Positions 1-64,000 of a stretch of DNA of 64,000 nucleotides are shown here, in pieces. The first letter of the stretch is position 1. Each line of letters starts with the position of its first letter. Location of the stretch: positions 62,001 to 126,000 of the forward strand of contig NZ_QMEM01000001.1 in the NCBI RefSeq assembly GCF_003390915.1. Direction: 5' to 3'. The position numbers and the translations under genes are program-made. The notes beneath the pieces were generated by a model that did no database searches, was not told where the DNA came from, and saw nothing but the letters and a program-made list of their open reading frames with translations. This DNA is from Lewinella sp. IMCC34183. Lineage in GTDB: Bacteria > Bacteroidota > Bacteroidia > Chitinophagales > Saprospiraceae.

Positions 1-841
1 CATCGACAGTGTCGATGCTTCCGGGCTTATCTGTCTGCAGGTGCACGCCATTTCCGAGGAACTGGCCGGCAAGCAGGTGAAGTGGCGCAACATCCGCATC
101 AAGAACAACGCCACCGAAGCCGACCGCATGGACGCTGTGCTGGCTCCCGTAGAAAACCTGCTCGTCAACCAGCTCTCCGAAGCCGAACGGCGGCAGGGCT
201 GGCGGCTGCTCTTCGACGGACAGTCGACGGACAACTGGCGCGGCGTAAAGCTCGACGAGTTTCCCGCCCGAGGCTGGGAAGTGGCCGACGGCGAACTGCG
301 CGTCCTGGCCGGCAACGGCGGCGAAAGCACCAACGGCGGCGATATCGTAACGAAGGAAACCTTCGGTAATTTCGACCTGATCTTCGAATTCAAGCCCACG
401 GAGGGGGCCAACAGCGGGGTCAAGTACTTCGTGGATCCCGACCTCAATCGCGGACCCGGCTCCGCCATCGGACTTGAGTACCAGATCCTGGACGACGAGC
501 GCCACCCCGACGCCAAGGCCGGCGTACGCGGTAACCGGACCATGGCCTCCCTCTACGACCTGATCCCCGCCAACCCGGTAGACGTTGACCGCCGCAAGGA
601 ATACCGGATCGGCGACTGGAACCGGGGTCGCATCCGGGTCAAGGACGGTAAGGTCGAACACTGGCTCAACGGATACAAAGTGGTCGAGTACGATCGCTTT
701 AGCCAGCTGTTCGACGCCCTCGTCAACTACAGCAAATACAAGGACTGGGAAAACTTCGGGCAGTGGCCCAAGGGGCCTATCCTCCTGCAGGATCACGGCG
801 ACGCCGTGGCCTTCCGTACCATCAAGATTCGTGAGCTTTAA
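1..841 (+). CDS. Tandem DUF1080 (3-keto-disaccharide hydrolase-like) protein, 5' partial
   Basis: The reading frame (codons from base 2) is open to the left edge, so the N-terminus is outside the window. The first ~30 visible residues (ICLQVH, then VKWRNIRIK) match the end of one DUF1080 domain. A second complete DUF1080 domain starts near the motif GWRLLFDGQSTDNWRG and ends with ILLQDHGDAVAFRTIKIREL. DUF1080 is a jelly-roll fold seen in secreted or periplasmic sugar-processing proteins, including 3-keto-disaccharide hydrolases. Repeated domains in one chain are known. The gene ends 11 nt before an exported Gfo/Idh/MocA oxidoreductase, a common pairing for oxidising and cleaving disaccharides. 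A GTG at base 41 lies inside the first domain and is not the real start. Substrate cannot be told. Confidence 0.85.
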   Translation, partial: IDSVDASGLICLQVHAISEELAGKQVKWRNIRIKNNATEADRMDAVLAPVENLLVNQLSEAERRQGWRLLFDGQSTDNWRGVKLDEFPARGWEVADGELRVLAGNGGESTNGGDIVTKETFGNFDLIFEFKPTEGANSGVKYFVDPDLNRGPGSAIGLEYQILDDERHPDAKAGVRGNRTMASLYDLIPANPVDVDRRKEYRIGDWNRGRIRVKDGKVEHWLNGYKVVEYDRFSQLFDALVNYSKYKDWENFGQWPKGPILLQDHGDAVAFRTIKIREL

Positions 842-852
842 ACTACCCGATC

Positions 853-2166
853 ATGTCAAATCGTCGATCCTTCCTTAAGCAATCCGCCCTCACCACCGCC
901 GGCCTTACCGTCGGCCTGCCCCTCAGCAGTCAGGTCATGGGGGCCAACGATACCGTCAACGTGGCGGTTTTTGGGGTCAACAGCCGGGGAAGCTATCTCG
1001 CCCGCACCTTTGCGGGAGCCAAGAACTGCAAGGTGGTCGGTATCGGCGACGTCGATACCCGCGCCATTGAAAAAGGCCAGAAAGCCGTGGTGGACGGCGG
1101 GGGCAAGAAACCCAAAGGAGGACAGGATTTCCGCCGCTTCCTCGACGACAAGAAGATCGATGCCGTAGTTATCGCCACCCCCGATCACTGGCACGCTCCC
1201 ATGGCCATCATGGCCCTGGAAGCCGGCAAGCACGTCTACGTCGAAAAACCCTGCAGCCACAACCCGGCCGAGGGCGATATGCTCGTGGCCAAACAGGCCG
1301 ACACCGGCCTCAAGGTGCAGATGGGCAACCAGACGCGCAGCAGCGTGACCCTGAACAAGGTCGTCAAGGAGATCCATGACGGACTCATCGGCGACGCCTA
1401 CGCCGGCAAGGCCTGGTACGCCGCCAATCGCGGACCCATCGGCGAGCACGAGCCCGCTCCGGTTCCCGAATGGCTCGATTGGGACCTCTGGCAGGGCCCC
1501 GCGCCCCGGCAGGACTTTGACGCCCTGCTCGTCCACTACAAATGGCACTGGTTCTGGAAGTATGGTACCGGCGAGCTGCTCAATAACGGCACGCACGAGA
1601 TCGATATGTGCCGGTGGGCCCTGGGGGTAGAGTACCCCGAGCAGGTCCAGTCCAGCGGTGGCCGCTTCGCCTTTGATGACGCCTGGGAAACCTACGATAC
1701 TCAGCTGGCGAGCTTCAAGTACCCCGGCGGCAAGCATATCCACTGGGACGGCCGCAGCTGCAACGCCATGCCGCTCTGGGACCGCGGCCGCGGCTCCATG
1801 ATCTACGGTACCGAAGGCAGCGTGCTCATGGACCGGGGCGGCTTCATCGTCTACGACCTGGAAGGAAAGGAACTGCGGAAAGAGGACGAAGACGGCAAAT
1901 CGATCAGTATGGACACCACCGGAGGCGGTAACCTCGACGAGCTGCACATCGCCAATTTTATTTCCGGCATCAATTCCGACGAGCAGCTCAACTCGCCCGT
2001 GGCCGACGCAAACCCCAGCGTCACCACCTGCCACCTGGGGAATATGGCCCAGCGCACCAGTTCAGTTCTGGCCATCGACACCGAGACCGGCAAGCCCAAA
2101 AACAGTAGCGAGGCGATCGCCCTCTGGAGCCGCGACTACGAAGATGGCTGGAAACCCACGGTCTAG
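853..2166 (+). CDS. Gfo/Idh/MocA family oxidoreductase with Tat-type signal
   Basis: 437 aa. The N-terminus NRRSFLKQSALTTAG is a twin-arginine signal, so the protein is probably exported folded with its NAD(P) cofactor. The Rossmann segment follows with GVNSRGSYLARTF (Gly-rich loop), and the family EKP motif (YVEKPCSHN, Lys near residue 131) is present. The C-terminal half is the alpha/beta substrate domain with TGELLNNGTHEIDMCRW. The family oxidises or epimerises sugars and polyols. Placed 11 nt after the DUF1080 gene, it probably acts in the same operon on an oxidised sugar or glycoside. The exact substrate is unknown. No promoter is obvious in the short gap. Confidence 0.88.
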   Translation: MSNRRSFLKQSALTTAGLTVGLPLSSQVMGANDTVNVAVFGVNSRGSYLARTFAGAKNCKVVGIGDVDTRAIEKGQKAVVDGGGKKPKGGQDFRRFLDDKKIDAVVIATPDHWHAPMAIMALEAGKHVYVEKPCSHNPAEGDMLVAKQADTGLKVQMGNQTRSSVTLNKVVKEIHDGLIGDAYAGKAWYAANRGPIGEHEPAPVPEWLDWDLWQGPAPRQDFDALLVHYKWHWFWKYGTGELLNNGTHEIDMCRWALGVEYPEQVQSSGGRFAFDDAWETYDTQLASFKYPGGKHIHWDGRSCNAMPLWDRGRGSMIYGTEGSVLMDRGGFIVYDLEGKELRKEDEDGKSISMDTTGGGNLDELHIANFISGINSDEQLNSPVADANPSVTTCHLGNMAQRTSSVLAIDTETGKPKNSSEAIALWSRDYEDGWKPTV

Positions 2167-2202
2167 TTGCCCTTAGCGTACCCGACTCCGCCGGCGTCAC
2201 GC

Positions 2203-2210
2203 TACCTTTG
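2203..2210 (+). promoter_or_regulatory. Bacteroidota -7 element (TACCTTTG) for the ribF fusion
   Basis: The octamer is an exact match to TAnnTTTG and lies 6 nt before the ATG at 2217, so the transcript is probably leaderless. No convincing -33 TTG box is seen. The TTG at the 3' end of this box is in frame with the gene but is part of the promoter, which supports the ATG as start. Confidence 0.6.
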
Positions 2211-2216
2211 CCGCCG

Positions 2217-4256
2217 ATGCAGACCTACTACCGCCTCGACGACCTGCCGCGCTTTCGGCGTGCCGTGATCACCATCGGCAGTTTCGACGGTGTCCACCGC
2301 GGTCACCAGCAACTGCTCAAGCGTATCCGCCGCATGGCCGAGCGGCGCGGTGGCGAGAGCGTGATCATCACCTTCGATCCCCACCCGCGTACGGTGCTGC
2401 AGCCGGAGGACAATAACCTGCGGCTCCTGACCTCCACCCGCGAGAAGATCGCGTTCTGCGCGGAGGAGGGCATCGACCACCTGGTGATCGTGCCGTTTGA
2501 CCGGGCGTTCAGTGAGCAGTCACCCACCGAATACATCGAGCAGTTTCTCGTACGGAACTTCCGCCCCGACCGAATTGTCATCGGTTACGATCACCGCTTC
2601 GGGAAGGACCGGGAAGGCAACGTCGAGTTGCTGCGGTACCTCTCCGCGGAGCACGGATACGAGGTGATCGAGATCGCCGCCCAGGAAGTCGAGGAAATCA
2701 CCGTGAGCTCGACCAAAATTCGCCAGGCGCTTACCGAGGGCGATGTACGCCGCGCCGACCAGTTGATGGGGCGGCCCTACGAACTGACCGGGAAGGTGGT
2801 CCGGGGGCAGCAACTGGGCCGTACCATCGGCTATCCGACGGCCAACCTGCAGCCGGAGCATGCCCTTAAGCTCATTCCCGCTCCGGGCATTTACGCGGTG
2901 CGGGCGGTGATTGATGATTGCCTGTACGAGGGTATGCTGTACATCGGAGACCGCCCCGTCCTCGCCGATGGACGCGGTACGACCGTGGAGCTTCACGTGT
3001 TTGACTTTAGGGGTGACCTGTACGGAAAAACGCTGACCGTCCGCTTCATCGAATACCTGCGCGGTGACCTTGCGCTGCCCGGCATGCAGGCCCTCGGCAA
3101 ACAACTGGAGCGCGACGAGCGCGACGCCCGCGAAGTACTGCGGCAGGACCGGATCGCCAGCGCGGAGGCGCAGGACCGTAACCTGCCTTCCACGGCCGTC
3201 GTCATCCTCAATTACAACGGGCGACCGTACCTGGAAAACTACTTGCCCACGGTGCTGGAGAACCTAATCCCCGGCGCCCGGGCGATCGTGGCGGACAATG
3301 CGAGCACCGACGACTCTGTGGCCTTTTGCCGGGAGCGATTTCCGGACGTGCAGCTGATCGAACTTCCGGAAAACCTCGGTTTCGCCGCCGGCTACAACGC
3401 GGCGCTGCAGGAGGTCGACGCGGAAGTCTACGTGCTCCTGAACAGCGACGTGCGCGTCACCCCGGGCTGGCTGCTTCCCGTGCTCCGCCACTTTGCAAAT
3501 CCGAACGTCGGGGCGGTACAGCCCAAGGTGCTGGCCGAGCACTCCCCCGAATGCTTCGAGTACGCGGGGGCCAGCGGGGGATTTATCGACTTCCTGGGCT
3601 ACCCCTTCTGTCGGGGGCGGCTCTTCGGACATACGGAGCGTGACGAGGGGCAGTACGACTGCCCGATGGAGATCTTTTGGGCTACCGGGGCGGCCTTTTT
3701 CGTCCGTTCGTCCGCCTTCCACGCCATGCGGGGCTTCGAGCCGGAATACTTCGCCCACGCCGAGGAGATCGACCTGTGCTGGCGCATGAAGCGGGCCGGC
3801 TACCGCGTGCTCGTGGAGCCCGAATCCACCGTCTACCACGTTGGTGGCGGCACCCTGGCCTACGATACGCCCAGCAAGGCGTACCTGAATTTTCGCAACA
3901 CCCTCATCACCAGCTTCAAAAACGAGCACGCCACGCGGCTGATGTGGTGGTTGCCGGTCCGCTTGCTGCTCGACGGCGCGGCGGGGCTGCTCTTTCTGAG
4001 CCAGGGGAAGGTGCAGCACATCTGGGCCATCCTGCGGGCCCACTTCGATTTTTACCGCAACCTTCCGCTCTGGGTCTACCGGCGGGCGCGCAGGTCCGAG
4101 GAAATCGAGTCGGGTAGGGTGGGTCCGGCCCGTACCGACGCGGGGCGGGTAGCCGATAGCATTGCGATCCACTATTTCCTGCTGGGGCACCAACGCTACG
4201 CCGAAGTGGTTATTCCGCAGGTGGAAGTGGAGGCCCACGGTGCCCCGGCGAATTAG
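2217..4256 (+). CDS. ribF: RibF (riboflavin kinase/FAD synthetase) fused to a GT2 glycosyltransferase
   Basis: 679 aa from the ATG at 2217. Residues ~1-310 are a complete RibF: the FMN adenylyltransferase part starts with ITIGSFDGVHRGHQQLL and includes the SSTKIR motif, and the riboflavin kinase part has RTIGYPTANLQ and the GxY-type segment PAPGIYAVRAV. It makes FMN and then FAD from riboflavin. Without a stop or frameshift, the chain continues from ~residue 323 into a family 2 glycosyltransferase: AVVILNYNGRPYLENYL, a DNASTDDS loop, the LLNSDVRV metal site and EEIDLCWRMKRAGYR, with a C-terminal hydrophobic patch. The GT2 part resembles rhamnosyl-type transferases that act at the membrane. 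RibF is normally ~310 aa, so this is about twice the usual length. No good internal start was found for a separate GT2. Confidence 0.9.
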   Translation: MQTYYRLDDLPRFRRAVITIGSFDGVHRGHQQLLKRIRRMAERRGGESVIITFDPHPRTVLQPEDNNLRLLTSTREKIAFCAEEGIDHLVIVPFDRAFSEQSPTEYIEQFLVRNFRPDRIVIGYDHRFGKDREGNVELLRYLSAEHGYEVIEIAAQEVEEITVSSTKIRQALTEGDVRRADQLMGRPYELTGKVVRGQQLGRTIGYPTANLQPEHALKLIPAPGIYAVRAVIDDCLYEGMLYIGDRPVLADGRGTTVELHVFDFRGDLYGKTLTVRFIEYLRGDLALPGMQALGKQLERDERDAREVLRQDRIASAEAQDRNLPSTAVVILNYNGRPYLENYLPTVLENLIPGARAIVADNASTDDSVAFCRERFPDVQLIELPENLGFAAGYNAALQEVDAEVYVLLNSDVRVTPGWLLPVLRHFANPNVGAVQPKVLAEHSPECFEYAGASGGFIDFLGYPFCRGRLFGHTERDEGQYDCPMEIFWATGAAFFVRSSAFHAMRGFEPEYFAHAEEIDLCWRMKRAGYRVLVEPESTVYHVGGGTLAYDTPSKAYLNFRNTLITSFKNEHATRLMWWLPVRLLLDGAAGLLFLSQGKVQHIWAILRAHFDFYRNLPLWVYRRARRSEEIESGRVGPARTDAGRVADSIAIHYFLLGHQRYAEVVIPQVEVEAHGAPAN

Positions 4257-4305
4257 CCGTCGTAAAAGGAGGGCAGTTTGGGTAGGGGCTTCCCGCGTGC
4301 TTTTG

Positions 4306-4313
4306 CATCTTTG
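4306..4313 (+). promoter_or_regulatory. Probable -7 element (CATCTTTG) for ilvC
   Basis: The octamer matches TAnnTTTG at seven effective positions, with C in place of the first T. It lies 25 nt before the ilvC ATG at 4339 and leaves a short leader. It is downstream of the end of the ribF fusion. Confidence 0.45.
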
Positions 4314-4338
4314 CCGCGAACACAAAAGCTACCCACTT

Positions 4339-5388
4339 ATGGCAATGTTGAACTTTGGCGGCACGGAAGAGAAGGTCGTCACCCGCGAAGAATTCCCCCT
4401 TGAAAAGGCGCGTGAAGTCCTGAAAGACGAAACCATCGCCGTGATCGGCTATGGCGTACAGGGCCCCGGCCAGAGCCTGAACCTCCGCGACAACGGGTTC
4501 AACGTCATCGTAGGCCAGCGTAAGGGCGGTGCCTCCTGGGATAAGGCCGTCAAGGACGGCTGGGTACCCGGTGAAAGCCTGTTCGAGATCGAGGAAGCCG
4601 CCGACCGCGGAACGATCATCCAGTACCTGCTTTCGGATGCCGCCCAGATCGAAGTGTGGCCGCGGCTCAAGCCCTACCTCACCCCCGGAAAGGCGCTGTA
4701 CTTCAGCCATGGCTTCGGGATCACCTACAACGACCGCACCAAGATCATCGCCCCCGAGGGCGTCGACGTGATCCTGGTCGCTCCCAAAGGATCCGGCACC
4801 AGCCTGCGCCGCCTTTTCCTGGAGGGACGCGGACTGAACTCCAGCTTCGCCATCGACCAGGATGCCACCGGACGCGCCTACGAGCGCGTGGTCGCTCTCG
4901 GCATCGGCGTGGGATCGGGCTACCTCTTCGAAACCGACTTCCAGCGGGAAGTGTACTCCGACCTGACCGGTGAGCGCGGCACCCTCATGGGCGCCATCCA
5001 GGGCATCTTCGAGGCCCAGTACGACGTACTGCGCGCCAACGGCCACAGCCCGTCCGAAGCCTTCAACGAAACGGTGGAGGAACTCACCCAGAGCCTCATG
5101 CCCCTCGTGGCCGAGAACGGTATGGACTGGATGTACGCCAACTGTTCCACCACCGCCCAGCGGGGTGCGCTGGACTGGAAAGACAAGTTCCGGGACGCGG
5201 TCAAGCCCGTCTTCCAGGACCTCTACAAGAGCGTGTCCTCCGGTGAGGAAGCACAGCGCAGCATCGATTCGAACAGCCAGAAGGACTACCGCGTAAAGCT
5301 AGAGGCCGAACTGAAGGAGCTCAGCGACAGCGAGATGTGGCAGGCCGGCCGCACCGTCCGCAAACTGCGCCCCGAGAACGCGGAGTAG
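4339..5388 (+). CDS. ilvC: Ketol-acid reductoisomerase (NADP+)
   Basis: 349 aa from the ATG at 4339. Codons further upstream in this frame run back into the previous gene and are not similar to the family. The Rossmann segment IAVIGYGVQGPGQSLNLRD is present, followed by VGQRKGGASWDKA, which contacts the NADPH phosphate. Later come the knotted-domain segments YLFETDFQREVYSDLTGERG (Mg-binding Asp/Glu) and GMDWMYANCSTTAQRGALDW. The enzyme isomerises and reduces acetolactate or acetohydroxybutyrate in valine/isoleucine synthesis. Length fits a class I enzyme. It stands alone here: no ilvB, ilvN or ilvD is adjacent, though ilvA lies 10 kb away on the other strand. Confidence 0.96.
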   Translation: MAMLNFGGTEEKVVTREEFPLEKAREVLKDETIAVIGYGVQGPGQSLNLRDNGFNVIVGQRKGGASWDKAVKDGWVPGESLFEIEEAADRGTIIQYLLSDAAQIEVWPRLKPYLTPGKALYFSHGFGITYNDRTKIIAPEGVDVILVAPKGSGTSLRRLFLEGRGLNSSFAIDQDATGRAYERVVALGIGVGSGYLFETDFQREVYSDLTGERGTLMGAIQGIFEAQYDVLRANGHSPSEAFNETVEELTQSLMPLVAENGMDWMYANCSTTAQRGALDWKDKFRDAVKPVFQDLYKSVSSGEEAQRSIDSNSQKDYRVKLEAELKELSDSEMWQAGRTVRKLRPENAE

Positions 5389-5392
5389 TTAA

Positions 5393-5450
5393 CCAAAGCG
5401 GGGCGGGGACGTTGTAGGGGCACTGCACCCGCGGCCCCGCCCGCTTTGAT
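5393..5450 (+). terminator. Hairpin after ilvC, possible intrinsic terminator
   Basis: The left arm CAAAGCGGGGCGGGG (from ~5394) pairs with the right arm GGCCCCGCCCGCTTTG (ending ~5448) with one bulge, around a ~25-nt loop. The right arm ends in only a short T run. It may also influence the start of glpD. Confidence 0.45.
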
Positions 5451-5463
5451 TAAACCTTCCGCC

Positions 5464-7143
5464 ATGCAAGCCAGCGCCGCCCGCCGCCGGGTCCTCGACC
5501 AATTAGCCAACCAGTCCTTCGACCTCGTCGTCATCGGCGGGGGAATCACCGGGGCCGGCGTCGCCCTCGATGCCGCCAGCCGCGGATTGTCGGTGGCCCT
5601 CATCGAGCGCAGCGACTTTGCTTCGGGTACCAGCTCGAAATCTACCAAGCTGATCCACGGCGGGCTCCGTTACCTGAAGAACCTGGAGATCGGTCTGGTC
5701 CGCGAAGTAGGCCAGGAACGCGCTGTCGTACACAAGCTGGCACCCCACCTCGTGCGGCCCGAGAAGATGTTGCTCCCCCTCGTGGAGGGCGGCTCCCTCG
5801 GTAAGCTGTCCACCAGCATGGCCCTGTGGGTGTACGACTTTCTGGCCGACGTAGGGGGCGACGACAAGCGCGTGATGCTCAGCAAGGAAGAAACGCTGGA
5901 GCTGGAGCCGTTGCTGCGGGAGGATATCCTGAAGGGCGGCGGCTTCTACGCCGAGTACCGCACGGACGATGCCCGGTTGACCATCGAGAACGTGAAAACG
6001 GCCATGGAGAAGGGGGCGGTAGCCGCCAACTACGTGGAAGCGACCGACTTCGTCTACGACGACGAACGGCAGATCGAGGCCGTCCGTTGTCGCGACCGCT
6101 TCACCGGCGAGGAACTTGTGCTGCGCTGCGCCCACGTCATCAGCTCCGCCGGGCCCTGGGTCGACGACCTGCGGAAGATCGACCACAGCATGAACCACAA
6201 GCGACTTTTCCTCTCGAAGGGGGTGCACATCGTCGTGGCCCGGGAGCGGTTGCCCCTGCAGCACGCCTGCTACTTCGACGTCGCGGACGGCCGGATGTTG
6301 TTTGCCATCCCACGCCTGCGGTCTACGTACATCGGGACGACCGATACGCCCTACACCGGCGATCCGAACGCCGTTCCGGTGTACCTGGAGGACGTCGAGT
6401 ACCTCCTCGACGCTACCAACGCCATTTTTCCGACGGTCGACCTGACGGTTGCCGATGTGGAATCCAGCTGGGCGGGGGTACGGCCCCTGATCTTCGAGGA
6501 GGGGAAGGAAGCCGGAGAGATGTCCCGCAAGGACGAGATATTCGAGAGCGAAAGCGGTCTGCTGAGCATCGCCGGCGGTAAGCTGACCGGCTACCGCAAG
6601 ATGGCCGAACGGGTGGTCGACCGGCTGGGCAAGCAGCTGCACGATGACGGCGACGACCTGGCCGATACCCATACCCGGGAGATCGTGCTCAGTGGCGGTC
6701 CCTTCCGCAACTTCGCCGAAGTGCTCTCCTACGAGCGCGAGATCGTTGGCCAGCTAGACGCCGCCAGCCTCGCCGTGGACCGCGCCGCCTACCTCGTAGC
6801 GAACTACGGAAAGCAAACCCCCCAGATCATCGCGCAGGCCCGCGACCGGAAGGAAACCACCGACGTAGCGCGGCTGGCGGCCGCCGAGGCGGCCTGGTGT
6901 ATCGAGCACGAACTGGCCGTGTACCCGATCGACTGGGTGGAGCGGCGCAGTGGCCGCCTATACTTCGACCTGCCGAGTATCCGTCCCGTGCTGGAGGAGG
7001 TACTCACGGTATTCGCGGAAGCCTTCGACTATAACCAGGAGGACCGCGACCGGGAGCGGCAGCGGGTACTTGACGCGATCGCGTGGGTAAGTACCTTTGC
7101 CCCCGGACCGGGTACCGACAGCGTTACCGCCGAATCCGCGTAA
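5464..7143 (+). CDS. glpD: Glycerol-3-phosphate dehydrogenase, FAD-dependent
   Basis: 559 aa from the ATG at 5464; a TTG at 5446 is in frame but sits in the hairpin arm, so the ATG is preferred. The FAD-binding motif DLVVIGGGITGAGVALDAAS is at residues ~20-40, followed by TSSKSTKLIHGGLRYLKN, typical of GlpD/GlpA. The C-terminal domain (from ~residue 400) contains LVANYGKQTPQII and AEAAWCIEHELAVYPIDW, as in the GlpD C-terminal domain. It oxidises sn-glycerol-3-phosphate to DHAP at the inner membrane and passes electrons to menaquinone. No glpK or glpF is adjacent. Confidence 0.95.
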   Translation: MQASAARRRVLDQLANQSFDLVVIGGGITGAGVALDAASRGLSVALIERSDFASGTSSKSTKLIHGGLRYLKNLEIGLVREVGQERAVVHKLAPHLVRPEKMLLPLVEGGSLGKLSTSMALWVYDFLADVGGDDKRVMLSKEETLELEPLLREDILKGGGFYAEYRTDDARLTIENVKTAMEKGAVAANYVEATDFVYDDERQIEAVRCRDRFTGEELVLRCAHVISSAGPWVDDLRKIDHSMNHKRLFLSKGVHIVVARERLPLQHACYFDVADGRMLFAIPRLRSTYIGTTDTPYTGDPNAVPVYLEDVEYLLDATNAIFPTVDLTVADVESSWAGVRPLIFEEGKEAGEMSRKDEIFESESGLLSIAGGKLTGYRKMAERVVDRLGKQLHDDGDDLADTHTREIVLSGGPFRNFAEVLSYEREIVGQLDAASLAVDRAAYLVANYGKQTPQIIAQARDRKETTDVARLAAAEAAWCIEHELAVYPIDWVERRSGRLYFDLPSIRPVLEEVLTVFAEAFDYNQEDRDRERQRVLDAIAWVSTFAPGPGTDSVTAESA

Positions 7144-7184
7144 CCTTTCCCGGCAGAAGCTGTTTGCCGGGTAAACGACCGGAC

Positions 7185-7652
7185 ATGGCTAGCCCCGAGC
7201 AATCAATTTTCGAACGTCGCGTCGATCCCGTGCTACAGGCAGGCGTGGTGCTGGCGATGGTATTCGTCGTCGACCTGTTCGGCCTGATCATTTCCGGCAC
7301 GGACACGGTGGGCGTCAGTAACCGGTTCCCGTGGCTTTGCGCGGCAAGCTTCATGCTCTTTTTCGCGCTCTTCAATGCGGTACTGAGCGCGGCGGCGGCT
7401 AATACCGCCAAGTACTGGGGGCGCAGCGTATACAGCTTCATGGGGCTTGCCCTCGGTGCCGGACTGCTGGCCTGGGCCTTCAGCGGCCTGACCATCTCGG
7501 AAGCCGGCTCTTACCGCTGGATCTATCTGGTGGTGACCGTCGGATACCTGGTGTTTTTGGGGCTGGTGTCGATGATCAAGAACGTGGTTTCTTTTGCCCA
7601 GCGGGAGGAATGGAACCGGCCGCGCCTAAAAAACCGGGAGCGCGATAAATAG
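7185..7652 (+). CDS. Small four-helix membrane protein, unknown function
   Basis: 155 aa from the ATG at 7185; upstream in-frame codons overlap the end of glpD. Four hydrophobic segments are visible: VLQAGVVLAMVFVVDLFGLI, FPWLCAASFMLFFALFNAVL, YSFMGLALGAGLLAWAFSGL and WIYLVVTVGYLVFLGLVSMI, followed by a basic C-terminus (RPRLKNRERDK). I do not recognise a named family. A perfect 7-bp hairpin (CCCGGCA/TGCCGGG, 7149-7171) lies in the 41-nt gap after glpD and could reduce read-through. Same strand as glpD and mutS2, but co-transcription is uncertain. Confidence 0.75.
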   Translation: MASPEQSIFERRVDPVLQAGVVLAMVFVVDLFGLIISGTDTVGVSNRFPWLCAASFMLFFALFNAVLSAAAANTAKYWGRSVYSFMGLALGAGLLAWAFSGLTISEAGSYRWIYLVVTVGYLVFLGLVSMIKNVVSFAQREEWNRPRLKNRERDK

Positions 7653-7705
7653 ACCAACCATCGGTCCCCACGGCCCGTTTACCTTTCTACATTTTGTGTT
7701 GATTT

Positions 7706-10093
7706 ATGCAGCTACTCCCCGCGGATACCCTTGAAAAACTGGAATTTGACAAAGTCCTCGACCTGCTGGAACGGCAGTGTCAGGGTGATCTCGGTCGTGA
7801 GCGCGCCCGTGGGCTCCTGCCGTCAACCGACGTAGCGGAAGTCAACCGCTGGCTAGAGGAGGTGGCGGAATTCCGTCAGGGTACGGAGGAGCGCAACATG
7901 CTGACGGTCAACGGTTACGAAGACATCAGCGAGGAGCTTCGGGCCTTGCGCGTGGAAGGCTACGCGCTGGTCGAGTCCGGCCTCGCCAAGGTGAACGTGC
8001 TGCTGCTGCAGGCCAAGCAACTTTTCGGGTTCTTCTCCTCTACGGGCCGACAGACCGCGTTCCCGCACTTATACGGACTGGTCCGCGAGGTGGAATACGT
8101 GCCCGAACTGTCCGCCGCCATCGAAGCGGTGATCGACGTCGAGGGGCATATCCGGTCGGACGCCTCGGATGAACTGAGCCGCATCCGGCGGTTGATCGGC
8201 AGCAAGCAGCGGGAGGTGGAGAAGGCGTTCCGGGCCGTCATCGAGAAGTACCGCCGCGCCGGTTACCTCACCGATACCGTGGAAAGCTTCCGCAACGGCC
8301 GGCGGGTCCTCGCCGTGCCCAGCGAGCACAAGCGTCAGATACGGGGCATCATCCACGACGAATCGGCGACCGGCAAGACCGCCTACATCGAGCCCGATGA
8401 GGTGATCTCCATCAACAACGACATCTTCGATCTGCAGCAGGAGGAGCGCCGCGAGATCTTTCGTATCCTTCGGGAGGTATCCGCCGCCCTGCGCCCCCAC
8501 GTCGACCGGATGGCCGCCTACCAGGACCTAATCACCACCTTCGACGTGGTACAAGCCAAGGCCACGCTGGCCGGGCAGATGAAGGCCGAGCGCCCGCGTG
8601 TCGATCCCCGTCCGGGCATCAACATCAAGGAAGGCCGGCATCCCCTGCTGTACCTCAAGAACAAGCCGTACGGGAAGAAGACGGTGGCCTTTGACCTGAA
8701 GCTGCGCGGCAAGAACCGCTTGCTGATGCTCTCAGGACCCAACGCCGGGGGCAAGTCGATCTCCATGAAGTCGGTGGGCCTCTTGCAGCTCATGGCACAA
8801 AGCGGCCTGCTGGTGACTGTGGACAAGGAAAGTGAGCTCGGCATGTTTACCCGGATCTTCACCGACATCGGGGACCAGCAGAGTCTGGAAGACGACCTGT
8901 CCACCTACAGCAGCCGGCTGCAAAACGCCCGGCAATTCCTGAAGTCCGCCGACGCCCAGACGCTGGTACTCATCGACGAATTCGGCGCGGGTACCGATCC
9001 GGCACTCGGCGGTGCTATTGCCGAGGGTATACTGGAAGGTCTGAATGCCCGCCGGGCACTCGGGGTGATCACTACCCACTACAGCAACCTCAAGATGTAC
9101 GCCTACAAGACCTCGGGCATCATCAACGGGGGGATGAACTTCGACAAGGATACGCTGAGTCCTACTTACGAGCTGAACGTAGGCCGGCCGGGATCCAGCT
9201 ACGCCTTCGAGATCGCCCAGAAAAGCGGTCTGCCGGGCGATACCCTGGACTACGCCCGCCGCCGCGCCGGCAAGAACGAGCGGGCCGTGGACGAGCTGCT
9301 GGTCGATCTCCAGCGCGAGAAACAGGAGGTGGAGGAGAAGCTTACGGCGCTGGAACAGAAGCAGAAGACGCTCGATGCCCTGACCCGCACCTATGAGGAG
9401 CTCCACCGCGACATGGAGGTCCGCCGCAAGCGACTGAAGCTGGAGGCCAAAGAACAATCCCTGGCCGAGACCGCCAAGTACAACAAGGAGATGGAGAACC
9501 TGATCCGCAAACTCCGCGAAGAAAAGAAGATCGACGAAGCCAAGGAAAAGGCCAAGGAGCTGCGTGAGGAACGGGAAAAGATCAGCGAGCAGGTCACCGA
9601 TCTCCGCGAGAACATTTACTACCAGCCCAAATCCGGAAAAGGTGGCAAGCGGCAATTCGCGGAAGGCGATTATGTCAAGTTGCGCACCGGCGGGGCCTCC
9701 GGCACCATCGAGAGCATCGACAAAAAACGGGCCATCGTAATCGTCGGCGACCTGCGCCTGACGGCCAACCTGCGCGACCTGGAGCATACCGATAACCCAC
9801 TGCCGCTCCGTAAGGAGCGCAGCGTCTCCAGTGATGTGACGACCGTAGCCACCTTCAGCAACAAGCTCGACGTCCGCGGCATGCGGTACGAGGAAGTGCT
9901 CCATACTACCCAGGCCTTTATCGACCAGGCCCTGATGGCCAATGCCAGTCAACTGCGCATCGTACACGGTAAGGGCAGCGGGGCCCTCCGCCGGGCGGTC
10001 CGGCAAAAACTAAAGGAGTATAATCAAGACTTCAGCCTGAGTACGCCACCCCGCGAGCAGGGGGGGGAGGGCGTCACCATCGTAGACCTTTAA
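7706..10093 (+). CDS. mutS2: MutS2 family ATPase/endonuclease
   Basis: 795 aa, full length for MutS2. The core has the clamp/lever region, then Walker A GPNAGGKS (~residues 345-352), Walker B with signature VLIDEFGAGTDPALGG, and TTHYSNLK. A long charged coiled coil follows (~residues 520-640, rich in E/K/R), then a KOW-like segment (FAEGDYVKLRTGG) and a C-terminal Smr domain (LDVRGMRYEE ... LRIVHGKGSGALR) with the HGKG nuclease motif. MutS2 proteins suppress recombination or act in ribosome rescue by splitting collided ribosomes; which applies here cannot be told. Boxes TACCTTTC (7680) and TACATTTTG (7688) precede the ATG by 18 and 9 nt. Confidence 0.96.
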   Translation: MQLLPADTLEKLEFDKVLDLLERQCQGDLGRERARGLLPSTDVAEVNRWLEEVAEFRQGTEERNMLTVNGYEDISEELRALRVEGYALVESGLAKVNVLLLQAKQLFGFFSSTGRQTAFPHLYGLVREVEYVPELSAAIEAVIDVEGHIRSDASDELSRIRRLIGSKQREVEKAFRAVIEKYRRAGYLTDTVESFRNGRRVLAVPSEHKRQIRGIIHDESATGKTAYIEPDEVISINNDIFDLQQEERREIFRILREVSAALRPHVDRMAAYQDLITTFDVVQAKATLAGQMKAERPRVDPRPGINIKEGRHPLLYLKNKPYGKKTVAFDLKLRGKNRLLMLSGPNAGGKSISMKSVGLLQLMAQSGLLVTVDKESELGMFTRIFTDIGDQQSLEDDLSTYSSRLQNARQFLKSADAQTLVLIDEFGAGTDPALGGAIAEGILEGLNARRALGVITTHYSNLKMYAYKTSGIINGGMNFDKDTLSPTYELNVGRPGSSYAFEIAQKSGLPGDTLDYARRRAGKNERAVDELLVDLQREKQEVEEKLTALEQKQKTLDALTRTYEELHRDMEVRRKRLKLEAKEQSLAETAKYNKEMENLIRKLREEKKIDEAKEKAKELREEREKISEQVTDLRENIYYQPKSGKGGKRQFAEGDYVKLRTGGASGTIESIDKKRAIVIVGDLRLTANLRDLEHTDNPLPLRKERSVSSDVTTVATFSNKLDVRGMRYEEVLHTTQAFIDQALMANASQLRIVHGKGSGALRRAVRQKLKEYNQDFSLSTPPREQGGEGVTIVDL

Positions 10094-10099
10094 TCGCTT

Positions 10100-11212
10100 A
10101 TGGAAGTTAGCAAAATCGCCGAGGCACTGTCCACGGTCACGGACCCCAAAACGGGGCAGGATATCATCAGCGCCAATATGGTGCTTCACCTGAAGGTGGA
10201 GGCACCCGAGGTGTCGTTTACGCTGCAGCTGCCCAAGCTCGACGAAAACTACAAGCAGCAACTCAACTTCGCCTGTCAGGAGGCCATCCTGTCCGTGTAT
10301 CCCTCCGCTAACGTGCACGTCCACATGCAGAACCCGGCCGCCACGGCCGGCGCGGGGCAGGGCGGCGGCCCCCAAAAGGACAATCCCCTGCCGCACGTGC
10401 GCAACATCATCGCCGTAGCCAGCGGGAAGGGCGGGGTAGGGAAGAGCACCGTGGCGGTAAATCTGGCGCTCGGCCTGCAGGAGCTGGGAGCTACCGTCGG
10501 TTTGCTGGACGCCGACGTTTACGGACCCTCCGCTCCGACCATGCTGGGGTTGCAGGGACAGCGCCCGCAAGTAGAAAAGGTGTACGGCAAACCCAAGATC
10601 AAGCCGCTCTTCGCCTACGGACTGCCGGTGATGAGTACCGGCTTTGTCGTGGACCCGGAGCAGGCGGTCGTACTCCGCGGGCCACGCCTGGCCGGCATTA
10701 TCCGCCAATTCATCGAAGAGACGATCTGGCCACCACTGGACTACCTGATCGTCGACCTTCCCCCCGGAACCGGCGACGTGCAACTTACCCTGGTGCAGAC
10801 CGTCAGCGTCACCGGTGCGGTGCTGGTCACCACGCCGCAGGACGTAGCGCTGGCCGACGCGGTGAAGGCGATGAATATGTTCTTCCTGCCGGACGTCCAG
10901 GTACCGGTGCTGGGGGTAGTGGAAAATATGTCCTACTTCACCCCCGCTGAGCTTCCCGACAACAAGTACTACATCTTCGGGCAGGGCGGGGGCAAGGCAC
11001 TGGCCCGGAAGAGCAACAGTATGCTGTTGGGGCAGATTCCGCTGGTCCAGTCCATACGCGAAGGCGGCGACAGTGGCGCGCCGGCCATTCTCCGGAAGGA
11101 GGACGAACTGACACGAGAGGCCTGGCTGACCGTGGCCCGCAACGTCGCACGGCAAACCGCACTGCGCAACGAAATGATGGGGCCCACGGCCAAGGTTTCC
11201 ATGAAGGAATAA
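10100..11212 (+). CDS. mrp: Mrp/NBP35 family iron-sulfur cluster carrier ATPase
   Basis: 370 aa, starting 6 nt after mutS2, so probably co-transcribed. An N-terminal MIP18/DUF59-like domain (~1-90, VSKIAEALSTVTDPKTGQDI) is followed by the deviant Walker A AVASGKGGVGKST (~residue 110) and PPGTGDVQLTL. The family carries Fe-S clusters to apoproteins. The CPxC motif that bridges the cluster in most Mrp proteins is absent: the stretch after VVENMSYF reads TPAELPDNKYYIFGQGG, with no cysteines. This variant is familiar in Bacteroidota, but how it holds a cluster is unclear. Confidence 0.92.
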   Translation: MEVSKIAEALSTVTDPKTGQDIISANMVLHLKVEAPEVSFTLQLPKLDENYKQQLNFACQEAILSVYPSANVHVHMQNPAATAGAGQGGGPQKDNPLPHVRNIIAVASGKGGVGKSTVAVNLALGLQELGATVGLLDADVYGPSAPTMLGLQGQRPQVEKVYGKPKIKPLFAYGLPVMSTGFVVDPEQAVVLRGPRLAGIIRQFIEETIWPPLDYLIVDLPPGTGDVQLTLVQTVSVTGAVLVTTPQDVALADAVKAMNMFFLPDVQVPVLGVVENMSYFTPAELPDNKYYIFGQGGGKALARKSNSMLLGQIPLVQSIREGGDSGAPAILRKEDELTREAWLTVARNVARQTALRNEMMGPTAKVSMKE

Positions 11213-11221
11213 CAGCTTTCG

Positions 11222-11920
11222 TTACTCTGCTTGGTCCAGCGGCTGAAGAAAGGGCTCCAGTACCCGGCGGAGGGCGGCGTTCAGGTTCGTGATTGCGCTG
11301 GGCAGGTCCCACGCTTCCCGGTCACGGGGAGTCACCCGGTTGCTGATACTGCGGAGTTGCAGTGCCTCCACGCCGGTGGAGAGGGCGGCGTAAATGAATG
11401 CCGCGCCCTCCATGCTTTCCACTTGTACCTCCGGATAGTGCCGCCGGATCCAGGCGATGCGTTCAGCCGAGCCCGTAGCCCGGCCCGCCGTGCCCCCCGC
11501 TACCTGCGGGAAGGGTAGGAGGCCCGCCGGCCCCGGGGGGCGCAGCACCCCGTCCGCATCAAAGGGAGCCGCAAATGCAAAGCCCATGGCGGGGAGGTTC
11601 ACGGGACTGCCATCCGTGTTTTCCGCGCCGTCGTCGTAGAACAGCTCCGAAGTTACATTCACAACGTCACCCAGATCCAGGGAGGGATCCAGGGTACCTG
11701 CCACCCCCGCCTGTACGGCGAGAAAGGGGCGATCGGATCCTTGCAGTACTTGGCCGAGGGCGAAAGCGGTGCGTACCGGTCCGATCCCGGTAAACAGAAG
11801 TTGGATCTCGGTTTTAGGAAACTGCAGGACGTCCCGCCGCGTGGCGGTAGCCGTTTCCCGCAACCACGTCACGGTCGGGGCTATCTCGGCGGGGGTGGCT
11901 GCGAGCAGGAGCAATCTCAT
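11222..11920 (-). CDS. mqnB: Futalosine hydrolase
   Basis: 232 aa from an ATG at 11920 (minus). The N-terminus RLLLLAATPAEIAPTV and GIGPVRTAFALGQVL match the nucleoside phosphorylase/MTAN fold. Other family signatures are VQAGVAGTLDPSLDLGDVV and the catalytic-loop segment VESMEGAAFIYAALS. It cleaves futalosine to hypoxanthine and dehypoxanthinyl futalosine in the alternative menaquinone pathway. Its ATG overlaps the stop of the upstream helicase by 4 nt (ATGA), which suggests translational coupling. Its stop lies 9 nt from the convergent end of mrp. Frames upstream of 11920 belong to the helicase. Confidence 0.9.
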   Translation of the reverse strand: MRLLLLAATPAEIAPTVTWLRETATATRRDVLQFPKTEIQLLFTGIGPVRTAFALGQVLQGSDRPFLAVQAGVAGTLDPSLDLGDVVNVTSELFYDDGAENTDGSPVNLPAMGFAFAAPFDADGVLRPPGPAGLLPFPQVAGGTAGRATGSAERIAWIRRHYPEVQVESMEGAAFIYAALSTGVEALQLRSISNRVTPRDREAWDLPSAITNLNAALRRVLEPFLQPLDQAE

Positions 11921-14900
11921 AGGGGGACCTCCGCTAGTTCTCCCGTGCCCGGAAAGTGAAGAAAGGCCGCAGTCACCGGGGCGGAAGTAGATTGGTGCAG
12001 AACTTCGGCGAGCAGCTTGACTTCCGCGATGCGGAGCGCCGATTGCTGCTGAAATTGCTTTCCGGACAAGCATACATCCTGGAGTAAGATCAGGCTGCCA
12101 TCGGGCTGCTCGCCAAGCCAGTCGATGTGGCCGCCGTACCGGTGGCCGCGCACCGTTCCGCGCACGGCGACGCGGCAGCGGAAGGTCGCATCGGGCCAGT
12201 TGCTGTCGCGTAAGGAGTGGAACCCGTCCGAAGCGTGCAATAGCGTATCCGGTTCCGGGTCTCCGCCGGGCGCGAAGTCGTCCAGCAGGCCGGTCGCCAG
12301 CTCGCGGCGGTAATCCTGATCGCCGCCGGCTACGGGGTCGCCGGCGAGAAAGTGGGCGATACAGCGGGCCAGTACGCGCTGGTCGGTGGCCGGCTCGGGT
12401 TCCGGCAGATCGACGTAGCGCAGGGGTTGCCCGGGGGCGGTACCGTTGGCCAGGCTCAGCAGGAACTCTTCGGTCACGCGGAGGGGAGGGAAAGATTGCC
12501 GCCCGCTGCGTTGCCGGTCGATGAAGGGAATTTCGTGAAAGGCCATCGGGTAGGCGGGCTGCTGCCGCGGCTCCGTCCACTGCTGGTAGCGTTTGTCGAT
12601 GTCCATCCCGTTCCAGGAAAAGGGCGTTTCGGAAGTGCCTGGCTCCAGGACGGAGGTGGCCTTGCCGCCGCGGGCGTACACGCGGTCCACCCAGCTGGCG
12701 CCGTTCTTCCCGGTGGGCAGAATGAGGTAGTCCCGGGCGCGGGTCATGCCCACGTAGAGCAGGCGAGCCTCTTCGGCCAGGGCTTCCTCCGTCGCGCGTT
12801 CCTGCCAGCTGCTTTCCGCGAGCGTCTCGATGAGTGGGACGCCCTTGGCCAGTTTGCCGTAGGGGTTGACCCAGTACCGGAGCCACCGGTTGGCAAGTGG
12901 TCGTTCCAGGTCGACCGGGGCGTCGGGATCGTTGGGGACAACGGCCCGCCCCCAGACCCCGGCGCGAAGATTTTGGTCGAGGTCATAGCACACGACCGCC
13001 GGCCACTCCAGTCCCTTACTCTTGTGGTAGGTCAGTACATTGACGGCTTCCGGGCGCTCACTGGCTCCCTGCTGGTCGTCCTTGTCGCGTACCAGCCCGT
13101 CCAGGTAAAGGAGAAACCCGCCAAGGGAGGCGGCCGTGTGCTGATGGTGACAGTGGTCTTCGTAGGCGACGGCGAGGCGACGGATCTCGTCGATATTGCT
13201 GAGGCGTTGTTCACCCGTCCCCCAGGCGACGGCGATGCGCCGCACGTCCGCGCGTTCGAGAATGATGTTGAGCATCTCACTGGTCGAATGCTCGGAGGTG
13301 ACGGTGCGCAATTCGTCCAGGGTACGGATAATGTCCTGGTCGCGTGCCCACGCTTCGTCGACGTCGGTGGCGGACAGGAACGCCAGCCGGAGATCGATGA
13401 TTTCCGGCAGACTCCGGCGGGCCCCGAAGAGCAGTATCTCGGCGACCGACAGGGTGTCGGACGGGTTGAGCATATACTTCAGGCAGGCGAGAATGAAGGT
13501 GGCTTCGGCCGTCTGCATCAGTCCCTTGCGGGCAATCGCGGCGGGGATGCCCTGCTTGGCGAGCGAATCGGCCAGGTCGAAGCAACCCTGGTTGGATCGG
13601 CAGAGGATGGCAACGTCACCGGCAACCAGGCGACGCTCCTGTTTGGCCCCCTTCGGCAGGATCAGCGGCGGGTTGGCCAGCAACTCGCGAACGGCTTTGG
13701 CAAGGGCATCCCGGAGAAACTCCGCATTGTAGCGACCGGATTCCACCTCGAAGTGCCAGTGGATCAGTGCGCCGGTCGCTGCCAGTTCTTCGCTCTCCGG
13801 GGGACTGTGCTCGGTCCCGGCGGGGCACCGGATCGGTTCGAGGCTGACCTCCTTGGGACTAAATTCTGGGAAGGCCGCGACGAACAAACTGTTGCAGGCG
13901 TACACCAGCTCCTGGCGGCTCCGCCAGCTGTCGCGCTGAATATTGGCCGGGTCGATGGGGCCGTTGGCCTGCATCACCGCTGCCATCAGCCGGGGTTCCG
14001 CGCCGCGGAAGCCGTAGATAGACTGTTTGGGGTCACCCACCCATACGCTCCGGCGGGCCAGTTCGCTGAGGCGCAGGAAGATCGCCAGCTGCATGGGGGA
14101 GGTGTCCTGGAATTCGTCGACCATGAGCAGGTCGAGCTCGCGGCGCAGCGTTTCCTGCACATTGGGGTTATCCAGCAGGTCCAGCACCAGGACCTCCATG
14201 TCCGTGTAGTCGATTCGGCCCCGGTTTTTTTTGAAGGTATCGTATTCCCTGATCGCCTCGGCGGCAAAGTCGAAAAGAAGGTCCTGGTATCCCTTCAGGT
14301 CGTCCTGGAATCCGCGCAGGGAGGCGTGGCGCGCGCCCAGCTCGGCCAACTCGGTCACCAGCTCCCGGCTCTTGGCTCCGACGTCCTGCTCCAGGCGTGC
14401 CAGCTTGGCATACTCGGCCCAGGGGAGGGCGTCGCGTTCCTTGAGTTGGCGGAGCAGGTCGCGCAGCCGTTGGGCGACGCCGTCGGTTTTCTTCGTCTGG
14501 TCGCGCTCGTTGTCCAGTAGTTGCTGCCGGGTTTCTTTCAGCAGTCGCTCGAGGCGCGTATGGAACTGCTCAAGGGAGAGGTCGTCGTTTACCGGCGGCA
14601 GGTAGGCGGCGAGGCTCTCCCAGCTTTTCCACCTGCTGCGCGCGATGTCCTCCGCGGAAAAGTTGTTGCCGCGAATGATCTCCACGAGATTGAGTACGTC
14701 GCCGCGCCAGTTGTACTTGTCATTGCCCTGGCTGAGGCTGAGCCGGACGCACAGGTTCTCAATGGCCTGTATCTGCTCGATCTTGATCACTTTGGCCATG
14801 CTCAGATTGAACAGGCGTTGCCCGTCGCCGTCGGCGATGATGTCCACTTGCGGACTCACGCCCGCTTCGTAGGCAAAGCGCCGCAGCAGTTTGACGCCAA

Positions 14901-15144
14901 GGCCGTGGACCGTGCCGATGAGGGCGCTCGTCAACTCGTTGGCCTCGCGGGTAAGGCCCTTCCTTAGCAGGGCCACCCGGACCCGTTCCTTGAGTTCCGC
15001 GGCGGCGCGTTTGGTGAAGGTGGTAGCGATGATGCCCGCCGGACGTACGGAGCCCTCCGTCAGCAGGGCCGTCATCTCCTGCGTCAGGCGGTAGGTCTTA
15101 CCGCTGCCCGCGCCCGCGGAGATCAGTTTTAGATTTTGTAACAA
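11917..15144 (-). CDS. UvrD/RecB-like (AddA-type) helicase with degenerate nuclease domain
   Basis: 1075 aa. Superfamily 1 motifs are intact: Walker A SAGAGSGKTYRLT at the N-terminus, motif II VDEFQDTSPMQLAIF, motif III WVGDPKQSIYGFRGAEP, motif V NVLTYHKSKGLEWPAVV and motif VI EEARLLYVGMTRARDYLIL. The order and length match AddA/RecB subunits that process double-strand breaks. The C-terminal ~120 residues have the outline of the PD-(D/E)XK nuclease (GGHIDWLGEQPDG), but the DxK pair is replaced by LLQDVCLSGK, so nuclease activity looks lost. The start is TTG at 15144: a TAG is in frame 15 nt upstream and no ATG lies between. No AddB/RexB-like partner lies next to it. Confidence 0.9.
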   Translation of the reverse strand: MLQNLKLISAGAGSGKTYRLTQEMTALLTEGSVRPAGIIATTFTKRAAAELKERVRVALLRKGLTREANELTSALIGTVHGLGVKLLRRFAYEAGVSPQVDIIADGDGQRLFNLSMAKVIKIEQIQAIENLCVRLSLSQGNDKYNWRGDVLNLVEIIRGNNFSAEDIARSRWKSWESLAAYLPPVNDDLSLEQFHTRLERLLKETRQQLLDNERDQTKKTDGVAQRLRDLLRQLKERDALPWAEYAKLARLEQDVGAKSRELVTELAELGARHASLRGFQDDLKGYQDLLFDFAAEAIREYDTFKKNRGRIDYTDMEVLVLDLLDNPNVQETLRRELDLLMVDEFQDTSPMQLAIFLRLSELARRSVWVGDPKQSIYGFRGAEPRLMAAVMQANGPIDPANIQRDSWRSRQELVYACNSLFVAAFPEFSPKEVSLEPIRCPAGTEHSPPESEELAATGALIHWHFEVESGRYNAEFLRDALAKAVRELLANPPLILPKGAKQERRLVAGDVAILCRSNQGCFDLADSLAKQGIPAAIARKGLMQTAEATFILACLKYMLNPSDTLSVAEILLFGARRSLPEIIDLRLAFLSATDVDEAWARDQDIIRTLDELRTVTSEHSTSEMLNIILERADVRRIAVAWGTGEQRLSNIDEIRRLAVAYEDHCHHQHTAASLGGFLLYLDGLVRDKDDQQGASERPEAVNVLTYHKSKGLEWPAVVCYDLDQNLRAGVWGRAVVPNDPDAPVDLERPLANRWLRYWVNPYGKLAKGVPLIETLAESSWQERATEEALAEEARLLYVGMTRARDYLILPTGKNGASWVDRVYARGGKATSVLEPGTSETPFSWNGMDIDKRYQQWTEPRQQPAYPMAFHEIPFIDRQRSGRQSFPPLRVTEEFLLSLANGTAPGQPLRYVDLPEPEPATDQRVLARCIAHFLAGDPVAGGDQDYRRELATGLLDDFAPGGDPEPDTLLHASDGFHSLRDSNWPDATFRCRVAVRGTVRGHRYGGHIDWLGEQPDGSLILLQDVCLSGKQFQQQSALRIAEVKLLAEVLHQSTSAPVTAAFLHFPGTGELAEVPL

Positions 15145-15189
15145 TCGAGAGAAATTCTTGCGCTAATGTAAACGAAATGTTTGAAAGGG

Positions 15190-16446
15190 TCAGATCAGCA
15201 TCTCAAACAGGATCGGCTGGTCGTTGAGGTGCTCATAGCGCAATTTGCGGGCGTCCATGCGCCGGATAAGCTCGTCGAAGTCCCCACGCATGCCGAGCTG
15301 GATGCCCACCAGGGCGGGACCCATCGCGCGGTTGTGCTTTTTGGTGTACTCGAAGTGGGTAATGTCGTCGTCCGGGCCCAACACGTCGAGGAAGTCGCGC
15401 AGCGCTCCGGACCGTTGGGGAAACTCAACAATGAAATAGTGCTTCAGGCCGGCGTACATCAGCGCGCGCTCCTGGATCTCCGGCGTACGGGTGATGTCGT
15501 TGTTGCCGCCGCTGATGATGCATACGATGTGCTTGCCGCTTAGGTCACCCAACTGATCCAGCACGGCGATGGACAGGGCACCGGCGGGTTCCACTACCAG
15601 CCCGTCTTCATTATAGAGGTCGAGCATGACCCCGCACACCTTGCCTTCGTCGACCAATTCGATGCGCTCCACCGTATCGCGCACGATCGGGAAGTTGTGC
15701 TTGCCCACCCGGCGGACCGCCGCCCCGTCGACGAAGCTGTCGATGGTGTCCAGCGTCACCACGTGGCCGGCGCGCAGGCTGTTGTACATGGCTGGCGCAC
15801 CGGAGGGCTCCACTCCAATGAGCGTAGTGTTCGGACTCAGCTGCCGGAATACGCTGCCGACACCGGCACTCAGGCCACCGCCGCCCACGGCCATGACCAC
15901 CAGGTCGATCGGCTTAGTGGCGGCGTCGAGGATCTCCAGGCCCACGGTGCCTTGTCCGGCGATGGTCTTCGGGTCGTCGAAGGGATGAACATATGTCAGT
16001 CCCCGCTCCTCCGCGACGCGCATCGATTCACTGTACGCGTCGTCGTAGGTGTCGCCGATGAGTACTACCTCCACGCAATCCCCACCGAACATGCGCACCT
16101 TACGGACCTTCTGCGAAGGCGTCACGACCGGCATAAAGATGACCCCCTTCACCTGCATGGCGTTGCAGGCGTAGGCGAGCCCCTGGGCGTGGTTGCCGGC
16201 ACTGGCGCATACCACGCCGCGGTCGCGTTCCTCCTGGCTCAGGGATGCCATCTTGTTGTAGCTACCGCGAATCTTATAACTGCGTACTTCCTGCAGGTCC
16301 TCCCGCTTCAGATAGATGTCCGCGTTATACAGCTTACTCAGCCGCGTACTGCGCATCAGCGGTGTCTCAAGCGCCACGCCGCGGAGCCGGTGGCGGGCCT
16401 TGATTACTTCTTCGACCGAGATCAGCTTTACCTCGCTTTCTGTCAT
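15190..16446 (-). CDS. ilvA: Threonine ammonia-lyase (threonine dehydratase)
   Basis: 418 aa from the ATG at 16446. The PLP lysine motif REDLQEVRSYKIRGSYNK (Lys near residue 60), ASAGNHAQGLAYA and the glycine loop VMAVGGGGLSAGVG mark a fold-type II PLP enzyme. A C-terminal ACT-like regulatory domain (from ~residue 330, HYFIVEFPQRSGALRDFLDV) indicates the isoleucine-regulated biosynthetic form. It converts threonine to 2-oxobutanoate, the first step of isoleucine synthesis; ilvC is at 4.3 kb. A -7 box TACCTTTA lies 4 nt before the start, so the frame upstream of 16446 is not coding and the mRNA is likely leaderless. Confidence 0.95.
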   Translation of the reverse strand: MTESEVKLISVEEVIKARHRLRGVALETPLMRSTRLSKLYNADIYLKREDLQEVRSYKIRGSYNKMASLSQEERDRGVVCASAGNHAQGLAYACNAMQVKGVIFMPVVTPSQKVRKVRMFGGDCVEVVLIGDTYDDAYSESMRVAEERGLTYVHPFDDPKTIAGQGTVGLEILDAATKPIDLVVMAVGGGGLSAGVGSVFRQLSPNTTLIGVEPSGAPAMYNSLRAGHVVTLDTIDSFVDGAAVRRVGKHNFPIVRDTVERIELVDEGKVCGVMLDLYNEDGLVVEPAGALSIAVLDQLGDLSGKHIVCIISGGNNDITRTPEIQERALMYAGLKHYFIVEFPQRSGALRDFLDVLGPDDDITHFEYTKKHNRAMGPALVGIQLGMRGDFDELIRRMDARKLRYEHLNDQPILFEMLI

Positions 16447-16450
16447 ACCG

Positions 16451-16458
16451 TAAAGGTA
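16451..16458 (-). promoter_or_regulatory. -7 element (TACCTTTA) for ilvA
   Basis: Read on the minus strand, TACCTTTA differs from TAnnTTTG only at the last base and lies 4 nt before the ATG at 16446. It predicts a leaderless transcript. It is divergent from the PfkB kinase promoter at 16529-16536. Confidence 0.55.
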
Positions 16459-16540
16459 ACTGACCGCGGCGGTCCATGGCATGTATACGCCAAATTGGAG
16501 TGACCGGAAGAATCCGGTAGAGTCCCTGTATCTTGCTCGC

Positions 16541-17515
16541 ATGAGCTTCCCCGCCATCCTCTGTGCCGGCGAAGTGCTGATCGACCTGATCAGCACCGAG
16601 TACGCCGACTCCTTTCGTTCCGCCGCCACCTACCGCCGCTTCGTAGGCGGAAGTCCGGCCAACCTGGCCGCCAACCTGGCCCTGCTCGGGCAGTCCGCGG
16701 GCCTGCTGGCCACCGTAGGCTGTGACGACAGCGGCGCCCTGATCCTCGAGGAACTGCAACAGCGGGGGGTAGACATCACCTGTGTGCGGCGTACCTCCGC
16801 CTACCCGACCACGGCCATCCTCGTGACGCGCTCGCGGAAGGTCAGCGACTTCGAAGCCTACCGTTCCGCCGACCTGCACATCCTACCCGGTCAGGTACAC
16901 CGTGGCATGACGGATAAACTGCGAATTTTTCATACAACGGCCTTCGCCCTTAGCCGGGAACCGGCCCGCGGAACCCTACTGGAGGTTGCCGCGCGGGTGG
17001 CGGAAGCGGGGCGGCGGCTGAGCATTGACGCGAACTACGCCGCCAAGATCTGGCCCGACCGCGACGAGGCGCGGCGTACGCTGGCCGCCTACCTCGGGTT
17101 ACCGGGCGGCCGGGCCCTGGCCAAGTTCAGTGACGTCGACTACGAACGGCTCTTCGGCGTACCGGTTTCCGATCCCGCGAAGGCGGCCAGTCGCATTCAC
17201 GACTGGGGGGCGGAAGTGGTGTGCCTGACGCTCGGCGAGCGCGGGTGCCATGTTTCCACACCAGCAGGAGCGTTCACCCTGGCTACGCGGCCCGTGGACG
17301 TGGCCGACACCACGGGGGCGGGGGACGCGTTCTGGTCTGGCTTCCTGGCCGCCCACCTGGCGGGAAACTCGTGGGAATACTGCGCCCTGGCCGGACGCGG
17401 GGTAGCGGAGCAAAAGCTCGTCACCGTTGGCCCGCTGCGGAAACCGATCTCGCTAAAGAAGATCCTGGACCTTGCCGGCTCCGGCCCCCAGCCCGTAGCC
17501 GTATCGCGACCGTAG
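16541..17515 (+). CDS. PfkB/ribokinase-family carbohydrate kinase
   Basis: 324 aa from the ATG at 16541, preceded by a TATCTTGC box at 16529-16536. The N-terminal signature is FVGGSPANLAANLALLG (residues ~37-53). The C-terminal signature is VADTTGAGDAFWSGFLAAHL, with the catalytic Asp of GAGD. The family phosphorylates sugars such as fructose, 2-keto-3-deoxygluconate or ribose with ATP; fructokinase is the most similar style, but the substrate is not certain. It is divergent from ilvA and followed by rimM, which has its own promoter inside the 53-nt gap. Confidence 0.88.
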   Translation: MSFPAILCAGEVLIDLISTEYADSFRSAATYRRFVGGSPANLAANLALLGQSAGLLATVGCDDSGALILEELQQRGVDITCVRRTSAYPTTAILVTRSRKVSDFEAYRSADLHILPGQVHRGMTDKLRIFHTTAFALSREPARGTLLEVAARVAEAGRRLSIDANYAAKIWPDRDEARRTLAAYLGLPGGRALAKFSDVDYERLFGVPVSDPAKAASRIHDWGAEVVCLTLGERGCHVSTPAGAFTLATRPVDVADTTGAGDAFWSGFLAAHLAGNSWEYCALAGRGVAEQKLVTVGPLRKPISLKKILDLAGSGPQPVAVSRP

Positions 17516-17554
17516 ATTGGCAGACATCCGCTTCGTTCTGGTTCGGGCAGGTAG

Positions 17555-17562
17555 TATCTTTG
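17555..17562 (+). promoter_or_regulatory. -7 element (TATCTTTG) for rimM
   Basis: Exact TAnnTTTG match, 6 nt before the rimM ATG at 17569. Predicts a leaderless transcript. Confidence 0.6.
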
Positions 17563-17568
17563 CGGGTA

Positions 17569-18069
17569 ATGGAACTCGTACAGATCGGCACGACGGGACG
17601 GCCCCACGGCATCCGGGGCGAACTTACGCTCTTCGTTGACGAATGCTACGAGGACGATCTGCTGCTCGCCCGCGCGATACTGGTCGGCGAGAAGCCCATT
17701 CCTTACTTCGTGGAGCGGTTCCGGCAGGGAGGAAAGCTTACCGTGAAGCTCGAGCGCTTCGACACGCGCGAGCAGGTCTCCCTGTTGTCCAACAAGCCGC
17801 TGCTGCTGCCGGCCTCCGAAGTGAGTGCCGAGGCGCCGGACGAAGCGACCCCCTGGGACGGGGTGGTGGGGTACTGTATCCAGGCCGAGGGGTATCCGGA
17901 AATGGGGCCCATCGTCGGTATCGTGGACCTGCCGGAGCACTACCTCGCCGAAATAACCCACCAGGAGAAGACCGTTTACATTCCGCTGCACGAGGACCTG
18001 ATCCGCGAGGTCCGCGGGGAGGAATCCGTACTGCTGATGGAGTTGCCCGGTGGTCTGCTGGACCTCTAG
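17569..18069 (+). CDS. rimM: Ribosome maturation factor RimM
   Basis: 166 aa. The N-terminal RimM beta-barrel begins QIGTTGRPHGIRGELTLFVD, with the family GxxGxxGE pattern. The PRC-barrel half has IVGIVDLPEHYLAEI and YIPLHEDLI. It assists 30S head assembly by binding protein S19. The start at 17569 is fixed by the -7 box 6 nt upstream; the frame stays open further upstream only because it runs through the end of the kinase gene. The usual partners rpsP and trmD are not next to it, so the common rpsP-rimM-trmD order is broken here. Confidence 0.92.
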   Translation: MELVQIGTTGRPHGIRGELTLFVDECYEDDLLLARAILVGEKPIPYFVERFRQGGKLTVKLERFDTREQVSLLSNKPLLLPASEVSAEAPDEATPWDGVVGYCIQAEGYPEMGPIVGIVDLPEHYLAEITHQEKTVYIPLHEDLIREVRGEESVLLMELPGGLLDL

Positions 18070-18078
18070 GACCGCTGA

Positions 18079-19059
18079 CTACCGGACGATAAGCTTTCCG
18101 GATTGGCGACCGGCGGGGCCATCGATGTGATAAATGTAGAGCCCCGCGGGCAGGATGGATAGCTCCCACTGCACCTGCGCGCCGCCGCCGCTGGCGGGTA
18201 CCCGCTTTCGGAATACGTTGCGGCCCGTCGGGTCGGTCAACCCGACGGTATAGGAGCCCGAGGAACCAGTCTGGAAGGAAAGGGTAGCGCTGGCCCGGGC
18301 GGGATTGGGGCTAACGCTGGCGGCGTAGTCGGCGGTCGGCAGGTTGAAGACCGGATTCGGGTCGGTTTCGGTGTCCACGACCACGCGGATAAACAGTTCC
18401 ACGTTCAGGCCGGCGCGATTGTCGGCGAGGGTAGTATAGCGCAGGGTCCCCGAAGCGTCCGGTATCCCTTCGATGACGTTGGTCCCGTCGCCGCAGCCGG
18501 GATTGGTGTGGTAAATGCCCACGTAGCCGGTGTCCGATTCGGCGTATGCCTCATCGAAATTGACCCCCACCAGGAAGGATGATTCCTCCAGTAACAGGGG
18601 TTCCGGGAAGGTGAAATTGGTATACGATCCATTGCGCCCCGGTTGCGTGAAGTCGCCTACCCGGACGCTATCGCTGACGGCGATCAGCCGGCCGATCGTA
18701 TCGCTGGCGGTGGTATCGGCGTACAGTTCGACCCGCAGCTTGCGGTCCGCGATGTTGCCCTGGAAGGGGGCAAAAGCTACGCCGACCGAAGTTACGCGAA
18801 CCGGCTCGGTGGAGCCGCGCTCGATGCGCTGCAGTTTCAGGCGGTCACCGTCCGAGTTGGCACCCGTGACGAAACCTTGACCGATTACGACGCCAAAAAT
18901 CTGGAAGTTCTCCGCGCACGGTTCCGTGAGGATGGCCGAAGTGAGGGTATCAACGACCAGCCGGGAAGCGGCGACGAAGCCGGGCCGGCTACCGGACTGG
19001 GCAGCGCAAACGCCCGAAACGGCGCACCAAAAAATGGCTATGCGGAGAAAAGTATTCAT
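18079..19059 (-). CDS. Secreted protein with T9SS type A sorting domain (paralogue 1)
   Basis: 326 aa. A signal peptide (IAIFWCAVSGVCAAQS) is followed by a beta-rich domain of ~200 residues with CAENFQIFGVVIGQG and VELYADTTASDT; I do not recognise it as a named family. The last ~80 residues form a T9SS C-terminal sorting domain: SPNPARASATLSF, then GLYIYHIDGPAGRQSGKLIV. The protein should cross the outer membrane through T9SS and be anchored or released. It is a tandem paralogue of the gene at 19124-20167, sharing the same domain layout, and starts 14 nt beyond a strong terminator hairpin. No catalytic motif seen. Confidence 0.85.
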   Translation of the reverse strand: MNTFLRIAIFWCAVSGVCAAQSGSRPGFVAASRLVVDTLTSAILTEPCAENFQIFGVVIGQGFVTGANSDGDRLKLQRIERGSTEPVRVTSVGVAFAPFQGNIADRKLRVELYADTTASDTIGRLIAVSDSVRVGDFTQPGRNGSYTNFTFPEPLLLEESSFLVGVNFDEAYAESDTGYVGIYHTNPGCGDGTNVIEGIPDASGTLRYTTLADNRAGLNVELFIRVVVDTETDPNPVFNLPTADYAASVSPNPARASATLSFQTGSSGSYTVGLTDPTGRNVFRKRVPASGGGAQVQWELSILPAGLYIYHIDGPAGRQSGKLIVR

Positions 19060-19072
19060 GGGAAGCAGGATA

Positions 19073-19110
19073 GAAAAAAGCCGCCCGGATCCGTAGGGAC
19101 CCGGGCGGCT
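19073..19110 (-). terminator. Intrinsic terminator between the two T9SS cargo genes
   Basis: Perfect 10-bp stem AGCCGCCCGG (19079-19088)/CCGGGCGGCT (19101-19110), 12-nt loop. On the minus strand it is followed by a run of six T (19074-19079). It lies after the stop of the upstream paralogue and only 14 nt before the start of the downstream one, so it may also work as a leader hairpin. Confidence 0.85.
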
Positions 19111-19123
19111 ACCGGAGTAAAAT

Positions 19124-20167
19124 TTATTGCTTGATCACCTTACCGGACTGCCGGCCCTCGGGGCCGTCGATGTGGTAAAGGTAAAGGCCAGTAGAGAGGT
19201 CGGAAAGGTCCCATTCCAACTGTTGCGTGCCGGACCGTCCCTCAATCTTTTGTTGCCGGAGTACTTTACCCGCCAGATCAGTCAGGCTGGCCGAGTAGGT
19301 CCGGGGCATCGAACCGGCCACGAACTTAAAGAGTGCGTTGCCTGTGGTGGGGTTTGGCTGAACGCTAGCGTGGTAGTCCGCCGTTGGGGAATGGGTGGAC
19401 GTATTGATATCGGTCTCGATTGTCACAAAGACTACCAGCTCAATATCGATGTTGTCGGTTTGCTGCGTATTGGGGTCGGTGAAGGAGTAGCTGTTTGCGA
19501 TGCTGCTGTAGAGCGTATTTCCGTTCTCTTCGTAGGTTTCGAAGGTATTGGTGCCGCTTCCGCAACCGTCCTGGGTACTGAAAAGGCCGATGTAGCCCTC
19601 TTCATTCGAGGTATAGGTGTCGGCAAAATCGATGCCGATCAGGAAGGAACTGTCGGTCTGGACCAGCACGGGAGTCGAAAAATTGAAGGTGGTCAACGCG
19701 ATTTGGCCGGTCGGAGGAAGCACGATGTCGTCTACCTGTATGGATTCGCTGCCGCCCAGAAAACTGCCGAACGACCCGTCGGCCCCGAGATCATCGTAGA
19801 CTACCGCCCGGACGGAGGTATTGCTTATTTCGTCATCGTAATCTGCAAACGCCACCGAAATGCTGGTCACCAGGAAGGGCGCGTTGGAATTGGCCTGGAT
19901 GCGCTGCAGTATGCTTAGGGTCCCGAGGGCGTTGCTGCCTAGAACATACCCGGGTATTTCCTCAGTGATGCCGTATATGGTCACGGTTTCTGCACAGGGA
20001 TCGGTCAGGACATCGGGTGCCAATGTGTCCGCAACTGCCTTTGCGATCGACACGGGGGGCTTGGTTAGCCTGACTGTAGATATAGGTTCGAGATCGATGG
20101 GCTGCTGCGCGTAGATCGTAGCGGAAACGAGCAGGGTCAGTAAGGAAAAAAGTAAGGTCTTCATCAT
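19124..20167 (-). CDS. Secreted protein with T9SS type A sorting domain (paralogue 2)
   Basis: 347 aa, starting ATG-ATG (20167 or 20164). The signal peptide LLFSLLTLLVSATIYAQQ is followed by a domain like that of paralogue 1 (DPCAETVTIYGITEEIPGY, then VRAVVYDDLGADG) and the sorting domain (VQPNPTTGNALFKF ... GLYLYHIDGPEGRQSGKVI). The shared pattern of a conserved Cys soon after the start (DPCAE/EPCAE) and a second Cys in a GCG(S/D)GTN segment suggests a disulfide-stabilised beta-sandwich. Tandem duplication is the likely origin. Function unknown. Probably an extracellular or surface protein. Confidence 0.85.
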   Translation of the reverse strand: MMKTLLFSLLTLLVSATIYAQQPIDLEPISTVRLTKPPVSIAKAVADTLAPDVLTDPCAETVTIYGITEEIPGYVLGSNALGTLSILQRIQANSNAPFLVTSISVAFADYDDEISNTSVRAVVYDDLGADGSFGSFLGGSESIQVDDIVLPPTGQIALTTFNFSTPVLVQTDSSFLIGIDFADTYTSNEEGYIGLFSTQDGCGSGTNTFETYEENGNTLYSSIANSYSFTDPNTQQTDNIDIELVVFVTIETDINTSTHSPTADYHASVQPNPTTGNALFKFVAGSMPRTYSASLTDLAGKVLRQQKIEGRSGTQQLEWDLSDLSTGLYLYHIDGPEGRQSGKVIKQ

Positions 20168-20256
20168 GCGGGGAGTTTTGGGATGTAGTTAAATGCAGTC
20201 CTAAGATCACCCATTTGTTCCCAGCAATCGGTGAATTATTTTCCCTTAAGAAAACT

Positions 20257-20844
20257 TTATCTCCGGTACGCTGCCATCTGCCGCGCGATGTATTTGCCGA
20301 TAATATCGAACTCCAGGTTGACCTGGCTTCCGACATCCAACGTACCGAAGTTAGTATGCGCATGGGTGTAGGGGATGATGGCCACCCGGAAGGTGTCATC
20401 GGTGGGGGTGACGACCGTCAGGCTTACCCCGTTGACGCAAATGCTGCCCTTATCGACCAGCAGGTCATCGCTCGCGTAGCGGAAGGTGTAGTACCAGCTG
20501 CCGCCGCTTTCTACTACCTCGATGCATTCGCCTACGGTATCGACGTGGCCCTGTACGATGTGCCCGTCGAGGCGTGCCCCGGCCTGCATGGCCCGCTCCA
20601 GGTTTACCGTACCGCCGATCCGCCAGTCCCCGAGGCGGGTACGGTCGAGCGTCTCCCGGATAGCCGTGACGGTGTGGGTCCCCTCCCCGAGGGCGACCAC
20701 CGTCAGGCAGACGCCATCGTGGGCCAGGCTCTGGTCGATCTTCAGTTCGGCGCTGATCGGGCTTGCTACGCTGAAGTGGACGTTTTCGTCTTCCCGGACG
20801 ATATCCGTAAGGGTGCCGGCGGCTTCGATGATTCCTGTGAACAT
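20257..20844 (-). CDS. ribE: Riboflavin synthase alpha chain
   Basis: 195 aa from the ATG at 20844, giving the canonical start MFTGIIEAAG; in-frame codons further upstream overlap the end of the GH31 gene. Two lumazine-binding repeats are visible, each with a GVCLTVV/GVSLTVV segment and an HIVQGHVDTVG or TNFGTL motif. It dismutates two 6,7-dimethyl-8-ribityllumazine molecules to riboflavin. The start is 25 nt after the GH31 stop on the same strand, so it may be transcribed with it. It provides the substrate of RibF (2.2 kb). Length fits the family. Confidence 0.95.
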   Translation of the reverse strand: MFTGIIEAAGTLTDIVREDENVHFSVASPISAELKIDQSLAHDGVCLTVVALGEGTHTVTAIRETLDRTRLGDWRIGGTVNLERAMQAGARLDGHIVQGHVDTVGECIEVVESGGSWYYTFRYASDDLLVDKGSICVNGVSLTVVTPTDDTFRVAIIPYTHAHTNFGTLDVGSQVNLEFDIIGKYIARQMAAYRR

Positions 20845-20869
20845 GGTAGGGCAGTTTTGGTGGGCGGGC

Positions 20870-23401
20870 TTACTCGATGACGACCCGCCGGAAATCGTAG
20901 GGTACCTCAACGGAGGCGGTCTGCCGGTCAAAACGCGGCGCGTCGGGTAAAAGGTTTCCGTCGACGGTCACGCGGCCCGGGGCTTCGTTCAGTCCGATTA
21001 GTTGGATGACCATGGTTTGGAAGCCGCTGCGAAAATCGCCCTCCCACGCCTGTTCCACCGTCACGGCGCCGCCCTCTCGAACCAGGGTGAAGGTGCGGCG
21101 GCTATACTGCCCGGTTTCGTAGCCATACCCATCGCCTGCATCCCAGTAGAAGCTTCCGGTGCCCGCATTGTCCAGGTACACGGATAGTTCCAGCCGTTCG
21201 GCATCGCGCAGGGCGGCTGTGTGCTGGACCACCGGTACCGTGGGCACGATCGCGCCAGCCCGCACGAAGATGGGCAACCGGTCGGCGTGCAGACGGATAC
21301 GTACCGTGCGGCCCCCTTCGAAGCGCTTGCCGGTCCAGAAGCTGTACCAGTTGCCCCGGGGCAGGTAGACGGTCAGGCTCTTTACCCCGGGCTGAACGAC
21401 GGGGCAGACCAGCAAGTCTTCGCCCGCCAGGAACTGGTCGGCGTACTTGCGGCAGCGCGCATCGTTTTGGTCGTAGAAAAACAGGTTGCGCAGGACCGGC
21501 ACGCCGGTAGCCACGTGGCGTTCGAAGGCGGTATAGAGGTAGGGCAACAAGCGGTAACGTAGCTCGATGGCCTTCCGGTTGCGGTCGGTATGCTCGCCGC
21601 CGTGTACCCACGGTTCTTGGTCCTGTCGGTTGTTGGCTTCCGCCTCCTTGACTTCGTCGGCCTCGGCCTCCGCCGCCCCGTCGGTGTTGTTGCCCATGCT
21701 GTGGATGCGCATCAGCGGGTGGAAGACCGCTAGTTGCAGCCAGCGGGTGAGCAATTCGGGACTGGGGTCGTCCACGAATCCCCCGATATCGGTACCCACG
21801 AAGCTGTATCCGCTGATCGATAGCCGCAGGCACTGCCGGTTGGCCAGGGCGAGGTGCTCCCAGCTGGCAATGTTGTCGCCGGTCCACAGCGAAGCGAACC
21901 GCTGGCCGCCGCTGTAGTTGGCCCGGGCCAGCAGGAAGGGGCGCTTGGCGGGCTGCAGCTTGCGGAGCCCTTCGTAGGTGGCGCGGGCCATCTGCATGCC
22001 GTAGATGTTGTGTGCCTTTTTGTGGTCGCCCGTCTGTCCGTCAAAGTCGTGACGTACGTCGGGCGGGAAGGTCATGGCGTTGACCTTGAACATGGCGGGC
22101 TCGTTCATGTCGTTCCAGAAACCGCTGACGCCCTGCTCGACGTAGAGCTCCCGGTAAAGTTGTCCCCACCAGTCGCGGACGCGCGGGTTGGTGTAGTCGG
22201 GCCACACGCACTGCGGCGGCCAAACCGGGCCCACCATCTGCTCGCCGGTGCTGCGGCGGCAGAAGGCATCGATCTTTACCCCTTCCGCGTACACCGGGTA
22301 GTCTTCGTCGACCCGGATTCCCGGGTCGATCATGACCACTGTATGGAAGCCTTCGGCCGCCAGGGCGGAGATCATTTCCTTTGGGTCGGGGAAGTACTCC
22401 GGGTTCCAGGTAAAGCAGCGGTATTCGTCCATGTAGTCGATGTCCAGGTAGATGGCATCACAGGGGATCGCTTTTACCCGGAAGGCATCGGCTACCTCCC
22501 GGACCCGCTCCTCGGGGTAGTAGCTCCACCGGCACTGGTGGTAGCCGAGGCTCCAGAGGGGCGGAAGTTCGGGCACGCCCGTGAGGCCTGCGTAGCGGCT
22601 GGCCACGCGGTCGAGTTGGGGGCCGGCGATGAAGTAATAGTCGAAGGCTCCGCCGTCGGCCCAGAGGGTCACGAGCCCGTCGCCGTTGCTGTCGAAGTCG
22701 AAGTGCGTGCGGTAGGTGTTGTCCAGAAACACACCGTAGCCACGGCCGTCGCGCAGACCGTAGAAGAACGGTACGGCCCGGTAAAGCGCGTCGCGTTCGC
22801 GGCCGTAAGCGAAGGAGTCGGTGGTCCAGTTCTCGAAGGTTCGCCCGCGCAGGTCGGTGTCCCAGGCCTTATCGCCGAGGCCGTAGAAGTGTTCCTTTTC
22901 GGCGGCCAGTAGCTGTACCCGCACCTGGTCGAGTCCCTTCATCAGTGTAGTGCGCGCGTAGAAGGGAGTAGCCTGCCGGTGAAGTTCGGTACCCGACGCT
23001 AGTTCCGTGATGGCCACGGCTCCGTCGGTGCCGTCGATGTGTATCCGTAGGGCCGCGGTCTCCAGGTAATGGCCGCTGCCCTCCGTGTACTGCCGCAGCG
23101 TGGCGGCGGCGGGACGGGCTTCCGGGGCGCGGGCGTAGCTGAAGTCGGGGGCGGGAGCGCGGTACCCGTACGTAAAGCGGACGAGGTGATCCGACCAGAT
23201 CTCCACCACCAGAAATACCGTGCCCTCGGAAACGAACGCAAACCGGTGCTCGTCGATCCGCCGCACTTCGCTGATGCGACCGACGGAGTGATTGTAGTAT
23301 ACGTCTTCGTACCGCAGCGTACTCAGGGTATCACCTTCGAAAACGGTGCCGGGCGCGGGCTGGTAGGGAAGACGCGGGGTCCCTTGCTTTACATTAACCA
23401 T
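20870..23401 (-). CDS. GH31 family alpha-glucosidase
   Basis: 843 aa, no clear signal peptide (starts MVNVKQGTPRLPYQ), so cytoplasmic is likely. An N-terminal galactose-mutarotase-like domain precedes the (beta/alpha)8 barrel with HQCRWSYYPEERV, LDIDYMDEY, and the nucleophile motif FWNDMNEP (Asp431). The acid/base region WTGDNIASWEHL and SGYSFVGTDIGGF follow, then two beta domains. The family removes alpha-linked glucose from oligosaccharides. An unusual acidic insert (AEAEADEVKEAEANNRQDQE) sits between FHPLMRIHSMGN and the next barrel helix. A TACCTTCG box lies 5 nt before the ATG. Confidence 0.95.
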   Translation of the reverse strand: MVNVKQGTPRLPYQPAPGTVFEGDTLSTLRYEDVYYNHSVGRISEVRRIDEHRFAFVSEGTVFLVVEIWSDHLVRFTYGYRAPAPDFSYARAPEARPAAATLRQYTEGSGHYLETAALRIHIDGTDGAVAITELASGTELHRQATPFYARTTLMKGLDQVRVQLLAAEKEHFYGLGDKAWDTDLRGRTFENWTTDSFAYGRERDALYRAVPFFYGLRDGRGYGVFLDNTYRTHFDFDSNGDGLVTLWADGGAFDYYFIAGPQLDRVASRYAGLTGVPELPPLWSLGYHQCRWSYYPEERVREVADAFRVKAIPCDAIYLDIDYMDEYRCFTWNPEYFPDPKEMISALAAEGFHTVVMIDPGIRVDEDYPVYAEGVKIDAFCRRSTGEQMVGPVWPPQCVWPDYTNPRVRDWWGQLYRELYVEQGVSGFWNDMNEPAMFKVNAMTFPPDVRHDFDGQTGDHKKAHNIYGMQMARATYEGLRKLQPAKRPFLLARANYSGGQRFASLWTGDNIASWEHLALANRQCLRLSISGYSFVGTDIGGFVDDPSPELLTRWLQLAVFHPLMRIHSMGNNTDGAAEAEADEVKEAEANNRQDQEPWVHGGEHTDRNRKAIELRYRLLPYLYTAFERHVATGVPVLRNLFFYDQNDARCRKYADQFLAGEDLLVCPVVQPGVKSLTVYLPRGNWYSFWTGKRFEGGRTVRIRLHADRLPIFVRAGAIVPTVPVVQHTAALRDAERLELSVYLDNAGTGSFYWDAGDGYGYETGQYSRRTFTLVREGGAVTVEQAWEGDFRSGFQTMVIQLIGLNEAPGRVTVDGNLLPDAPRFDRQTASVEVPYDFRRVVIE

Positions 23402-23421
23402 GGCCGCGAAGGTACCCAGCC

Positions 23422-24351
23422 TCAGTCATTCAGGTCCCAGTCGTAGTCCAGAAAGTAAAGTTCCTTTCCGGCCGGAATATTGGTCCGGAGGTAAGTGTTC
23501 AGAAATTTCGTTACATCCCCGAAATCCTCCGCGTACCAGTCGAAGAGCGGAGAAACCCGTACCACCTCTTCCTGGGTGACGTTGAATTGCTCGTTGTTGA
23601 TAAAGCTGCGGGTGGCCTTGGTGAGCATCTCCTCGAGCCGTGGGGCGGTGTAGGCCTGGTTGGCCAGGGGGGGACAGCTGACGGCGGCGCACACCAGCGC
23701 GAAGTGAATCCGGGGCTCGGAGAAGGTCGGACGGATGATCTGGTGTTCGATCTGGTCGAGGCTGTAACTCTTCCCTTCCAGGCGAATAAATTTCTGAGCC
23801 CAGGGCTCGTCGATGTCGCGGATACTGTTCACGGGCCAGTGGTCGAGGATCAACTGAATGGTGAAGGCATTGTACGCGTTGATCCAGTACGCCAGCGCCT
23901 CGTCGCGCGACCAGCCGTCGTCGGGTACGGCCCGGCCCAGCAGCTTCAGGTACTTCTTGAGTTGGGCACTGTCCTGGCGGAATCCTTCGTAGTTGACCCG
24001 GCCGTTGGCCGATACGTAGCGTTGCAGCAGCTGGTTCCACAGCTGGTGGTCGGGCGCATCCTGGGAAGCGGCGGCGGGCGCGGGGGCAGGCGGGGGCGCG
24101 GGTGCGGCGTTGGTGGGCGGCGGGGGCGGCACCGGTTTCGGGCGCGGGGTGGGCGTCGTGGGCTGGGCGGGCGGTGGTACGTTCTCCAGCGGAGCCTCCG
24201 GGGTCTGGTCGCGGGTGTAAGCGATCTGGTCCTGGACAATGGTTTCCGGGATTTCCGTACGCGCACCACTGCTCGGCGGTTCGGCCGAAGCCGGAGGCCC
24301 GTCAGCGCAGGAGAGGAGCAGGAATATCAGGGGAACAAGCAGTCGGATCAT
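23422..24351 (-). CDS. DUF547 domain lipoprotein with proline-rich linker
   Basis: 309 aa. The lipobox FLLLSCADG places the lipidated Cys at residue 15. A low-complexity Pro/Ala linker (residues ~58-95, PKPVPPPPPTNAAPAPPPAP) separates the membrane anchor from a C-terminal DUF547 domain: LAYWINAYNAFTIQLILDHWP, HFALVCAAVSCPPL and LSPLFDWYAEDFG-like VSPLFDWYAEDFGD. DUF547 is widespread and its function is not known; the conserved Cys pair and Trp-Asn motif hint at a papain-like or catalytic fold, but this is inference. It is probably periplasmic, held at a distance from the membrane by the rigid linker. Confidence 0.88.
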   Translation of the reverse strand: MIRLLVPLIFLLLSCADGPPASAEPPSSGARTEIPETIVQDQIAYTRDQTPEAPLENVPPPAQPTTPTPRPKPVPPPPPTNAAPAPPPAPAPAAASQDAPDHQLWNQLLQRYVSANGRVNYEGFRQDSAQLKKYLKLLGRAVPDDGWSRDEALAYWINAYNAFTIQLILDHWPVNSIRDIDEPWAQKFIRLEGKSYSLDQIEHQIIRPTFSEPRIHFALVCAAVSCPPLANQAYTAPRLEEMLTKATRSFINNEQFNVTQEEVVRVSPLFDWYAEDFGDVTKFLNTYLRTNIPAGKELYFLDYDWDLND

Positions 24352-24435
24352 ATCTGGGGTAGAACTATATCACGCATGCAAACAAGCGGGGAGGGGCAGC
24401 GTGTTCAATGGCCCCTTCACAGGACCGGCACGGGC

Positions 24436-24463
24436 AAAAAAAAGACCCGTGCAAAAGCACGGG
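24436..24463 (-). terminator. Intrinsic terminator T1
   Basis: 7-bp stem CCCGTGC (24446-24452)/GCACGGG (24457-24463) with a 4-nt loop. On the minus strand it is followed by TC and eight T. It would end a minus-strand transcript entering from ~24.6 kb, before the DUF547 gene. Confidence 0.85.
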
Positions 24464-24635
24464 CCAAAAAAAGCTTTCTAACTACCATAATAACAAAAAG
24501 TCACGGCGCATAATGCCGTTAAAAAACTTAATGCGCATTATTAGGTATATAAATACACTAATAATTCTCTTAGTCCCGGAATTCGGGCGAAATACATTCT
24601 GTATAGTTGTTTTACATTATCCACCCTTAGAACGA

Positions 24636-24672
24636 GGGGGGGTGGGGTGGCGTGACCCCATTTACGTGGGGT
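24636..24672. repeat. G-rich module, copy A
   Basis: Seven G, then TGGGGT, seven bases, CCCCA, six bases, TGGGG and T. Copy B at 25174-25208 has the same order with eight G and four bases in the first gap. On the minus strand the module ends 6 nt before TAAGGGTG, the position that in copy B holds the -7 box TATATTTG. The CCCCA/TGGGG arms form a 5-bp hairpin, and the G runs could form a G-quadruplex. Confidence 0.65.
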
Positions 24673-24678
24673 ATCACG

Positions 24679-24711
24679 AAAAAAGCCTGCGCAGTTTTGC
24701 GGAGGCTTTTA
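24679..24711. terminator. Bidirectional intrinsic terminator T2
   Basis: 13-bp stem with one mismatch: AAAAGCCTGCGCA (24681-24693)/TGCGGAGGCTTTT (24698-24710). It gives six T on the minus strand and four on the plus strand. It separates copy A of the G-rich module from the GC-rich segment 24712-24960. Confidence 0.75.
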
Positions 24712-24966
24712 TCGTACTGGCCGATCATCGGCGCAGCGAAGGTCACGACAGGACGGAGCACACTCCCAAACAGCTGACCGGTACGGGCAATGGCGTTGGG
24801 GTGGTACAAGGTGGGTTGTTTCAGGTTAGGTGAGTGATGCGCGGCGAAACCGCAGCTCCGCCAATACGGTAAAAGTAGGTGCGGCCCGTGCCGCAGGTAA
24901 CCCCACAGTCGTGTGGTAAGCACGCAAAAGGGCGGTGGCGTGCGCGGCTAACGATCAGGTAGGGAC

Positions 24967-24997
24967 AAAAAAAGACCCGCACGTTGCACCGTGCGGG
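24967..24997 (-). terminator. Intrinsic terminator T3
   Basis: Perfect 8-bp stem CCCGCACG (24976-24983)/CGTGCGGG (24990-24997), 6-nt loop. On the minus strand it is followed by TC and seven T. Its layout and tail resemble T1 (GGCCCG... CGGGTC plus T run). Confidence 0.87.
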
Positions 24998-25155
24998 CCT
25001 TAAGTCTTAATTCGTCTACTGAAAATTGTCCTTGGGGCACAGAGCCCGAAAACAGCTTCGAAGAAAAAGGTGGAGGAGAAAAAACTCCTACTCCCGTTAA
25101 GTGATTAGGTTTAAGAATGAGAGACAAAAATAAAGGGAACGTTTCCCTTTGCTGC
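24967..25155 (-). ncRNA. Candidate structured small RNA, ~190 nt
   Basis: The interval runs from a near-consensus promoter (TTTG-N20-TATATTTG, 25191 to 25160, minus) to a strong intrinsic terminator. It holds no plausible protein: the only open minus frame crosses both the promoter and the terminator. Near the 5' end is an 8-bp hairpin AAAGGGAA/TTCCCTTT with a T-rich tail. A 4-5 bp GGAG/CTCC hairpin with a T6 loop lies in the middle, and GGGC/GCCC follows. TCTTAA near the 5' side can pair with TTAAGA before the terminator. Size and stand-alone setting fit a 6S-type regulatory RNA (the 6S-Flavo class is known in this phylum), but I cannot show that match. The 5' end is estimated from the -7 box. 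Confidence 0.55.
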
Positions 25156-25159
25156 AGTG

Positions 25160-25191
25160 CAAATATAGGGCCCGGGGGGGGTGGGGTCAAA
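25160..25191 (-). promoter_or_regulatory. Near-consensus Bacteroidota promoter for the candidate small RNA
   Basis: On the minus strand: -33 box TTTG (25191-25188), 20-nt spacer, -7 box TATATTTG (25167-25160). The consensus is TTTG-N19-TAnnTTTG, so this is the best promoter seen in the window. No protein start follows it. Confidence 0.75.
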
Positions 25192-25208
25192 CCCCATGGA
25201 TGTGGGGT
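25174..25208. repeat. G-rich module, copy B
   Basis: Eight G, TGGGGT, CAAA, CCCCA, six bases, TGGGG, T. The CAAA is the -33 box (TTTG) of the promoter on the minus strand, so the module overlaps the promoter. It lies 177 nt from terminator T3; copy A lies 173 nt from terminator T1. Confidence 0.65.
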
Positions 25209-25293
25209 TTGTTAAGATATTGTCATTTACCCTGCATTTGGCACCGAACACGCCGCGGGCGGATCGGGTCCTCGGACAACAAATGCCCCCACG

Positions 25294-25806
25294 ATGACCA
25301 TCTCCCTGCACCAGTACGACATCACCCGTCACCCGGTCGACGCCATTGTCAACGCCGCCAACTCCAGGCTGGCCGGGGGCGGAGGAGTGGACGGGGCCAT
25401 TCACCGCGCCGGAGGACCGGCCATTGCCCGCGCCTGCCGCGAGATTCGGGAACGTACCGGTGGCTGCCCGACCGGTGAGGCCGTGGTCACTACTGCGGGT
25501 GACCTTCCCGCCCGAGTGCTGATTCATACGGTGGGGCCGGTCTGGGCGGGCGGAACGGCAGAAGAAGAGGCGCTGCTGGGTGCCTGCTACCGCAACAGCC
25601 TGGAGCTGGCTGAACGGGAGGGTGCTCGTTCGGTGGCCTTCCCCAACATCAGTACGGGCGTGTACGGCTTCCCCAAACTGCGCGCGGCCCGCATCGCGGT
25701 GGCTGCGGTACGTGGCTTTACCGGTAGGGTGGTGCGGGAGGTACGCTTTATCTGCTACGACGCGGAGAACTACCATATTTACCAGTCCCTGCTGGAGGAA
25801 GAATAG
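25294..25806 (+). CDS. Macrodomain protein (O-acetyl-ADP-ribose deacetylase-like)
   Basis: 170 aa, a single macrodomain of the MacroD type. Visible signatures are ITRHPVDAIVNAANSRLAGG (residues ~9-28, with the Asn-Ala-Ala-Asn ligand loop), GGGGVDGAIHRAGGPAI, GDLPARVLIHTVGPVW and the second loop PNISTGVYGFPK. Such proteins remove ADP-ribose from protein or hydrolyse O-acetyl-ADP-ribose. An earlier ATG at 25283 stops after four codons, so 25294 is used. A TGCATTTG box (25233-25240) lies 53 nt upstream. It is convergent with the thioredoxin-like gene, 4 nt apart. Confidence 0.93.
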   Translation: MTISLHQYDITRHPVDAIVNAANSRLAGGGGVDGAIHRAGGPAIARACREIRERTGGCPTGEAVVTTAGDLPARVLIHTVGPVWAGGTAEEEALLGACYRNSLELAEREGARSVAFPNISTGVYGFPKLRAARIAVAAVRGFTGRVVREVRFICYDAENYHIYQSLLEEE

Positions 25807-25810
25807 GGGG

Positions 25811-26317
25811 TTATTCGCCGGTCGCCTCGACGTAATCCTGGAAGGTGGTGGATTTGAAGTGGTCGCCGCCGACGTAGGTCAGCTCCCGCAATAGCTGCGG
25901 GCCTTCTTTGAAACCCGGGCTGATGGTGATCCGCTTCTGCTCATCGTCCAGGTAGACGATGCTGGGGTAGCTCATGCGGCCGTCGAGCAGGGCCACGGCC
26001 AGGGAATGCACGCCGCGCCGGCCCACGGTGGGGTCATAGGCGAAATCGTGGCCGTCAAAGGTGATGGTCTCTTCCTGTTCGGCGTCCAGCTTGACGGCGT
26101 AGAAGTTTTCGGAGACGTAGGCCACCACGGCGGGTTCCCGGAAGCTGGTCTTGTCCATGTGCTTGCACCAGCCACACCAGTCGGTGTAGACATCGACCAG
26201 CAGTTTTCGCGGTTCCCGCTCGTTACGGACAATGGCTTCCTCCCAGCTCAGCCATTCGATCTGGGCGGATAGCGATGCGGCCGTGCAGAGCAGGAGTAGG
26301 GATAGGAGAAATTTCAT
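25811..26317 (-). CDS. Secreted thioredoxin-family protein
   Basis: 168 aa with a signal peptide (LLSLLLLCTAASLSAQ). The active site DWCGWCKHMDK is a CxxC thioredoxin motif. YPSIVYLDD carries the cis-proline before the beta strand. Probably a periplasmic thiol oxidoreductase that keeps substrate cysteines reduced or helps cytochrome or envelope protein maturation; the target is unknown. A TACCTTTA box lies 24 nt before the ATG at 26317 (minus, 26342-26349). Ends 4 nt from the macrodomain gene on the other strand. Confidence 0.9.
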   Translation of the reverse strand: MKFLLSLLLLCTAASLSAQIEWLSWEEAIVRNEREPRKLLVDVYTDWCGWCKHMDKTSFREPAVVAYVSENFYAVKLDAEQEETITFDGHDFAYDPTVGRRGVHSLAVALLDGRMSYPSIVYLDDEQKRITISPGFKEGPQLLRELTYVGGDHFKSTTFQDYVEATGE

Positions 26318-26377
26318 GGTAGCGGAATTATCTGCTCTACTTAAAGGTATGCCGATGCTGCCTTAGTATCTCGCGGC

Positions 26378-27448
26378 TCAGAATTTAGGACAGGGAACCG
26401 CGGCATCGTCCTCCGAAAGCCCGATAAAGGAGGCGCTGAGCTCGAAGGCGCTGCGGCGGCGGTTGTCTCCCCGGCTGGAGTTGCCGATGCCCCCGTCGTA
26501 GCTGAAGCCGAACAGAAAGTCCGAGACCTCGAGCCCTACGAAGCCCACGCCACTATCGAGCCGGTAGCCGGCATCACCGAGGGCCGCCCGTGCGTGTACC
26601 CCGAAGTGGAGGGCGGTACCGTTGCTGTCGTCGACGAGCAGGCGGAGGTTGCTGCCCAGGAGCGCGAGGGCGTGGGGGCCCTGTACGACGTAGTACGCCC
26701 GCGGCGACAGTTGGGTGGTGAGGTTGACGGGAATGCGGAAGTTGACGTAGGCGCTGTACCGGGAGTAGAGGGTATTAGTAACCTCGACATCCGTCCCGGC
26801 AGTGGCGGAGGCGTAGAAGCTTTGTTCCGGTTGGGTGACGTGGTGCAGGGCTACGCCGGCAAAGACGGCCGTACGGCTCTGGGGCACGTGGCTATAGTTC
26901 AAACCGAGCTGGAAATCACCGAAGGAGACGCTGTTCTCGGGCAGTACCTCCGCGCCCAGTGCGGGCAGGTAGCCCGTAGTACCGTCGAACTGGTCGTCGA
27001 AGGTCAGGTCGCCGTAGCCGAGGCTGCGCTGCACCACGCCGCCCTGCAGGCCGGCGCTGAGGGTGGTTTCGCCGCGGGCGTCGAGCCGCTTGTGGAAGGC
27101 ACCGCCCAGCATGACCTGGTTAGTGGAAAAGTCCACCTCCCCCATACGGTCGTTGAGGAATACGACGCCGGCGCCGAAGCCGTCGCTGCTGCGGCGTTTG
27201 GGGTGGAAGTCGTAGTGAAAGTCAGCCGCGAAGGCCGAGGTGCTGAAGGGGTTCTGCAACACTTGCCCCCACTGGCTGCGGTGGTTGATGACCACGCGAT
27301 AGCGCCCGGGGAAGAGGCCGATCAGTGCCGGATTAAGCGTGGCGGGGGAGGCAAAGGTCTGCGAGAACTGGGGATCCTGGGCCCGGACCGTAGCCAGGGG
27401 CAGCAGGCAGCACAGGAGTAGTAAGAGACGGAAGACGCCGGATATCAT
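26378..27448 (-). CDS. PorP/SprF family type IX secretion outer-membrane protein
   Basis: 356 aa. The signal peptide (LLLLLCCLLPLATVRAQ) is followed directly by the family start DPQFSQTFASPATLNPALIG. The rest is amphipathic beta-strand sequence ending FELSASFIGL and a terminal Cys-Pro-Lys-Phe. Members are T9SS-linked outer-membrane barrels; SprF is needed for secretion of specific large cargo proteins. No large adhesin cargo is adjacent, so the partner is unknown. A perfect -7 box TACCTTTG (27453-27460, minus) ends 4 nt before the ATG. Confidence 0.9.
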   Translation of the reverse strand: MISGVFRLLLLLCCLLPLATVRAQDPQFSQTFASPATLNPALIGLFPGRYRVVINHRSQWGQVLQNPFSTSAFAADFHYDFHPKRRSSDGFGAGVVFLNDRMGEVDFSTNQVMLGGAFHKRLDARGETTLSAGLQGGVVQRSLGYGDLTFDDQFDGTTGYLPALGAEVLPENSVSFGDFQLGLNYSHVPQSRTAVFAGVALHHVTQPEQSFYASATAGTDVEVTNTLYSRYSAYVNFRIPVNLTTQLSPRAYYVVQGPHALALLGSNLRLLVDDSNGTALHFGVHARAALGDAGYRLDSGVGFVGLEVSDFLFGFSYDGGIGNSSRGDNRRRSAFELSASFIGLSEDDAAVPCPKF

Positions 27449-27452
27449 ATGC

Positions 27453-27460
27453 CAAAGGTA
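27453..27460 (-). promoter_or_regulatory. -7 element (TACCTTTG) for the PorP/SprF gene
   Basis: Exact TAnnTTTG match on the minus strand, 4 nt before the ATG at 27448. Divergent from the TATCTTGC box (27494-27501) of the next gene. Confidence 0.6.
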
Positions 27461-27507
27461 CGGTGCGGGGGTGGCTTGCCGACCGCTTAGGGCTATCTTG
27501 CCCGCCT

Positions 27508-28371
27508 ATGGAGGTAACCTACGCTACCGGCAAATACACGGCCGCCCCGCTGCTGGCCAAACCCCGCCCGCGGGCCCCGCTGGTCAGTCAGCTGCTCTTC
27601 GGCGAACCCGTCCGTATCCTGGCCGTCACGCCGCCCTACTGTAGGGTGGAAATGGCCGACGACGGCACCGAGGGATACATACTGGCCGACCAGCTGGCGC
27701 CGGTGGATACGGCGACGTTCCGTGCGCAGGTGGAGCGGCCGGCCTTCGCCCTGGAACTGTTCTGTCCGGTGTTTACCGACACCTACGGCCTGCCGGTGAC
27801 CTTCGGTGCCCGACTGCCCCACTACGACGGGCTGCAGCTTCGCCACGGCACCCAGCGCTTCCGCTACTCCGGGCAGGCGCTGCTGACCGCCCAGCAGGTG
27901 CCGGAGCCCGACCTGCTGCTGCGCCTGGCGCGCAAGTGGCTGTACGTGCCGGAATTCCGGGGGGGGCGTACCCCGACCGGGGTAGGGGCGGGGGAGCTGA
28001 TCCAGCTGGTGGCCCGCCTGGCCAATTTGCGCCTGCCGCGCGAGCCCGCGGCCATGTGCCAGCAGGGGCGCGGCGTGGATTTCGTCCTGCAGTGCCAGGA
28101 AGCGGACCTGGCGTTTTTCCAGGACGATCGCGGGCGCATCGTACACGTCGGGCTCATCCTTTCCGGCGGGCAGGTGCTGCACGTGTGCGGCCGGGTGCGC
28201 ATTGACCCCCTGGACCACTTTGGCATCTTCGACCGGGAACGGGGGCGGTACTCCCACCGACTCCGTATTGTGCGCCGGCTGCTGCCCGATGCCCCCCCGG
28301 AAGCCGCCGTGGAACTCGGCCCCAAGCGTACGAATGCGGAGGAGGAAAGCCAGCAGATACTTATTTTTTAA
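27508..28371 (+). CDS. Degenerate NlpC/P60-like protein with SH3 domain, catalytic Cys lost
   Basis: 287 aa from the ATG at 27508 (TATCTTGC box 6 nt upstream). Residues ~1-65 look like a bacterial SH3 domain (GEPVRILAVTPPYCRVEM, DGTEGYILADQL). Residues ~140-255 align with the Bacteroidota C40 peptidases that pair SH3 with NlpC/P60: the expected G(I/V)DCSGF is here GVGAGEL (residues 158-164), so the nucleophile Cys is Ala161. Downstream family features remain: LRLPREPAA, and IVHVGLIL with the catalytic-position His213. The protein has no signal peptide, unlike many relatives. It probably cannot cut peptidoglycan and may bind it or another peptide. Confidence 0.8.
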   Translation: MEVTYATGKYTAAPLLAKPRPRAPLVSQLLFGEPVRILAVTPPYCRVEMADDGTEGYILADQLAPVDTATFRAQVERPAFALELFCPVFTDTYGLPVTFGARLPHYDGLQLRHGTQRFRYSGQALLTAQQVPEPDLLLRLARKWLYVPEFRGGRTPTGVGAGELIQLVARLANLRLPREPAAMCQQGRGVDFVLQCQEADLAFFQDDRGRIVHVGLILSGGQVLHVCGRVRIDPLDHFGIFDRERGRYSHRLRIVRRLLPDAPPEAAVELGPKRTNAEEESQQILIF

Positions 28372-28457
28372 GTACCTTCCTCGCACCTGCGTTCCCGCCT
28401 GCTGTATAACTAAAAAACGTGCTGCTTTAATCCGCTACTGAAAACCTTTACACCCAC

Positions 28458-30650
28458 ATGTCTAGACTGGTCATCATATCTAATCGCCTGCCCATCACGG
28501 TAAACCGTTCCGACGGCGAGCTGCATTACCATCCCAGTGCGGGTGGACTGGCCACGGGCCTCAATTCACTCGACGACAGCTACAACAAAATCTGGATCGG
28601 GTGGCCGGGTGAGGACATCGCCAACGAATGGGAGCGCGAGGCGATCCGCAGCGACCTTATGAAGCGGAACCTGGTGCCGGTATTCCTGACCGAGCGCGAG
28701 ATCGACCTGTACTACGAAGGCTACAGCAACAAGACGATCTGGCCGCATTTCCACTACTTCACCGAGTACACCGTGTACAACGACGAGATGTGGCAGGCCT
28801 ACCAGGAGGTCAACTTCAAGTTCTTCCAGGCGGTAGAGAACGTGCTGCGGGAAGACGATATGGTCTGGGTGCACGACTACCAGCTCATGTTGCTGCCCGC
28901 CATGATCCGCGAGAAGTTTCCCAAGATCAGTATCGGTTTCTTCCTCCACATCCCCTTTCCCAGCTACGAGGTGTTCCGTATCCTGCCCTGGCGCAAGGAA
29001 ATCCTGGACGGTATCCTGGGCAGCGACCAGGTGGGCTTCCACACCTTCGGCTACATGCGGCACTTCCTGTCGGCGGCCTACCGCATCACCGGCTACGAGC
29101 ACGAGTTCGGTGGCCTGACGATCGGGGACCGGCAGGTCAACGTTGACGTGTTCCCGATGGGCATCGAGTACGACAAGTACGCTAACCCCGACGTGGACGC
29201 GCAGAGCGACCAGAGCAGCGGGGAGATCCGCAAGCTGCACGCCAGCCGCAAGATCATCCTGAGCGTGGACCGGCTGGACTATACCAAGGGTATTCCCCAC
29301 CGCATCCGCGCCTTCGGGCAGTTCATCCGCAATCACCCCGAGTACATCGGCAAGGTGAACCTGATCATGATCGTGGTGCCCAGCCGGGCGAACGTGGATC
29401 AGTACCAGAGCCTGAAGACCGAGGTGGACATCCTGGTGAGCCAGGTGAACAGCGAATACAGCACCTTCGACTGGATGCCGATCCACTACTACTACCGTTC
29501 ACTCAATTTCGCGGCGCTGACTACCCTTTACAAGGAGGCGGACATCGCCCTGATCACGCCCCTGCGCGACGGCATGAATCTGGTAGCCAAGGAATACGTG
29601 GCCGCCAAGGACGACAAGAAGCGCGGTGTACTTATCCTTAGTGAAATGGCCGGCGCCGTCTACGAGCTCAACGACGGAGCCCTTACCGTCAATCCCCAGA
29701 GCAGCAAGGAGATCGAGGACGCCCTTGTCGAGGCCCTGGAGATGCCCCTCGAGGAGCAGCAGCGCCGGATGGAGGAAATGCAGGAGAAACTGCGGCAGTA
29801 CGACGTGAAGCACTGGGCCGCCACATTCATTAAGGAACAGCAAAAACTTAAAGAGAAGAATAAGATGCACCACACCACTCACCTCAGCGAGGATGCCCTC
29901 GACGCCGTCCTGAAAAGCTACGAACAGGCCGAAACCCGCCTGCTCTTCATCGACTACGACGGTACGCTCATGGGCTTCGACCCCGACCCACAGGCCGTCA
30001 AACCCGACGAGGAGGTACTGAAGGTGCTGTCCACCCTCGCCGCCGACCCCAAGAACAACGTGGTCATCAACAGCGGGCGCGACAAGGCAACCCTGCAGAA
30101 GTGGCTCGGCCACCTCGACGTGGAAATGGCCGCCGAACACGGCGTGTGGATGAAGGAAAAAGGTGAGTGGCGACTCAACCCCAACGTGGTGGACGGCTGG
30201 AAACCCAAAGTCCGCGAGTTGCTCGAGAACCTCGTCTCCCGTACCCCCGGCTCCTTCATTGAGGAGAAAGACTACAGCCTGGCCTGGCACTACCGCAACA
30301 TCGACCGCGACCTGGGCAACAAGCGCGTGCGCGAGTTCCGCGACATGCTGACCTACCTGATCCAGAACCAGGACCTGCAGGTGCTCGAAGGCAACAAGGT
30401 CGTAGAGATCAAGAACGCCGGCGTGAACAAGGGGAAAGCTACCCAGCACTGGGTCAATATGAGCAAGTGGGGCTTCATCCTCGGAATCGGTGACGACAGC
30501 ACCGACGAGGACATCTTCCGCGCGCTACCCGACTGGGGCGTAAGCATCAAGGTGGGCCCCGGCCGGACCGCCGCCCGGTACAGCCTCACCGGCGTAACGG
30601 AGGTTCGTCAGTTTTTCAGCAAACTCGGGCGGGTTGCCGAGAAAGCATGA
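28458..30650 (+). CDS. Bifunctional trehalose-6-phosphate synthase/phosphatase
   Basis: 730 aa. Residues ~1-465 are a GT20 synthase (OtsA type): IISNRLPITVN, WPLFHYF-like WPHFHYFTEY, VWVHDYQLMLLPAM, LDYTKGIPHRIRAF and TPLRDGMNLVAKEY. Residues ~485-730 are an HAD phosphatase (OtsB type): RLLFIDYDGTLMGFD with both catalytic Asp, and GDDSTDEDIF. Fused otsA-otsB proteins are common in Bacteroidota. It makes trehalose from UDP-glucose and glucose-6-phosphate via trehalose-6-phosphate, as a compatible solute under salt or drying stress. The stop overlaps the SDR start by 4 nt (ATGA). An AACCTTTA box lies just upstream of the ATG. Confidence 0.95.
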   Translation: MSRLVIISNRLPITVNRSDGELHYHPSAGGLATGLNSLDDSYNKIWIGWPGEDIANEWEREAIRSDLMKRNLVPVFLTEREIDLYYEGYSNKTIWPHFHYFTEYTVYNDEMWQAYQEVNFKFFQAVENVLREDDMVWVHDYQLMLLPAMIREKFPKISIGFFLHIPFPSYEVFRILPWRKEILDGILGSDQVGFHTFGYMRHFLSAAYRITGYEHEFGGLTIGDRQVNVDVFPMGIEYDKYANPDVDAQSDQSSGEIRKLHASRKIILSVDRLDYTKGIPHRIRAFGQFIRNHPEYIGKVNLIMIVVPSRANVDQYQSLKTEVDILVSQVNSEYSTFDWMPIHYYYRSLNFAALTTLYKEADIALITPLRDGMNLVAKEYVAAKDDKKRGVLILSEMAGAVYELNDGALTVNPQSSKEIEDALVEALEMPLEEQQRRMEEMQEKLRQYDVKHWAATFIKEQQKLKEKNKMHHTTHLSEDALDAVLKSYEQAETRLLFIDYDGTLMGFDPDPQAVKPDEEVLKVLSTLAADPKNNVVINSGRDKATLQKWLGHLDVEMAAEHGVWMKEKGEWRLNPNVVDGWKPKVRELLENLVSRTPGSFIEEKDYSLAWHYRNIDRDLGNKRVREFRDMLTYLIQNQDLQVLEGNKVVEIKNAGVNKGKATQHWVNMSKWGFILGIGDDSTDEDIFRALPDWGVSIKVGPGRTAARYSLTGVTEVRQFFSKLGRVAEKA

Positions 30651-31420
30651 GAGCGGCCGGACTGATCACCGGCGCCAGTTCGGGCATCGGGCGCAGCCTG
30701 GCCCGTGAGCACGCCCGCCGTGGGCGGGACGTGGTCATCGTGGCCCGCCGCGAGGACGAACTGGAGGAACTAGCCAGCGAATTGCGCGAACGCTACGGCG
30801 TAACCGTACAAGTCTACGTAAAGGACCTCACCGAGGCCGGTGCGCGGCAGGGCCTTTTCGATTTTCTGGAGGCGGAAGGGATCGAGATCGATTACCTGTT
30901 CAACAACGCTGGATTCGGGGGCAACGCCCGGTTTAGCGAGCAGGACTGGTCTACCGTATCCGCAATGATTGAGCTGAACGTAACTGCCGTCACCGAATTG
31001 CTGCATCTGTTCCTCCCGGGAATGAAGGCACGCGGGCGGGGCTGGATCCTTAATACCTCCAGCACGGCCGGATTTATGCCGGGACCGCTGCAGGCCGTTT
31101 ATTTCGCCACCAAGGCCTACGTAAATTCACTCAGTAAGGCCGTGGCGTCGGAGGTCGACGGCACCGGGGTAAGCGTGACCGTGCTGTGCCCCGGCCCCGT
31201 AGAGACCGAATTCGCCGACCGAGCCGGCTTCGCCGAGGACAATGCAATGATGGGGCAGGGGGCCAGCCCGAGCAGCGTGGCCCGACAGGCGTACACGGCC
31301 ATGGAGGCCGGTCGCCTGGAGGTTATCAATGAACTCGGGCTGCAGGTAGTCATCAAGGGCTTGCTCCCGCTACTGCCGGAGCGCCTGGTGATGAGCGTGA
31401 TCAAACGGATGCAGTCCTAG
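30647..31420 (+). CDS. Short-chain dehydrogenase/reductase (SDR), classical
   Basis: 257 aa. The start overlaps the trehalose gene stop by 4 nt, implying translational coupling. The cofactor motif TGASSGIGRSLA is at the N-terminus, NNAGFGG follows, then the catalytic triad Ser (NTSSTAG) and YFATKAYV (Tyr and Lys). The segment CPGPVETEFADRAGF is typical of the SDR family near DltE/YqjQ-like ketoacyl reductases. It reduces or oxidises a carbonyl with NAD(P)H; substrate unknown. Its stop overlaps the convergent arginine decarboxylase stop by 2 nt. Confidence 0.9.
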   Translation: MRAAGLITGASSGIGRSLAREHARRGRDVVIVARREDELEELASELRERYGVTVQVYVKDLTEAGARQGLFDFLEAEGIEIDYLFNNAGFGGNARFSEQDWSTVSAMIELNVTAVTELLHLFLPGMKARGRGWILNTSSTAGFMPGPLQAVYFATKAYVNSLSKAVASEVDGTGVSVTVLCPGPVETEFADRAGFAEDNAMMGQGASPSSVARQAYTAMEAGRLEVINELGLQVVIKGLLPLLPERLVMSVIKRMQS

Positions 31421-32814
31421 TACCCCAGGATCTGCAGCATACTCTCGGCCGACTGCTTGCCGGCGAGTACCCGGTCGGTCAGGTTTCCTTCCTCGTCGAT
31501 ATCGATGATGATGTGCTGCGGGCTCGGGATCATGCAGTGCTTGATGCCGCCGTAGCCGCTGATGCTGTCCTGGTAGGCTCCGGTATGGAAGAAGCCTAGG
31601 TACAGCGGCTCCTCGTCTCCTTCGCGATCTACCGGCAGGTACACCTGGCTCTCGTGGATCTCGGAGTTGTAGTAGTCGGAGTTATCGCAGCTGAGTCCGC
31701 CGATATTCACGCGGCGGTAGTCGCGGTCCCACTTATTGATCGGTAGGAGGATGAAGCGTTCCCCAATTCCCCACGCATCCGGTAGGGTGGTCATGAGCGA
31801 ATTATCGATCATGTACCACATCTCGCTGTCGTTCTGTTGCTTGCGCGCCAGGACCGAAAATATCGTGGCACCGCTTTCGCCTACGGTGTATTTGCCGAAT
31901 TCAGTGAAGATATCCGGCTCCGGGACGCCGTCCTCCTCACAGGCTTCGAGGATGTTCTTGACGATTTCCCGTACCATGTACTTGTAGTCGAACTCGAAAC
32001 CGAGGCTATTGCGGATAGGCATGCCCCCGCCGATGTTGAGGGCGTGAAGGTTCTCGCTCTCCTTTTTCAGCTCGCCGTAAAGGCGCACGGCTTTCTTCAG
32101 TTCCCCCCAGTAGTAGAGCGTATCCTTGATGCCAGTGTCGACGAAGAAATGCAGCATGTGGAGTTCCAGCTTGCTGCTCTCCTTGATCCGTTCGCGGAAC
32201 AGGGGCAGTACGTCGCCGTACCGCAGCCCCAGGCGGCTGGTGTAGAACTCGAAGTTGGGCTCTTCTTCGGTGGCCATGCGGATACCGATCTTGGCCACGC
32301 CCTCCACGTGCTGCTCGTAGTAGTCGAGTTCGTGGCTGTTGTCTACCACCGCGATCACGTTTTCGAATCCGTCGTTCATCAGGCCCACGATCCCTTCGAG
32401 GTAGTTTTCGGGCTTGAAGCCGTTGCAGACGATCTGGATCTTTTTGTCCAGCTTTTTGCGGGCGTGCAGGCGGCGGATGAGGTCGACGTCGTAGGCGGAG
32501 CTGATCTCGAGCTGTACGTCGTGGTCGAGGGCCTCCTCCACGACGTGCGCGAAGTGGCTGCTTTTCGTGCAGTAGCAGTACTGATACTGCCCGGCGTAGC
32601 CCTGGGCGCGCATGGCGCGGCGAAAGAGGTTACGGGCTTCCTTGATCTTGCGACCGATGCTGGGCAGGTAGGTCAGCTTGAGCGGCGTACCGTACTTTCG
32701 GATCAGGTGGATCAGGGGGATTCGGTTGAAGGTAAGGTACCCGTTGTCCATGTCGAATCCTTCCTGGGGAAAGTAGAAGGTCTGGTCAATCAGGTCGAAG
32801 TACTTATTAGCCAC
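31417..32814 (-). CDS. Arginine decarboxylase, biosynthetic (PLP fold III)
   Basis: 465 aa from a GTG at 32814, giving the N-terminus MANKYFDLIDQ. The in-frame TTG at 32868 lies upstream of the promoter box and is rejected. The PLP-lysine segment YQYCYCTKSSHFAHVVEEAL is near residue 65. Other family stretches are LEISSAYDVDL, VNIGGLSCDNSDYYN and FFHTGAYQDSISGYGG. It decarboxylates arginine to agmatine, a polyamine precursor. No agmatinase or agmatine deiminase gene is adjacent. A -7 box TATCTTTG (32835-32842, minus) lies 20 nt before the GTG. Confidence 0.93.
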   Translation of the reverse strand: MANKYFDLIDQTFYFPQEGFDMDNGYLTFNRIPLIHLIRKYGTPLKLTYLPSIGRKIKEARNLFRRAMRAQGYAGQYQYCYCTKSSHFAHVVEEALDHDVQLEISSAYDVDLIRRLHARKKLDKKIQIVCNGFKPENYLEGIVGLMNDGFENVIAVVDNSHELDYYEQHVEGVAKIGIRMATEEEPNFEFYTSRLGLRYGDVLPLFRERIKESSKLELHMLHFFVDTGIKDTLYYWGELKKAVRLYGELKKESENLHALNIGGGMPIRNSLGFEFDYKYMVREIVKNILEACEEDGVPEPDIFTEFGKYTVGESGATIFSVLARKQQNDSEMWYMIDNSLMTTLPDAWGIGERFILLPINKWDRDYRRVNIGGLSCDNSDYYNSEIHESQVYLPVDREGDEEPLYLGFFHTGAYQDSISGYGGIKHCMIPSPQHIIIDIDEEGNLTDRVLAGKQSAESMLQILGY

Positions 32815-32834
32815 GCGCGGTTCGTTTGGGGGGG

Positions 32835-32842
32835 CAAAGATA
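32835..32842 (-). promoter_or_regulatory. -7 element (TATCTTTG) for arginine decarboxylase
   Basis: Exact TAnnTTTG on the minus strand, 20 nt before the GTG start at 32814. It lies 34 nt from the divergent box at 32877-32884. Confidence 0.6.
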
Positions 32843-32876
32843 CACAGGTCGCGCGGACGCGGGTGCAATGAATTTC

Positions 32877-32884
32877 TATCTTTA
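32877..32884 (+). promoter_or_regulatory. -7 element (TATCTTTA) for acyl-CoA dehydrogenase
   Basis: TAnnTTTG with one difference at the last base, 4 nt before the ATG at 32889. It rules out the in-frame ATG at 32868, which lies upstream of the box. It predicts a leaderless mRNA. Confidence 0.55.
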
Positions 32885-32888
32885 CTGT

Positions 32889-34697
32889 ATGTCCTACATA
32901 TCCCTCCGCAACCTCCGGTTTATCCTGCACGAAGTACTCGATCTGGGGAGCGTACTCCGCAGCGAGCGCTTCGGTGATTTCGACCGTGAGGCCATCGATT
33001 TCAGCCTCGATGCCGCCCGTCAGCTCGCCGACCAGTACCTGGCTCCCCACTACGCACGGATGGATCGCGACAAGGCGTATTTCGCCGACGGCGAGGTGCA
33101 CGTCTTGCCCGAGGTAGGAAAAGGACTGCGCGCGCTGGGAGAAAGCGGCTGGCTCAGCGCTGCCTGGGGCTTCGAGCACGAGGGGCAGCAGATGCCCCTG
33201 ACCGTGCTCAACGCCGGCAGCCTCGTCTTCCAGGCCGCCAACGGCAACCTGGCCGCCTACGGCTTCCTGACCACGGGCGCCGCCAACCTGATCCGGGAGT
33301 TCGGCAGCGACGAACTGCGCGAGGCCTACCTGGGCAAGATGGCGGCCGGCGAGTGGCAGGGTACCATGGCCCTGACCGAGCCCCAGGCGGGAAGCTCCCT
33401 GAGCGACATCACCACCTACTATGAGGAGCAGTCCGACGGCACCTACCACATCTTCGGACAGAAGATCTACATCAGCGGCGGCGATCATACCGGCGTGGAA
33501 AACGTGGTCCACCTGCTGCTGGCCCGCCAGAAGGACGGCCCGAAGGGCGTGAAGGGCGTCAGCCTCTTCGTGGTGCCGAAGTACCTGCCCGGCCCCGACG
33601 GCCTGACCGACAACCACGTGACGACCGCCGGCATCTACGGCAAAATGGGGCAGAAAGGCTACGTGGCCGCCCACCTCATGTTCGGCGAGCAGGGGCCTAC
33701 GCGCGGTCTGCTGGTCGGTGAAGAATTCCGGGGGCTCAATAATATGTTCCTGATGATGAACGAGGCCCGTATCGGCACGGGCATGATGGCCGCCGGCGCG
33801 GCCTCCGCGGCCTACTACGCCAGCCTCACCTACGCCCGCGAGCGACCGCAGGGCCGCCACCCCGGCAATAAGGACGTGGAAGCCCCGCAGGTACTCATCA
33901 TCGAGCACGCCGACGTACGCCGCATGCTGCTCTTCCAGAAGAGCGTGGTCGAGGGTAGCATCGCGCTGCTTCTCCAGTGTAGCCTCTACGAGGATCGCTA
34001 CCGCGCCGCGGGGGACGACCGCAGCCGGCTATTACTCGAACTGCTTACGCCGGTCGCGAAAAGCTTCCCCAGCGAGTACGGCAACGAGTCCGTTAGCCTG
34101 GCCATGCAGGTACTCGGAGGCGCCGGATACACCGACGATCACCCGGTGGAGCAGTTGTTCCGCGACATACGCGTCAACTCCATCTACGAGGGTACGACTA
34201 CCATACACGGGCTCGATCTGCTCGGCCGCAAGGTGCTGATGGAGAACGGCAAGGCGGTTGGTTTTCTCGCCGAAGAGGTCACCGCCACCCTGCGGGATGC
34301 CCAGGCCAACGCACGGACGCGGGAGCTGGCCGGGACGCTGGGCCAGGGTGTCGGTAAGCTGCAGGAGACCCTGGAGTATTTGTTGGGGCTCGCCCAGCGG
34401 GAAGACGATCCCCGGGTGTTCCTGGCGGACGCTACCGTTTTTCTTGACTACTTCGGGCTGCACGTTATCGGGTGGATATGGGTCCTGCAGGCCAACGCTG
34501 CCGTTCGCGCCCTCGAAGCGGCCCGTACCGTTGGAGGGACCCCCCTGGGCCGGGACGAGCAAACCTTCTATGAGTCCAAGCTGGCTACCGCAGCGTACTA
34601 CTTCGATTACGTGTTCCCGCGCACGGCGGGACTGCGCCGTACCCTGTTGAGCACTGGCCGCGTAACCCTGAATACCGCCCCGGAACTGCTGGTTTGA
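32889..34697 (+). CDS. Acyl-CoA dehydrogenase, long (~600 aa) subfamily
   Basis: 602 aa. The N- and middle domains contain GTMALTEPQAGSSLSDITT (FAD/substrate loop) and FGQKIYISGGDH. The C-domain has the MNEARIGTGMMAAGAASAAY helix, LGGAGYTDDHPVEQLFRD, and NSIYEGTTTIHGLDL with the catalytic Glu. The extra C-terminal ~150 residues are typical of the long bacterial class acting on long-chain or unusual acyl-CoAs. It makes a trans-2-enoyl-CoA and reduces an electron-transfer flavoprotein. No etfAB or beta-oxidation gene is next to it. It ends against the lipoprotein stop, sharing the sequence TGATCA. Confidence 0.92.
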   Translation: MSYISLRNLRFILHEVLDLGSVLRSERFGDFDREAIDFSLDAARQLADQYLAPHYARMDRDKAYFADGEVHVLPEVGKGLRALGESGWLSAAWGFEHEGQQMPLTVLNAGSLVFQAANGNLAAYGFLTTGAANLIREFGSDELREAYLGKMAAGEWQGTMALTEPQAGSSLSDITTYYEEQSDGTYHIFGQKIYISGGDHTGVENVVHLLLARQKDGPKGVKGVSLFVVPKYLPGPDGLTDNHVTTAGIYGKMGQKGYVAAHLMFGEQGPTRGLLVGEEFRGLNNMFLMMNEARIGTGMMAAGAASAAYYASLTYARERPQGRHPGNKDVEAPQVLIIEHADVRRMLLFQKSVVEGSIALLLQCSLYEDRYRAAGDDRSRLLLELLTPVAKSFPSEYGNESVSLAMQVLGGAGYTDDHPVEQLFRDIRVNSIYEGTTTIHGLDLLGRKVLMENGKAVGFLAEEVTATLRDAQANARTRELAGTLGQGVGKLQETLEYLLGLAQREDDPRVFLADATVFLDYFGLHVIGWIWVLQANAAVRALEAARTVGGTPLGRDEQTFYESKLATAAYYFDYVFPRTAGLRRTLLSTGRVTLNTAPELLV

Positions 34698-36452
34698 TCA
34701 CCGGTCTGGCATCGGCATCCGGAATATTGTACGGTTGGCGTCGAGGGTGGTGAAGAAGAACGTCCCGGTTTGGGTGTCTATCGATGCCCCCTGGACGATG
34801 ACGGACAGGGGCAGCAGCACCTGATACGTTTCACCGTCCAGCAATCCATACGCCCCGACGGCATACCGGCCGTCTCCGCTGAGCGCGAACAGGCCCGTGG
34901 GGTAGCTACCCAGTACCCGTTGCAGATTCTTGGCGTCCCGGCGGACGGCATCCGCCACCAGGAACCGGGCGTCGTCGGTCAGGTATGCCCGGACATACAT
35001 CGATGCGCTATGCCGTATACGCTGCTCCAGGGCCAGTCCCCCCTTACTGACGCCGTAGCGAAAGATCATGTCCTGCTCGACCGTGAAAAGTACATCCCCG
35101 GCGGGGGGGGTCACGAATTCGGGCACGGAGTAATTGGCCGCGTAAGATCCAAGGGTGTCGCCCGTGATCGCATCCGCCACCACGGTCTGCCCGCGCAGAC
35201 TACCGTACCCCGTGTACGCTAATAGTCCGTCGGACAAGCCGACGGCGCGGATGGGGAAGGGGGCATCGGTTTCGCCGGCCAAGCCCAACGCCGGGACGGT
35301 CCGCGCCACGGTCTGGTTTGTCAGGTCAACCAGCTGGATAGCACCCGCCCGGGGCAGCGGGAGGAACAGGGTACTACCATCGCCGGACTGCGCCAGTGAT
35401 TCCGGTACGCCAGGCAGGGTCAGGACCGCCACCAACGTTAGATCCTCGGTATTATAGACCAGCAGTTCGGGCGATTCGGCCGTGATAACGTAAAGCAGGG
35501 GGCGCTGGCGATCAACGAGCATGCCCATAACCTGAGATTCGAACTTCAACCGGGGTACGCCGGACGGTACCGTAATGCGGTTGCTGGTCAGCTCTACCTG
35601 ATTGTCCAGCTGCAACCGAACCGCATAGGTATAATCCACCCCGAAGCCCGGATCCCGGTGGAGAAACGTCGTATCGGTAGACGTAAAGGTGGAAGTGAGG
35701 AAGGAGGAAAATCCCTGGTTGTCGGCCTCGACGATTACCTCGTAGGCGTTGAAGGCCTCGCTCGTGGTTTGCGTCCACCGCAGCAGTACACCCTCAGGCG
35801 TGGGTGTGGCGGACAGCAGCGTGGGTGGCGCGGGCTCCTCAAGCACCCGTATGCTTAGGGCAACACTGGTCTCGTGTCCCGTCGCGGCCATCGCCGTGAT
35901 TGTGATCGTATGCAATCCCGAACTAAGCAGGGGAACGGTCACGTATATCCTACCGGTCTCCGGGACCTGTCCCTCCCCGATCAGGCCGTCACGGTCGGAA
36001 CGGATAGCATAGGTCAGGGCACCGTGCACCTCATTAGCGGCGTCGGCATTGACCAGCATGCTGTCACCAAGAATGTAGGTGGTGATGTACCGGGCGTCGG
36101 GTGAGTAAATCCATATCCGGGGAATGTTGGGATCCGAAATAAGTTCCGCGTCGTAGCGTACGACGGGGTGGTCCGTGATCCGCAGGGAGGTGGCGTGCGG
36201 GAGGAAATAGAACTGGCTTACCTCTATGTCGTAGGTGCCGGTGGCCAGGTCCAGGAAGCGTGCCCTGCCTAGTGAATCGGTCAGCTGCTCCAGGGCGCCG
36301 GGAGTGAGCCGTACCGTGGCTCCGGGAATGGGTCTGCCCACCTGGTCGTAGGCCGTAACTTCAAGGCTGCCGGTAAGGGGCAGCTCCTCCTTTTCACAGC
36401 CCGCGGCTAGCAGGAGGCACAGGAGGAAGCAGGCGGTGCGGAGCAGGTGCAT
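34698..36452 (-). CDS. Lipoprotein: carboxypeptidase-like domain plus Fn3-like and beta-propeller (paralogue A)
   Basis: 584 aa. Lipobox LLLAAGCEKEE. Residues ~28-100 are a carboxypeptidase regulatory-like domain (LEVTAYDQVGRPIPGATVRL). Residues ~105-210 are an Ig-like domain, ~215-300 an Fn3-like domain (PPTLLSATPTPEGVLLRWTQ), and ~310-584 a repeat-rich beta-propeller (LLYVITAESPELLVYNTEDL). Its ATG overlaps the stop of paralogue B by 1 nt (TGATG), so both are co-transcribed and coupled. A periplasmic or surface binding protein is likely. The ligand cannot be told. Confidence 0.82.
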   Translation of the reverse strand: MHLLRTACFLLCLLLAAGCEKEELPLTGSLEVTAYDQVGRPIPGATVRLTPGALEQLTDSLGRARFLDLATGTYDIEVSQFYFLPHATSLRITDHPVVRYDAELISDPNIPRIWIYSPDARYITTYILGDSMLVNADAANEVHGALTYAIRSDRDGLIGEGQVPETGRIYVTVPLLSSGLHTITITAMAATGHETSVALSIRVLEEPAPPTLLSATPTPEGVLLRWTQTTSEAFNAYEVIVEADNQGFSSFLTSTFTSTDTTFLHRDPGFGVDYTYAVRLQLDNQVELTSNRITVPSGVPRLKFESQVMGMLVDRQRPLLYVITAESPELLVYNTEDLTLVAVLTLPGVPESLAQSGDGSTLFLPLPRAGAIQLVDLTNQTVARTVPALGLAGETDAPFPIRAVGLSDGLLAYTGYGSLRGQTVVADAITGDTLGSYAANYSVPEFVTPPAGDVLFTVEQDMIFRYGVSKGGLALEQRIRHSASMYVRAYLTDDARFLVADAVRRDAKNLQRVLGSYPTGLFALSGDGRYAVGAYGLLDGETYQVLLPLSVIVQGASIDTQTGTFFFTTLDANRTIFRMPMPDR

Positions 36453-38215
36453 CAGGGAAAGGGTACGAGGGTGATGAGGGTAGAATACAGTTCGTGGTGG
36501 AAGGCGATGCCCCGCATCGGATCGTAGGCCAGCACCCGATTGGGTGCCCGCACCGGTCCCAATTCTACCGCTGGCTGGCTCCCGTAGTACCGGTCGGGGC
36601 CCATGACGCGGCTGCCGTCGGCGTTGGACAGTCGTATGTCGTTGTAGTAGTCGGTGCCGAAGGTGGCCACCACCTGCTGCAGATCATTCGCGCGAAGCAT
36701 GGCATTCCCCGAGAAGAAGTAGCGGCCGTCGGCGGTCAGTACGGCACGAAGGCTACCGTTGGAGGAAGCCGATTTATCGGCCAAAAACAAACTGCCCTCT
36801 CCGTCAGGATCGAAGCGGACGGCCCGCTGCCCGCCGCCGCCGAAGTTCGACATAAACAGTCGCGTGCCGGTTGGATCGGCTATCAGGTTATTTGATTCTG
36901 ATGCCCCTACGTCGAGGAGCGTGAGCGTATCCACTCCGGGCCGGTAAAGGTGTAGCCCACGCACGTTTGAATCGCCGATCAGCGCTACACGTCCTCCGGT
37001 GAGGGCTGCTACCCGTATCGGGCGCAGCGTCTGCGCGAAGCGTGCGGCAGGGAGGTAGATCACCCGGTCGCGTTTGAGGACTGTCAGGTCGAATATGGTA
37101 ATTGTATTGCCTCCGGAGGCGGCCACGTACAGGGTGTCTCCATTCGGTGACAAACTGAGGTCCGTCGGCTGGCTGCCTGCCGGCAATTGCAGGGTCACCC
37201 GCCTGGTGCCCACGTCCATGACCACCAGGCGGTCGTTTTCCTGATCTATACCGTACAGCAGGCCTCGCTTCGGGTCAGACAACAGCCGGTTGACCGTCGC
37301 CTCGAGATCTATGTGGTCTACCGTGTACGCTGCTGTGTACGGCTCACTGGAGATGGGTTCGGACCGGCCGGTGAACACGTTCACCTGGTAATCTACGGGT
37401 CGGTTGTAGGGTAGGGTTTCGTCCACGAAGACGGTATCGTTGACGTCGTTAAGGATGGCGATCTCGTATAGGCTATTGCTCCCCGCCTCACCCCGGTACA
37501 CCGTGTAGTGGTCGAAGTCGCCGCCGGCCCAGCGCGACCAGCTCACGGCCAGACCCTCGCCGCTGGGTACCGCATTCCGGATATATACGGTAGGGGCCGG
37601 CGGCAGTATCAGCACGTTGAAGGAGAGACGGCTGGTAAGGCCCTCGCTATCGGTGGCCGTAAGGGTAAATACGTGGGTGCCGACCGATAAGTCCTGCAGG
37701 TACACCGCGGCCAGGCCCGCGGAATCTACGCCCGACCCCAGGACGCCGTCCAGGCTACTGGTCAGCTCCCAGGGGATGGTTCCGGTGGCGTCGCGGTCGT
37801 CCGTCAGGCGGGCTTCGAAGGTGAACCCCTCCGTGTCCCGGAACCCATCGGTTATGTCGGGGCGGGGGAACACGGGGATTATTTCCGGACCGCGATTGTA
37901 CCGCCCGGGAAGCCTAATGATGGCCTGGGTCAGCGTGCCTTCCGCCACGGAGGCTAGCGCACTGTTGCTACCCAGCTCGTCGTGGCTGGCCTCGACGAGG
38001 TAATCGAGGGGGGGCAGGTCAGCAAACAGTACGGTTCCCGCACTGTCGGTGATGCCGCGGGCATCGCCCGGATCGAGCCGTACTGCCACGCCGGCCTGCG
38101 GACCATCGGCGTTTGAGACGAATACCTCAAGGGTTCCCCCTTCGTCTTCTTTCGTGCAGGCCAGTAGGGTGAAGCACAGGACGAAAGGGTATAAAAACCG
38201 GTAGGTTGGGTGCAT
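36452..38215 (-). CDS. Lipoprotein: carboxypeptidase-like domain plus Fn3-like and beta-propeller (paralogue B)
   Basis: 587 aa, first gene of the pair. Lipobox LCFTLLACTKEDE. The domain order equals paralogue A: EVFVSNADGPQAGVAVRLD, an Ig-like domain (GFTFEARLTDDRD), an Fn3-like domain (NAVPSGEGLAVSWSRW) and a YVTN-like propeller with LSLSPNGDTLYVAASGGN. The two are clearly related by tandem duplication but have diverged. A TAATTTCG box (38235-38242, minus) is 19 nt before the ATG. The pair may form a heteromeric surface complex; that is inference. Confidence 0.82.
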   Translation of the reverse strand: MHPTYRFLYPFVLCFTLLACTKEDEGGTLEVFVSNADGPQAGVAVRLDPGDARGITDSAGTVLFADLPPLDYLVEASHDELGSNSALASVAEGTLTQAIIRLPGRYNRGPEIIPVFPRPDITDGFRDTEGFTFEARLTDDRDATGTIPWELTSSLDGVLGSGVDSAGLAAVYLQDLSVGTHVFTLTATDSEGLTSRLSFNVLILPPAPTVYIRNAVPSGEGLAVSWSRWAGGDFDHYTVYRGEAGSNSLYEIAILNDVNDTVFVDETLPYNRPVDYQVNVFTGRSEPISSEPYTAAYTVDHIDLEATVNRLLSDPKRGLLYGIDQENDRLVVMDVGTRRVTLQLPAGSQPTDLSLSPNGDTLYVAASGGNTITIFDLTVLKRDRVIYLPAARFAQTLRPIRVAALTGGRVALIGDSNVRGLHLYRPGVDTLTLLDVGASESNNLIADPTGTRLFMSNFGGGGQRAVRFDPDGEGSLFLADKSASSNGSLRAVLTADGRYFFSGNAMLRANDLQQVVATFGTDYYNDIRLSNADGSRVMGPDRYYGSQPAVELGPVRAPNRVLAYDPMRGIAFHHELYSTLITLVPFP

Positions 38216-38374
38216 GAAACTCGCTTAGCGCTTCCGAAATTACGGTCCCGGAAGACGCGCTGAGCCTCCCGCCGAAAATTTAACTACGGCCTCTTAGGAG
38301 GGGTGAACGCCCACGGATCCGGACACCATGGAAGTTTACGGGTCACGCGTATCTTACCGCCTAAACGAAGTCGC

Positions 38375-38869
38375 ATGCGAACCTTACTCTGCCTCGGGAT
38401 CACCCTGCTGGCCCTATCCTGCTCCCCGAAGATCGCGCCCTTCGGGGAGGCAAACGGCGCCTACGGAGCCAGCTTCGACCACTACGCCATTAACGTTACC
38501 GACCTGGACCGCAGCGCGGAATTCTACATGCATACCTTTGCCCTCGACACCATCTATAACGGAACGGGCAATGACCGGCGCGTCTGGATGTCGCTGGGGG
38601 AAGGCATGGCCCTCCACATCATTGAGACGGACCGGGCGGACGTAACCACTACCAAGGGCGTTCACCTCTGCATGGCCGTCAACGACTTTGCCGGCTTCGT
38701 GCAGCACCTGCGCGACGAGAATATCGCCTTCGAGACCTGGACCGGCGAAAAGATGAAATCAAACAAGCGCCCGGACGGCGTGCAGCAGGTATACGTTCAG
38801 GACCCGGACGGGTACTGGATCGAGGTAAACGACAACCGTATGCTCTGGGAAAAAAACCGCGCTAAGTAG
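38375..38869 (+). CDS. VOC (glyoxalase-fold) lipoprotein
   Basis: 164 aa from the ATG at 38375; a TATCTTAC box at 38350-38357 supports this start. Lipobox LLALSCSPK. The VOC domain covers most of the chain: FDHYAINVTDLDRSAEFYMHTF (first metal-ligand strand), GMALHIIETD, GVHLCMAVNDFAGFVQHLRD and VQDPDGYWIEVNDNRML with the C-terminal Glu ligand. Glyoxalase-fold enzymes are usually cytoplasmic, so a lipidated one is less common. Its stop overlaps the OsmC start by 1 nt (TAGTG). Substrate unknown. Confidence 0.85.
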   Translation: MRTLLCLGITLLALSCSPKIAPFGEANGAYGASFDHYAINVTDLDRSAEFYMHTFALDTIYNGTGNDRRVWMSLGEGMALHIIETDRADVTTTKGVHLCMAVNDFAGFVQHLRDENIAFETWTGEKMKSNKRPDGVQQVYVQDPDGYWIEVNDNRMLWEKNRAK

Positions 38870-39285
38870 TGAAAGTAGAATTAAACCGCCTCGACGACGC
38901 CTTCCTCTTTGAAACCACCAACGACGAGGGCCTGACGGTCCAGACCGACGGTAGCCCCGACATCGGCGGCCAGGGCAAGGGAATGCGCCCCATGCAGCTG
39001 GTACTCGCGGCCGTAGCCAGTTGCTCGAGTATTGATATAGTACTGCTGTTGCAGAAGCAGCGGCAGGAACTGCGCGATATCAAAGTCACCGTGGAGGCCG
39101 ATCGCCGCGACACGGAGCCGCGCACCTTTACCCGCATCCGGGTCCACTACCGCCTGTTCGGACCCCTCGACCCTAAAAAGGCCGACCGCGCCTGCCGCCT
39201 CAGCATGGAAAAACTGTGCAGCGTATCACTGATGCTCAAGGCTGGGGGGGTAGCGATAGACTGGACTTGCACCATCGAGGAATAA
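38869..39285 (+). CDS. OsmC/Ohr family peroxiredoxin-like protein
   Basis: 138 aa with a GTG start overlapping the previous stop by one base. The redox cysteines are in VAAVASCSSIDIVLLLQ and MEKLCSVSLML, spaced as in OsmC/Ohr proteins. The fold removes organic hydroperoxides with a dithiol donor. It is coupled to the VOC lipoprotein gene. Ends 12 nt before the convergent S24 regulator gene. Confidence 0.92.
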   Translation: MKVELNRLDDAFLFETTNDEGLTVQTDGSPDIGGQGKGMRPMQLVLAAVASCSSIDIVLLLQKQRQELRDIKVTVEADRRDTEPRTFTRIRVHYRLFGPLDPKKADRACRLSMEKLCSVSLMLKAGGVAIDWTCTIEE

Positions 39286-39297
39286 CGTACCCCGAAC

Positions 39298-40140
39298 CTA
39301 TTTTTTGGACTGGCCACTGAGGACCTTCTCTACCGATACGCCCAGTCGCTCCATCAATTTGCCCTGCTGCGCGATGGTGGCCTTGAGGTCGGCCATCTCG
39401 TCGTGGACGTAGCGCTGGATATTTTGCGGAGAGGGCAAAAACGGGGTGATGCGGGCGCGCACGTACCAGATCTCGCGGAGATCGGACAGCGGGATGCGGT
39501 AAGTTTCGTAGAAGCTGTTGTCGGAGATCACCTCCAGTTCCTTGCTCTCGGCGATGTGGTTGCGGATCCGCTTGACCACCACGTCGCTGCGGGTGACCAC
39601 TACGTAGGCGTAATTGTCCTTGATGCCGCTTTCCCATAGGGTAGGCTCCAGGAAGGCACAGACCACCTTGTCGCCCTCGAAGAGGGTAGGTTCCATGCTG
39701 TTGCCCGGCACATCGAAGCTGCGGTGGGTGCCCACCTTGTATTTATAGTCCGGCAGGCTGAAGGTAGGCAGGCTCTCTACGAAAGAGGGGTCGCCGAGCT
39801 CGCCCGCGTACACCGACTGGGCCGGGAGGGGAACGTGTACAATCAGCTCGTCCGCATCGGGGGTGGTGATGGTGGTCAGCACCCGGAAGTTCTGATTGCT
39901 CTCCTCAGTCATGAACATGGGACCGTCGCCGGTAAAGATGTACACCGGGTTGAGCTTGTACTTATTGATGGCCTGCCGCAGCAGCTCGATGGTCACGTCG
40001 CGGCGTCCCTTCAGGATCTCGCTTAAGGACTGCGGGAGATAGTCCAGCGACAGGGCGAAGGCGCGGCTGGAGCGAATTCGTTTCTCGGCTTTAAGCTTGT
40101 CGTGACACTTGATAAAGCGCTGAGAAACCACATTTTTCAT
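39298..40140 (-). CDS. S24 (LexA/CI-type) self-cleaving transcription regulator with C-terminal coiled coil
   Basis: 280 aa. The N-terminal ~75 residues are a helix-turn-helix of XRE type (SRAFALSLDYLPQSLSEILKG). Residues ~105-250 are an S24 peptidase domain: the expected cleavage site Ala112-Gly113 in SVYAGELGDPSF, the serine in VPGNSMEPTLFEGD (Ser148) and the lysine in SDVVVKRI (Lys190). All catalytic elements are present, so DNA-damage or stress-triggered self-cleavage is plausible. The last ~40 residues form a predicted coiled coil. A TACCTTCG box (40166-40173, minus) precedes it by 25 nt. Its regulon is unknown. Confidence 0.86.
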   Translation of the reverse strand: MKNVVSQRFIKCHDKLKAEKRIRSSRAFALSLDYLPQSLSEILKGRRDVTIELLRQAINKYKLNPVYIFTGDGPMFMTEESNQNFRVLTTITTPDADELIVHVPLPAQSVYAGELGDPSFVESLPTFSLPDYKYKVGTHRSFDVPGNSMEPTLFEGDKVVCAFLEPTLWESGIKDNYAYVVVTRSDVVVKRIRNHIAESKELEVISDNSFYETYRIPLSDLREIWYVRARITPFLPSPQNIQRYVHDEMADLKATIAQQGKLMERLGVSVEKVLSGQSKK

Positions 40141-40231
40141 ACGAAAGTCGGATTGGGAGAGGCGGCGAAGGTACGGCGGTCCGGTGTAGCTGGTGAAGTG
40201 ATGCCGTATATAAATGACACTCTTTTGCTGA

Positions 40232-41377
40232 TTACCGCTCCTTGATTACGGCATCGTCCTCGTGTGCCTTGCCCTTTTCGATGGTTTCCTCGGCCTCTTC
40301 CAGGTCATCTTCCTCCGGCGTTTCGCCCTGGTTTTCGTCCTGGGCGGGCTCGTAGCTGAGCGTGATCAGTACCGGGAAGTGATCGGATCCGATGTACGGC
40401 AGCCGCTCCAAATCGACCACGGCCAGGTCACTGCTGTGAAACACGTGATCGAGCGGCCAGCGCAGCAGGCGGTGCTCCGCGTGAAAGGTGGAGAACATGC
40501 CCCGGCCGCGGCGGGGATCGAGCAGGCCGCTGAGCCGCTGAAAAAGGCGGGAGGAGTGGGACCACGCTACGTCGTTCATATCACCGGCGACGATCACGGT
40601 CTTGTGATCGCGTTCCTTGATCTCCAGCCCGACGAGGGACAATTCGGCGTCCCGTCCGGTGCTCGCGTAGGCCTCGGTGGGGCTGGGCGGCATGGGGTGC
40701 AGGAAGTACAGGTCGACTTCGTGGCCGTTCTCCAGCTTGATGGAAGTTTCCACGCTGGGAATATCATCTTTGATACGGTACTTCACCTCGGGGTCGATCA
40801 GCTCCAGTTTGCTCCAGAGGTGCATGCCGTACAGGTTCTCGATGGGTACCGGCACGCGGTAGGGATAGGTATCGCCCAGGCCTTCCATGATTTTCTCCTC
40901 CCACCACTTATTCGTTTCCACGGTCAGCAGGATATCGGGGTCGCGTTCCTTGACCAGGCTGATCAGCAGGTCCGTCCGCGTATTGGTCTGCAGTACGTTG
41001 CTGATCATCAGGGTGAGGTGGCCGGAGCTTTCTTCCAGGATTTCGGCATCCTTGGCATCCTTGCCGTGAAGGGGCGTATACGGTAGAATGCGGTAGCCCT
41101 GATACAGCGTTGCGGATACCAGAATAACACTGACGGCAATATTGAGTGCGTCGTTCTGTTGGTTGGACAGCACCCAGCAAATGGCCGAAAGGAAGAGCAG
41201 AAAGGCAAGTTGTTGCCGGGGATAGTCAAACCCGCGAATCCACCAATCGTCGTACTTGATGAAGGGCATCAAAGTACCGACTACGCCGATCGTTCCGAGA
41301 ACGTAGGCCAAAATGCGCAATGCTATCACGTAAACTAAAGTTTTGGTTAGAAGAATACCTGTACCAACAATGTTCAC
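40232..41377 (-). CDS. Membrane-anchored endonuclease/exonuclease/phosphatase (EEP) family protein
   Basis: 381 aa if it starts at GTG 41377; GTG 41329 is an alternative, and no ATG fits. Three hydrophobic segments lie at the N-terminus (residues ~17-90: LAYVLGTIGVVGTLM, LAFLLFLSAICWVLS, AVSVILVSATLYQG). The catalytic EEP domain follows: DILLTVETN, VIVAGDMNDVAWSHSS and IGSDHFPVLI hold the Asp, Asn and His. It ends in an acidic tail (GETPEEDDLEEAEETIEK). The likely role is a membrane-bound phosphodiesterase with its catalytic domain in the cytoplasm or periplasm (topology uncertain). It is divergent from the dikinase-like gene. Confidence 0.82.
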   Translation of the reverse strand: MNIVGTGILLTKTLVYVIALRILAYVLGTIGVVGTLMPFIKYDDWWIRGFDYPRQQLAFLLFLSAICWVLSNQQNDALNIAVSVILVSATLYQGYRILPYTPLHGKDAKDAEILEESSGHLTLMISNVLQTNTRTDLLISLVKERDPDILLTVETNKWWEEKIMEGLGDTYPYRVPVPIENLYGMHLWSKLELIDPEVKYRIKDDIPSVETSIKLENGHEVDLYFLHPMPPSPTEAYASTGRDAELSLVGLEIKERDHKTVIVAGDMNDVAWSHSSRLFQRLSGLLDPRRGRGMFSTFHAEHRLLRWPLDHVFHSSDLAVVDLERLPYIGSDHFPVLITLSYEPAQDENQGETPEEDDLEEAEETIEKGKAHEDDAVIKER

Positions 41378-41400
41378 ACTGCTTGGCCAGATAACGGTCT

Positions 41401-41408
41401 TACCTTTG
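41401..41408 (+). promoter_or_regulatory. -7 element (TACCTTTG) upstream of the dikinase-like gene
   Basis: Exact TAnnTTTG, 57 nt before the ATG at 41466. Another weaker TATTTG box lies immediately before the ATG. Confidence 0.5.
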
Positions 41409-41465
41409 AACGGCGTGCGCACGCCGGCTGTATTATGCCTGCCTTTGCCCGATAAACCTATTTGC

Positions 41466-44435
41466 ATGTACACTATTTCCCGGTTCGTACCTGGTTTCCG
41501 ACTGATCGTTCTGTTGCTCATTAGCACCCTGGCCGGCGGTCCGTCCCTGGTCGCTCAGTCGACTCCTCCCGGGGAGATCGCCGAGCTCGTCAACACCTAC
41601 CGTACCGACCGGCGCGGCCCCTACCGCGGCATCTTCTGGTTTTGCTCCGACGGCAGCCAGCGCGCGGCGCGTGACCCCTGTCCGGACGACGACCGCGCCC
41701 ACCAGCACGCCGACTATACTCCGCGTATCAAGCAGCTCATGCGGCAGGACCACCTGTTCTTCGGACAGGTACTCGCCGATACCGAGTACGGGGATTTCTG
41801 GGATGCGGCCAACGATCACAGCCGACTCAAACAGTACCAGCTCAATAATTACCTCGTGGCCGTCGACGACGGCTGGATCCTCGAGCAGGCCCGCTTCTAC
41901 CGGGGCGCCTTCCAGGTAGAGGACGAGGAAGAGTGGGGCCGCAGTTTTTTCCGGTGGCTGCTTGCTAAGGACGACGTGCTGCGGGAAAACTTTTACCTCA
42001 TCGTGCAGGCCGCCCGCGACATTCCGCACCGCGGCGATACCGACCTCAACCAGCGTATTCGCGCGGTCAGTAAGGAGATCGCCGATGAGTACCCGGCCTT
42101 CATGGACCTGCGGATCAAGATCCACGGACGTCCGGAGGGCGCGGACGCAGGTGCGGTGGAACGCTTCATGGAAGAACACGCCACGGAATTGCGCGAACGC
42201 GACCTCTACGCTTCCGCCGAATCTCTGGTCAACGACATCAACGTGGCGTACGGAGGCAGCGACCTGAGCAACGTGCGCGATCTGCTCGCCGATCTCCCCG
42301 AGACCGACCCCCTCCGGCCCGGCCTGATCGGGTTCGTCGAGCAGCAGGCCCGCCTGGAGGACGGCTCCAACGATGTTTCGCGCCTGACCGCGGCGGCCGA
42401 CCTGAGCGTAGCCATTCGCCAGAGTTTGGTCAACGACGAGCGCCGTCCCCTCGATCGCCTGCGCCTGATCGACGTACTTAATGAAGTAAGCGACCTCATC
42501 TTCCGCACCGCCGGCAGTTGGGAACCGGTCACGGCCCGGGACCAGATGGAGAAGATCTGCTACCTCGGGGAGGCCGCGGCGGGCACGGGCTTCATCGAAC
42601 TCTGGGAGTACGAAGCCGCCATCGGTAACCTCGCCGATCCCGGGTATCAGTACATCTGGCCCCGGATGCTCGACGATTACCTCGACAACGCCCGTCGCTT
42701 CGTGGAGTGGGGCACCGCTACCAACCGGGTCGTCTACGGCGATGTGGCAGAGCGGTACGCGAGCTTCGAACCGCAGGCCCTCGGCTTTCTCGACGACCAG
42801 ATCCGGGGTTCCGTTCTGCTGCCCTTCGGGCAGGCCGTCGGCGCCCTCGGCGACTGGCTGGCTCGCAACAGCGACAGCGGCAACCACCTTATGGACATCG
42901 CCTCCCAGGCCCAGGCCCGCGGCCTCAATCCCGGCTACGCCCGGGGCATCCTTCACCTGATCGAGGGCGCGCCCGACGGCGTAGAGGTCAACAACCACGA
43001 CATCTTCGCCTTCAGCCGTCCGCCATCCGACCTGAAACCCGTCGGCGGTATCCTTACCGTGAGCGAGGGGAATATGGTCAGCCACGTACAGTTGCTGGCC
43101 CGCAATCTGGGTATTCCCAACGCCGTGCTTAGCGACCAGCAATTCAAGCAGCTCAAGCCGTACGATGGTGAGGAGGTCTTTTACGCGGTGAGCAGCGGCG
43201 GATCGGTACTGATGAAGCCGGTCGGAGACATGACCGAAACGGAGCGTGACCTTTTCGCCGTGCGCGAACGCAGCCAGGAAAAGATCGCCGTGCCCGTCGA
43301 CCGCATCGATCTCTCGACCCGCGACGTACTGGACCTGCGAAACGTCGACGCCGAAGACAGCGGCGTACGGTCCGGCCCCAAGGCCGCCAACCTCGGCCAG
43401 CTCAAGGCGCTCTTCCCCGATAAGGTCGTCAACGGTCTGGTGATCCCATTCGGCATTTTCCGTGAGCACCTGGATCAGCAGATGCCCGGCCAGCCCGACG
43501 GTACCAGCTACTGGACCTTCCTCAACGCACGCTTCGCCGAAGCGGCCCGTATGGAAAAGGATGGCCGCAGTGCAGCGGATATCGAGGCCTATACGCTTGA
43601 ACAGCTGGCCACGCTGCGCACGGCCATCGATGAGATCCGCATCGAGGGCAAACTGATCGCCCAACTACAGGACGGCTTCCGCGACGTACTTGGTGGCGAA
43701 TTCGGAGAAGTACCGGTATTCCTACGGTCGGACACTAACATGGAGGATCTGGAATCCTTCACCGGGGCCGGCCTCAACAAGACCGTCTTCAATGTCGTGG
43801 GCCGCACCTCCATTCTGGACGGCATCAAGGAAGTCTGGGCCAGCCCGTACACGGAACGAAGCTACCGCTGGCGTCAGCGCTACCTCCTGAACCCCGAGAA
43901 CGTATTCCCTAGCATCCTCATCATCCCGAGCGTGGACGTGGAATATTCCGGCGTGATGATCACCAAGGGGGTTACGTCCGGACTGGACGACGATATTACC
44001 GTGGCCTTCAGCCGCGGTGCTGGGGGTGCGGTCGATGGACAAGCCGCGGAATCCTACCTGCTGGGAGCCGATGGCCGCTTCACCCTGCAGGCGCCCGCCC
44101 GCGAGCGCATGTACCGTCGCCTGCCGGTAACGGGGGGCTCGGTGATGGTTGCCGCCCCCTTCGATCGTCCGATCCTGAGTCAGCAAAACCTGTCGGATCT
44201 CTACGCTTTAGGGCAGGAAGTAGAGCGTATCATGCCGCAGGCACCGGGCGTGAATACCGACGGGCCCTTTGATGTTGAGTTGGGATTTCAGGACAACAAG
44301 ATCTGGCTGTTCCAGATCCGGCCCTTCGTGGAGAACGACAACGCTCAGAAGTCCGAATACCTGCAGAGCATCTCGCCCCCCGAGCGGGAAGGCGTTTACA
44401 TCGACCTGGCGAGCAGCATGCAGGAGGGACTGTAG
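41466..44435 (+). CDS. Exported PEP-utiliser/pyruvate-phosphate-dikinase-like protein with permuted domains
   Basis: 989 aa from the ATG at 41466. The N-terminus (LIVLLLISTLAGGPSLVAQS) is a signal peptide. Residues ~30-500 are an all-helical-looking region I do not recognise. Residues ~525-560 carry a phospho-histidine swivel motif (SEGNMVSHVQLLARNLGIP, His540). Residues ~650-975 are an ATP-grasp PEP/pyruvate-binding domain: GPKAANLGQLKALFP, VFLRSDTNMEDLESFTGAG (Arg754) and WLFQIRPF at the end. In PPDK and PEP synthase the ATP domain comes first; here the His domain precedes it, as in plant glucan water dikinase. The substrate is unknown. A periplasmic ATP-dependent dikinase would be surprising. 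Confidence 0.85.
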   Translation: MYTISRFVPGFRLIVLLLISTLAGGPSLVAQSTPPGEIAELVNTYRTDRRGPYRGIFWFCSDGSQRAARDPCPDDDRAHQHADYTPRIKQLMRQDHLFFGQVLADTEYGDFWDAANDHSRLKQYQLNNYLVAVDDGWILEQARFYRGAFQVEDEEEWGRSFFRWLLAKDDVLRENFYLIVQAARDIPHRGDTDLNQRIRAVSKEIADEYPAFMDLRIKIHGRPEGADAGAVERFMEEHATELRERDLYASAESLVNDINVAYGGSDLSNVRDLLADLPETDPLRPGLIGFVEQQARLEDGSNDVSRLTAAADLSVAIRQSLVNDERRPLDRLRLIDVLNEVSDLIFRTAGSWEPVTARDQMEKICYLGEAAAGTGFIELWEYEAAIGNLADPGYQYIWPRMLDDYLDNARRFVEWGTATNRVVYGDVAERYASFEPQALGFLDDQIRGSVLLPFGQAVGALGDWLARNSDSGNHLMDIASQAQARGLNPGYARGILHLIEGAPDGVEVNNHDIFAFSRPPSDLKPVGGILTVSEGNMVSHVQLLARNLGIPNAVLSDQQFKQLKPYDGEEVFYAVSSGGSVLMKPVGDMTETERDLFAVRERSQEKIAVPVDRIDLSTRDVLDLRNVDAEDSGVRSGPKAANLGQLKALFPDKVVNGLVIPFGIFREHLDQQMPGQPDGTSYWTFLNARFAEAARMEKDGRSAADIEAYTLEQLATLRTAIDEIRIEGKLIAQLQDGFRDVLGGEFGEVPVFLRSDTNMEDLESFTGAGLNKTVFNVVGRTSILDGIKEVWASPYTERSYRWRQRYLLNPENVFPSILIIPSVDVEYSGVMITKGVTSGLDDDITVAFSRGAGGAVDGQAAESYLLGADGRFTLQAPARERMYRRLPVTGGSVMVAAPFDRPILSQQNLSDLYALGQEVERIMPQAPGVNTDGPFDVELGFQDNKIWLFQIRPFVENDNAQKSEYLQSISPPEREGVYIDLASSMQEGL

Positions 44436-44444
44436 GCAGCGCCG

Positions 44445-45086
44445 CTACGCTCCCTTGAACAGGCCGTGAAGTTTGCCGTCCACCATGTTGATCACGCGGC
44501 CGAGGTCTTCCTTTTTATTGACGAAGTCGACCTCGTCCACGTTGATGATCAGGATGTTGCCGTCGTGGTAGTCACGGATCCAGTCTTCGTAGCGCCGGTT
44601 GAGCTGCTTGAGGTAATCCAGGCTCATGCTGCCCTCGTAGTCGCGCCCGCGGTTCTCGATGTGGGCGACGAGCGTGCCGATGCCCGCCCGCAGGTAGATC
44701 AGCAGATCGGGGGGCTTGATGCGGCTGGTCATGGTATGGAAAAGCTCCGTGTAGCTGTTGAAGTCGCGTTCGGTCATCAGGCCCATGCCGAAAAGGTTGG
44801 GCGCGAAGATGTTGGCGTCCTCGTAGATCGTACGGTCCTGGATGACCGGGTGGTCACCGTCCTGAATGTCGATGATCTGCCGGTAGCGGTTGTGTAGGAA
44901 GTACACCTGGAGGTTGAAACTCCAGCGCTTCATATCGTCGTAGAAATCGCTCAGGTAGGGATTGTTCTCGGCGCTTTCGTAGTGAACTTCCCAGCCGAAG
45001 TGCTGGCCCAGCTGGCGGCAGAGGGTCGTTTTACCGGCGCCGATATTCCCGGCGATGGCAATGTGCTTGATGGGCGAATTTTCCAT
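44445..45086 (-). CDS. Deoxynucleoside kinase (dNK/dGK-dAK family)
   Basis: 213 aa. Walker A GNIGAGKTTLCRQL is at residues ~12-25. The DRxxxED motif appears as QDRTIYEDANIFA, and the lid has IENRGRDYEGSMSLDYLKQL. The family phosphorylates deoxyadenosine, deoxyguanosine or deoxycytidine for nucleotide salvage. The exact specificity cannot be fixed. A TACCTTTG box at 45094-45101 (minus) lies 7 nt before the ATG. Its stop is 9 nt from the end of the dikinase-like gene. Confidence 0.93.
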   Translation of the reverse strand: MENSPIKHIAIAGNIGAGKTTLCRQLGQHFGWEVHYESAENNPYLSDFYDDMKRWSFNLQVYFLHNRYRQIIDIQDGDHPVIQDRTIYEDANIFAPNLFGMGLMTERDFNSYTELFHTMTSRIKPPDLLIYLRAGIGTLVAHIENRGRDYEGSMSLDYLKQLNRRYEDWIRDYHDGNILIINVDEVDFVNKKEDLGRVINMVDGKLHGLFKGA

Positions 45087-45093
45087 AGGAGCG

Positions 45094-45101
45094 CAAAGGT
45101 A
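45094..45101 (-). promoter_or_regulatory. -7 element (TACCTTTG) for deoxynucleoside kinase
   Basis: Exact TAnnTTTG on the minus strand, 7 nt before the ATG at 45086. Confidence 0.6.
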
Positions 45102-45128
45102 GGAAAGCCGCCGCCAGCCGGGGACAAC

Positions 45129-45812
45129 TTACCAGCTCCAGCCGAAGCGGGCCTCGATCTGGACGACCGCGCCGCTGACGTCCTTGGCGGTGATGACGTC
45201 GCTGTCCACGCCGCTCGCGAAGCGGTAGCCGCCCTCGATACCCAGACGGAACCACTGGAAAAGGTTGATCTCCGCGCCGCCCATAAGCTGGCCCACGAGC
45301 ATGCGGTCCCGTCCTTCTCCCTCCACATCGATGCGGCCGGGGCCCACGATGGCGGTAAAGCGGGGGTGAATGACGTTGTCGGCGCCGGGCGCCACCCCGA
45401 TGATGAATCCGCCGTGGCGGAACTCATACTGCGGCCGTTCGCCGACCAGCGGTTCCTCGTCGGTGGTGAAGTTTTCACGCGCTTTCCAGCCTCCGTAGCC
45501 CAGGAACACGGTTTCGCCGAATTCCAGGCCACCAAAACCACCGCGGACCAGCGACCAGTCGTCGCCCGTCGCCGAGTAGTTATAGGTGGGGCCGCCCCAC
45601 GCCCCGGTAAAGTCAAGGTCGCCAAGCAGGGTTTTCTCCCGGCGGAGCGAATAGTCGGCAACCGATGCATGCACGGGAGCGGCCGACCGGTAAGCCAAGC
45701 GGGGACCGGCGTCGGTAGCGGGGGCGGGGGCGGGGGCGGCGTAAGCCAGCTCCTGGGCCGCGAGAGCACCGGTAAATAAACAAAGGGTCAATAGTGAATA
45801 CAGGGTCTTCAT
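45129..45812 (-). CDS. Secreted/outer-membrane beta-rich protein, unknown function
   Basis: 227 aa from the ATG at 45812; the signal peptide TLYSLLTLCLFTGALAAQ begins right there. After an Ala-Pro-rich stretch (YAAPAPAPATDAGP) come alternating amphipathic strands (FGGLEFGETVFLGYGGW, FIIGVAPGADNVIHPRF) and a C-terminal GWSW ending in an aromatic residue, as in outer-membrane barrels. I recognise no named family. An AACCTTTG-like box (45909-45916, minus) lies ~95 nt upstream. Confidence 0.7.
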   Translation of the reverse strand: MKTLYSLLTLCLFTGALAAQELAYAAPAPAPATDAGPRLAYRSAAPVHASVADYSLRREKTLLGDLDFTGAWGGPTYNYSATGDDWSLVRGGFGGLEFGETVFLGYGGWKARENFTTDEEPLVGERPQYEFRHGGFIIGVAPGADNVIHPRFTAIVGPGRIDVEGEGRDRMLVGQLMGGAEINLFQWFRLGIEGGYRFASGVDSDVITAKDVSGAVVQIEARFGWSW

Positions 45813-46004
45813 GGGTAATGCGTTTGCGGGTTTGCGTTGCACCTGCGTCCCCGCCCGAGTGGCGGATGGCCGGCAGTTGATTCACGTGAAGGGCGTTTGT
45901 CGCATCCCAAAGGTTGCAGCGAAAAGTCTTAAAAAGTCCCACCGTTCTATTAACGGCGTCCTAAAATCGGCGGAGGTGGCCTTACCTTGGCCGAAAACAC
46001 ATTT

Positions 46005-47348
46005 ATGGCGCGGCAAAGCATCCTCATCAAGGGCGGAACCATCGTAAATCGCGGGGAACGCAGGGTAGGGGACCTACTCATCGAAGACGGCTTCATCACC
46101 CGCGTGGAAGACTCCCTCAACGTGCGGGCCGACCGCGAGATCAACGCCGAGGGCTGCTACGTGCTGCCCGGCGTGATCGACGACCAGGTACACTTCCGCG
46201 AGCCCGGACTCACGCACAAGGCGACCATCGGCTCCGAAGCCCGCGCCGCCGTGGCCGGTGGTACCACCTCCTTCATGGAGATGCCCAACACCAAACCCGC
46301 CGCCCTCACCCAGCTGCTGCTCGACGAGAAGTACCGCATCGGCGGCGCCACCAGCGTAGCCAATTACAGCTTCTACATGGGAGCTTCGAACGATAACCTC
46401 GACGAGGCCCTGCGCACCGATCCCGAGCAGGTGTGCGGACTGAAGATTTTCATGGGCAGTAGCACCGGTAATATGTTGGTGGACAGCGAACGTACCCTAG
46501 ACGCGCTCTTTTCCCGCATCCCCCTCCTGATCGCTACCCACTGCGAGGACGAGGCCACCATCCGCCACAACGCCGCGGAGGCGCGCGAGAAATACGGCGT
46601 GGAGATCCCGGTCCGCGAGCACCCGAACATCCGATCCGCCGCCGGCTGTCTCAAGAGCAGTTCCCTGGCGGTGGAGCTCGCAACCCGCCACAACGCCCGC
46701 CTGCACATCCTTCACATCAGCACCGCCGACGAGGTAGGGCTCTTTCGCAACGACATCCCGCTGGAGCAGAAGCGCATCACCGCGGAGGTCTGCGTACACC
46801 ACCTCACCTTCAACGCCGACGACTACGCCCGCCTCGGAAACCGCATCAAGTGCAACCCCGCCATCAAGGAGGAGCACCACCGCGCGGCCCTGCTGCCGGC
46901 CCTCCTCGACGACCACTTCGACGTCGTGGCGACCGACCACGCCCCCCACACCGCCGCGGAGAAGGCCCAGGCCGACTACTTCAAGGCCCCGGGAGGGTTG
47001 CCGCTGGTGCAGCACAGCCTCGACCTGATGATGCGCCTGGAACAACAGGGGAAGATCAGCCTGGAACGGGTAGTGGAGAAGATGTGCCACGCGCCGGCCA
47101 TCTGCTTTCAGGTCGATCGCCGCGGGTTCCTCGACGAGGGGATGTGGGCCGACGTGGTGATCTACGACCCGCAAACCGAGTGGACGGTCCGCCCGGAGAA
47201 CATCCTTTACCACGTGGGCTGGTCGCCCCTGGAGGGCATGAACTTTCGGGGCCGGGTACGGGAAACCATCGTGAGCGGCCAGCTGGCCTACGCCGACGGC
47301 CGGGTCAACGACACGGTACGCGGCGAGCGGTTGGCCTTCCGCAGGTAA
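46005..47348 (+). CDS. pyrC: Dihydroorotase
   Basis: 447 aa from the ATG at 46005; in-frame codons further up belong to the leader. An amidohydrolase fold with DDQVHFREPGLTHKATIGSE (HxR metal/substrate motif), GLKIFMGSSTGNML, LLIATHCEDEATI, LHILHIST and VATDHAPHT. It interconverts carbamoyl aspartate and dihydroorotate in pyrimidine synthesis. It resembles the class I/AllB-like group by length. A TACCTTGG box lies at 45983-45990, 14 nt before the ATG. No other pyr gene is adjacent. Naming as pyrC follows function; a hydantoinase-type activity is the main alternative. Confidence 0.9.
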   Translation: MARQSILIKGGTIVNRGERRVGDLLIEDGFITRVEDSLNVRADREINAEGCYVLPGVIDDQVHFREPGLTHKATIGSEARAAVAGGTTSFMEMPNTKPAALTQLLLDEKYRIGGATSVANYSFYMGASNDNLDEALRTDPEQVCGLKIFMGSSTGNMLVDSERTLDALFSRIPLLIATHCEDEATIRHNAAEAREKYGVEIPVREHPNIRSAAGCLKSSSLAVELATRHNARLHILHISTADEVGLFRNDIPLEQKRITAEVCVHHLTFNADDYARLGNRIKCNPAIKEEHHRAALLPALLDDHFDVVATDHAPHTAAEKAQADYFKAPGGLPLVQHSLDLMMRLEQQGKISLERVVEKMCHAPAICFQVDRRGFLDEGMWADVVIYDPQTEWTVRPENILYHVGWSPLEGMNFRGRVRETIVSGQLAYADGRVNDTVRGERLAFRR

Positions 47349-47359
47349 GTAATAAAGAA

Positions 47360-47385
47360 CCCCGGTCATCCAGAGGATGCCGGGG
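47360..47385. terminator. Hairpin after dihydroorotase, likely bidirectional terminator
   Basis: Stem CCCCGG(T)CATCC / GGATGCCGGGG with one bulged base and a 3-nt loop. The minus-strand side is followed by a T-rich TTCTTTATT. A second weaker hairpin with a T6 run on the minus strand (GCCGG 47423-47427/CCGGC 47434-47438) lies between it and the subtilase stop. Confidence 0.6.
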
Positions 47386-47539
47386 CTCGTTCCAACTTAC
47401 TGATACCAAATAAAAAAGCGGTGCCGGGTAAATCCGGCGAGTTCGTGGGACCGCCGGGTGCGGGCGGCACGTGGGCGGGATTCTCAAAAATAAGCATCTG
47501 GCGCTGCCGGTACAAGTCGCGCGGCAAAAAAGGCAGCGG

Positions 47540-48943
47540 TCAGGGCTGCTGCCGCCGCTGAATAAGGTAGCGGTACGCGGCGGCAAAATCCGGTTTGCCG
47601 TACCCCAGCGTGTCGTCCGGCGCGTTCGCCTGCGAGGCCGTAGCCCGAACGGCGTCCAGGATCTCCTGGTTCGTAGCTTCCGGGACGGCCTGCACCAGGC
47701 AGGCGATTAGCCCGGTCACCAGCGGTGCGCTGAGGCTGGTACCGTTGGCCGGGGTGAGCCCCTTGCCGTTGGCGGCCACGGCGGCTACCATGACCCCGGG
47801 CCCGCTCACGTCGGGCTTGGTACGACCGTCGGCCGTGGGCCCGTAGCTGCTGAAGTAGGCCCGCTCGTCGTCGGGCCCGATCGCCCCGATACTGAAGGCC
47901 CCGGCGGCATCGGCGGGGATGCCGATATGCTTCCACTCGTCCGCCCCGCTGTTGCCGGCGCTGGTCACGATGATGATGCCCCGCGCGAACGCCCGGTCGA
48001 TGGCGATGGTCGCGGGAGACGTCTTGCCGTTCAGGTCGTCGTAGGTGTAGTCCATACTGCTGTCGGTGAAGGTGGTGTAGCCGAGGCTGCTGTTCACCAC
48101 GTCTACGCCGGCACTGTCGGCCATTTCCAGGGCGATCGCGTAGTTGACTTCCTCCATGCGGTGTTCCCCGCGGCTGTTTTCCGTCTTGAAGAGCACGTAG
48201 CGGGCCTCGGGGGCCGTGCCGATGAAGAAAAAGGGATGCTGGGCGGCCATGGTGCTAAGTACCGTAGCACCGTGGGTAGACCCGTCGAGCGCGGTACTGT
48301 CCTGCTCTACTAGGTCGTAGTTACCCGGAACGGCCTCGATTTGATCGTAGCCCAGAAAATCCTTGTATTCAACGCTCGGGAACCCGCCGTCCAGTACCGC
48401 CACCAGTACGCCTGCGCCCCGGAAGCCCAGGCGGTGCAGGCTGTCGCCGTTCATGCGCGACAGGTCCTTGTATCCGTACCCGTAGAACGTTTCGTTCACC
48501 GGCACCCGCTGTACGACCGGTGCCGGTCGATCGAGCCGGGGGGCTGCGGGCAGGGCAGAAGCGCGCGCGTACTGCAGGGGAGCGGCGTAGAATGTGGTAT
48601 CTACGAAGGGCAGGTCGGCCAGGGCGTCAAGCTCCCCGGCCGTGGTGGCTACGACTACGCCATTCATCCAGCGGCTGCGCAACCAGATCTTGGCCCCGCG
48701 GTCGGTAAGCTGCCGCTCGTACGCGGCGCTGACGGGCAGGTCAACCTCCGTGACCGCCGCGTTGACTTTACGCCGCCGCTCGAGGGCGCGGGTGCTGAGG
48801 AACTCCTCCGGCCGGTCGACACTGTAGGTAGTACCTGCCTTATCGGTGAATCCGATAAAGTAGAGGCGCTGCTGTGGATCGTCCTGGGCGGACAGGGCGG
48901 TAGCGAAGAGCAGGGTACAGAATAGCAGGAGGAAACGTGGCAT
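47540..48943 (-). CDS. Secreted S8 (subtilisin-like) serine peptidase
   Basis: 467 aa. A signal peptide (FLLLFCTLLFATALSAQ) and an N-terminal prodomain-like region (~residues 20-140) precede the catalytic domain. The triad is visible: Asp in VLVAVLDGGFPS, His in GSTHGATVLSTMA, Ser in NGTSLSAPLVTGL, with the oxyanion Asn in TSAGNSGADEW. No T9SS sorting domain is seen, so the protein is probably periplasmic or released by another route. The start lies 5 nt after the shikimate kinase stop, so they share an operon although their functions seem unrelated. Confidence 0.93.
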   Translation of the reverse strand: MPRFLLLFCTLLFATALSAQDDPQQRLYFIGFTDKAGTTYSVDRPEEFLSTRALERRRKVNAAVTEVDLPVSAAYERQLTDRGAKIWLRSRWMNGVVVATTAGELDALADLPFVDTTFYAAPLQYARASALPAAPRLDRPAPVVQRVPVNETFYGYGYKDLSRMNGDSLHRLGFRGAGVLVAVLDGGFPSVEYKDFLGYDQIEAVPGNYDLVEQDSTALDGSTHGATVLSTMAAQHPFFFIGTAPEARYVLFKTENSRGEHRMEEVNYAIALEMADSAGVDVVNSSLGYTTFTDSSMDYTYDDLNGKTSPATIAIDRAFARGIIIVTSAGNSGADEWKHIGIPADAAGAFSIGAIGPDDERAYFSSYGPTADGRTKPDVSGPGVMVAAVAANGKGLTPANGTSLSAPLVTGLIACLVQAVPEATNQEILDAVRATASQANAPDDTLGYGKPDFAAAYRYLIQRRQQP

Positions 48944-48948
48944 GGAGA

Positions 48949-49464
48949 TCAGTTAGGCCGGTGAGCGTTCAACCGGCTCTCCACCAAACGCACTACGTCG
49001 TCCTCGGGGTTGTCGTGTACGACGTGAATTTTGGCGGAGGCATAACATTCGCGGCGATCTTCGAGGCGCCGCCGGATGAGGGTAGGCAAGTCCTCGGGGC
49101 CGTGGAGAAGCGGGCGTTTGTCGCGTTCATCGGCCAGCCGGGCACCGATGATCTCGGGGTGGGTGTCGAGAAAGACCGTGGTGCCCTGCCCGTTCATCCA
49201 TTGCATGTTGTCGTGGAAGCAAGGGGTTCCGCCGCCGGTAGCCAGGACGAACATCGGCAGATTATCGAGCTCCCGCAGCATGGTGCTTTCCAGATCGCGG
49301 AAACTGGATTCTCCGACCCGGGCGAACAGTTCGGCTATCGTGGTTTTAGTCTGTTCTTCGACCAGGTCATCCAGGTCGAGAAAGGGGAGGCCAAGCCGGT
49401 CGGCCAGGCGGCGGCCGACGTAACTTTTTCCGGACCCCATGAAGCCGGTAAGGAAAAGACGCAT
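48949..49464 (-). CDS. aroK: Shikimate kinase
   Basis: 171 aa. Walker A GFMGSGKSYVGRRLA is at the N-terminus, DLDDLVEE binds shikimate, FRDLESTML carries the shikimate-contacting Arg, and VLATGGGTPC is the glycine-rich core. The lid ERDKRPLLHG has the catalytic Arg. It phosphorylates shikimate at the 3-OH, using ATP. A TATATTTA box (49489-49496, minus) lies 24 nt before the ATG. First gene of the aroK-subtilase operon. Confidence 0.95.
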   Translation of the reverse strand: MRLFLTGFMGSGKSYVGRRLADRLGLPFLDLDDLVEEQTKTTIAELFARVGESSFRDLESTMLRELDNLPMFVLATGGGTPCFHDNMQWMNGQGTTVFLDTHPEIIGARLADERDKRPLLHGPEDLPTLIRRRLEDRRECYASAKIHVVHDNPEDDVVRLVESRLNAHRPN

Positions 49465-49554
49465 GTAAGCGGTGGAGTTGTGGGGGAGTAAATATACACT
49501 CCCCGCGCCGGGAAACCGGAACGCCCCACCTACCCGGGTTGCCGCCCGGTTGAG

Positions 49555-49562
49555 TATCTTTG
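49555..49562 (+). promoter_or_regulatory. -7 element (TATCTTTG) for the DUF1573-yajC-ybbR operon
   Basis: Exact TAnnTTTG, 18 nt before the ATG at 49581. Divergent from the aroK box at 49489-49496. Confidence 0.6.
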
Positions 49563-49580
49563 CGGGCCCAACCGGACGGT

Positions 49581-50042
49581 ATGTACAAACTTCTTTACTT
49601 CCTGCTGTTTACCGCTCTGCTGTCCTGTGCCAGTGACCCGGCGCCCGAGGCCGAGACCCCGGAAGCGGCCGACGACAACGCCAGCCTGATTCGGAATCCG
49701 GTCGCGAACGACGCCGACAGTACCGACGTGGCCCGGATGTCCTTCGAAGCACCCGAGTACCTATTCGGCGAAGTACCGGAGGGAACACTGGTCACCCACG
49801 AGTTTACCTTTACCAACACGGGAAGCGTGCCGCTCATGATCACCGATGCCCGGTCGACCTGCGGCTGTACCGTACCGAGTTACCCCGAACGGCCAATACC
49901 GCCGGGCGGCACCGGTACCGTCCGGGTGGAGTTCAATACCGCCCACAAGTACGGCCGGCAGCGTAAACCGGTGACGCTCACCGCCAATACCTACCCCTCG
50001 ATGACCACCGTGTACGTCGACGGCACCGTACTCAACGATTAA
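49581..50042 (+). CDS. DUF1573 domain lipoprotein
   Basis: 153 aa from the ATG at 49581. Lipobox TALLSCASD, an acidic linker, then a DUF1573 Ig-like domain: YLFGEVPEGTLVTHEFTFTN, SVPLMITDARSTCGCTVPSY and FNTAHKYGRQRKPVTL. The family is widespread in Bacteroidota envelopes, function not fixed. Conserved as first gene before yajC in this phylum. It is 17 nt upstream of yajC and read with it from the TATCTTTG promoter. Confidence 0.9.
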   Translation: MYKLLYFLLFTALLSCASDPAPEAETPEAADDNASLIRNPVANDADSTDVARMSFEAPEYLFGEVPEGTLVTHEFTFTNTGSVPLMITDARSTCGCTVPSYPERPIPPGGTGTVRVEFNTAHKYGRQRKPVTLTANTYPSMTTVYVDGTVLND

Positions 50043-50059
50043 TTAAAAGTAACTACCCC

Positions 50060-50371
50060 ATGACCCTCCTCCTCCAGGCCGGTGGCGATCTGTTCACGAA
50101 CGGCTTCTTCATGATCGCCATGCTCGCCGTGCTCGTCTTCACCATGATCATCCCCCAGCGCCGCCGCAGCAAGCAGCAGAAGACCTTCATGGAAGGACTG
50201 GCGAAGGGCCAGCGCGTAGTCACGGCCAGTGGCATGCTGGGCATCATCGATAAGCTCGAAGACCAGATCGTTACCCTCAACGTAGGGAATAAGACCTACA
50301 TTCAGGTCACCAAAAACGCGATCTCCAAGGAACTCACCGATGCCATCTACCCTCCAAAAACTGAAGGATAG
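50060..50371 (+). CDS. yajC: Sec translocase accessory subunit YajC
   Basis: 103 aa. One N-terminal transmembrane helix (FFMIAMLAVLVFTMIIPQRRR) followed by the family basic stretch and a small beta domain with KGQRVVTASGMLGIIDKLED. It sits in the inner membrane with SecDF and supports protein export. It overlaps the next gene by 32 nt. Length is normal for the family. Confidence 0.95.
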   Translation: MTLLLQAGGDLFTNGFFMIAMLAVLVFTMIIPQRRRSKQQKTFMEGLAKGQRVVTASGMLGIIDKLEDQIVTLNVGNKTYIQVTKNAISKELTDAIYPPKTEG

Positions 50372-51314
50372 CAATCCGCTCCGCAATATGGAGACGACCG
50401 ACCGGCAGATGCTGCTGGTGTGTATCGGTCTGGCCTTCGTGTTCTGGCTTATTCTTAATCTGTCACAGGACTACGACATCAATAAGGTGGTCGTGGTCAA
50501 TTACGCCGTAAGTCCCCAGCGGGCCCTCGCCGGTGACCCGCCCAGCAACGTGCCGGTCCGGATCCATGGCCGTGGTTGGAACCTGATCTGGGAAAGCCTG
50601 CGCGGCAACGATATTGACATCACCCTCGACATCGGTGATAAAGAGAGCATCCAGCTCAACCGCAACCTGCTTGAGCAGGAAGTGCGCCGCCAGCTGAGCA
50701 GCGGCGACCTGGAGATCGAAAACCTCAATTACGAACCCCAGCGGATCGTCACCACCCGGCGCGACGGCAAGCGGGTGCCGGTAATTAACAACGTGGACGT
50801 CAGGTATGCCCCGGGCTACGCCTCCTCGGGGGGCACGTCCCTCCGGCCGGACAGCGTGACCGTCTCCGGTGCCATCGACGTGCTGGCCGGGATTGAATCG
50901 TGGCCGTCGGAGCCCCTGGTACTCGATAACGTAGAGGGAAGCCTCCGGCAGACCGTCCCCCTGAAACCCCCTCCGGAGGGCCTCGTGCTCGATTACAATG
51001 AGGTCACCGTAGCCGTTGACGTGGAGGCCTTTATCGAGCAGCAATTTCGGGTACCCGTTACCCTCTACAATGCACCGCGCAGCGATTCTTCCCGGGTGTT
51101 TCCGGCCTTCGTGACGGTGCGGGCCACCATTCCACAGCGGGCCTTCGGATCCGTACGGGCCACCGATTTTCAGGTAGAGGCAGACCTGAGCCGGATGCAG
51201 ACGGACGATCCCCACAACACGGTGCCGCTGCGGCTGACGCGGTATCCCGAGAAGATCAAAGCGGAGTTCGAGCCGCGGGCCGTCGAGTACTATATCTACA
51301 ATCGTCCGGAGTAG
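50340..51314 (+). CDS. YbbR-like domain membrane protein
   Basis: 324 aa from ATG 50340, overlapping yajC by 32 nt; ATG 50388 (residue 17) is an alternative start without overlap. One transmembrane helix (MLLVCIGLAFVFWLILNLS) is followed by YbbR-like repeats on the outer face (VPVRIHGRGWNLIWESLRG; RPDSVTVSGAIDVLAGIES). YbbR/CdaR homologues bind the diadenylate cyclase CdaA in Firmicutes; whether that holds in this phylum is unknown. In most Bacteroidota coaE follows, but here a convergent gene does. Confidence 0.88.
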   Translation: MPSTLQKLKDSNPLRNMETTDRQMLLVCIGLAFVFWLILNLSQDYDINKVVVVNYAVSPQRALAGDPPSNVPVRIHGRGWNLIWESLRGNDIDITLDIGDKESIQLNRNLLEQEVRRQLSSGDLEIENLNYEPQRIVTTRRDGKRVPVINNVDVRYAPGYASSGGTSLRPDSVTVSGAIDVLAGIESWPSEPLVLDNVEGSLRQTVPLKPPPEGLVLDYNEVTVAVDVEAFIEQQFRVPVTLYNAPRSDSSRVFPAFVTVRATIPQRAFGSVRATDFQVEADLSRMQTDDPHNTVPLRLTRYPEKIKAEFEPRAVEYYIYNRPE

Positions 51315-51320
51315 GGCCGA

Positions 51321-52958
51321 TCAGCGGGCGCGGGTCACGGACACCGGCATGTTGCGGTCGTAATTCCCGGTCAGGGTAGGGGTTTGCAGGTTGCCGGTGT
51401 ACCCCCGCACTTCACGGTGTACGTAGGTAAACAGTTCTTCTATGGACACCATGCCGTCCTTATTCGCGTCGGCTTCCCCCTTCATGCCCCGGATCAGGTA
51501 GTGGCTGAACACCCCGGACCGGAGTCCGCCGTCTTCCATGCTGATCTCTTCCCCGCGGCTCGACATCATCAGCGCGGTAGAGGCCTGGGCATTCGTCAAT
51601 GCGGAATAGTAGTCGGTAAGCATGCCGGTGTTCCCGCCCACGCCTCGGGCCGCCAGGCTGCCGCTGTGACAGGCATCGGCGATCACCACCTTGTGCCGCG
51701 AGCGGCTCTCCGCCAGGGCGGCGTGGACGTCGGCATGGGCCAGGGCGTTGCGCTCGCCGTCGTAGTCGACCGGCAGGAAGGAGCCGGGCAGGCCGTGGCC
51801 GCTGAAGTAGAACAGGATAACGTCGTTCTCGTCGGCCTTGCGGTAGGTATCGTGCAGGGCGGCAAGGATATTCTCGTGGGTGGCGTCTTCGTCGATCAGG
51901 ACCTTCACCTGCTCGTCGGTGAGGGCTCCGCCCTCGATGCTCTTCAGGAAGGCGTAGAACTGGTACGCGTCGTCGTCCGTGTACCGCAGCGTTTTCATGT
52001 GCTGGTAGTAGGCACAGCCGACAACCACGGCCCACACCTTCACTTCCGGGTCGTACTCGGCCGTGGCCGCGACCGGTGCGTTGCCCTGGGCGGTGTACAT
52101 CGGGCGGGCCAGCTGTCCGTCCTGCCAGAGGCCGCCCTCGATCAGTCCGCTGGGGTATTGCATGACGCCGAGACCGTTCGGACGGTGGTTGCTGAAGGCG
52201 CCGTGGTAGCTGTTTCCGTTCGGGAACATGACCGTGCCCCGCCCGTCAGGGCTGCCGTCACGGGTCGTGCCGAAAAAGGTGGTACCATCGCTGTAGGTGT
52301 AGCGTGAGTCGCCGTCGGGGCATCCTTCGTTGCAGTTGACGAGGTCGGCGGTATTTCCGACAAAGCCGAGGGTCGCCCAGTCGACTCGTGGCTCGCCGGC
52401 CAGCCATTCGCCCTGGTAGGCGGTGCCGTCGGCGTAGGTCATCCGGCCGCGGCCGTTGGGCCGGTTGGCGGACCAGAATCCGACGTAGCGGTCGCCGTTG
52501 GCGTAGTCCATGGTGCCGAAGCCGTCGAGGGCGTTTTCCCGGAGGGTACCCACGTAGTAGTTTTCGTTGGCGAAGGTATAGGCGACTTCGCCATCGAGCA
52601 CGTCGTCCACCCAGGTACCGACGATCTCGCCGCCGTCGGTGTAGATCACTTTTCCCCGCCCGTGACGACGCCCCTCACGCCACATGCCCTCGTAGCGGTT
52701 GCCGCTGGCGTCGATGAGCTTCCCCGGACCACTCTGGAGCTGGGCCCGGAAACTGCCGGAATAGACCGAGCCATCGGGGTAGGTCAGGGTGCCGGTGCCA
52801 TTGAACTGTCCCTCCCGGAACGTTCCGGTGTAGAGCGCGCCGTCCGCAAATCGCAGGACGCCCTCGCCGGTGTAACAATTGCCTCGTTGACAGCGTCCCT
52901 GGGCGCTGAGTGCCGTGGTGCAAATAAGCAGCAACGGCAGGAAAAGGAATTTCAACAT
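51321..52958 (-). CDS. Secreted MORN-repeat/caspase-like (C14) protein with EF-hand loop
   Basis: 545 aa. Signal peptide (residues 1-19). Residues ~25-285 hold about ten MORN repeats (GEGVLRFADGALYTGTF, GTGTLTYPDGSVYSGSF, GRGRMTYADGTAYQGEW). Residues ~305-490 are a caspase/metacaspase domain with His388 in FYFSGHGLPGSFLPVDYDG and Cys430 in VVIADACHSGS. Near the C-terminus is a canonical EF-hand loop DANKDGMVSIEE (497-508). Metacaspases cut after Arg or Lys and need Ca2+. Caspase plus EF-hand-like loop is known in bacterial homologues; the MORN front part and export suggest a surface or periplasmic Ca2+-dependent protease. Substrate unknown. Confidence 0.9.
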   Translation of the reverse strand: MLKFLFLPLLLICTTALSAQGRCQRGNCYTGEGVLRFADGALYTGTFREGQFNGTGTLTYPDGSVYSGSFRAQLQSGPGKLIDASGNRYEGMWREGRRHGRGKVIYTDGGEIVGTWVDDVLDGEVAYTFANENYYVGTLRENALDGFGTMDYANGDRYVGFWSANRPNGRGRMTYADGTAYQGEWLAGEPRVDWATLGFVGNTADLVNCNEGCPDGDSRYTYSDGTTFFGTTRDGSPDGRGTVMFPNGNSYHGAFSNHRPNGLGVMQYPSGLIEGGLWQDGQLARPMYTAQGNAPVAATAEYDPEVKVWAVVVGCAYYQHMKTLRYTDDDAYQFYAFLKSIEGGALTDEQVKVLIDEDATHENILAALHDTYRKADENDVILFYFSGHGLPGSFLPVDYDGERNALAHADVHAALAESRSRHKVVIADACHSGSLAARGVGGNTGMLTDYYSALTNAQASTALMMSSRGEEISMEDGGLRSGVFSHYLIRGMKGEADANKDGMVSIEELFTYVHREVRGYTGNLQTPTLTGNYDRNMPVSVTRAR

Positions 52959-53309
52959 GTTTGACGTGTAAGAATGTGTACGGTATCAGGTCTCAAACAA
53001 AACACCCGGTTGGTAACGGGTGCGGCCAGCGTGCGGGACGGGGCCGGTACTAAAGCAAAAACAATACGTTCATTCTGAGAGAGACGCTGATAGCGAAATA
53101 TAACGGGTGTGTCGCCCTAATAGCCACAGTGACCCTCCTAAAATTGCGTGTCCTGGAGGTAATAACCGCACCCTTTGACGGAACGGTACCACCAGCCCAC
53201 GGAACGGTAGCGGCCCCCGCGACCGTGGGAAATTTTGTAGAAAACACCCGCGGAAAAGGGTTCGGCATGGCTTCCGCCCTATTTTGCCAGCCTCACCGGA
53301 ATATAAGGT
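52959..53309. other. Divergent intergenic region between caspase and M14 peptidase genes
   Basis: 351 bp without a plausible gene. A hairpin CACCCG (53003-53008)/CGGGTG (53017-53022) lies 45 nt before the caspase-gene start; on the minus strand it is followed by TTTTGTTT, so it could act as an attenuator. On the plus strand a TATTTTG box (53280-53286) lies 23 nt before the M14 start. Otherwise nothing is recognised. Confidence 0.55.
53003..53022 (-). terminator. Leader hairpin with T-rich tail upstream of the caspase gene
   Basis: 6-bp stem CACCCG/CGGGTG (plus-strand order), 8-nt loop, then TTTTGTTT on the minus strand (53002-52995). Being in the leader of the minus-strand caspase gene, it may be an attenuator rather than an end-of-gene terminator. 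Confidence 0.4.
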
Positions 53310-55940
53310 ATGCGCTTTTACTCATTCGTAATTTTCTTTTTTTGTCTTTTGCAGCTCAGTGCACAGACGGACGTCTACGAACGGTTGACCTTCCCCGAGA
53401 ACCTGGCGGCCTCCAACGTGCGCAGTCCCCGGCAATTCCTCGGCTACCGCCTGGGGGAGCGATTTACCGAGTACGCCCGGTCGGTCGCCTACTTCGAGTA
53501 CCTCGCGGAGGTGAGCGACCGGATCCGGCTGGAGCGCTACGGTAGTACCTACGAAGGCCGCCCCCTGCTGTTGCTTACCGTCAGCTCGGCCCGGAACATG
53601 AACCGGATCGAGTTCATCCGTCGCAATCAACTCGCGCTGGTCAACGGCTACCGGACGGCGGGGGCGCAGGTGCAGGGTATCCTGGACGATCAACCCGTCA
53701 TTAACAGCTACAGCTACAATATCCACGGCAACGAGGCCAGCAGCACCGAGGCGGCCATGCAGTTTGCCTACGAACTGGCTACCACCGAGGATCCCGTTAC
53801 CCTGGCGGCGCTCGACCAAACCGTCAACCTCCTGTTCGTCTGCATCAATCCCGACGGCCGCGACCGCTACGTGTACTGGTACAACGGCATGGCCCGGGCC
53901 ACCGGAGGCGAGGAGCCGCGTGACCTGGAGCACTACGCCCCCTTCCCGAACGGCCGGACGAATCACTACTGGTTCGACCTCAATCGCGATTGGGTATGGG
54001 GCGTCCATCCCGAGAGCCGGGGCCACACCGCCGCCTACCAGCGATGGATGCCCAACGTGCATACCGATTACCACGAGCAGGGCTACGACGCCAATTACTT
54101 TACCACCCCCGGCACCACGCCCCGCAACCTCATCCTCCCTGACGCCTACGAGGGATGGACCGACACCTTCGGCCGGGCCAACATTGCCAACTTCGACGCC
54201 CAGGGGATCAGTTACTTCACCCGCGATCGCTTTGATTTCTTCTATCCCAGCTACGGCAGCAGCTACCCGTCCGTGATGGGAGGCATCGGCATGCTCAACG
54301 AGCAGGGCGGCATCGGGGCCGGGCGCGCCGTGGAAACGGAGGACGGATTTATCCTGACGTTGCGCCAGCGTATCTGGGACCACTACGCATCGAGCGTAGC
54401 CCAGCTGCAGACCGCCGCCGCCAATCGCGAAGCACTGCAGCGGTACAGCCTCGCGGCCTGGGATCCCCTGAACAGCCGCGCCGAAACCACCGCTTACCTG
54501 ATCGAAAACGACGGCAGCGATTACTTCGACGACCTGCTGCAACTGCTGCTGCTGAACGGGGTGGAGGTGGAGCGCACGCTGGAACCCCTCACCGCCTCGG
54601 GTATTGGCTACCGGGAAGGCGGCGCGACCCGGGAGCGTACCCACGCCGCCGGAAGCCTCATCGTAGCTACGGAGCAGCCCCGCCATCTGTTCGTCAACAG
54701 CATTCTGGGTGAGCAGCTGGAGATCGAGGACAGCGTGATGTACGACATGAGTACCTGGTCGGCTCCGCTGGCCTACAACCTCGAGGCGTACCGCTTCGGA
54801 GGGCCGTTGACGGTTGATACCGAACCCGTTACCCTTATCGAGCGAAGGGGCGGGCTCACCATGCCTGCCGGCGGGCTGGTCTACGCCTACGCCATCGACT
54901 GGTCGCAGCGCAACGCCCCCCAGGCGCTCGCCGAACTGTGGAAGGCCGGGGTACGGGTGCGGGCATCCCTCGAGGGCTTCACGGACGATGACGGCAACGC
55001 CTTTAGCGCCGGCAGCCTTATCGTGCTGCGGGGCAGGAACCTCGACGTGGAAGCCAGTCTGCCCGAGCTCATGCAGCGGCTGGCGGATGACTACGGCCTG
55101 ACGATCCGGGGATTCACCACCGGCCGCATGCAGTCGGGAAACGACCTGGCCAGCACCCGGAACTTTCCCCTGCGGGAACCCCGGGTGGCCATGCTAGTCG
55201 ACGAGCCCTTCGATACCTACACCAGCGGGCAGATCTACTTTCTCTTCGACTGGGAAACGCGCTTGCCGGTGACCCGTATCCGTACCTCGGTGCTGCGGCA
55301 GACCGCAGTACCCAAGTTCGGTTCCCGCTACGGCTACGCGGACCTTAACGACTACGACGTACTCATCCTGCCCGACGCCAACAACCTGGAAGCGGTCTTC
55401 GGGGAAACCGAGCGGGCTACCCTGCGCGACTGGATCTCCGCGGGCGGTACCCTGGTGACCGTCGGCGAATCCTCCGAATTTTTTACCGCGGACCGCAAGT
55501 TCACCGATCAGCAGCTCGTGACGCCGAGCCGCGATACCTCGGCCGCCGCCGCCAACCTTACCTACCAGGAGCGGACCGACTACTACGGAAAGAAGAACGT
55601 GCCCGGCACCGCGCTCCGTGCTTCCCTCGATACCACCCACCCGCTGGCTTTCGGCATGAAGGACGAGGTGTACACCCTCAAGTTCGGGAGTACGGCTTTG
55701 CAGCCCGCCGCCGGCCTGCAATCCGTCGGGCGCTATATTCCGGATACTACCAACCTGCTCGCGGCCGGCTACGCCCCGGAGGAAAGCCTCGACCTGCTGG
55801 CCGGTACTACCTGGGCCGGCGTGCGAAGTATCGGGCAGGGACAGATCGTCTACCTGATCGACAATCCTCACTACCGGATGTTCTGGCGGGGCCCCAGCCG
55901 GCTGATGCAGAACGCGGTCATGCTGGTGCCCGGCATGTAG
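53310..55940 (+). CDS. Secreted M14 zinc carboxypeptidase with C-terminal GATase-like domain
   Basis: 876 aa. Signal peptide (FVIFFFCLLQLSAQT). The M14 domain (~40-370) has the zinc HxxE in NIHGNEASSTEAA (His139, Glu142) and the third ligand in HTDYHEQGYD (His255). A long C-terminal extension (~380-870) includes VYAYAIDWSQRNAPQALAEL and YDVLILPDANNLEAVFGETE, like a class-I amidotransferase-fold domain seen in related M14 proteins, without an obvious Cys nucleophile. It probably trims peptides outside the cell. No sorting domain seen. The gene lies tail to tail with the DUF2490 gene. Confidence 0.9.
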   Translation: MRFYSFVIFFFCLLQLSAQTDVYERLTFPENLAASNVRSPRQFLGYRLGERFTEYARSVAYFEYLAEVSDRIRLERYGSTYEGRPLLLLTVSSARNMNRIEFIRRNQLALVNGYRTAGAQVQGILDDQPVINSYSYNIHGNEASSTEAAMQFAYELATTEDPVTLAALDQTVNLLFVCINPDGRDRYVYWYNGMARATGGEEPRDLEHYAPFPNGRTNHYWFDLNRDWVWGVHPESRGHTAAYQRWMPNVHTDYHEQGYDANYFTTPGTTPRNLILPDAYEGWTDTFGRANIANFDAQGISYFTRDRFDFFYPSYGSSYPSVMGGIGMLNEQGGIGAGRAVETEDGFILTLRQRIWDHYASSVAQLQTAAANREALQRYSLAAWDPLNSRAETTAYLIENDGSDYFDDLLQLLLLNGVEVERTLEPLTASGIGYREGGATRERTHAAGSLIVATEQPRHLFVNSILGEQLEIEDSVMYDMSTWSAPLAYNLEAYRFGGPLTVDTEPVTLIERRGGLTMPAGGLVYAYAIDWSQRNAPQALAELWKAGVRVRASLEGFTDDDGNAFSAGSLIVLRGRNLDVEASLPELMQRLADDYGLTIRGFTTGRMQSGNDLASTRNFPLREPRVAMLVDEPFDTYTSGQIYFLFDWETRLPVTRIRTSVLRQTAVPKFGSRYGYADLNDYDVLILPDANNLEAVFGETERATLRDWISAGGTLVTVGESSEFFTADRKFTDQQLVTPSRDTSAAAANLTYQERTDYYGKKNVPGTALRASLDTTHPLAFGMKDEVYTLKFGSTALQPAAGLQSVGRYIPDTTNLLAAGYAPEESLDLLAGTTWAGVRSIGQGQIVYLIDNPHYRMFWRGPSRLMQNAVMLVPGM

Positions 55941-55942
55941 GA

Positions 55943-56638
55943 TCAGAATAGCAGGCTGTGTCCGAAGGGCGACCGGTAGCGCCAGTCGCGGTCTCGTCGG
56001 TCGGGCAGGACGTACAACAGGTACAGTCCCACGTACGGGTGCGCCGCAACGCCCGCACCCGACGGCTCGCGCTCGAAACGGAAGAAGGCGTCCACGTTGA
56101 CGCGCGTGGAAATGCGTTGCTCGAGGACCAGGGTATACCGGTGCTGAACGATTTCGTCGCGCACGTCGAAGCGGTACCGGAACTCATACTCGGCTACCAG
56201 TCCGGTGTGCGCAAACAATCTGTACGCCAACCCCAGGCGGGGCCGTACGGCCACTTCCGGCCGCACGTCGTCGCGCGTAAATTCCCGTTCGTACTGGCCG
56301 CGCAACCGCAACTCTACGGCCCAGGGACTTTCACCGATCGGGTATGCGTAGTTGAGGTCGGTGAAGAGGCGCAGGGTAGTCGGGTCGGTCCCGTAGTAGG
56401 GTGTAAGGCGCAGGCCACCCGTGACATCTAGGCCGCGGGTGACGAGTCGGTTGGCCGCCAGGAGTACCAGAAACCGGTTTTCCTGTCCCGTCGGCAGTAC
56501 CTGCCGATATTCCACGTCAAAGTTATACCCCCACCGGGGCGTCACTTCGTGCTCAAAGGAGGTGCCGGAAAACAGGCTGAGCTGACCGCTCAGGGCGGCG
56601 GTGAAGAGCAGGCCGGTACAGGCGAGGAGGGTGCGCAA
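55943..56638 (-). CDS. DUF2490 family outer-membrane protein
   Basis: 231 aa if it begins at TTG 56638, which places a clean signal peptide (LRTLLACTGLLFTAALSGQ) at the N-terminus. A -7 box TATCTTTC (56665-56672, minus) sits just upstream; the in-frame ATG at 56719 lies before that box and would add 27 odd residues. The mature part is amphipathic beta strands (WAVELRLRGQYEREFTRDDV, RYRFDVRDEIVQHRYTLVLEQ), ending HSLLF with a terminal Phe, as in outer-membrane barrels. Function unknown. Confidence 0.78.
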   Translation of the reverse strand: MRTLLACTGLLFTAALSGQLSLFSGTSFEHEVTPRWGYNFDVEYRQVLPTGQENRFLVLLAANRLVTRGLDVTGGLRLTPYYGTDPTTLRLFTDLNYAYPIGESPWAVELRLRGQYEREFTRDDVRPEVAVRPRLGLAYRLFAHTGLVAEYEFRYRFDVRDEIVQHRYTLVLEQRISTRVNVDAFFRFEREPSGAGVAAHPYVGLYLLYVLPDRRDRDWRYRSPFGHSLLF

Positions 56639-56737
56639 GGGAAGGGGAGACGTAAAACGACCGGGAAAGATAGTCCACTGCAAACCAACCCGCCCGGCCC
56701 CTTTCCGTTGTACCGACATACACTAACCCACTTTACC

Positions 56738-57535
56738 ATGCGCCATTACCTCTACCTGTTCCTCTGCACCTGCGTCCTCGCCGCCTGCGGAAATCCGGAC
56801 ACCGCGAACACCGACGCGCCCGAAAGCACCTCCGACACCCCCGCGGTCGAATCCGAAAACACCGCTGAGGTAGAAGTGCACCCGATCGTCCACGGCTCCG
56901 TCGTGCTCACCCAGGGCGACCGTACGATCTTCGTCGACCCCTACGACGGTGCCGAGCGCTACACCAGCTACGGACCGCCGGACCTGGTCCTCATCACCCA
57001 CACCCACGGCGACCACCTCGACTCCGCCACGCTGGCCGGTCTTGACCTGACGCAGGCTACCCTGGTGGCCCCCGCCGCCGTCATGGAGGCTAACCCCAAC
57101 ACCACTTTTGCGAGTACCCACGCGCTGGCCAACGGCGAGAGCTGGGACTGGCAGGATGTAACGATCGAGGCCATCCCCGCCTACAACCCGCCCCCAAAGG
57201 AGAATTTCCACCCCGAAGGCCAGTTCAACGGCTACGTGCTGGACTTTGCCGGTCCCGAGGAGCGGATCTACTTCAGTGGCGATACGGAAGGGGTCCCCGC
57301 CATGCGCAACCTGAGTGACATCGACATCGCCTTTGTCTGCATGAATCTGCCCTACACTATGGATATCGAGCAAGCCGCGGACGCCGTGGTCGACTTCGCG
57401 CCCTCCGTCGTGTATCCCTACCATTACCGCAACCAAGACGGTACTAAAAGCGACGTGGAGGCCTTTCAGACGATGGTGACCGACCGCAACGATGACATCG
57501 AGGTGCGCCTCGAGAACTGGTACACCGAGCGCTAG
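56738..57535 (+). CDS. Lipoprotein with metallo-beta-lactamase fold (UlaG-like)
   Basis: 265 aa from the ATG at 56738; upstream codons in frame overlap the divergent gene. Lipobox VLAACGNPD followed by an acidic linker. The MBL fold is seen in VHGSVVLTQGDRTIFVDPYD, the metal motif LITHTHGDHLDS (HxHxDH), ERIYFSGDTEG with the bridging Asp, and VVYPYHYRNQDG with the last His. It likely hydrolyses an ester or phosphodiester on the periplasmic side. The stop overlaps the convergent lipoprotein stop. Confidence 0.9.
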   Translation: MRHYLYLFLCTCVLAACGNPDTANTDAPESTSDTPAVESENTAEVEVHPIVHGSVVLTQGDRTIFVDPYDGAERYTSYGPPDLVLITHTHGDHLDSATLAGLDLTQATLVAPAAVMEANPNTTFASTHALANGESWDWQDVTIEAIPAYNPPPKENFHPEGQFNGYVLDFAGPEERIYFSGDTEGVPAMRNLSDIDIAFVCMNLPYTMDIEQAADAVVDFAPSVVYPYHYRNQDGTKSDVEAFQTMVTDRNDDIEVRLENWYTER

Positions 57536-58260
57536 GGGCAATCGTACGTATAGGCGGTAGAAACGTCAAAGACCGCTTCGCTGCCCAGGCCGGCCGTTAC
57601 CCCCTCGCCCGTCGGGCGGTTGGGGATTTCATCCGGGCCGGGGGAGGATTGACCGGAGGTGATCGTGTAGTCCTTGAAAAGGCGTTGGATCAAAGCACCC
57701 TGGTCGTAATAACGCCGTTCCTCGTGTACTTCGTCGATGGTTCCGGGGACCTCGTTGCCGGCCTCGTCGATCCGGGGCGGCCCGCCGAACGACCAGGCAC
57801 CCTGGGTGAGGTGTGCGAAATACAGCTCCTCACCGTCGTAGAAGTAGCTTTCCGTTACCCCGAAGTGGTCTCCCAGCGTCATCTCGTGGGTGATCCGCGT
57901 CAACCCAACATCGCTGTAGCAAAACACGAAACTGCCGAAGCGGGCTTCCCCCGGGCATTCATAGGTCACGGTATCGCAGTCCAGCTGCCCGTCGCGCTCT
58001 ATACGCTGGAAGTCGCTATACCGCTCCCTGATCCAGTCGATAGGGTCTTGCGTATTGGTCACAGGGGGACGTGTATCCGCCAGGGTCGGATCTGTCTCCG
58101 GCACGGGAGGTAGTGCTTCCTCTGCCGCTTCCGCTTCCGGCACGACGGGTTGGCGATCGTCGGAAGGTTCCGGGCCGCCACAGGCACAAAGGCAGAGCAC
58201 CGTCAGGCTCACGGTTAGGAAGCGAAGCGGGTAGGCGCGGCACGTCGTCATAACGGGCAT
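57532..58260 (-). CDS. Lipoprotein of unknown function
   Basis: 242 aa. Lipobox LTVLCLCACGGPE, then a Pro/Glu-rich linker, then a domain with four cysteines spaced LDCDTVTYECPGE and FVFCYSDVGL plus a terminal Cys-Pro, perhaps disulfide-bonded. Segments such as YFYDGEELYFAHLTQGAWSF suggest a beta-sheet fold. No family recognised. It starts 3 nt after the sugar-isomerase-like gene stop and is transcribed with it. Confidence 0.72.
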   Translation of the reverse strand: MPVMTTCRAYPLRFLTVSLTVLCLCACGGPEPSDDRQPVVPEAEAAEEALPPVPETDPTLADTRPPVTNTQDPIDWIRERYSDFQRIERDGQLDCDTVTYECPGEARFGSFVFCYSDVGLTRITHEMTLGDHFGVTESYFYDGEELYFAHLTQGAWSFGGPPRIDEAGNEVPGTIDEVHEERRYYDQGALIQRLFKDYTITSGQSSPGPDEIPNRPTGEGVTAGLGSEAVFDVSTAYTYDCP

Positions 58261-58263
58261 TTA

Positions 58264-59187
58264 TCAGGCGGGAACGTCGACCTCCCGGTAGGCCTCCAGT
58301 ACGGCCAGTTCGCCCGCCTTGCCGTCGTTCTTACGGCCGTGTTCCATACCGTAGACGCCCTCGAAGCCTTTATCGTGGATATGGGCGAGGACGCGCTGGT
58401 AGTTGATCTCGCCGGTTGTGGGTTCCTTGCGTCCGGGGTTGTCGCCGATCTGGAAATAGGCGATCTCGTCCCAGGCCGCGTCGATGTTGGGGATGAGGTT
58501 GCCCTCCTGAATTTGCTGGTGGTAGATATCGAAGAGGATCTTGCAGGAGGGACTACCGACGGCCTGGCAGATCGCGTAGCCCTGGGCGGCTTTATTGAGG
58601 AACAGACCGGGGTGGTCGCGGTAGTTGAGCGGCTCGAGGACCATCACGAGCCCGTGCGGCTCCAGGATGGCGGCGCCCTGCTTGAGGGTTTCGACCACGT
58701 TGGCCATCTGGTAGAAGGGTTCGAGGCGCATCTGTACGAAGCCCGGCACCACGGTCATCCAGGTCGCGTTGCACCGCTTGGCTACGTCGACGGCCTGGCG
58801 GATATCTTCCAGAAAGGCGTCGCGGTGTTCCCCGGCGCCGTTGGTCAGGGTGGGTTCGCGCCAATTGATCCGGTTGGCGACGAAGACACCCATCTGCATA
58901 TTTTTCTCATCGAGCAGCTTGCCGATCTTTTCCTGCATGGCGGGTTCACGGCCGCCCATACCGTTGTCCTCCCAGGCGTGAAAGCCCATGTCGGCGGCCC
59001 AGCGGATTTGGTCGAGGTAATCCTCACCGGCGAGGGTGGGGAAGAGCCCGGCGTGGGGCGCGAATGCCAAGTTGAAGGTTTCGGCGGCGGGGCGCGCAGG
59101 TGCGGTGGGGGTGAATCCGGCGGCGGAGGCGAGCGGTGACAGGCCGAGGGCGGCGGTGGTAAGTTTAAGGGCGTTGCGGCGGTGCAT
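58264..59187 (-). CDS. Hydroxypyruvate isomerase-like TIM-barrel protein, exported
   Basis: 307 aa from the ATG at 59187; a TAAGTTTA box (59209-59216, minus) supports this start over upstream codons. The N-terminus HRRNALKLTTAALGL looks like a twin-arginine signal. The xylose isomerase-like barrel shows MGFHAWEDNGMGGREPAMQE, LEPLNYRDHPGLFL (metal Glu), ILFDIYHQQIQEGNL and GVYGMEHG. Hydroxypyruvate isomerase-type enzymes act on small ketoses or hydroxy acids; exported homologues are frequent in Bacteroidota. It heads an operon with a lipoprotein. Confidence 0.88.
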   Translation of the reverse strand: MHRRNALKLTTAALGLSPLASAAGFTPTAPARPAAETFNLAFAPHAGLFPTLAGEDYLDQIRWAADMGFHAWEDNGMGGREPAMQEKIGKLLDEKNMQMGVFVANRINWREPTLTNGAGEHRDAFLEDIRQAVDVAKRCNATWMTVVPGFVQMRLEPFYQMANVVETLKQGAAILEPHGLVMVLEPLNYRDHPGLFLNKAAQGYAICQAVGSPSCKILFDIYHQQIQEGNLIPNIDAAWDEIAYFQIGDNPGRKEPTTGEINYQRVLAHIHDKGFEGVYGMEHGRKNDGKAGELAVLEAYREVDVPA

Positions 59188-59280
59188 GATCGAGGGGTTG
59201 TGAGTGGGTAAACTTACTGTTCCCCGCCGACAATCGGAAGTCATAAAGACATTAGCCTTGGTACGCGTCGGCAATCTGTT

Positions 59281-59288
59281 TACCTTGG
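59281..59288 (+). promoter_or_regulatory. -7-like element (TACCTTGG) for the PA14 lipoprotein
   Basis: TACCTTGG, close to TAnnTTTG, 4 nt before the ATG at 59293. Confidence 0.45.
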
Positions 59289-59292
59289 CCAC

Positions 59293-61011
59293 ATGCTTAA
59301 GTACCTTCTGCTCACCGCCCTGCTCGCCCTGTACGGGTGCAGCTCCGACCCACTGGTCGTTGAGACCTCCGACACCGACGAAACCGCTACCTCCGACGGT
59401 CTGGCGTCGCTGGATATGGCCGACGACGCCGCCGATTGGACTACGGAGGACGGTGTTCTGACGGCGACGGCACCCGCATCCCTTACCCTGCTTCCTACCC
59501 ACGGCGCACTGACGGTTGCCTTCAGTTTCCGCACGGACGCTGACACCCGGGCCACGCTGATGCTCGGCGGGGAGCATGCCCTCACGCTACCCGCCCTCGA
59601 TCTGGATACCATGGCCGTGAAGCGCACTACGGTTGACGTCACCCCCGGCGTGTGGCAGAACCTGGAGATCGCCTACCTGCCGGCCGACGGTACCGACCCG
59701 CCGCTGCTGGTAGCGGCTTACCTGAACAACAACCTGGTCTACTACCAGCAGCCCCTGTCCGTAACGGGCGGCGCCGCTGAGGGACCGCTCACCCTCGACC
59801 TCGAGGCGGGCAGCCTGTCGCTGACCAACGTGCGTACCCTGGACCGGGCGGGCCGATCCTCGACCCTGGCCAGCAACGGAGACGTGGAGCTGAACCTGCC
59901 CCTGATCCGCTACGCCTACTACGATATCGAGGGATCACCGAAGGACGTTATCGACTTCGACGGACGCACTCCCGCCAAGGAGGGCTACATCTCCCGCTTC
60001 GACATCGACGCCATCCGCGAAGCTCGGACCGCCTACGCCATTAACTTTACTTCCGATCTCGACATCCCCAAGGCCGGCGAGTATACCTTCCGCCTGCGCT
60101 CCTCGGCCATTTCCCGGCTCTACCTCGACGACGAGCTGGTCGTGGACATGGGGGCCGGTCACGAGGGCATCGAGCGCCGCGAAACCGTTTCCCTGGGCGA
60201 GGGCAGCCACCGCTTACGCCTGACCTACTACCAGACCGGTAGCTGGAACTGGCTCAAGCTACAGGCCGGTCCGGCCGGACAGGAAGAGCTGCCCAGCCTG
60301 AACGACATCCCCGAGGACCGCGCGGTAGCCGTACTCAACAGCGGCGATCCGGAGCCCGTGGAAATGGACGACCGCCCTTACCTGCTCCGCAGTTTCCTGA
60401 ATTTCCCCCCGAGCCGCATCTATGACTACACCGATAAGCGTACGCACGTGATCAGCGTAGGCGAAAGCGATGGTCCCCACTACAGCTATGACTTGCGCAA
60501 CGGCAGCCTGCTGCAGGTCTGGCGTGGCCCCTTTGCCGACGTCAGCCAGATGTGGGTGGAACGCGGGGAACCGCAGGTGATGCAGGCGCTTGGACCTGTC
60601 GTGGCCTTCGACGGGCGCCCCCAGTGGAGCGATGCCACCGACCGCTGGCCACAGGAGAACGAAGGTTTCCGTCACCTCCGCTACGAGCTCGACGACGCCG
60701 GCCGCCCGACCTTCTACTTCGGAACCGAGGAGGGTGGGGAGCTTTCCGATCGGGTGGTCCCCACGGCCGGCGGCCTGCAGCGTACCCTCACCAACCGTAC
60801 GGAGGGCGAAACGTTATACACCACCGTGGTGGCCGCCTCGGCCATCCGCGAGACCGGCCCGGGCACCTTCGAGCTGGTCGATCCCGGCCTCAACGTCCAC
60901 GTCGACGAGCTGGCCACCGGCGGGCTGCGCCTCCTGCGGGGGCAGGGCGTACAGCGCCTGGTGGCCGAGCTGCCGCCCGGTGAGCACCTGACCTACTCGT
61001 TCGACTGGTAA
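59293..61011 (+). CDS. PA14-domain lipoprotein
   Basis: 572 aa. Lipobox LALYGCSSD. Residues ~45-180 form a beta-sandwich resembling a LamG/3-keto-disaccharide-hydrolase fold (LTVAFSFRTDADTRATLML). Residues ~215-330 form a PA14 domain (GYISRFDIDAIREARTAY, FTFRLRSSAISRLYLDDELV, WNWLKLQAGP). The C-terminal ~230 residues (LRNGSLLQVWRGPFADVSQMW) have no named family. PA14 binds carbohydrate. The gene is followed at once by the propeller-cupredoxin gene; the stop TAA overlaps a possible start (TAATG), so they form an operon. Probably a surface sugar-binding partner of that enzyme. Confidence 0.85.
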   Translation: MLKYLLLTALLALYGCSSDPLVVETSDTDETATSDGLASLDMADDAADWTTEDGVLTATAPASLTLLPTHGALTVAFSFRTDADTRATLMLGGEHALTLPALDLDTMAVKRTTVDVTPGVWQNLEIAYLPADGTDPPLLVAAYLNNNLVYYQQPLSVTGGAAEGPLTLDLEAGSLSLTNVRTLDRAGRSSTLASNGDVELNLPLIRYAYYDIEGSPKDVIDFDGRTPAKEGYISRFDIDAIREARTAYAINFTSDLDIPKAGEYTFRLRSSAISRLYLDDELVVDMGAGHEGIERRETVSLGEGSHRLRLTYYQTGSWNWLKLQAGPAGQEELPSLNDIPEDRAVAVLNSGDPEPVEMDDRPYLLRSFLNFPPSRIYDYTDKRTHVISVGESDGPHYSYDLRNGSLLQVWRGPFADVSQMWVERGEPQVMQALGPVVAFDGRPQWSDATDRWPQENEGFRHLRYELDDAGRPTFYFGTEEGGELSDRVVPTAGGLQRTLTNRTEGETLYTTVVAASAIRETGPGTFELVDPGLNVHVDELATGGLRLLRGQGVQRLVAELPPGEHLTYSFDW

Positions 61012-61055
61012 TGACCGCTACCCACTTTCGTTTTCATATCGCAAACGACGCCCCT

Positions 61056-62978
61056 ATGCGCTTCCTTTATTTCCTATTCCTGCTGTTGTTTACCCTTGCC
61101 CTGCCGGCCCAGGATGAGGCGGACTATTACGTCCTGGAATCCATTGACATACCGGAGGACATCAAACTGGAAGTCGGGGGCATGGACTTCCTGCCCGACG
61201 GCGACCTGGCCGTCACGACGCGCCGCGGTGAAGTATGGATGATCACCGACCCTACCGGCACGCCGGCGTACAAGCTATTCGCACGGGGCCTGCACGAACC
61301 GCTGGGACTGTCGTACCACGACGGTGCTATCTACGTGGCCCAGCGCGGGGAAGTTACGCGGCTGGTGGACCGCAACGACGACGGCACCGCCGACGTATAC
61401 GAAACCGTATACGACATGCCACTGACGGGCAACTACCACGAGTACCACTACGGTCCGCTGTTCATGAAGGACGGCACCTTCCTGACCACCCGCAACGTGG
61501 GCTGGGAAGGACAGGGCGTAAGTAAATCCCCCTTCCGGGGCTGGATGATGCAGTACGACCCAAAATCCAGGGAACTTATTCCCTTCGCCGCCGGGATGCG
61601 GAGCCCCGCCGGCTTCGGTACCAACCTGGAGGGCGACATCTTCATGGCCGAAAACCAGGGCGACTGGATCGGTTCGGGACGGATCACCCATTTGGAAAAG
61701 GGGGACTTTGCCGGCCACCCCGCGAGTTTGCGGTGGGCGGGGGAGCCTGGTTCGGAGGTGAACCTCAAGGAGACCGACCTCAACGACGACTTTAAAACCA
61801 TGTACAACGCCCGCAAGGAACTGGGCAACGTCAAGCTGCCCGCCGTCTGGTTCCCCCACGGCATCCTGGGGATCTCGACGGCGGCCGTGATCGCCGACCG
61901 GACGGAAGGAGCCTTCGGTCCCTTCGCCGGCCAGTTGCTGGTGAGCGACCAGGGCCAAAGCAAGATCATGCGGGTTGCGCTGGAGAAAGTAGATGGCGAA
62001 TACCAGGGCGTCGTATTCCCCTTCCGGGAGGGCTTCAGCAGCGGACTGCTGCGCCTGAACTGGGGACCCGACAACGCCCTGTACGCAGGACAGACGGCCC
62101 GCGGCTGGGCCGCGACGGGGGGCAAGGAATTCGCGCTCGAGCGCCTGCAATGGACGGGGGCTACTCCCTTCGAAATGTATAGCGTGCGGGCCACGGAAAC
62201 CGGCTTCGACGTCGAGTTCACCAAGCCAATCGCTCCCGGCAGCGTACGTTCCAGCAGCTTCGCCATCCAGAACTTTACCTACCTCTACCACCACAACTAC
62301 GGCAGCCCCGTAGTGGACATCAAGTCCAACGCCGTGACTTCGGCCGAGCTCCAGCCCGACGGAAAGACAGTGCGCATCGACATCGAGGGTTTCCGGCCGG
62401 GCTACATCTACGAGCTGAAGGTCAATGGCCTGCAGAGTGGCGACGGTACCCCGCTCCTGCACGACTTTGGCTATTACACCCTCAACGCTATCCCCGGGGG
62501 CGGTGGCGCTACGGAAGAACAGCAACAGGACCTGGCCGGCGAAGAATCCGCGGCCAAGCGACCTACCGAGATGCCCGCCGACTGGGGCGGCAGCTTTGAC
62601 GAGGAGATCGTCCTCGAGTCGGCCCTCGGCATGAAATACAAACAGCAGTACCTGACGACCACGCCCGGCGCCAAGATCAAGTTTACCTTCCGGAACCCGG
62701 ATGATATGGAGCACAACTTCGTGCTGACCAGCGGCAAGTTCGGCGATCGCGTCGGACTGGCCGCGCTGGACCTCGGACTGCAGGGCGCCGCCAAGGACTA
62801 CATCCCCGATATGCCGGAGGTACTGGTTCACACCGAGCTCGTTGCGCCGGAGACCGAGGATACCATTTACTTCACCGCTCCCACCAAACCCGGAACCTAC
62901 GAGTACGTCTGTACCGTACCGGGGCACTACAAGGTGATGCGGGGCGTACTGGTAGTGAAGGGAGCTCCGTCGCGGTAG
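61056..62978 (+). CDS. Secreted beta-propeller (PQQ-type sugar dehydrogenase-like) fused to a type-1 copper domain
   Basis: 640 aa from the ATG at 61056, where the signal peptide FLYFLFLLLFTLALPAQ begins; ATG 61011 overlaps the previous stop and would add 15 residues. Residues ~25-400 form a six-bladed propeller like glucose/sorbosone dehydrogenases (GGMDFLPDGDLAVTTRRGEV; RSPAGFGTNLEGDIFMAENQ). Residues ~545-640 are a cupredoxin: DMEHNFVLT (His), YVCTVPGHYKVM (Cys, His, Met ligands). So one chain holds an oxidoreductase-like domain and an electron carrier. Cofactor and electron acceptor are not shown by sequence. Confidence 0.88.
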   Translation: MRFLYFLFLLLFTLALPAQDEADYYVLESIDIPEDIKLEVGGMDFLPDGDLAVTTRRGEVWMITDPTGTPAYKLFARGLHEPLGLSYHDGAIYVAQRGEVTRLVDRNDDGTADVYETVYDMPLTGNYHEYHYGPLFMKDGTFLTTRNVGWEGQGVSKSPFRGWMMQYDPKSRELIPFAAGMRSPAGFGTNLEGDIFMAENQGDWIGSGRITHLEKGDFAGHPASLRWAGEPGSEVNLKETDLNDDFKTMYNARKELGNVKLPAVWFPHGILGISTAAVIADRTEGAFGPFAGQLLVSDQGQSKIMRVALEKVDGEYQGVVFPFREGFSSGLLRLNWGPDNALYAGQTARGWAATGGKEFALERLQWTGATPFEMYSVRATETGFDVEFTKPIAPGSVRSSSFAIQNFTYLYHHNYGSPVVDIKSNAVTSAELQPDGKTVRIDIEGFRPGYIYELKVNGLQSGDGTPLLHDFGYYTLNAIPGGGGATEEQQQDLAGEESAAKRPTEMPADWGGSFDEEIVLESALGMKYKQQYLTTTPGAKIKFTFRNPDDMEHNFVLTSGKFGDRVGLAALDLGLQGAAKDYIPDMPEVLVHTELVAPETEDTIYFTAPTKPGTYEYVCTVPGHYKVMRGVLVVKGAPSR

Positions 62979-62985
62979 GCCGCGC

Positions 62986-64000
62986 TTAGCGCAGCCCCAC
63001 CATAACGCTGACGGCGTTGCCGCCGAATCCCGTAGCGTTGACCATGACCCGGCGCGGTGTTCGGGTAGCCGGCGCGTCGAGGTAGGGCGGCAGGTACACC
63101 TTTCCCGTACGAAGCATTTCGAGCGCGTCGGCCAGGGCCAGCGGACCGCTGGCTCCGAAGGTGTGGCCCGTCGCCCACTTCAGCGAGGTGACCAGCGGGA
63201 GGCTATGACCGAAGACCGCGCGAATCGCCGTCCGCTCGGCGGCGTCGCCGCGGGCGGTCCCGGGAGCGTGGGCGATGACCACGTCGGGGTCGCTACCCGC
63301 CATCGTGCGGGCTTGGCGCATAGCCGCCTGCAGGGCGTCGCCGTCGGGGCTGATGCCGGTGGCGCTACCGGCCCGTTCCCGGGCGGCGCCAATCCCCAGC
63401 AACTCGCAGGCGTGTCCGTCGTGCAGGGCTTCCACCGCGAGAAAGGCGGCCCCCTCGCCGAGGACCATCCCCGACGGCGGGTGCGCGAGCGGACGGCAGG
63501 CCGGCAGGGTAGGGGGCGGCATGGCCGCGTAGACGCGTAGCGCTTCCATCTGCCGCAAGGTGTAGGCAGTCAGGGGGGCTTCCGCGCCGCCGACCAGTAC
63601 CCGGCCGGCGAAACCGGCCGACAGCAGGGCCATGCCGTGCTGGAGAGCGTGCAATCCGCTGGAGCAAGTCACGCTCAGTCCCGCGGTCGGCGATGTCGTA
63701 CCGAAATAGTCGCCCACCGCGAAGGCAAGGCTTCCGAGTGTTGTCCGGGGGGAAGTGCGTACCGGCAATCCTTCGCCACTAAGGTGGCGCGCGTGGGTGG
63801 CTTCCCAGCTGACCGTCGGACCGCGCGAGCAGCCCACGAGAACGGTAAAGTTCTCCGCCTCCCATCCGGCCCCCGCTACGGCCTGTCGGGCCGCGTGCAG
63901 CGCCAGCAGTCCCGCCCGGTCGATTTCCCGGTCGTCCGCAAACGCGGAGAGGGCAGGTACTTCGGGCAGGGCGGCCACCGGATACACCGGAAGCCCGGTT
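62986..64000 (-). CDS. Beta-ketoacyl synthase family protein, 5' partial
   Basis: At least 338 residues; the frame is open past the right edge (GTG 63987 is internal or an unproven start, with Leu-Pro codons before it). Catalytic Cys in LSVTCSSGLHAL, His in VIAHAPGT and KWATGHTFGASG: the Cys-His-His set of elongating ketosynthases. Short N-terminal region and wording such as LVGCSRGPTVSWEATHARH match KS proteins of aryl-polyene/flexirubin clusters in Bacteroidota, but the cluster itself lies outside. It would condense malonyl-ACP with an acyl primer. Convergent with the propeller-cupredoxin gene, 7 nt apart. Confidence 0.87.
   Translation of the reverse strand, partial: TGLPVYPVAALPEVPALSAFADDREIDRAGLLALHAARQAVAGAGWEAENFTVLVGCSRGPTVSWEATHARHLSGEGLPVRTSPRTTLGSLAFAVGDYFGTTSPTAGLSVTCSSGLHALQHGMALLSAGFAGRVLVGGAEAPLTAYTLRQMEALRVYAAMPPPTLPACRPLAHPPSGMVLGEGAAFLAVEALHDGHACELLGIGAARERAGSATGISPDGDALQAAMRQARTMAGSDPDVVIAHAPGTARGDAAERTAIRAVFGHSLPLVTSLKWATGHTFGASGPLALADALEMLRTGKVYLPPYLDAPATRTPRRVMVNATGFGGNAVSVMVGLR

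Follow-up and report, generated by a model that had tools for sequence, protein, structure and literature searches.

The window, which is the whole 64,000-nucleotide stretch of DNA that was analysed, contains a gene for a dikinase-like protein whose ORF starts at the ATG at 41466. His540, Arg754 and WLFQIRPF were all present as described earlier. The ORF, Pfam matches and predicted fold bear out the order given in the original prediction: a signal peptide, an uncharacterized N-terminal region (here a domain of about 445 residues), a swivel domain with His540 and a C-terminal ATP-grasp domain. The features are as follows.

41466..44435, + strand: dikinase-like protein predicted to be exported, 989 residues and a stop codon (ORF and orthologs)
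41466..41555, + strand: predicted signal peptide, residues ~1-30, probably cut before Gln31 (sequence and ortholog N-termini)
41565..42899, + strand: N-terminal mostly helical domain, residues 34-478, putative acceptor domain (alignment A8 and model)
41643..41681, + strand: invariant cysteine pair, Cys60 to Cys72 (64/64 sequences)
42915..43265, + strand: phosphohistidine swivel domain, residues 484-600 (Pfam below cut-off, weak alignment, predicted fold)
43083..43085, + strand: His540, predicted phosphohistidine (64/64 sequences)
43362..44336, + strand: ATP-grasp (PPDK_N) domain, residues 633-957 (Pfam; Foldseek 5hv6_B, TM 0.86, target-normalised)
43380..43382, + strand: Lys639 (64/64 sequences)
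43725..43727, + strand: Arg754, aligned to RPH-Lm position 117 in an alignment counted by hand (64/64 sequences)
44277..44321, + strand: Glu938, Gln950 and Arg952 at the end of the ATP-grasp, DVELGF...WLFQIRPF (64/64 sequences)

To analyze the family, we ranked 368 confirmed stretches and took the best 80 as orthologous loci, so that locus counts hold for the nearest orthologs. A start was chosen for 77 of these 80 loci; alignment A6 was built from 63 of the 77, and A8 from 61 of those 63. The N-terminal peak of 12-residue hydropathy was at least 1.85 in the orthologs (77/80 with a script-chosen start), versus at most 1.47 in eight PEP synthase controls; the remaining three orthologs lay outside the length limit of the script, and their N-termini were similar by eye. 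A permissive pattern ending in Gln ahead of the mature part was found in 80/81 sequences, versus 13/81 at residues 101-130 of the same ORFs, and a lipobox-like string in one of 81. Beyond the start of the mature part, a crude count gave no TM-like segment in 74/81 sequences and one in the other seven. Judged from these sequence features, the dikinase is probably exported via Sec with a signal peptidase I-type signal peptide lacking a lipobox, in line with the original prediction. Enzymes that depend on ATP would not be expected beyond the cytoplasm.

The Pfam PPDK_N model covers residues 637-964 (E 3.6e-24, 86.1 bits, cut-off 27). For the swivel, the Pfam PEP-utilizers match (residues 524-554; E 0.012, 15.7 bits) falls under the cut-off of 23.1, and its assignment draws also on three further lines: the SEGN-x-VSHVQLLARN stretch, whose key positions are invariant in 64/64 sequences; a second-domain alignment to PEP synthase 8a8e, which is weak (domain E 0.9); and the predicted fold, which puts His540 at a helix start. 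His540, Lys639, Arg754, Glu938, Gln950 and Arg952 are invariant in all 64 aligned sequences, so that the catalytic residues are intact. By its motif, rather than by a tool alignment, we take Lys639 to be the counterpart of Lys22 of PPDK/RPH. The available text of PMC4844700 gives functional roles for Lys22 and Arg117 of RPH. An ATP-grasp with a Lys/Arg/Glu/Gln/Arg site together with a swivel His places the protein in the phosphohistidine dikinase superfamily. In a Foldseek search, the model resembled rifampin phosphotransferase and PEP synthase (5hv1, E 2.4e-14; 5hv6_B, TMt 0.86; 2ols, E 1.4e-11). Against viral models, the same program gave three matches at E<=0.001, one to a protein of Bacillus phage G, one to an unnamed protein and one to a Hyperionvirus PPDK-like protein.

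The N-terminal domain was modeled confidently as mostly helical (pLDDT 89.3) and had no PDB match at E<=0.001. Among its 445 columns, 53 are invariant in 64 sequences, including polar residues such as R146, E152, D153, E154, R216, K218, H220 and E435. Cys60 and Cys72 may form a disulfide, and the domain as a whole is probably the acceptor-binding domain.

The ATP-grasp ends about 32 residues from the C-terminus, which excludes the canonical order of ATP-grasp, His and TIM barrel, and no PEP-binding TIM barrel was found by Pfam; the opposite order and missing barrel claimed originally were thus upheld. The ATP-grasp phylogeny, proposed earlier as a check, also separated the protein from ordinary PEP synthases. 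In the first tree, the dikinase joined related subfamilies of the same domain order (17/42 rows, support 100/99), and in the second, to which PPDKs were added and from which the longest branch was dropped, the same clade was recovered (16/45 rows, support 100/98); 13 PEP-synthase-like rows branched apart in both. Both trees keep long branches, and 13 family members were picked from a larger set; the first lacks L118, L120, L121, L132 (PPDK), L129 and L012, and the second adds four PPDKs and omits L013. Two related subfamilies (L010/L011/L014; L013) have signal-peptide-like N-termini. Their genomes had no c1, c2 or c3 (the partner genes described below) match at E<=1e-20, nor did the surrounding 16-17 kb by tblastn at E<=1e-3, indicating that the carrier-like c2 is not needed by every exported dikinase. 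One related subfamily has a type IX sorting tail (Por_Secre_tail, E 6.6e-12) and is therefore probably located outside the cell.

Three partner genes recur at the orthologous loci. c1, which encodes a predicted exported beta-lactamase-fold protein, lies downstream of the dikinase in 70/80; c2, an NTT (ATP/ADP carrier-like)-HEAT gene, is present in 55/80; and c3, a second predicted exported beta-lactamase-fold gene, in 51/80, with the same gene order in 50/80 loci from many genera. This module of the dikinase with c1, c2 and c3 is a new finding here. c1 is on the dikinase strand in 70/70 loci, at most 20 bases away in 52 and at most 120 in 64. Neighbors were longest-ORF calls, several loci end at contig ends, and annotation covered c1, c2 and c3, with rarer clusters outside its scope; no other neighbor cluster occurred in more than 13/81 loci. 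We accordingly rejected the idea that the loci have a polysaccharide-utilisation locus as their common setting, although lineage-specific carbohydrate genes may sit among the rarer, unannotated clusters. In the window genome, all three partners are present yet scattered, and the c3 match has one in-frame stop, which is probably the gene's own end because it lies four residues ahead of the end of the match.

c1 carries PGSVGK (70/70), KSGS (70/70) and an SNN motif (63/70), with a hydrophobic N-terminus in 69/70; c3 carries SLPK (51/51), KSGS (49/51) and SKSNN (29/51), with a hydrophobic N-terminus in 51/51. By sequence, c1 had no PDB match up to E 1, and c3 had two (E 0.007-0.008). c2 has 10-12 TM-like segments, and its NTT part matches two solved ADP,ATP carriers, the chloroplastic 9j3j at E 2.1e-14 and 9j3n at 2.1e-11. 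TLC scored above its cut-off, together with HEAT repeats, in c2 of two Neolewinella-type genomes, and was absent at E<=0.1 from the Maribacter polysiphoniae copy. When c2 was aligned to the solved carriers, a Lys near IDVV and one acidic Asp were kept and another acidic site was lost. The lost residue is one important in plant NTT1, and the presumed nucleotide-contact residues are only partly kept.

We then examined co-occurrence across genomes. Of 198 Bacteroidota genomes drawn, exactly the eight with a full-length dikinase had c1 and c3 (E<=1e-20); seven of those eight also had c2 (E<=1e-200), and none of the others did. In a class draw, which covered c1 and c2-type searches (c3 counts come from the phylum draw), c1 (E<=1e-40) was found in 5/6 dikinase genomes and 0/339 others. 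The P values for c1, 2e-14 (phylum) and 1.5e-10 (class), ignore shared ancestry, and the draws overlap by at least G000, G064 and G103. Because only part of the first-look candidates are scored in these searches, an absence may be a false negative. G183 has the dikinase, c1 and c3 with a weak, short NTT match (2.2e-39, 441-residue frame); G462 lacks a c1 match, its NTT of 1105 residues is weaker, and its dikinase match stops 347 bases from a contig end. NTT-HEAT relatives were also detected without a full-length dikinase, in the phylum draw in 13 genomes (E<=1e-20, three reaching about 1e-160) and in the class draw in five (7e-64 to 4e-79). Close relatives (E<=1e-200) track the dikinase in both draws.

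On balance, and by a modest degree, we favor the view that this protein is a periplasmic ATP-dependent phosphohistidine dikinase acting on an envelope acceptor. The reaction we infer by analogy with PEPS, PPDK and RPH chemistry: ATP would bind the C-terminal ATP-grasp, its beta-phosphate would pass to His540 with release of AMP and phosphate, and the swivel would then bring this phosphate to the helical domain at the N-terminus. The location of the acceptor site, the chemistry of the acceptor and the role of the carrier we likewise infer. The N-terminal domain would bind a cell-envelope acceptor. This might be a hydroxyl group on peptidoglycan or on a polymer of the surface, which we propose because both constant partners have a beta-lactamase fold and carry serine-hydrolase motifs. 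The periplasm is generally scarce in ATP, which counts against this explanation; ATP might arrive via the co-occurring c2 carrier or from outside. Supply by c2 is no more than plausible, since the presumed key residues are only partly kept and two related exported subfamilies lack c2. That the dikinase travels across its relatives with two predicted exported hydrolase-like genes and usually a carrier-like gene suggests an ATP-driven envelope phosphorylation step. A fuller periplasmic phosphorylation system, in which the NTT-HEAT protein exports ATP, the dikinase with its new acceptor domain adds phosphate to a polymer or fragment of the envelope, and the two hydrolases make or trim the acceptor, is offered tentatively, as a speculative extension. 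If true, NTT-HEAT proteins of free-living bacteria gain a function. Whether a periplasmic ATP pool is supplied could be tested directly in culturable flavobacteria such as Maribacter and Formosa.

Alternatively, the exported enzyme could use environmental ATP, or sense ATP without a second substrate, while the NTT-HEAT protein serves elsewhere, for example in nucleotide scavenging. The related subfamilies whose genomes lack an NTT match at E<=1e-20, and the one probably located outside the cell, are consistent with this, as is the function of NTT-HEAT fusions being given as unknown in the available part of PMC5381601. The invariance of the catalytic and many N-domain polar residues and the close NTT-HEAT relatives accompanying the dikinase in both draws argue against it, and we consider it rather unlikely. 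c2 resembles the described fusions in joining an NTT domain to HEAT repeats, but it is associated with an exported enzyme that uses ATP, a context unmentioned in that part of the paper; the conserved dikinase and its carrier-like partner offer these fusions a functional setting. Titles and abstracts of CC-licensed PMC articles yielded neither this exported dikinase nor the module, which is no proof of being unpublished; PMC11036162 was a false lead, describing in its available part an unrelated ATP-grasp ligase.

It is improbable that the protein is a bacterial member of the GWD line phosphorylating alpha-glucans taken into the periplasm. Many of the ortholog hosts are members of genera known as marine polysaccharide users, and the short motif around Arg754, ending GAGLYDS in two related subfamilies, resembles that of GWD, which is a lead and no test. 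According to the available parts of PMC11986951 and PMC6805951, GWD and PWD combine a large N-terminal region and a catalytic histidine with a PPDK_N/dikinase domain at the C-terminus, which makes the comparison of order fair, and the dikinase likewise has its predicted phosphohistidine ahead of a C-terminal PPDK_N. By contrast, it has an export signal, a different N-terminal domain and a bacterial gene module (GWD being compared by description only). Neither CBM45 nor CBM20 was found by Pfam up to E 1, the mostly helical N-terminal domain has no PDB match, and the widely conserved neighbors are not carbohydrate genes. GWD is not among the PDB matches of the dikinase; no high-resolution structure of GWD exists, according to the available part of PMC12892837. 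Of the GWD-like reading in the original prediction, the domain order stands and the glucan or lipid-linked polymer substrate is unsupported. Membership by order alone was rejected, and we do not file the protein as a GWD because the search for a starch-binding module came up empty and any substrate is conjectural.

An RPH-like role, in which the protein would inactivate some small molecule beyond the cytoplasm and form a defence set with its beta-lactamase-fold partners, is quite improbable, even though Listeria RPH is the best structural match. The dikinase shares with RPH-Lm the ATP-grasp fold (5hv6_B), the Arg117 counterpart by alignment, the Lys22 counterpart by motif and the swivel His, and RPH-Lm transfers phosphate to a non-PEP acceptor. 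RPH, however, is arranged as ATP-grasp, substrate domain and swivel, as far as given in PMC4844700, whereas the dikinase has an acceptor-like domain, swivel and ATP-grasp behind an export signal; its substrate-side domain lacks a PDB match, and the gene order kept across many genera seems unlike a typical mobile resistance gene. A rearranged cytoplasmic PEP synthase with a misread N-terminus is very improbable and already largely refuted by the family-wide signal peptide, the missing PEP/pyruvate TIM barrel (Pfam), the separate branch and the signal-peptide-like N-termini of the partner proteins, even though the Pfam and NCBIfam names derive from the PPDK_N domain, the NCBIfam hits (14, all far under cut-offs; best 87.3 bits versus 883) are mostly PEP synthases, and this dikinase is the sole PPDK_N match found in the window genome. 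The dikinase would share the ATP-grasp and swivel chemistry of PEP synthase and PPDK in the opposite order, on a separate tree branch, and would offer a bacterial entry point to the GWD-type arrangement of domains.

The dikinase-like protein is encoded on the forward strand by the following ORF:

41466 (ATG) to stop 44435, forward strand: dikinase-like protein, 989 residues

Orthologs favored this ATG over the start of a longer TTG ORF. Pfam placed PPDK_N at residues 637-964 (E 3.6e-24) and a sub-threshold match to the swivel, the phosphohistidine domain, at residues 524-554, and scores against the PEP synthase models of NCBIfam fell far under cut-off. No other PPDK_N match was found in the 5.1 Mb genome. 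The protein singled out in the original prediction is real and unusual, and its domain order and catalytic site make dikinase activity likely.

Export, as originally proposed, is well supported, being predicted from N-termini across orthologs. In 77 orthologs with a chosen start, the N-termini were hydrophobic, with peak hydropathy of at least 1.85, versus at most 1.47 in eight PEP synthase controls. A permissive pattern ending in Gln before the mature part was present in 80 of 81 sequences, including that of the window; a control stretch showed it in 13 of 81. A lipobox-like string occurred in 1 of 81. By a crude count, a later TM-like segment was absent from 74 of the 81 and single in 7.

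Two other regions of the window were recorded:

51321-52958: signal-peptide-like protein, MORN-like repeats then a caspase-like (GHG...DACHSG) domain, by eye
34698-38215: two tandem lipoprotein-like ORFs of ~585 residues, each opening with a CarboxypepD_reg-like segment (34.2 bits, over cut-off; 23.7 bits, under cut-off), the second with weak beta-propeller matches under cut-off

The full dikinase was modeled with pLDDT 87.4 and pTM 0.84. Foldseek matched the model to rifampin phosphotransferase, both as 5hv1 (E 2.4e-14) and as the isolated ATP domain 5hv6_B (TM 0.86, normalized by target length). Further matches were PEP synthase (2ols, E 1.4e-11) and, weakly, PPDK (1kbl, E 1e-4). Judged by motif, Lys639 presumably stands in place of Lys22 of RPH-Lm, the rifampin phosphotransferase of Listeria; by sequence alignment, Arg754 corresponds to its position 117. 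PMC4844700 reports loss of rifampin resistance in both the Arg117 and the Lys22 variants. The glucan substrate suggested at the outset found no support. In a 64-row alignment, C60, C72, H220, H540 (the predicted swivel site), K639, R754, E938, Q950 and R952 were invariant. Modeled alone (residues 34-478, pLDDT 89.3), the N-terminal domain matched nothing in the PDB at E<=0.001; its top match was 9mg8_B (E 0.10, TM 0.16-0.18). Of its 445 columns, 53 are invariant, and 31 of these hold a polar residue, Trp, Tyr or Cys; such conservation suggests a functional site in this domain.

Among the 198 Bacteroidota genomes of the phylum draw, 13 had dikinase matches (E<=1e-10), 8 of them near full length, including the window genome. 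Four of the remaining five (L010, L011, L014 and L013) had a signal-peptide-like N-terminus by eye and the same order of swivel motif then ATP-grasp; the ATP-grasp of the fifth, L012, resembles the PEP-synthase type. An ATP-grasp tree separated these four and 13 chosen family members from 25 other PPDK_N domains (branch 100/99), and a second, with four PPDKs added and L013 omitted, separated 13 plus L010, L011 and L014 from 29 (100/98); long branches in the trees call for caution on this grouping. L013 (L137:7134-9626) is probably secreted outside the cell, because it combines a signal-peptide-like start with a C-terminal sorting domain for type IX secretion (E 6.6e-12). L010, L011 and L014 (stretches L135, L138 and L136) form an exported-looking subfamily of ~630 residues; in L135 and L138, from two genomes of one genus, the gene adjoins an MnmA-like gene, with CTP-synthase-like and YidC-like genes nearby (names by eye). 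Clusters of neighboring PPDK_N proteins (G019:C28, G035:C7, G047:C112, G074:C4, G082:C66, G116:C14) comprise proteins of two sizes, ~1065 residues, in which the ATP-grasp is mid-protein, and ~576-603 residues; a simple pattern did not find the swivel His in six ~1065-residue loci (L119, L122-L125, L129).

The strongest new result is a conserved module, whose sequences suggest that the envelope hosts an ATP-driven phosphorylation step. A genome-collection scan reduced 440 pattern hits to 368 relatives, the best 80 of which, all Bacteroidota by title (e.g. Neolewinella, Maribacter, Arenibacter, Formosa, Leeuwenhoekiella), were used for locus counts. Downstream of the dikinase, these 80 loci carried c1 (70), c2 (55) and c3 (51), all three together in 50; c1 and c3 are putatively exported beta-lactamase-fold proteins and c2 is an NTT (ATP/ADP carrier-like)-HEAT protein. 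The ten loci with none (L015-L023 and L028) were Lewinella-type or Saprospiraceae by title. c1 always shared the dikinase strand (70/70); it lay no more than 20 bases away in 52 loci and no more than 120 away in 64. c2 (55/55) and c3 (51/51) were always on the opposite strand. In both loci examined, L024 (Neolewinella lacunae) and L035 (Maribacter polysiphoniae), c1 and c3 scored over cut-off for Beta-lactamase2 and c2 had HEAT repeats; TLC was over cut-off in c2 of L024 and not of L035. The window genome encodes the partners as follows:

C34:586691-587911: c1, 52-68% identical to four test queries
C3:56636-59467: c2, 34-50% identical to four test queries
C34:905524-906327: c3, 53-59% identical to four test queries

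Since these lie at separate places, the module is retained yet dispersed. The NTT-HEAT protein of this genome (L101:8637-11495), away from the dikinase, is flanked by MsrA-like and arginyl-tRNA-synthetase-like genes (names by eye).

Across the phylum draw, matches to c1 and c3 (E<=1e-20) occurred in exactly the 8 genomes with near-full-length dikinase and in 0 of 190 others. c2 at E<=1e-200 was confined to 7 of the 8; at E<=1e-20 it was found in 21 of 198, comprising all 8 plus 13 without full-length dikinase, three of these with E near 1e-160. In the class draw (345 genomes), which overlaps the phylum draw, the dikinase (E<=1e-60) was present in 6 genomes, and c1 (E<=1e-40) and c2 (E<=1e-200) were each confined to 5 of these; c2 at E<=1e-60 extended to 11 genomes, namely all 6 and a further 5 lacking the dikinase. 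Co-occurrence of c3 refers to the phylum draw. Genomes of the two related subfamilies (L010/L011/L014 and L013) gave no match to c1, c2 or c3 at E<=1e-20, nor did the stretches around these four relatives (L135-L138) by tblastn at E<=1e-3; exported dikinases therefore need not have the putative carrier c2. In genome G183, dikinase, c1 and c3 are side by side and the NTT, elsewhere, is weak and short. Thus, the firm core of the module is dikinase, c1 and c3, and c2 is a common, not universal, companion.

NTT-HEAT fusions are already known, their functions being given as unknown in PMC5381601. Among 54 c2 copies of >850 residues, the N-terminal half had 10-12 TM-like segments, and the HEAT half had none in 51. 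When c2 was aligned to solved carriers, a Lys in the IDVV region and an acidic residue proved to be conserved, and a second acidic residue, important in plant NTT1, was lost. The NTT part matched two solved ADP,ATP carriers, the chloroplastic 9j3j (E 2.1e-14) and 9j3n (E 2.1e-11).
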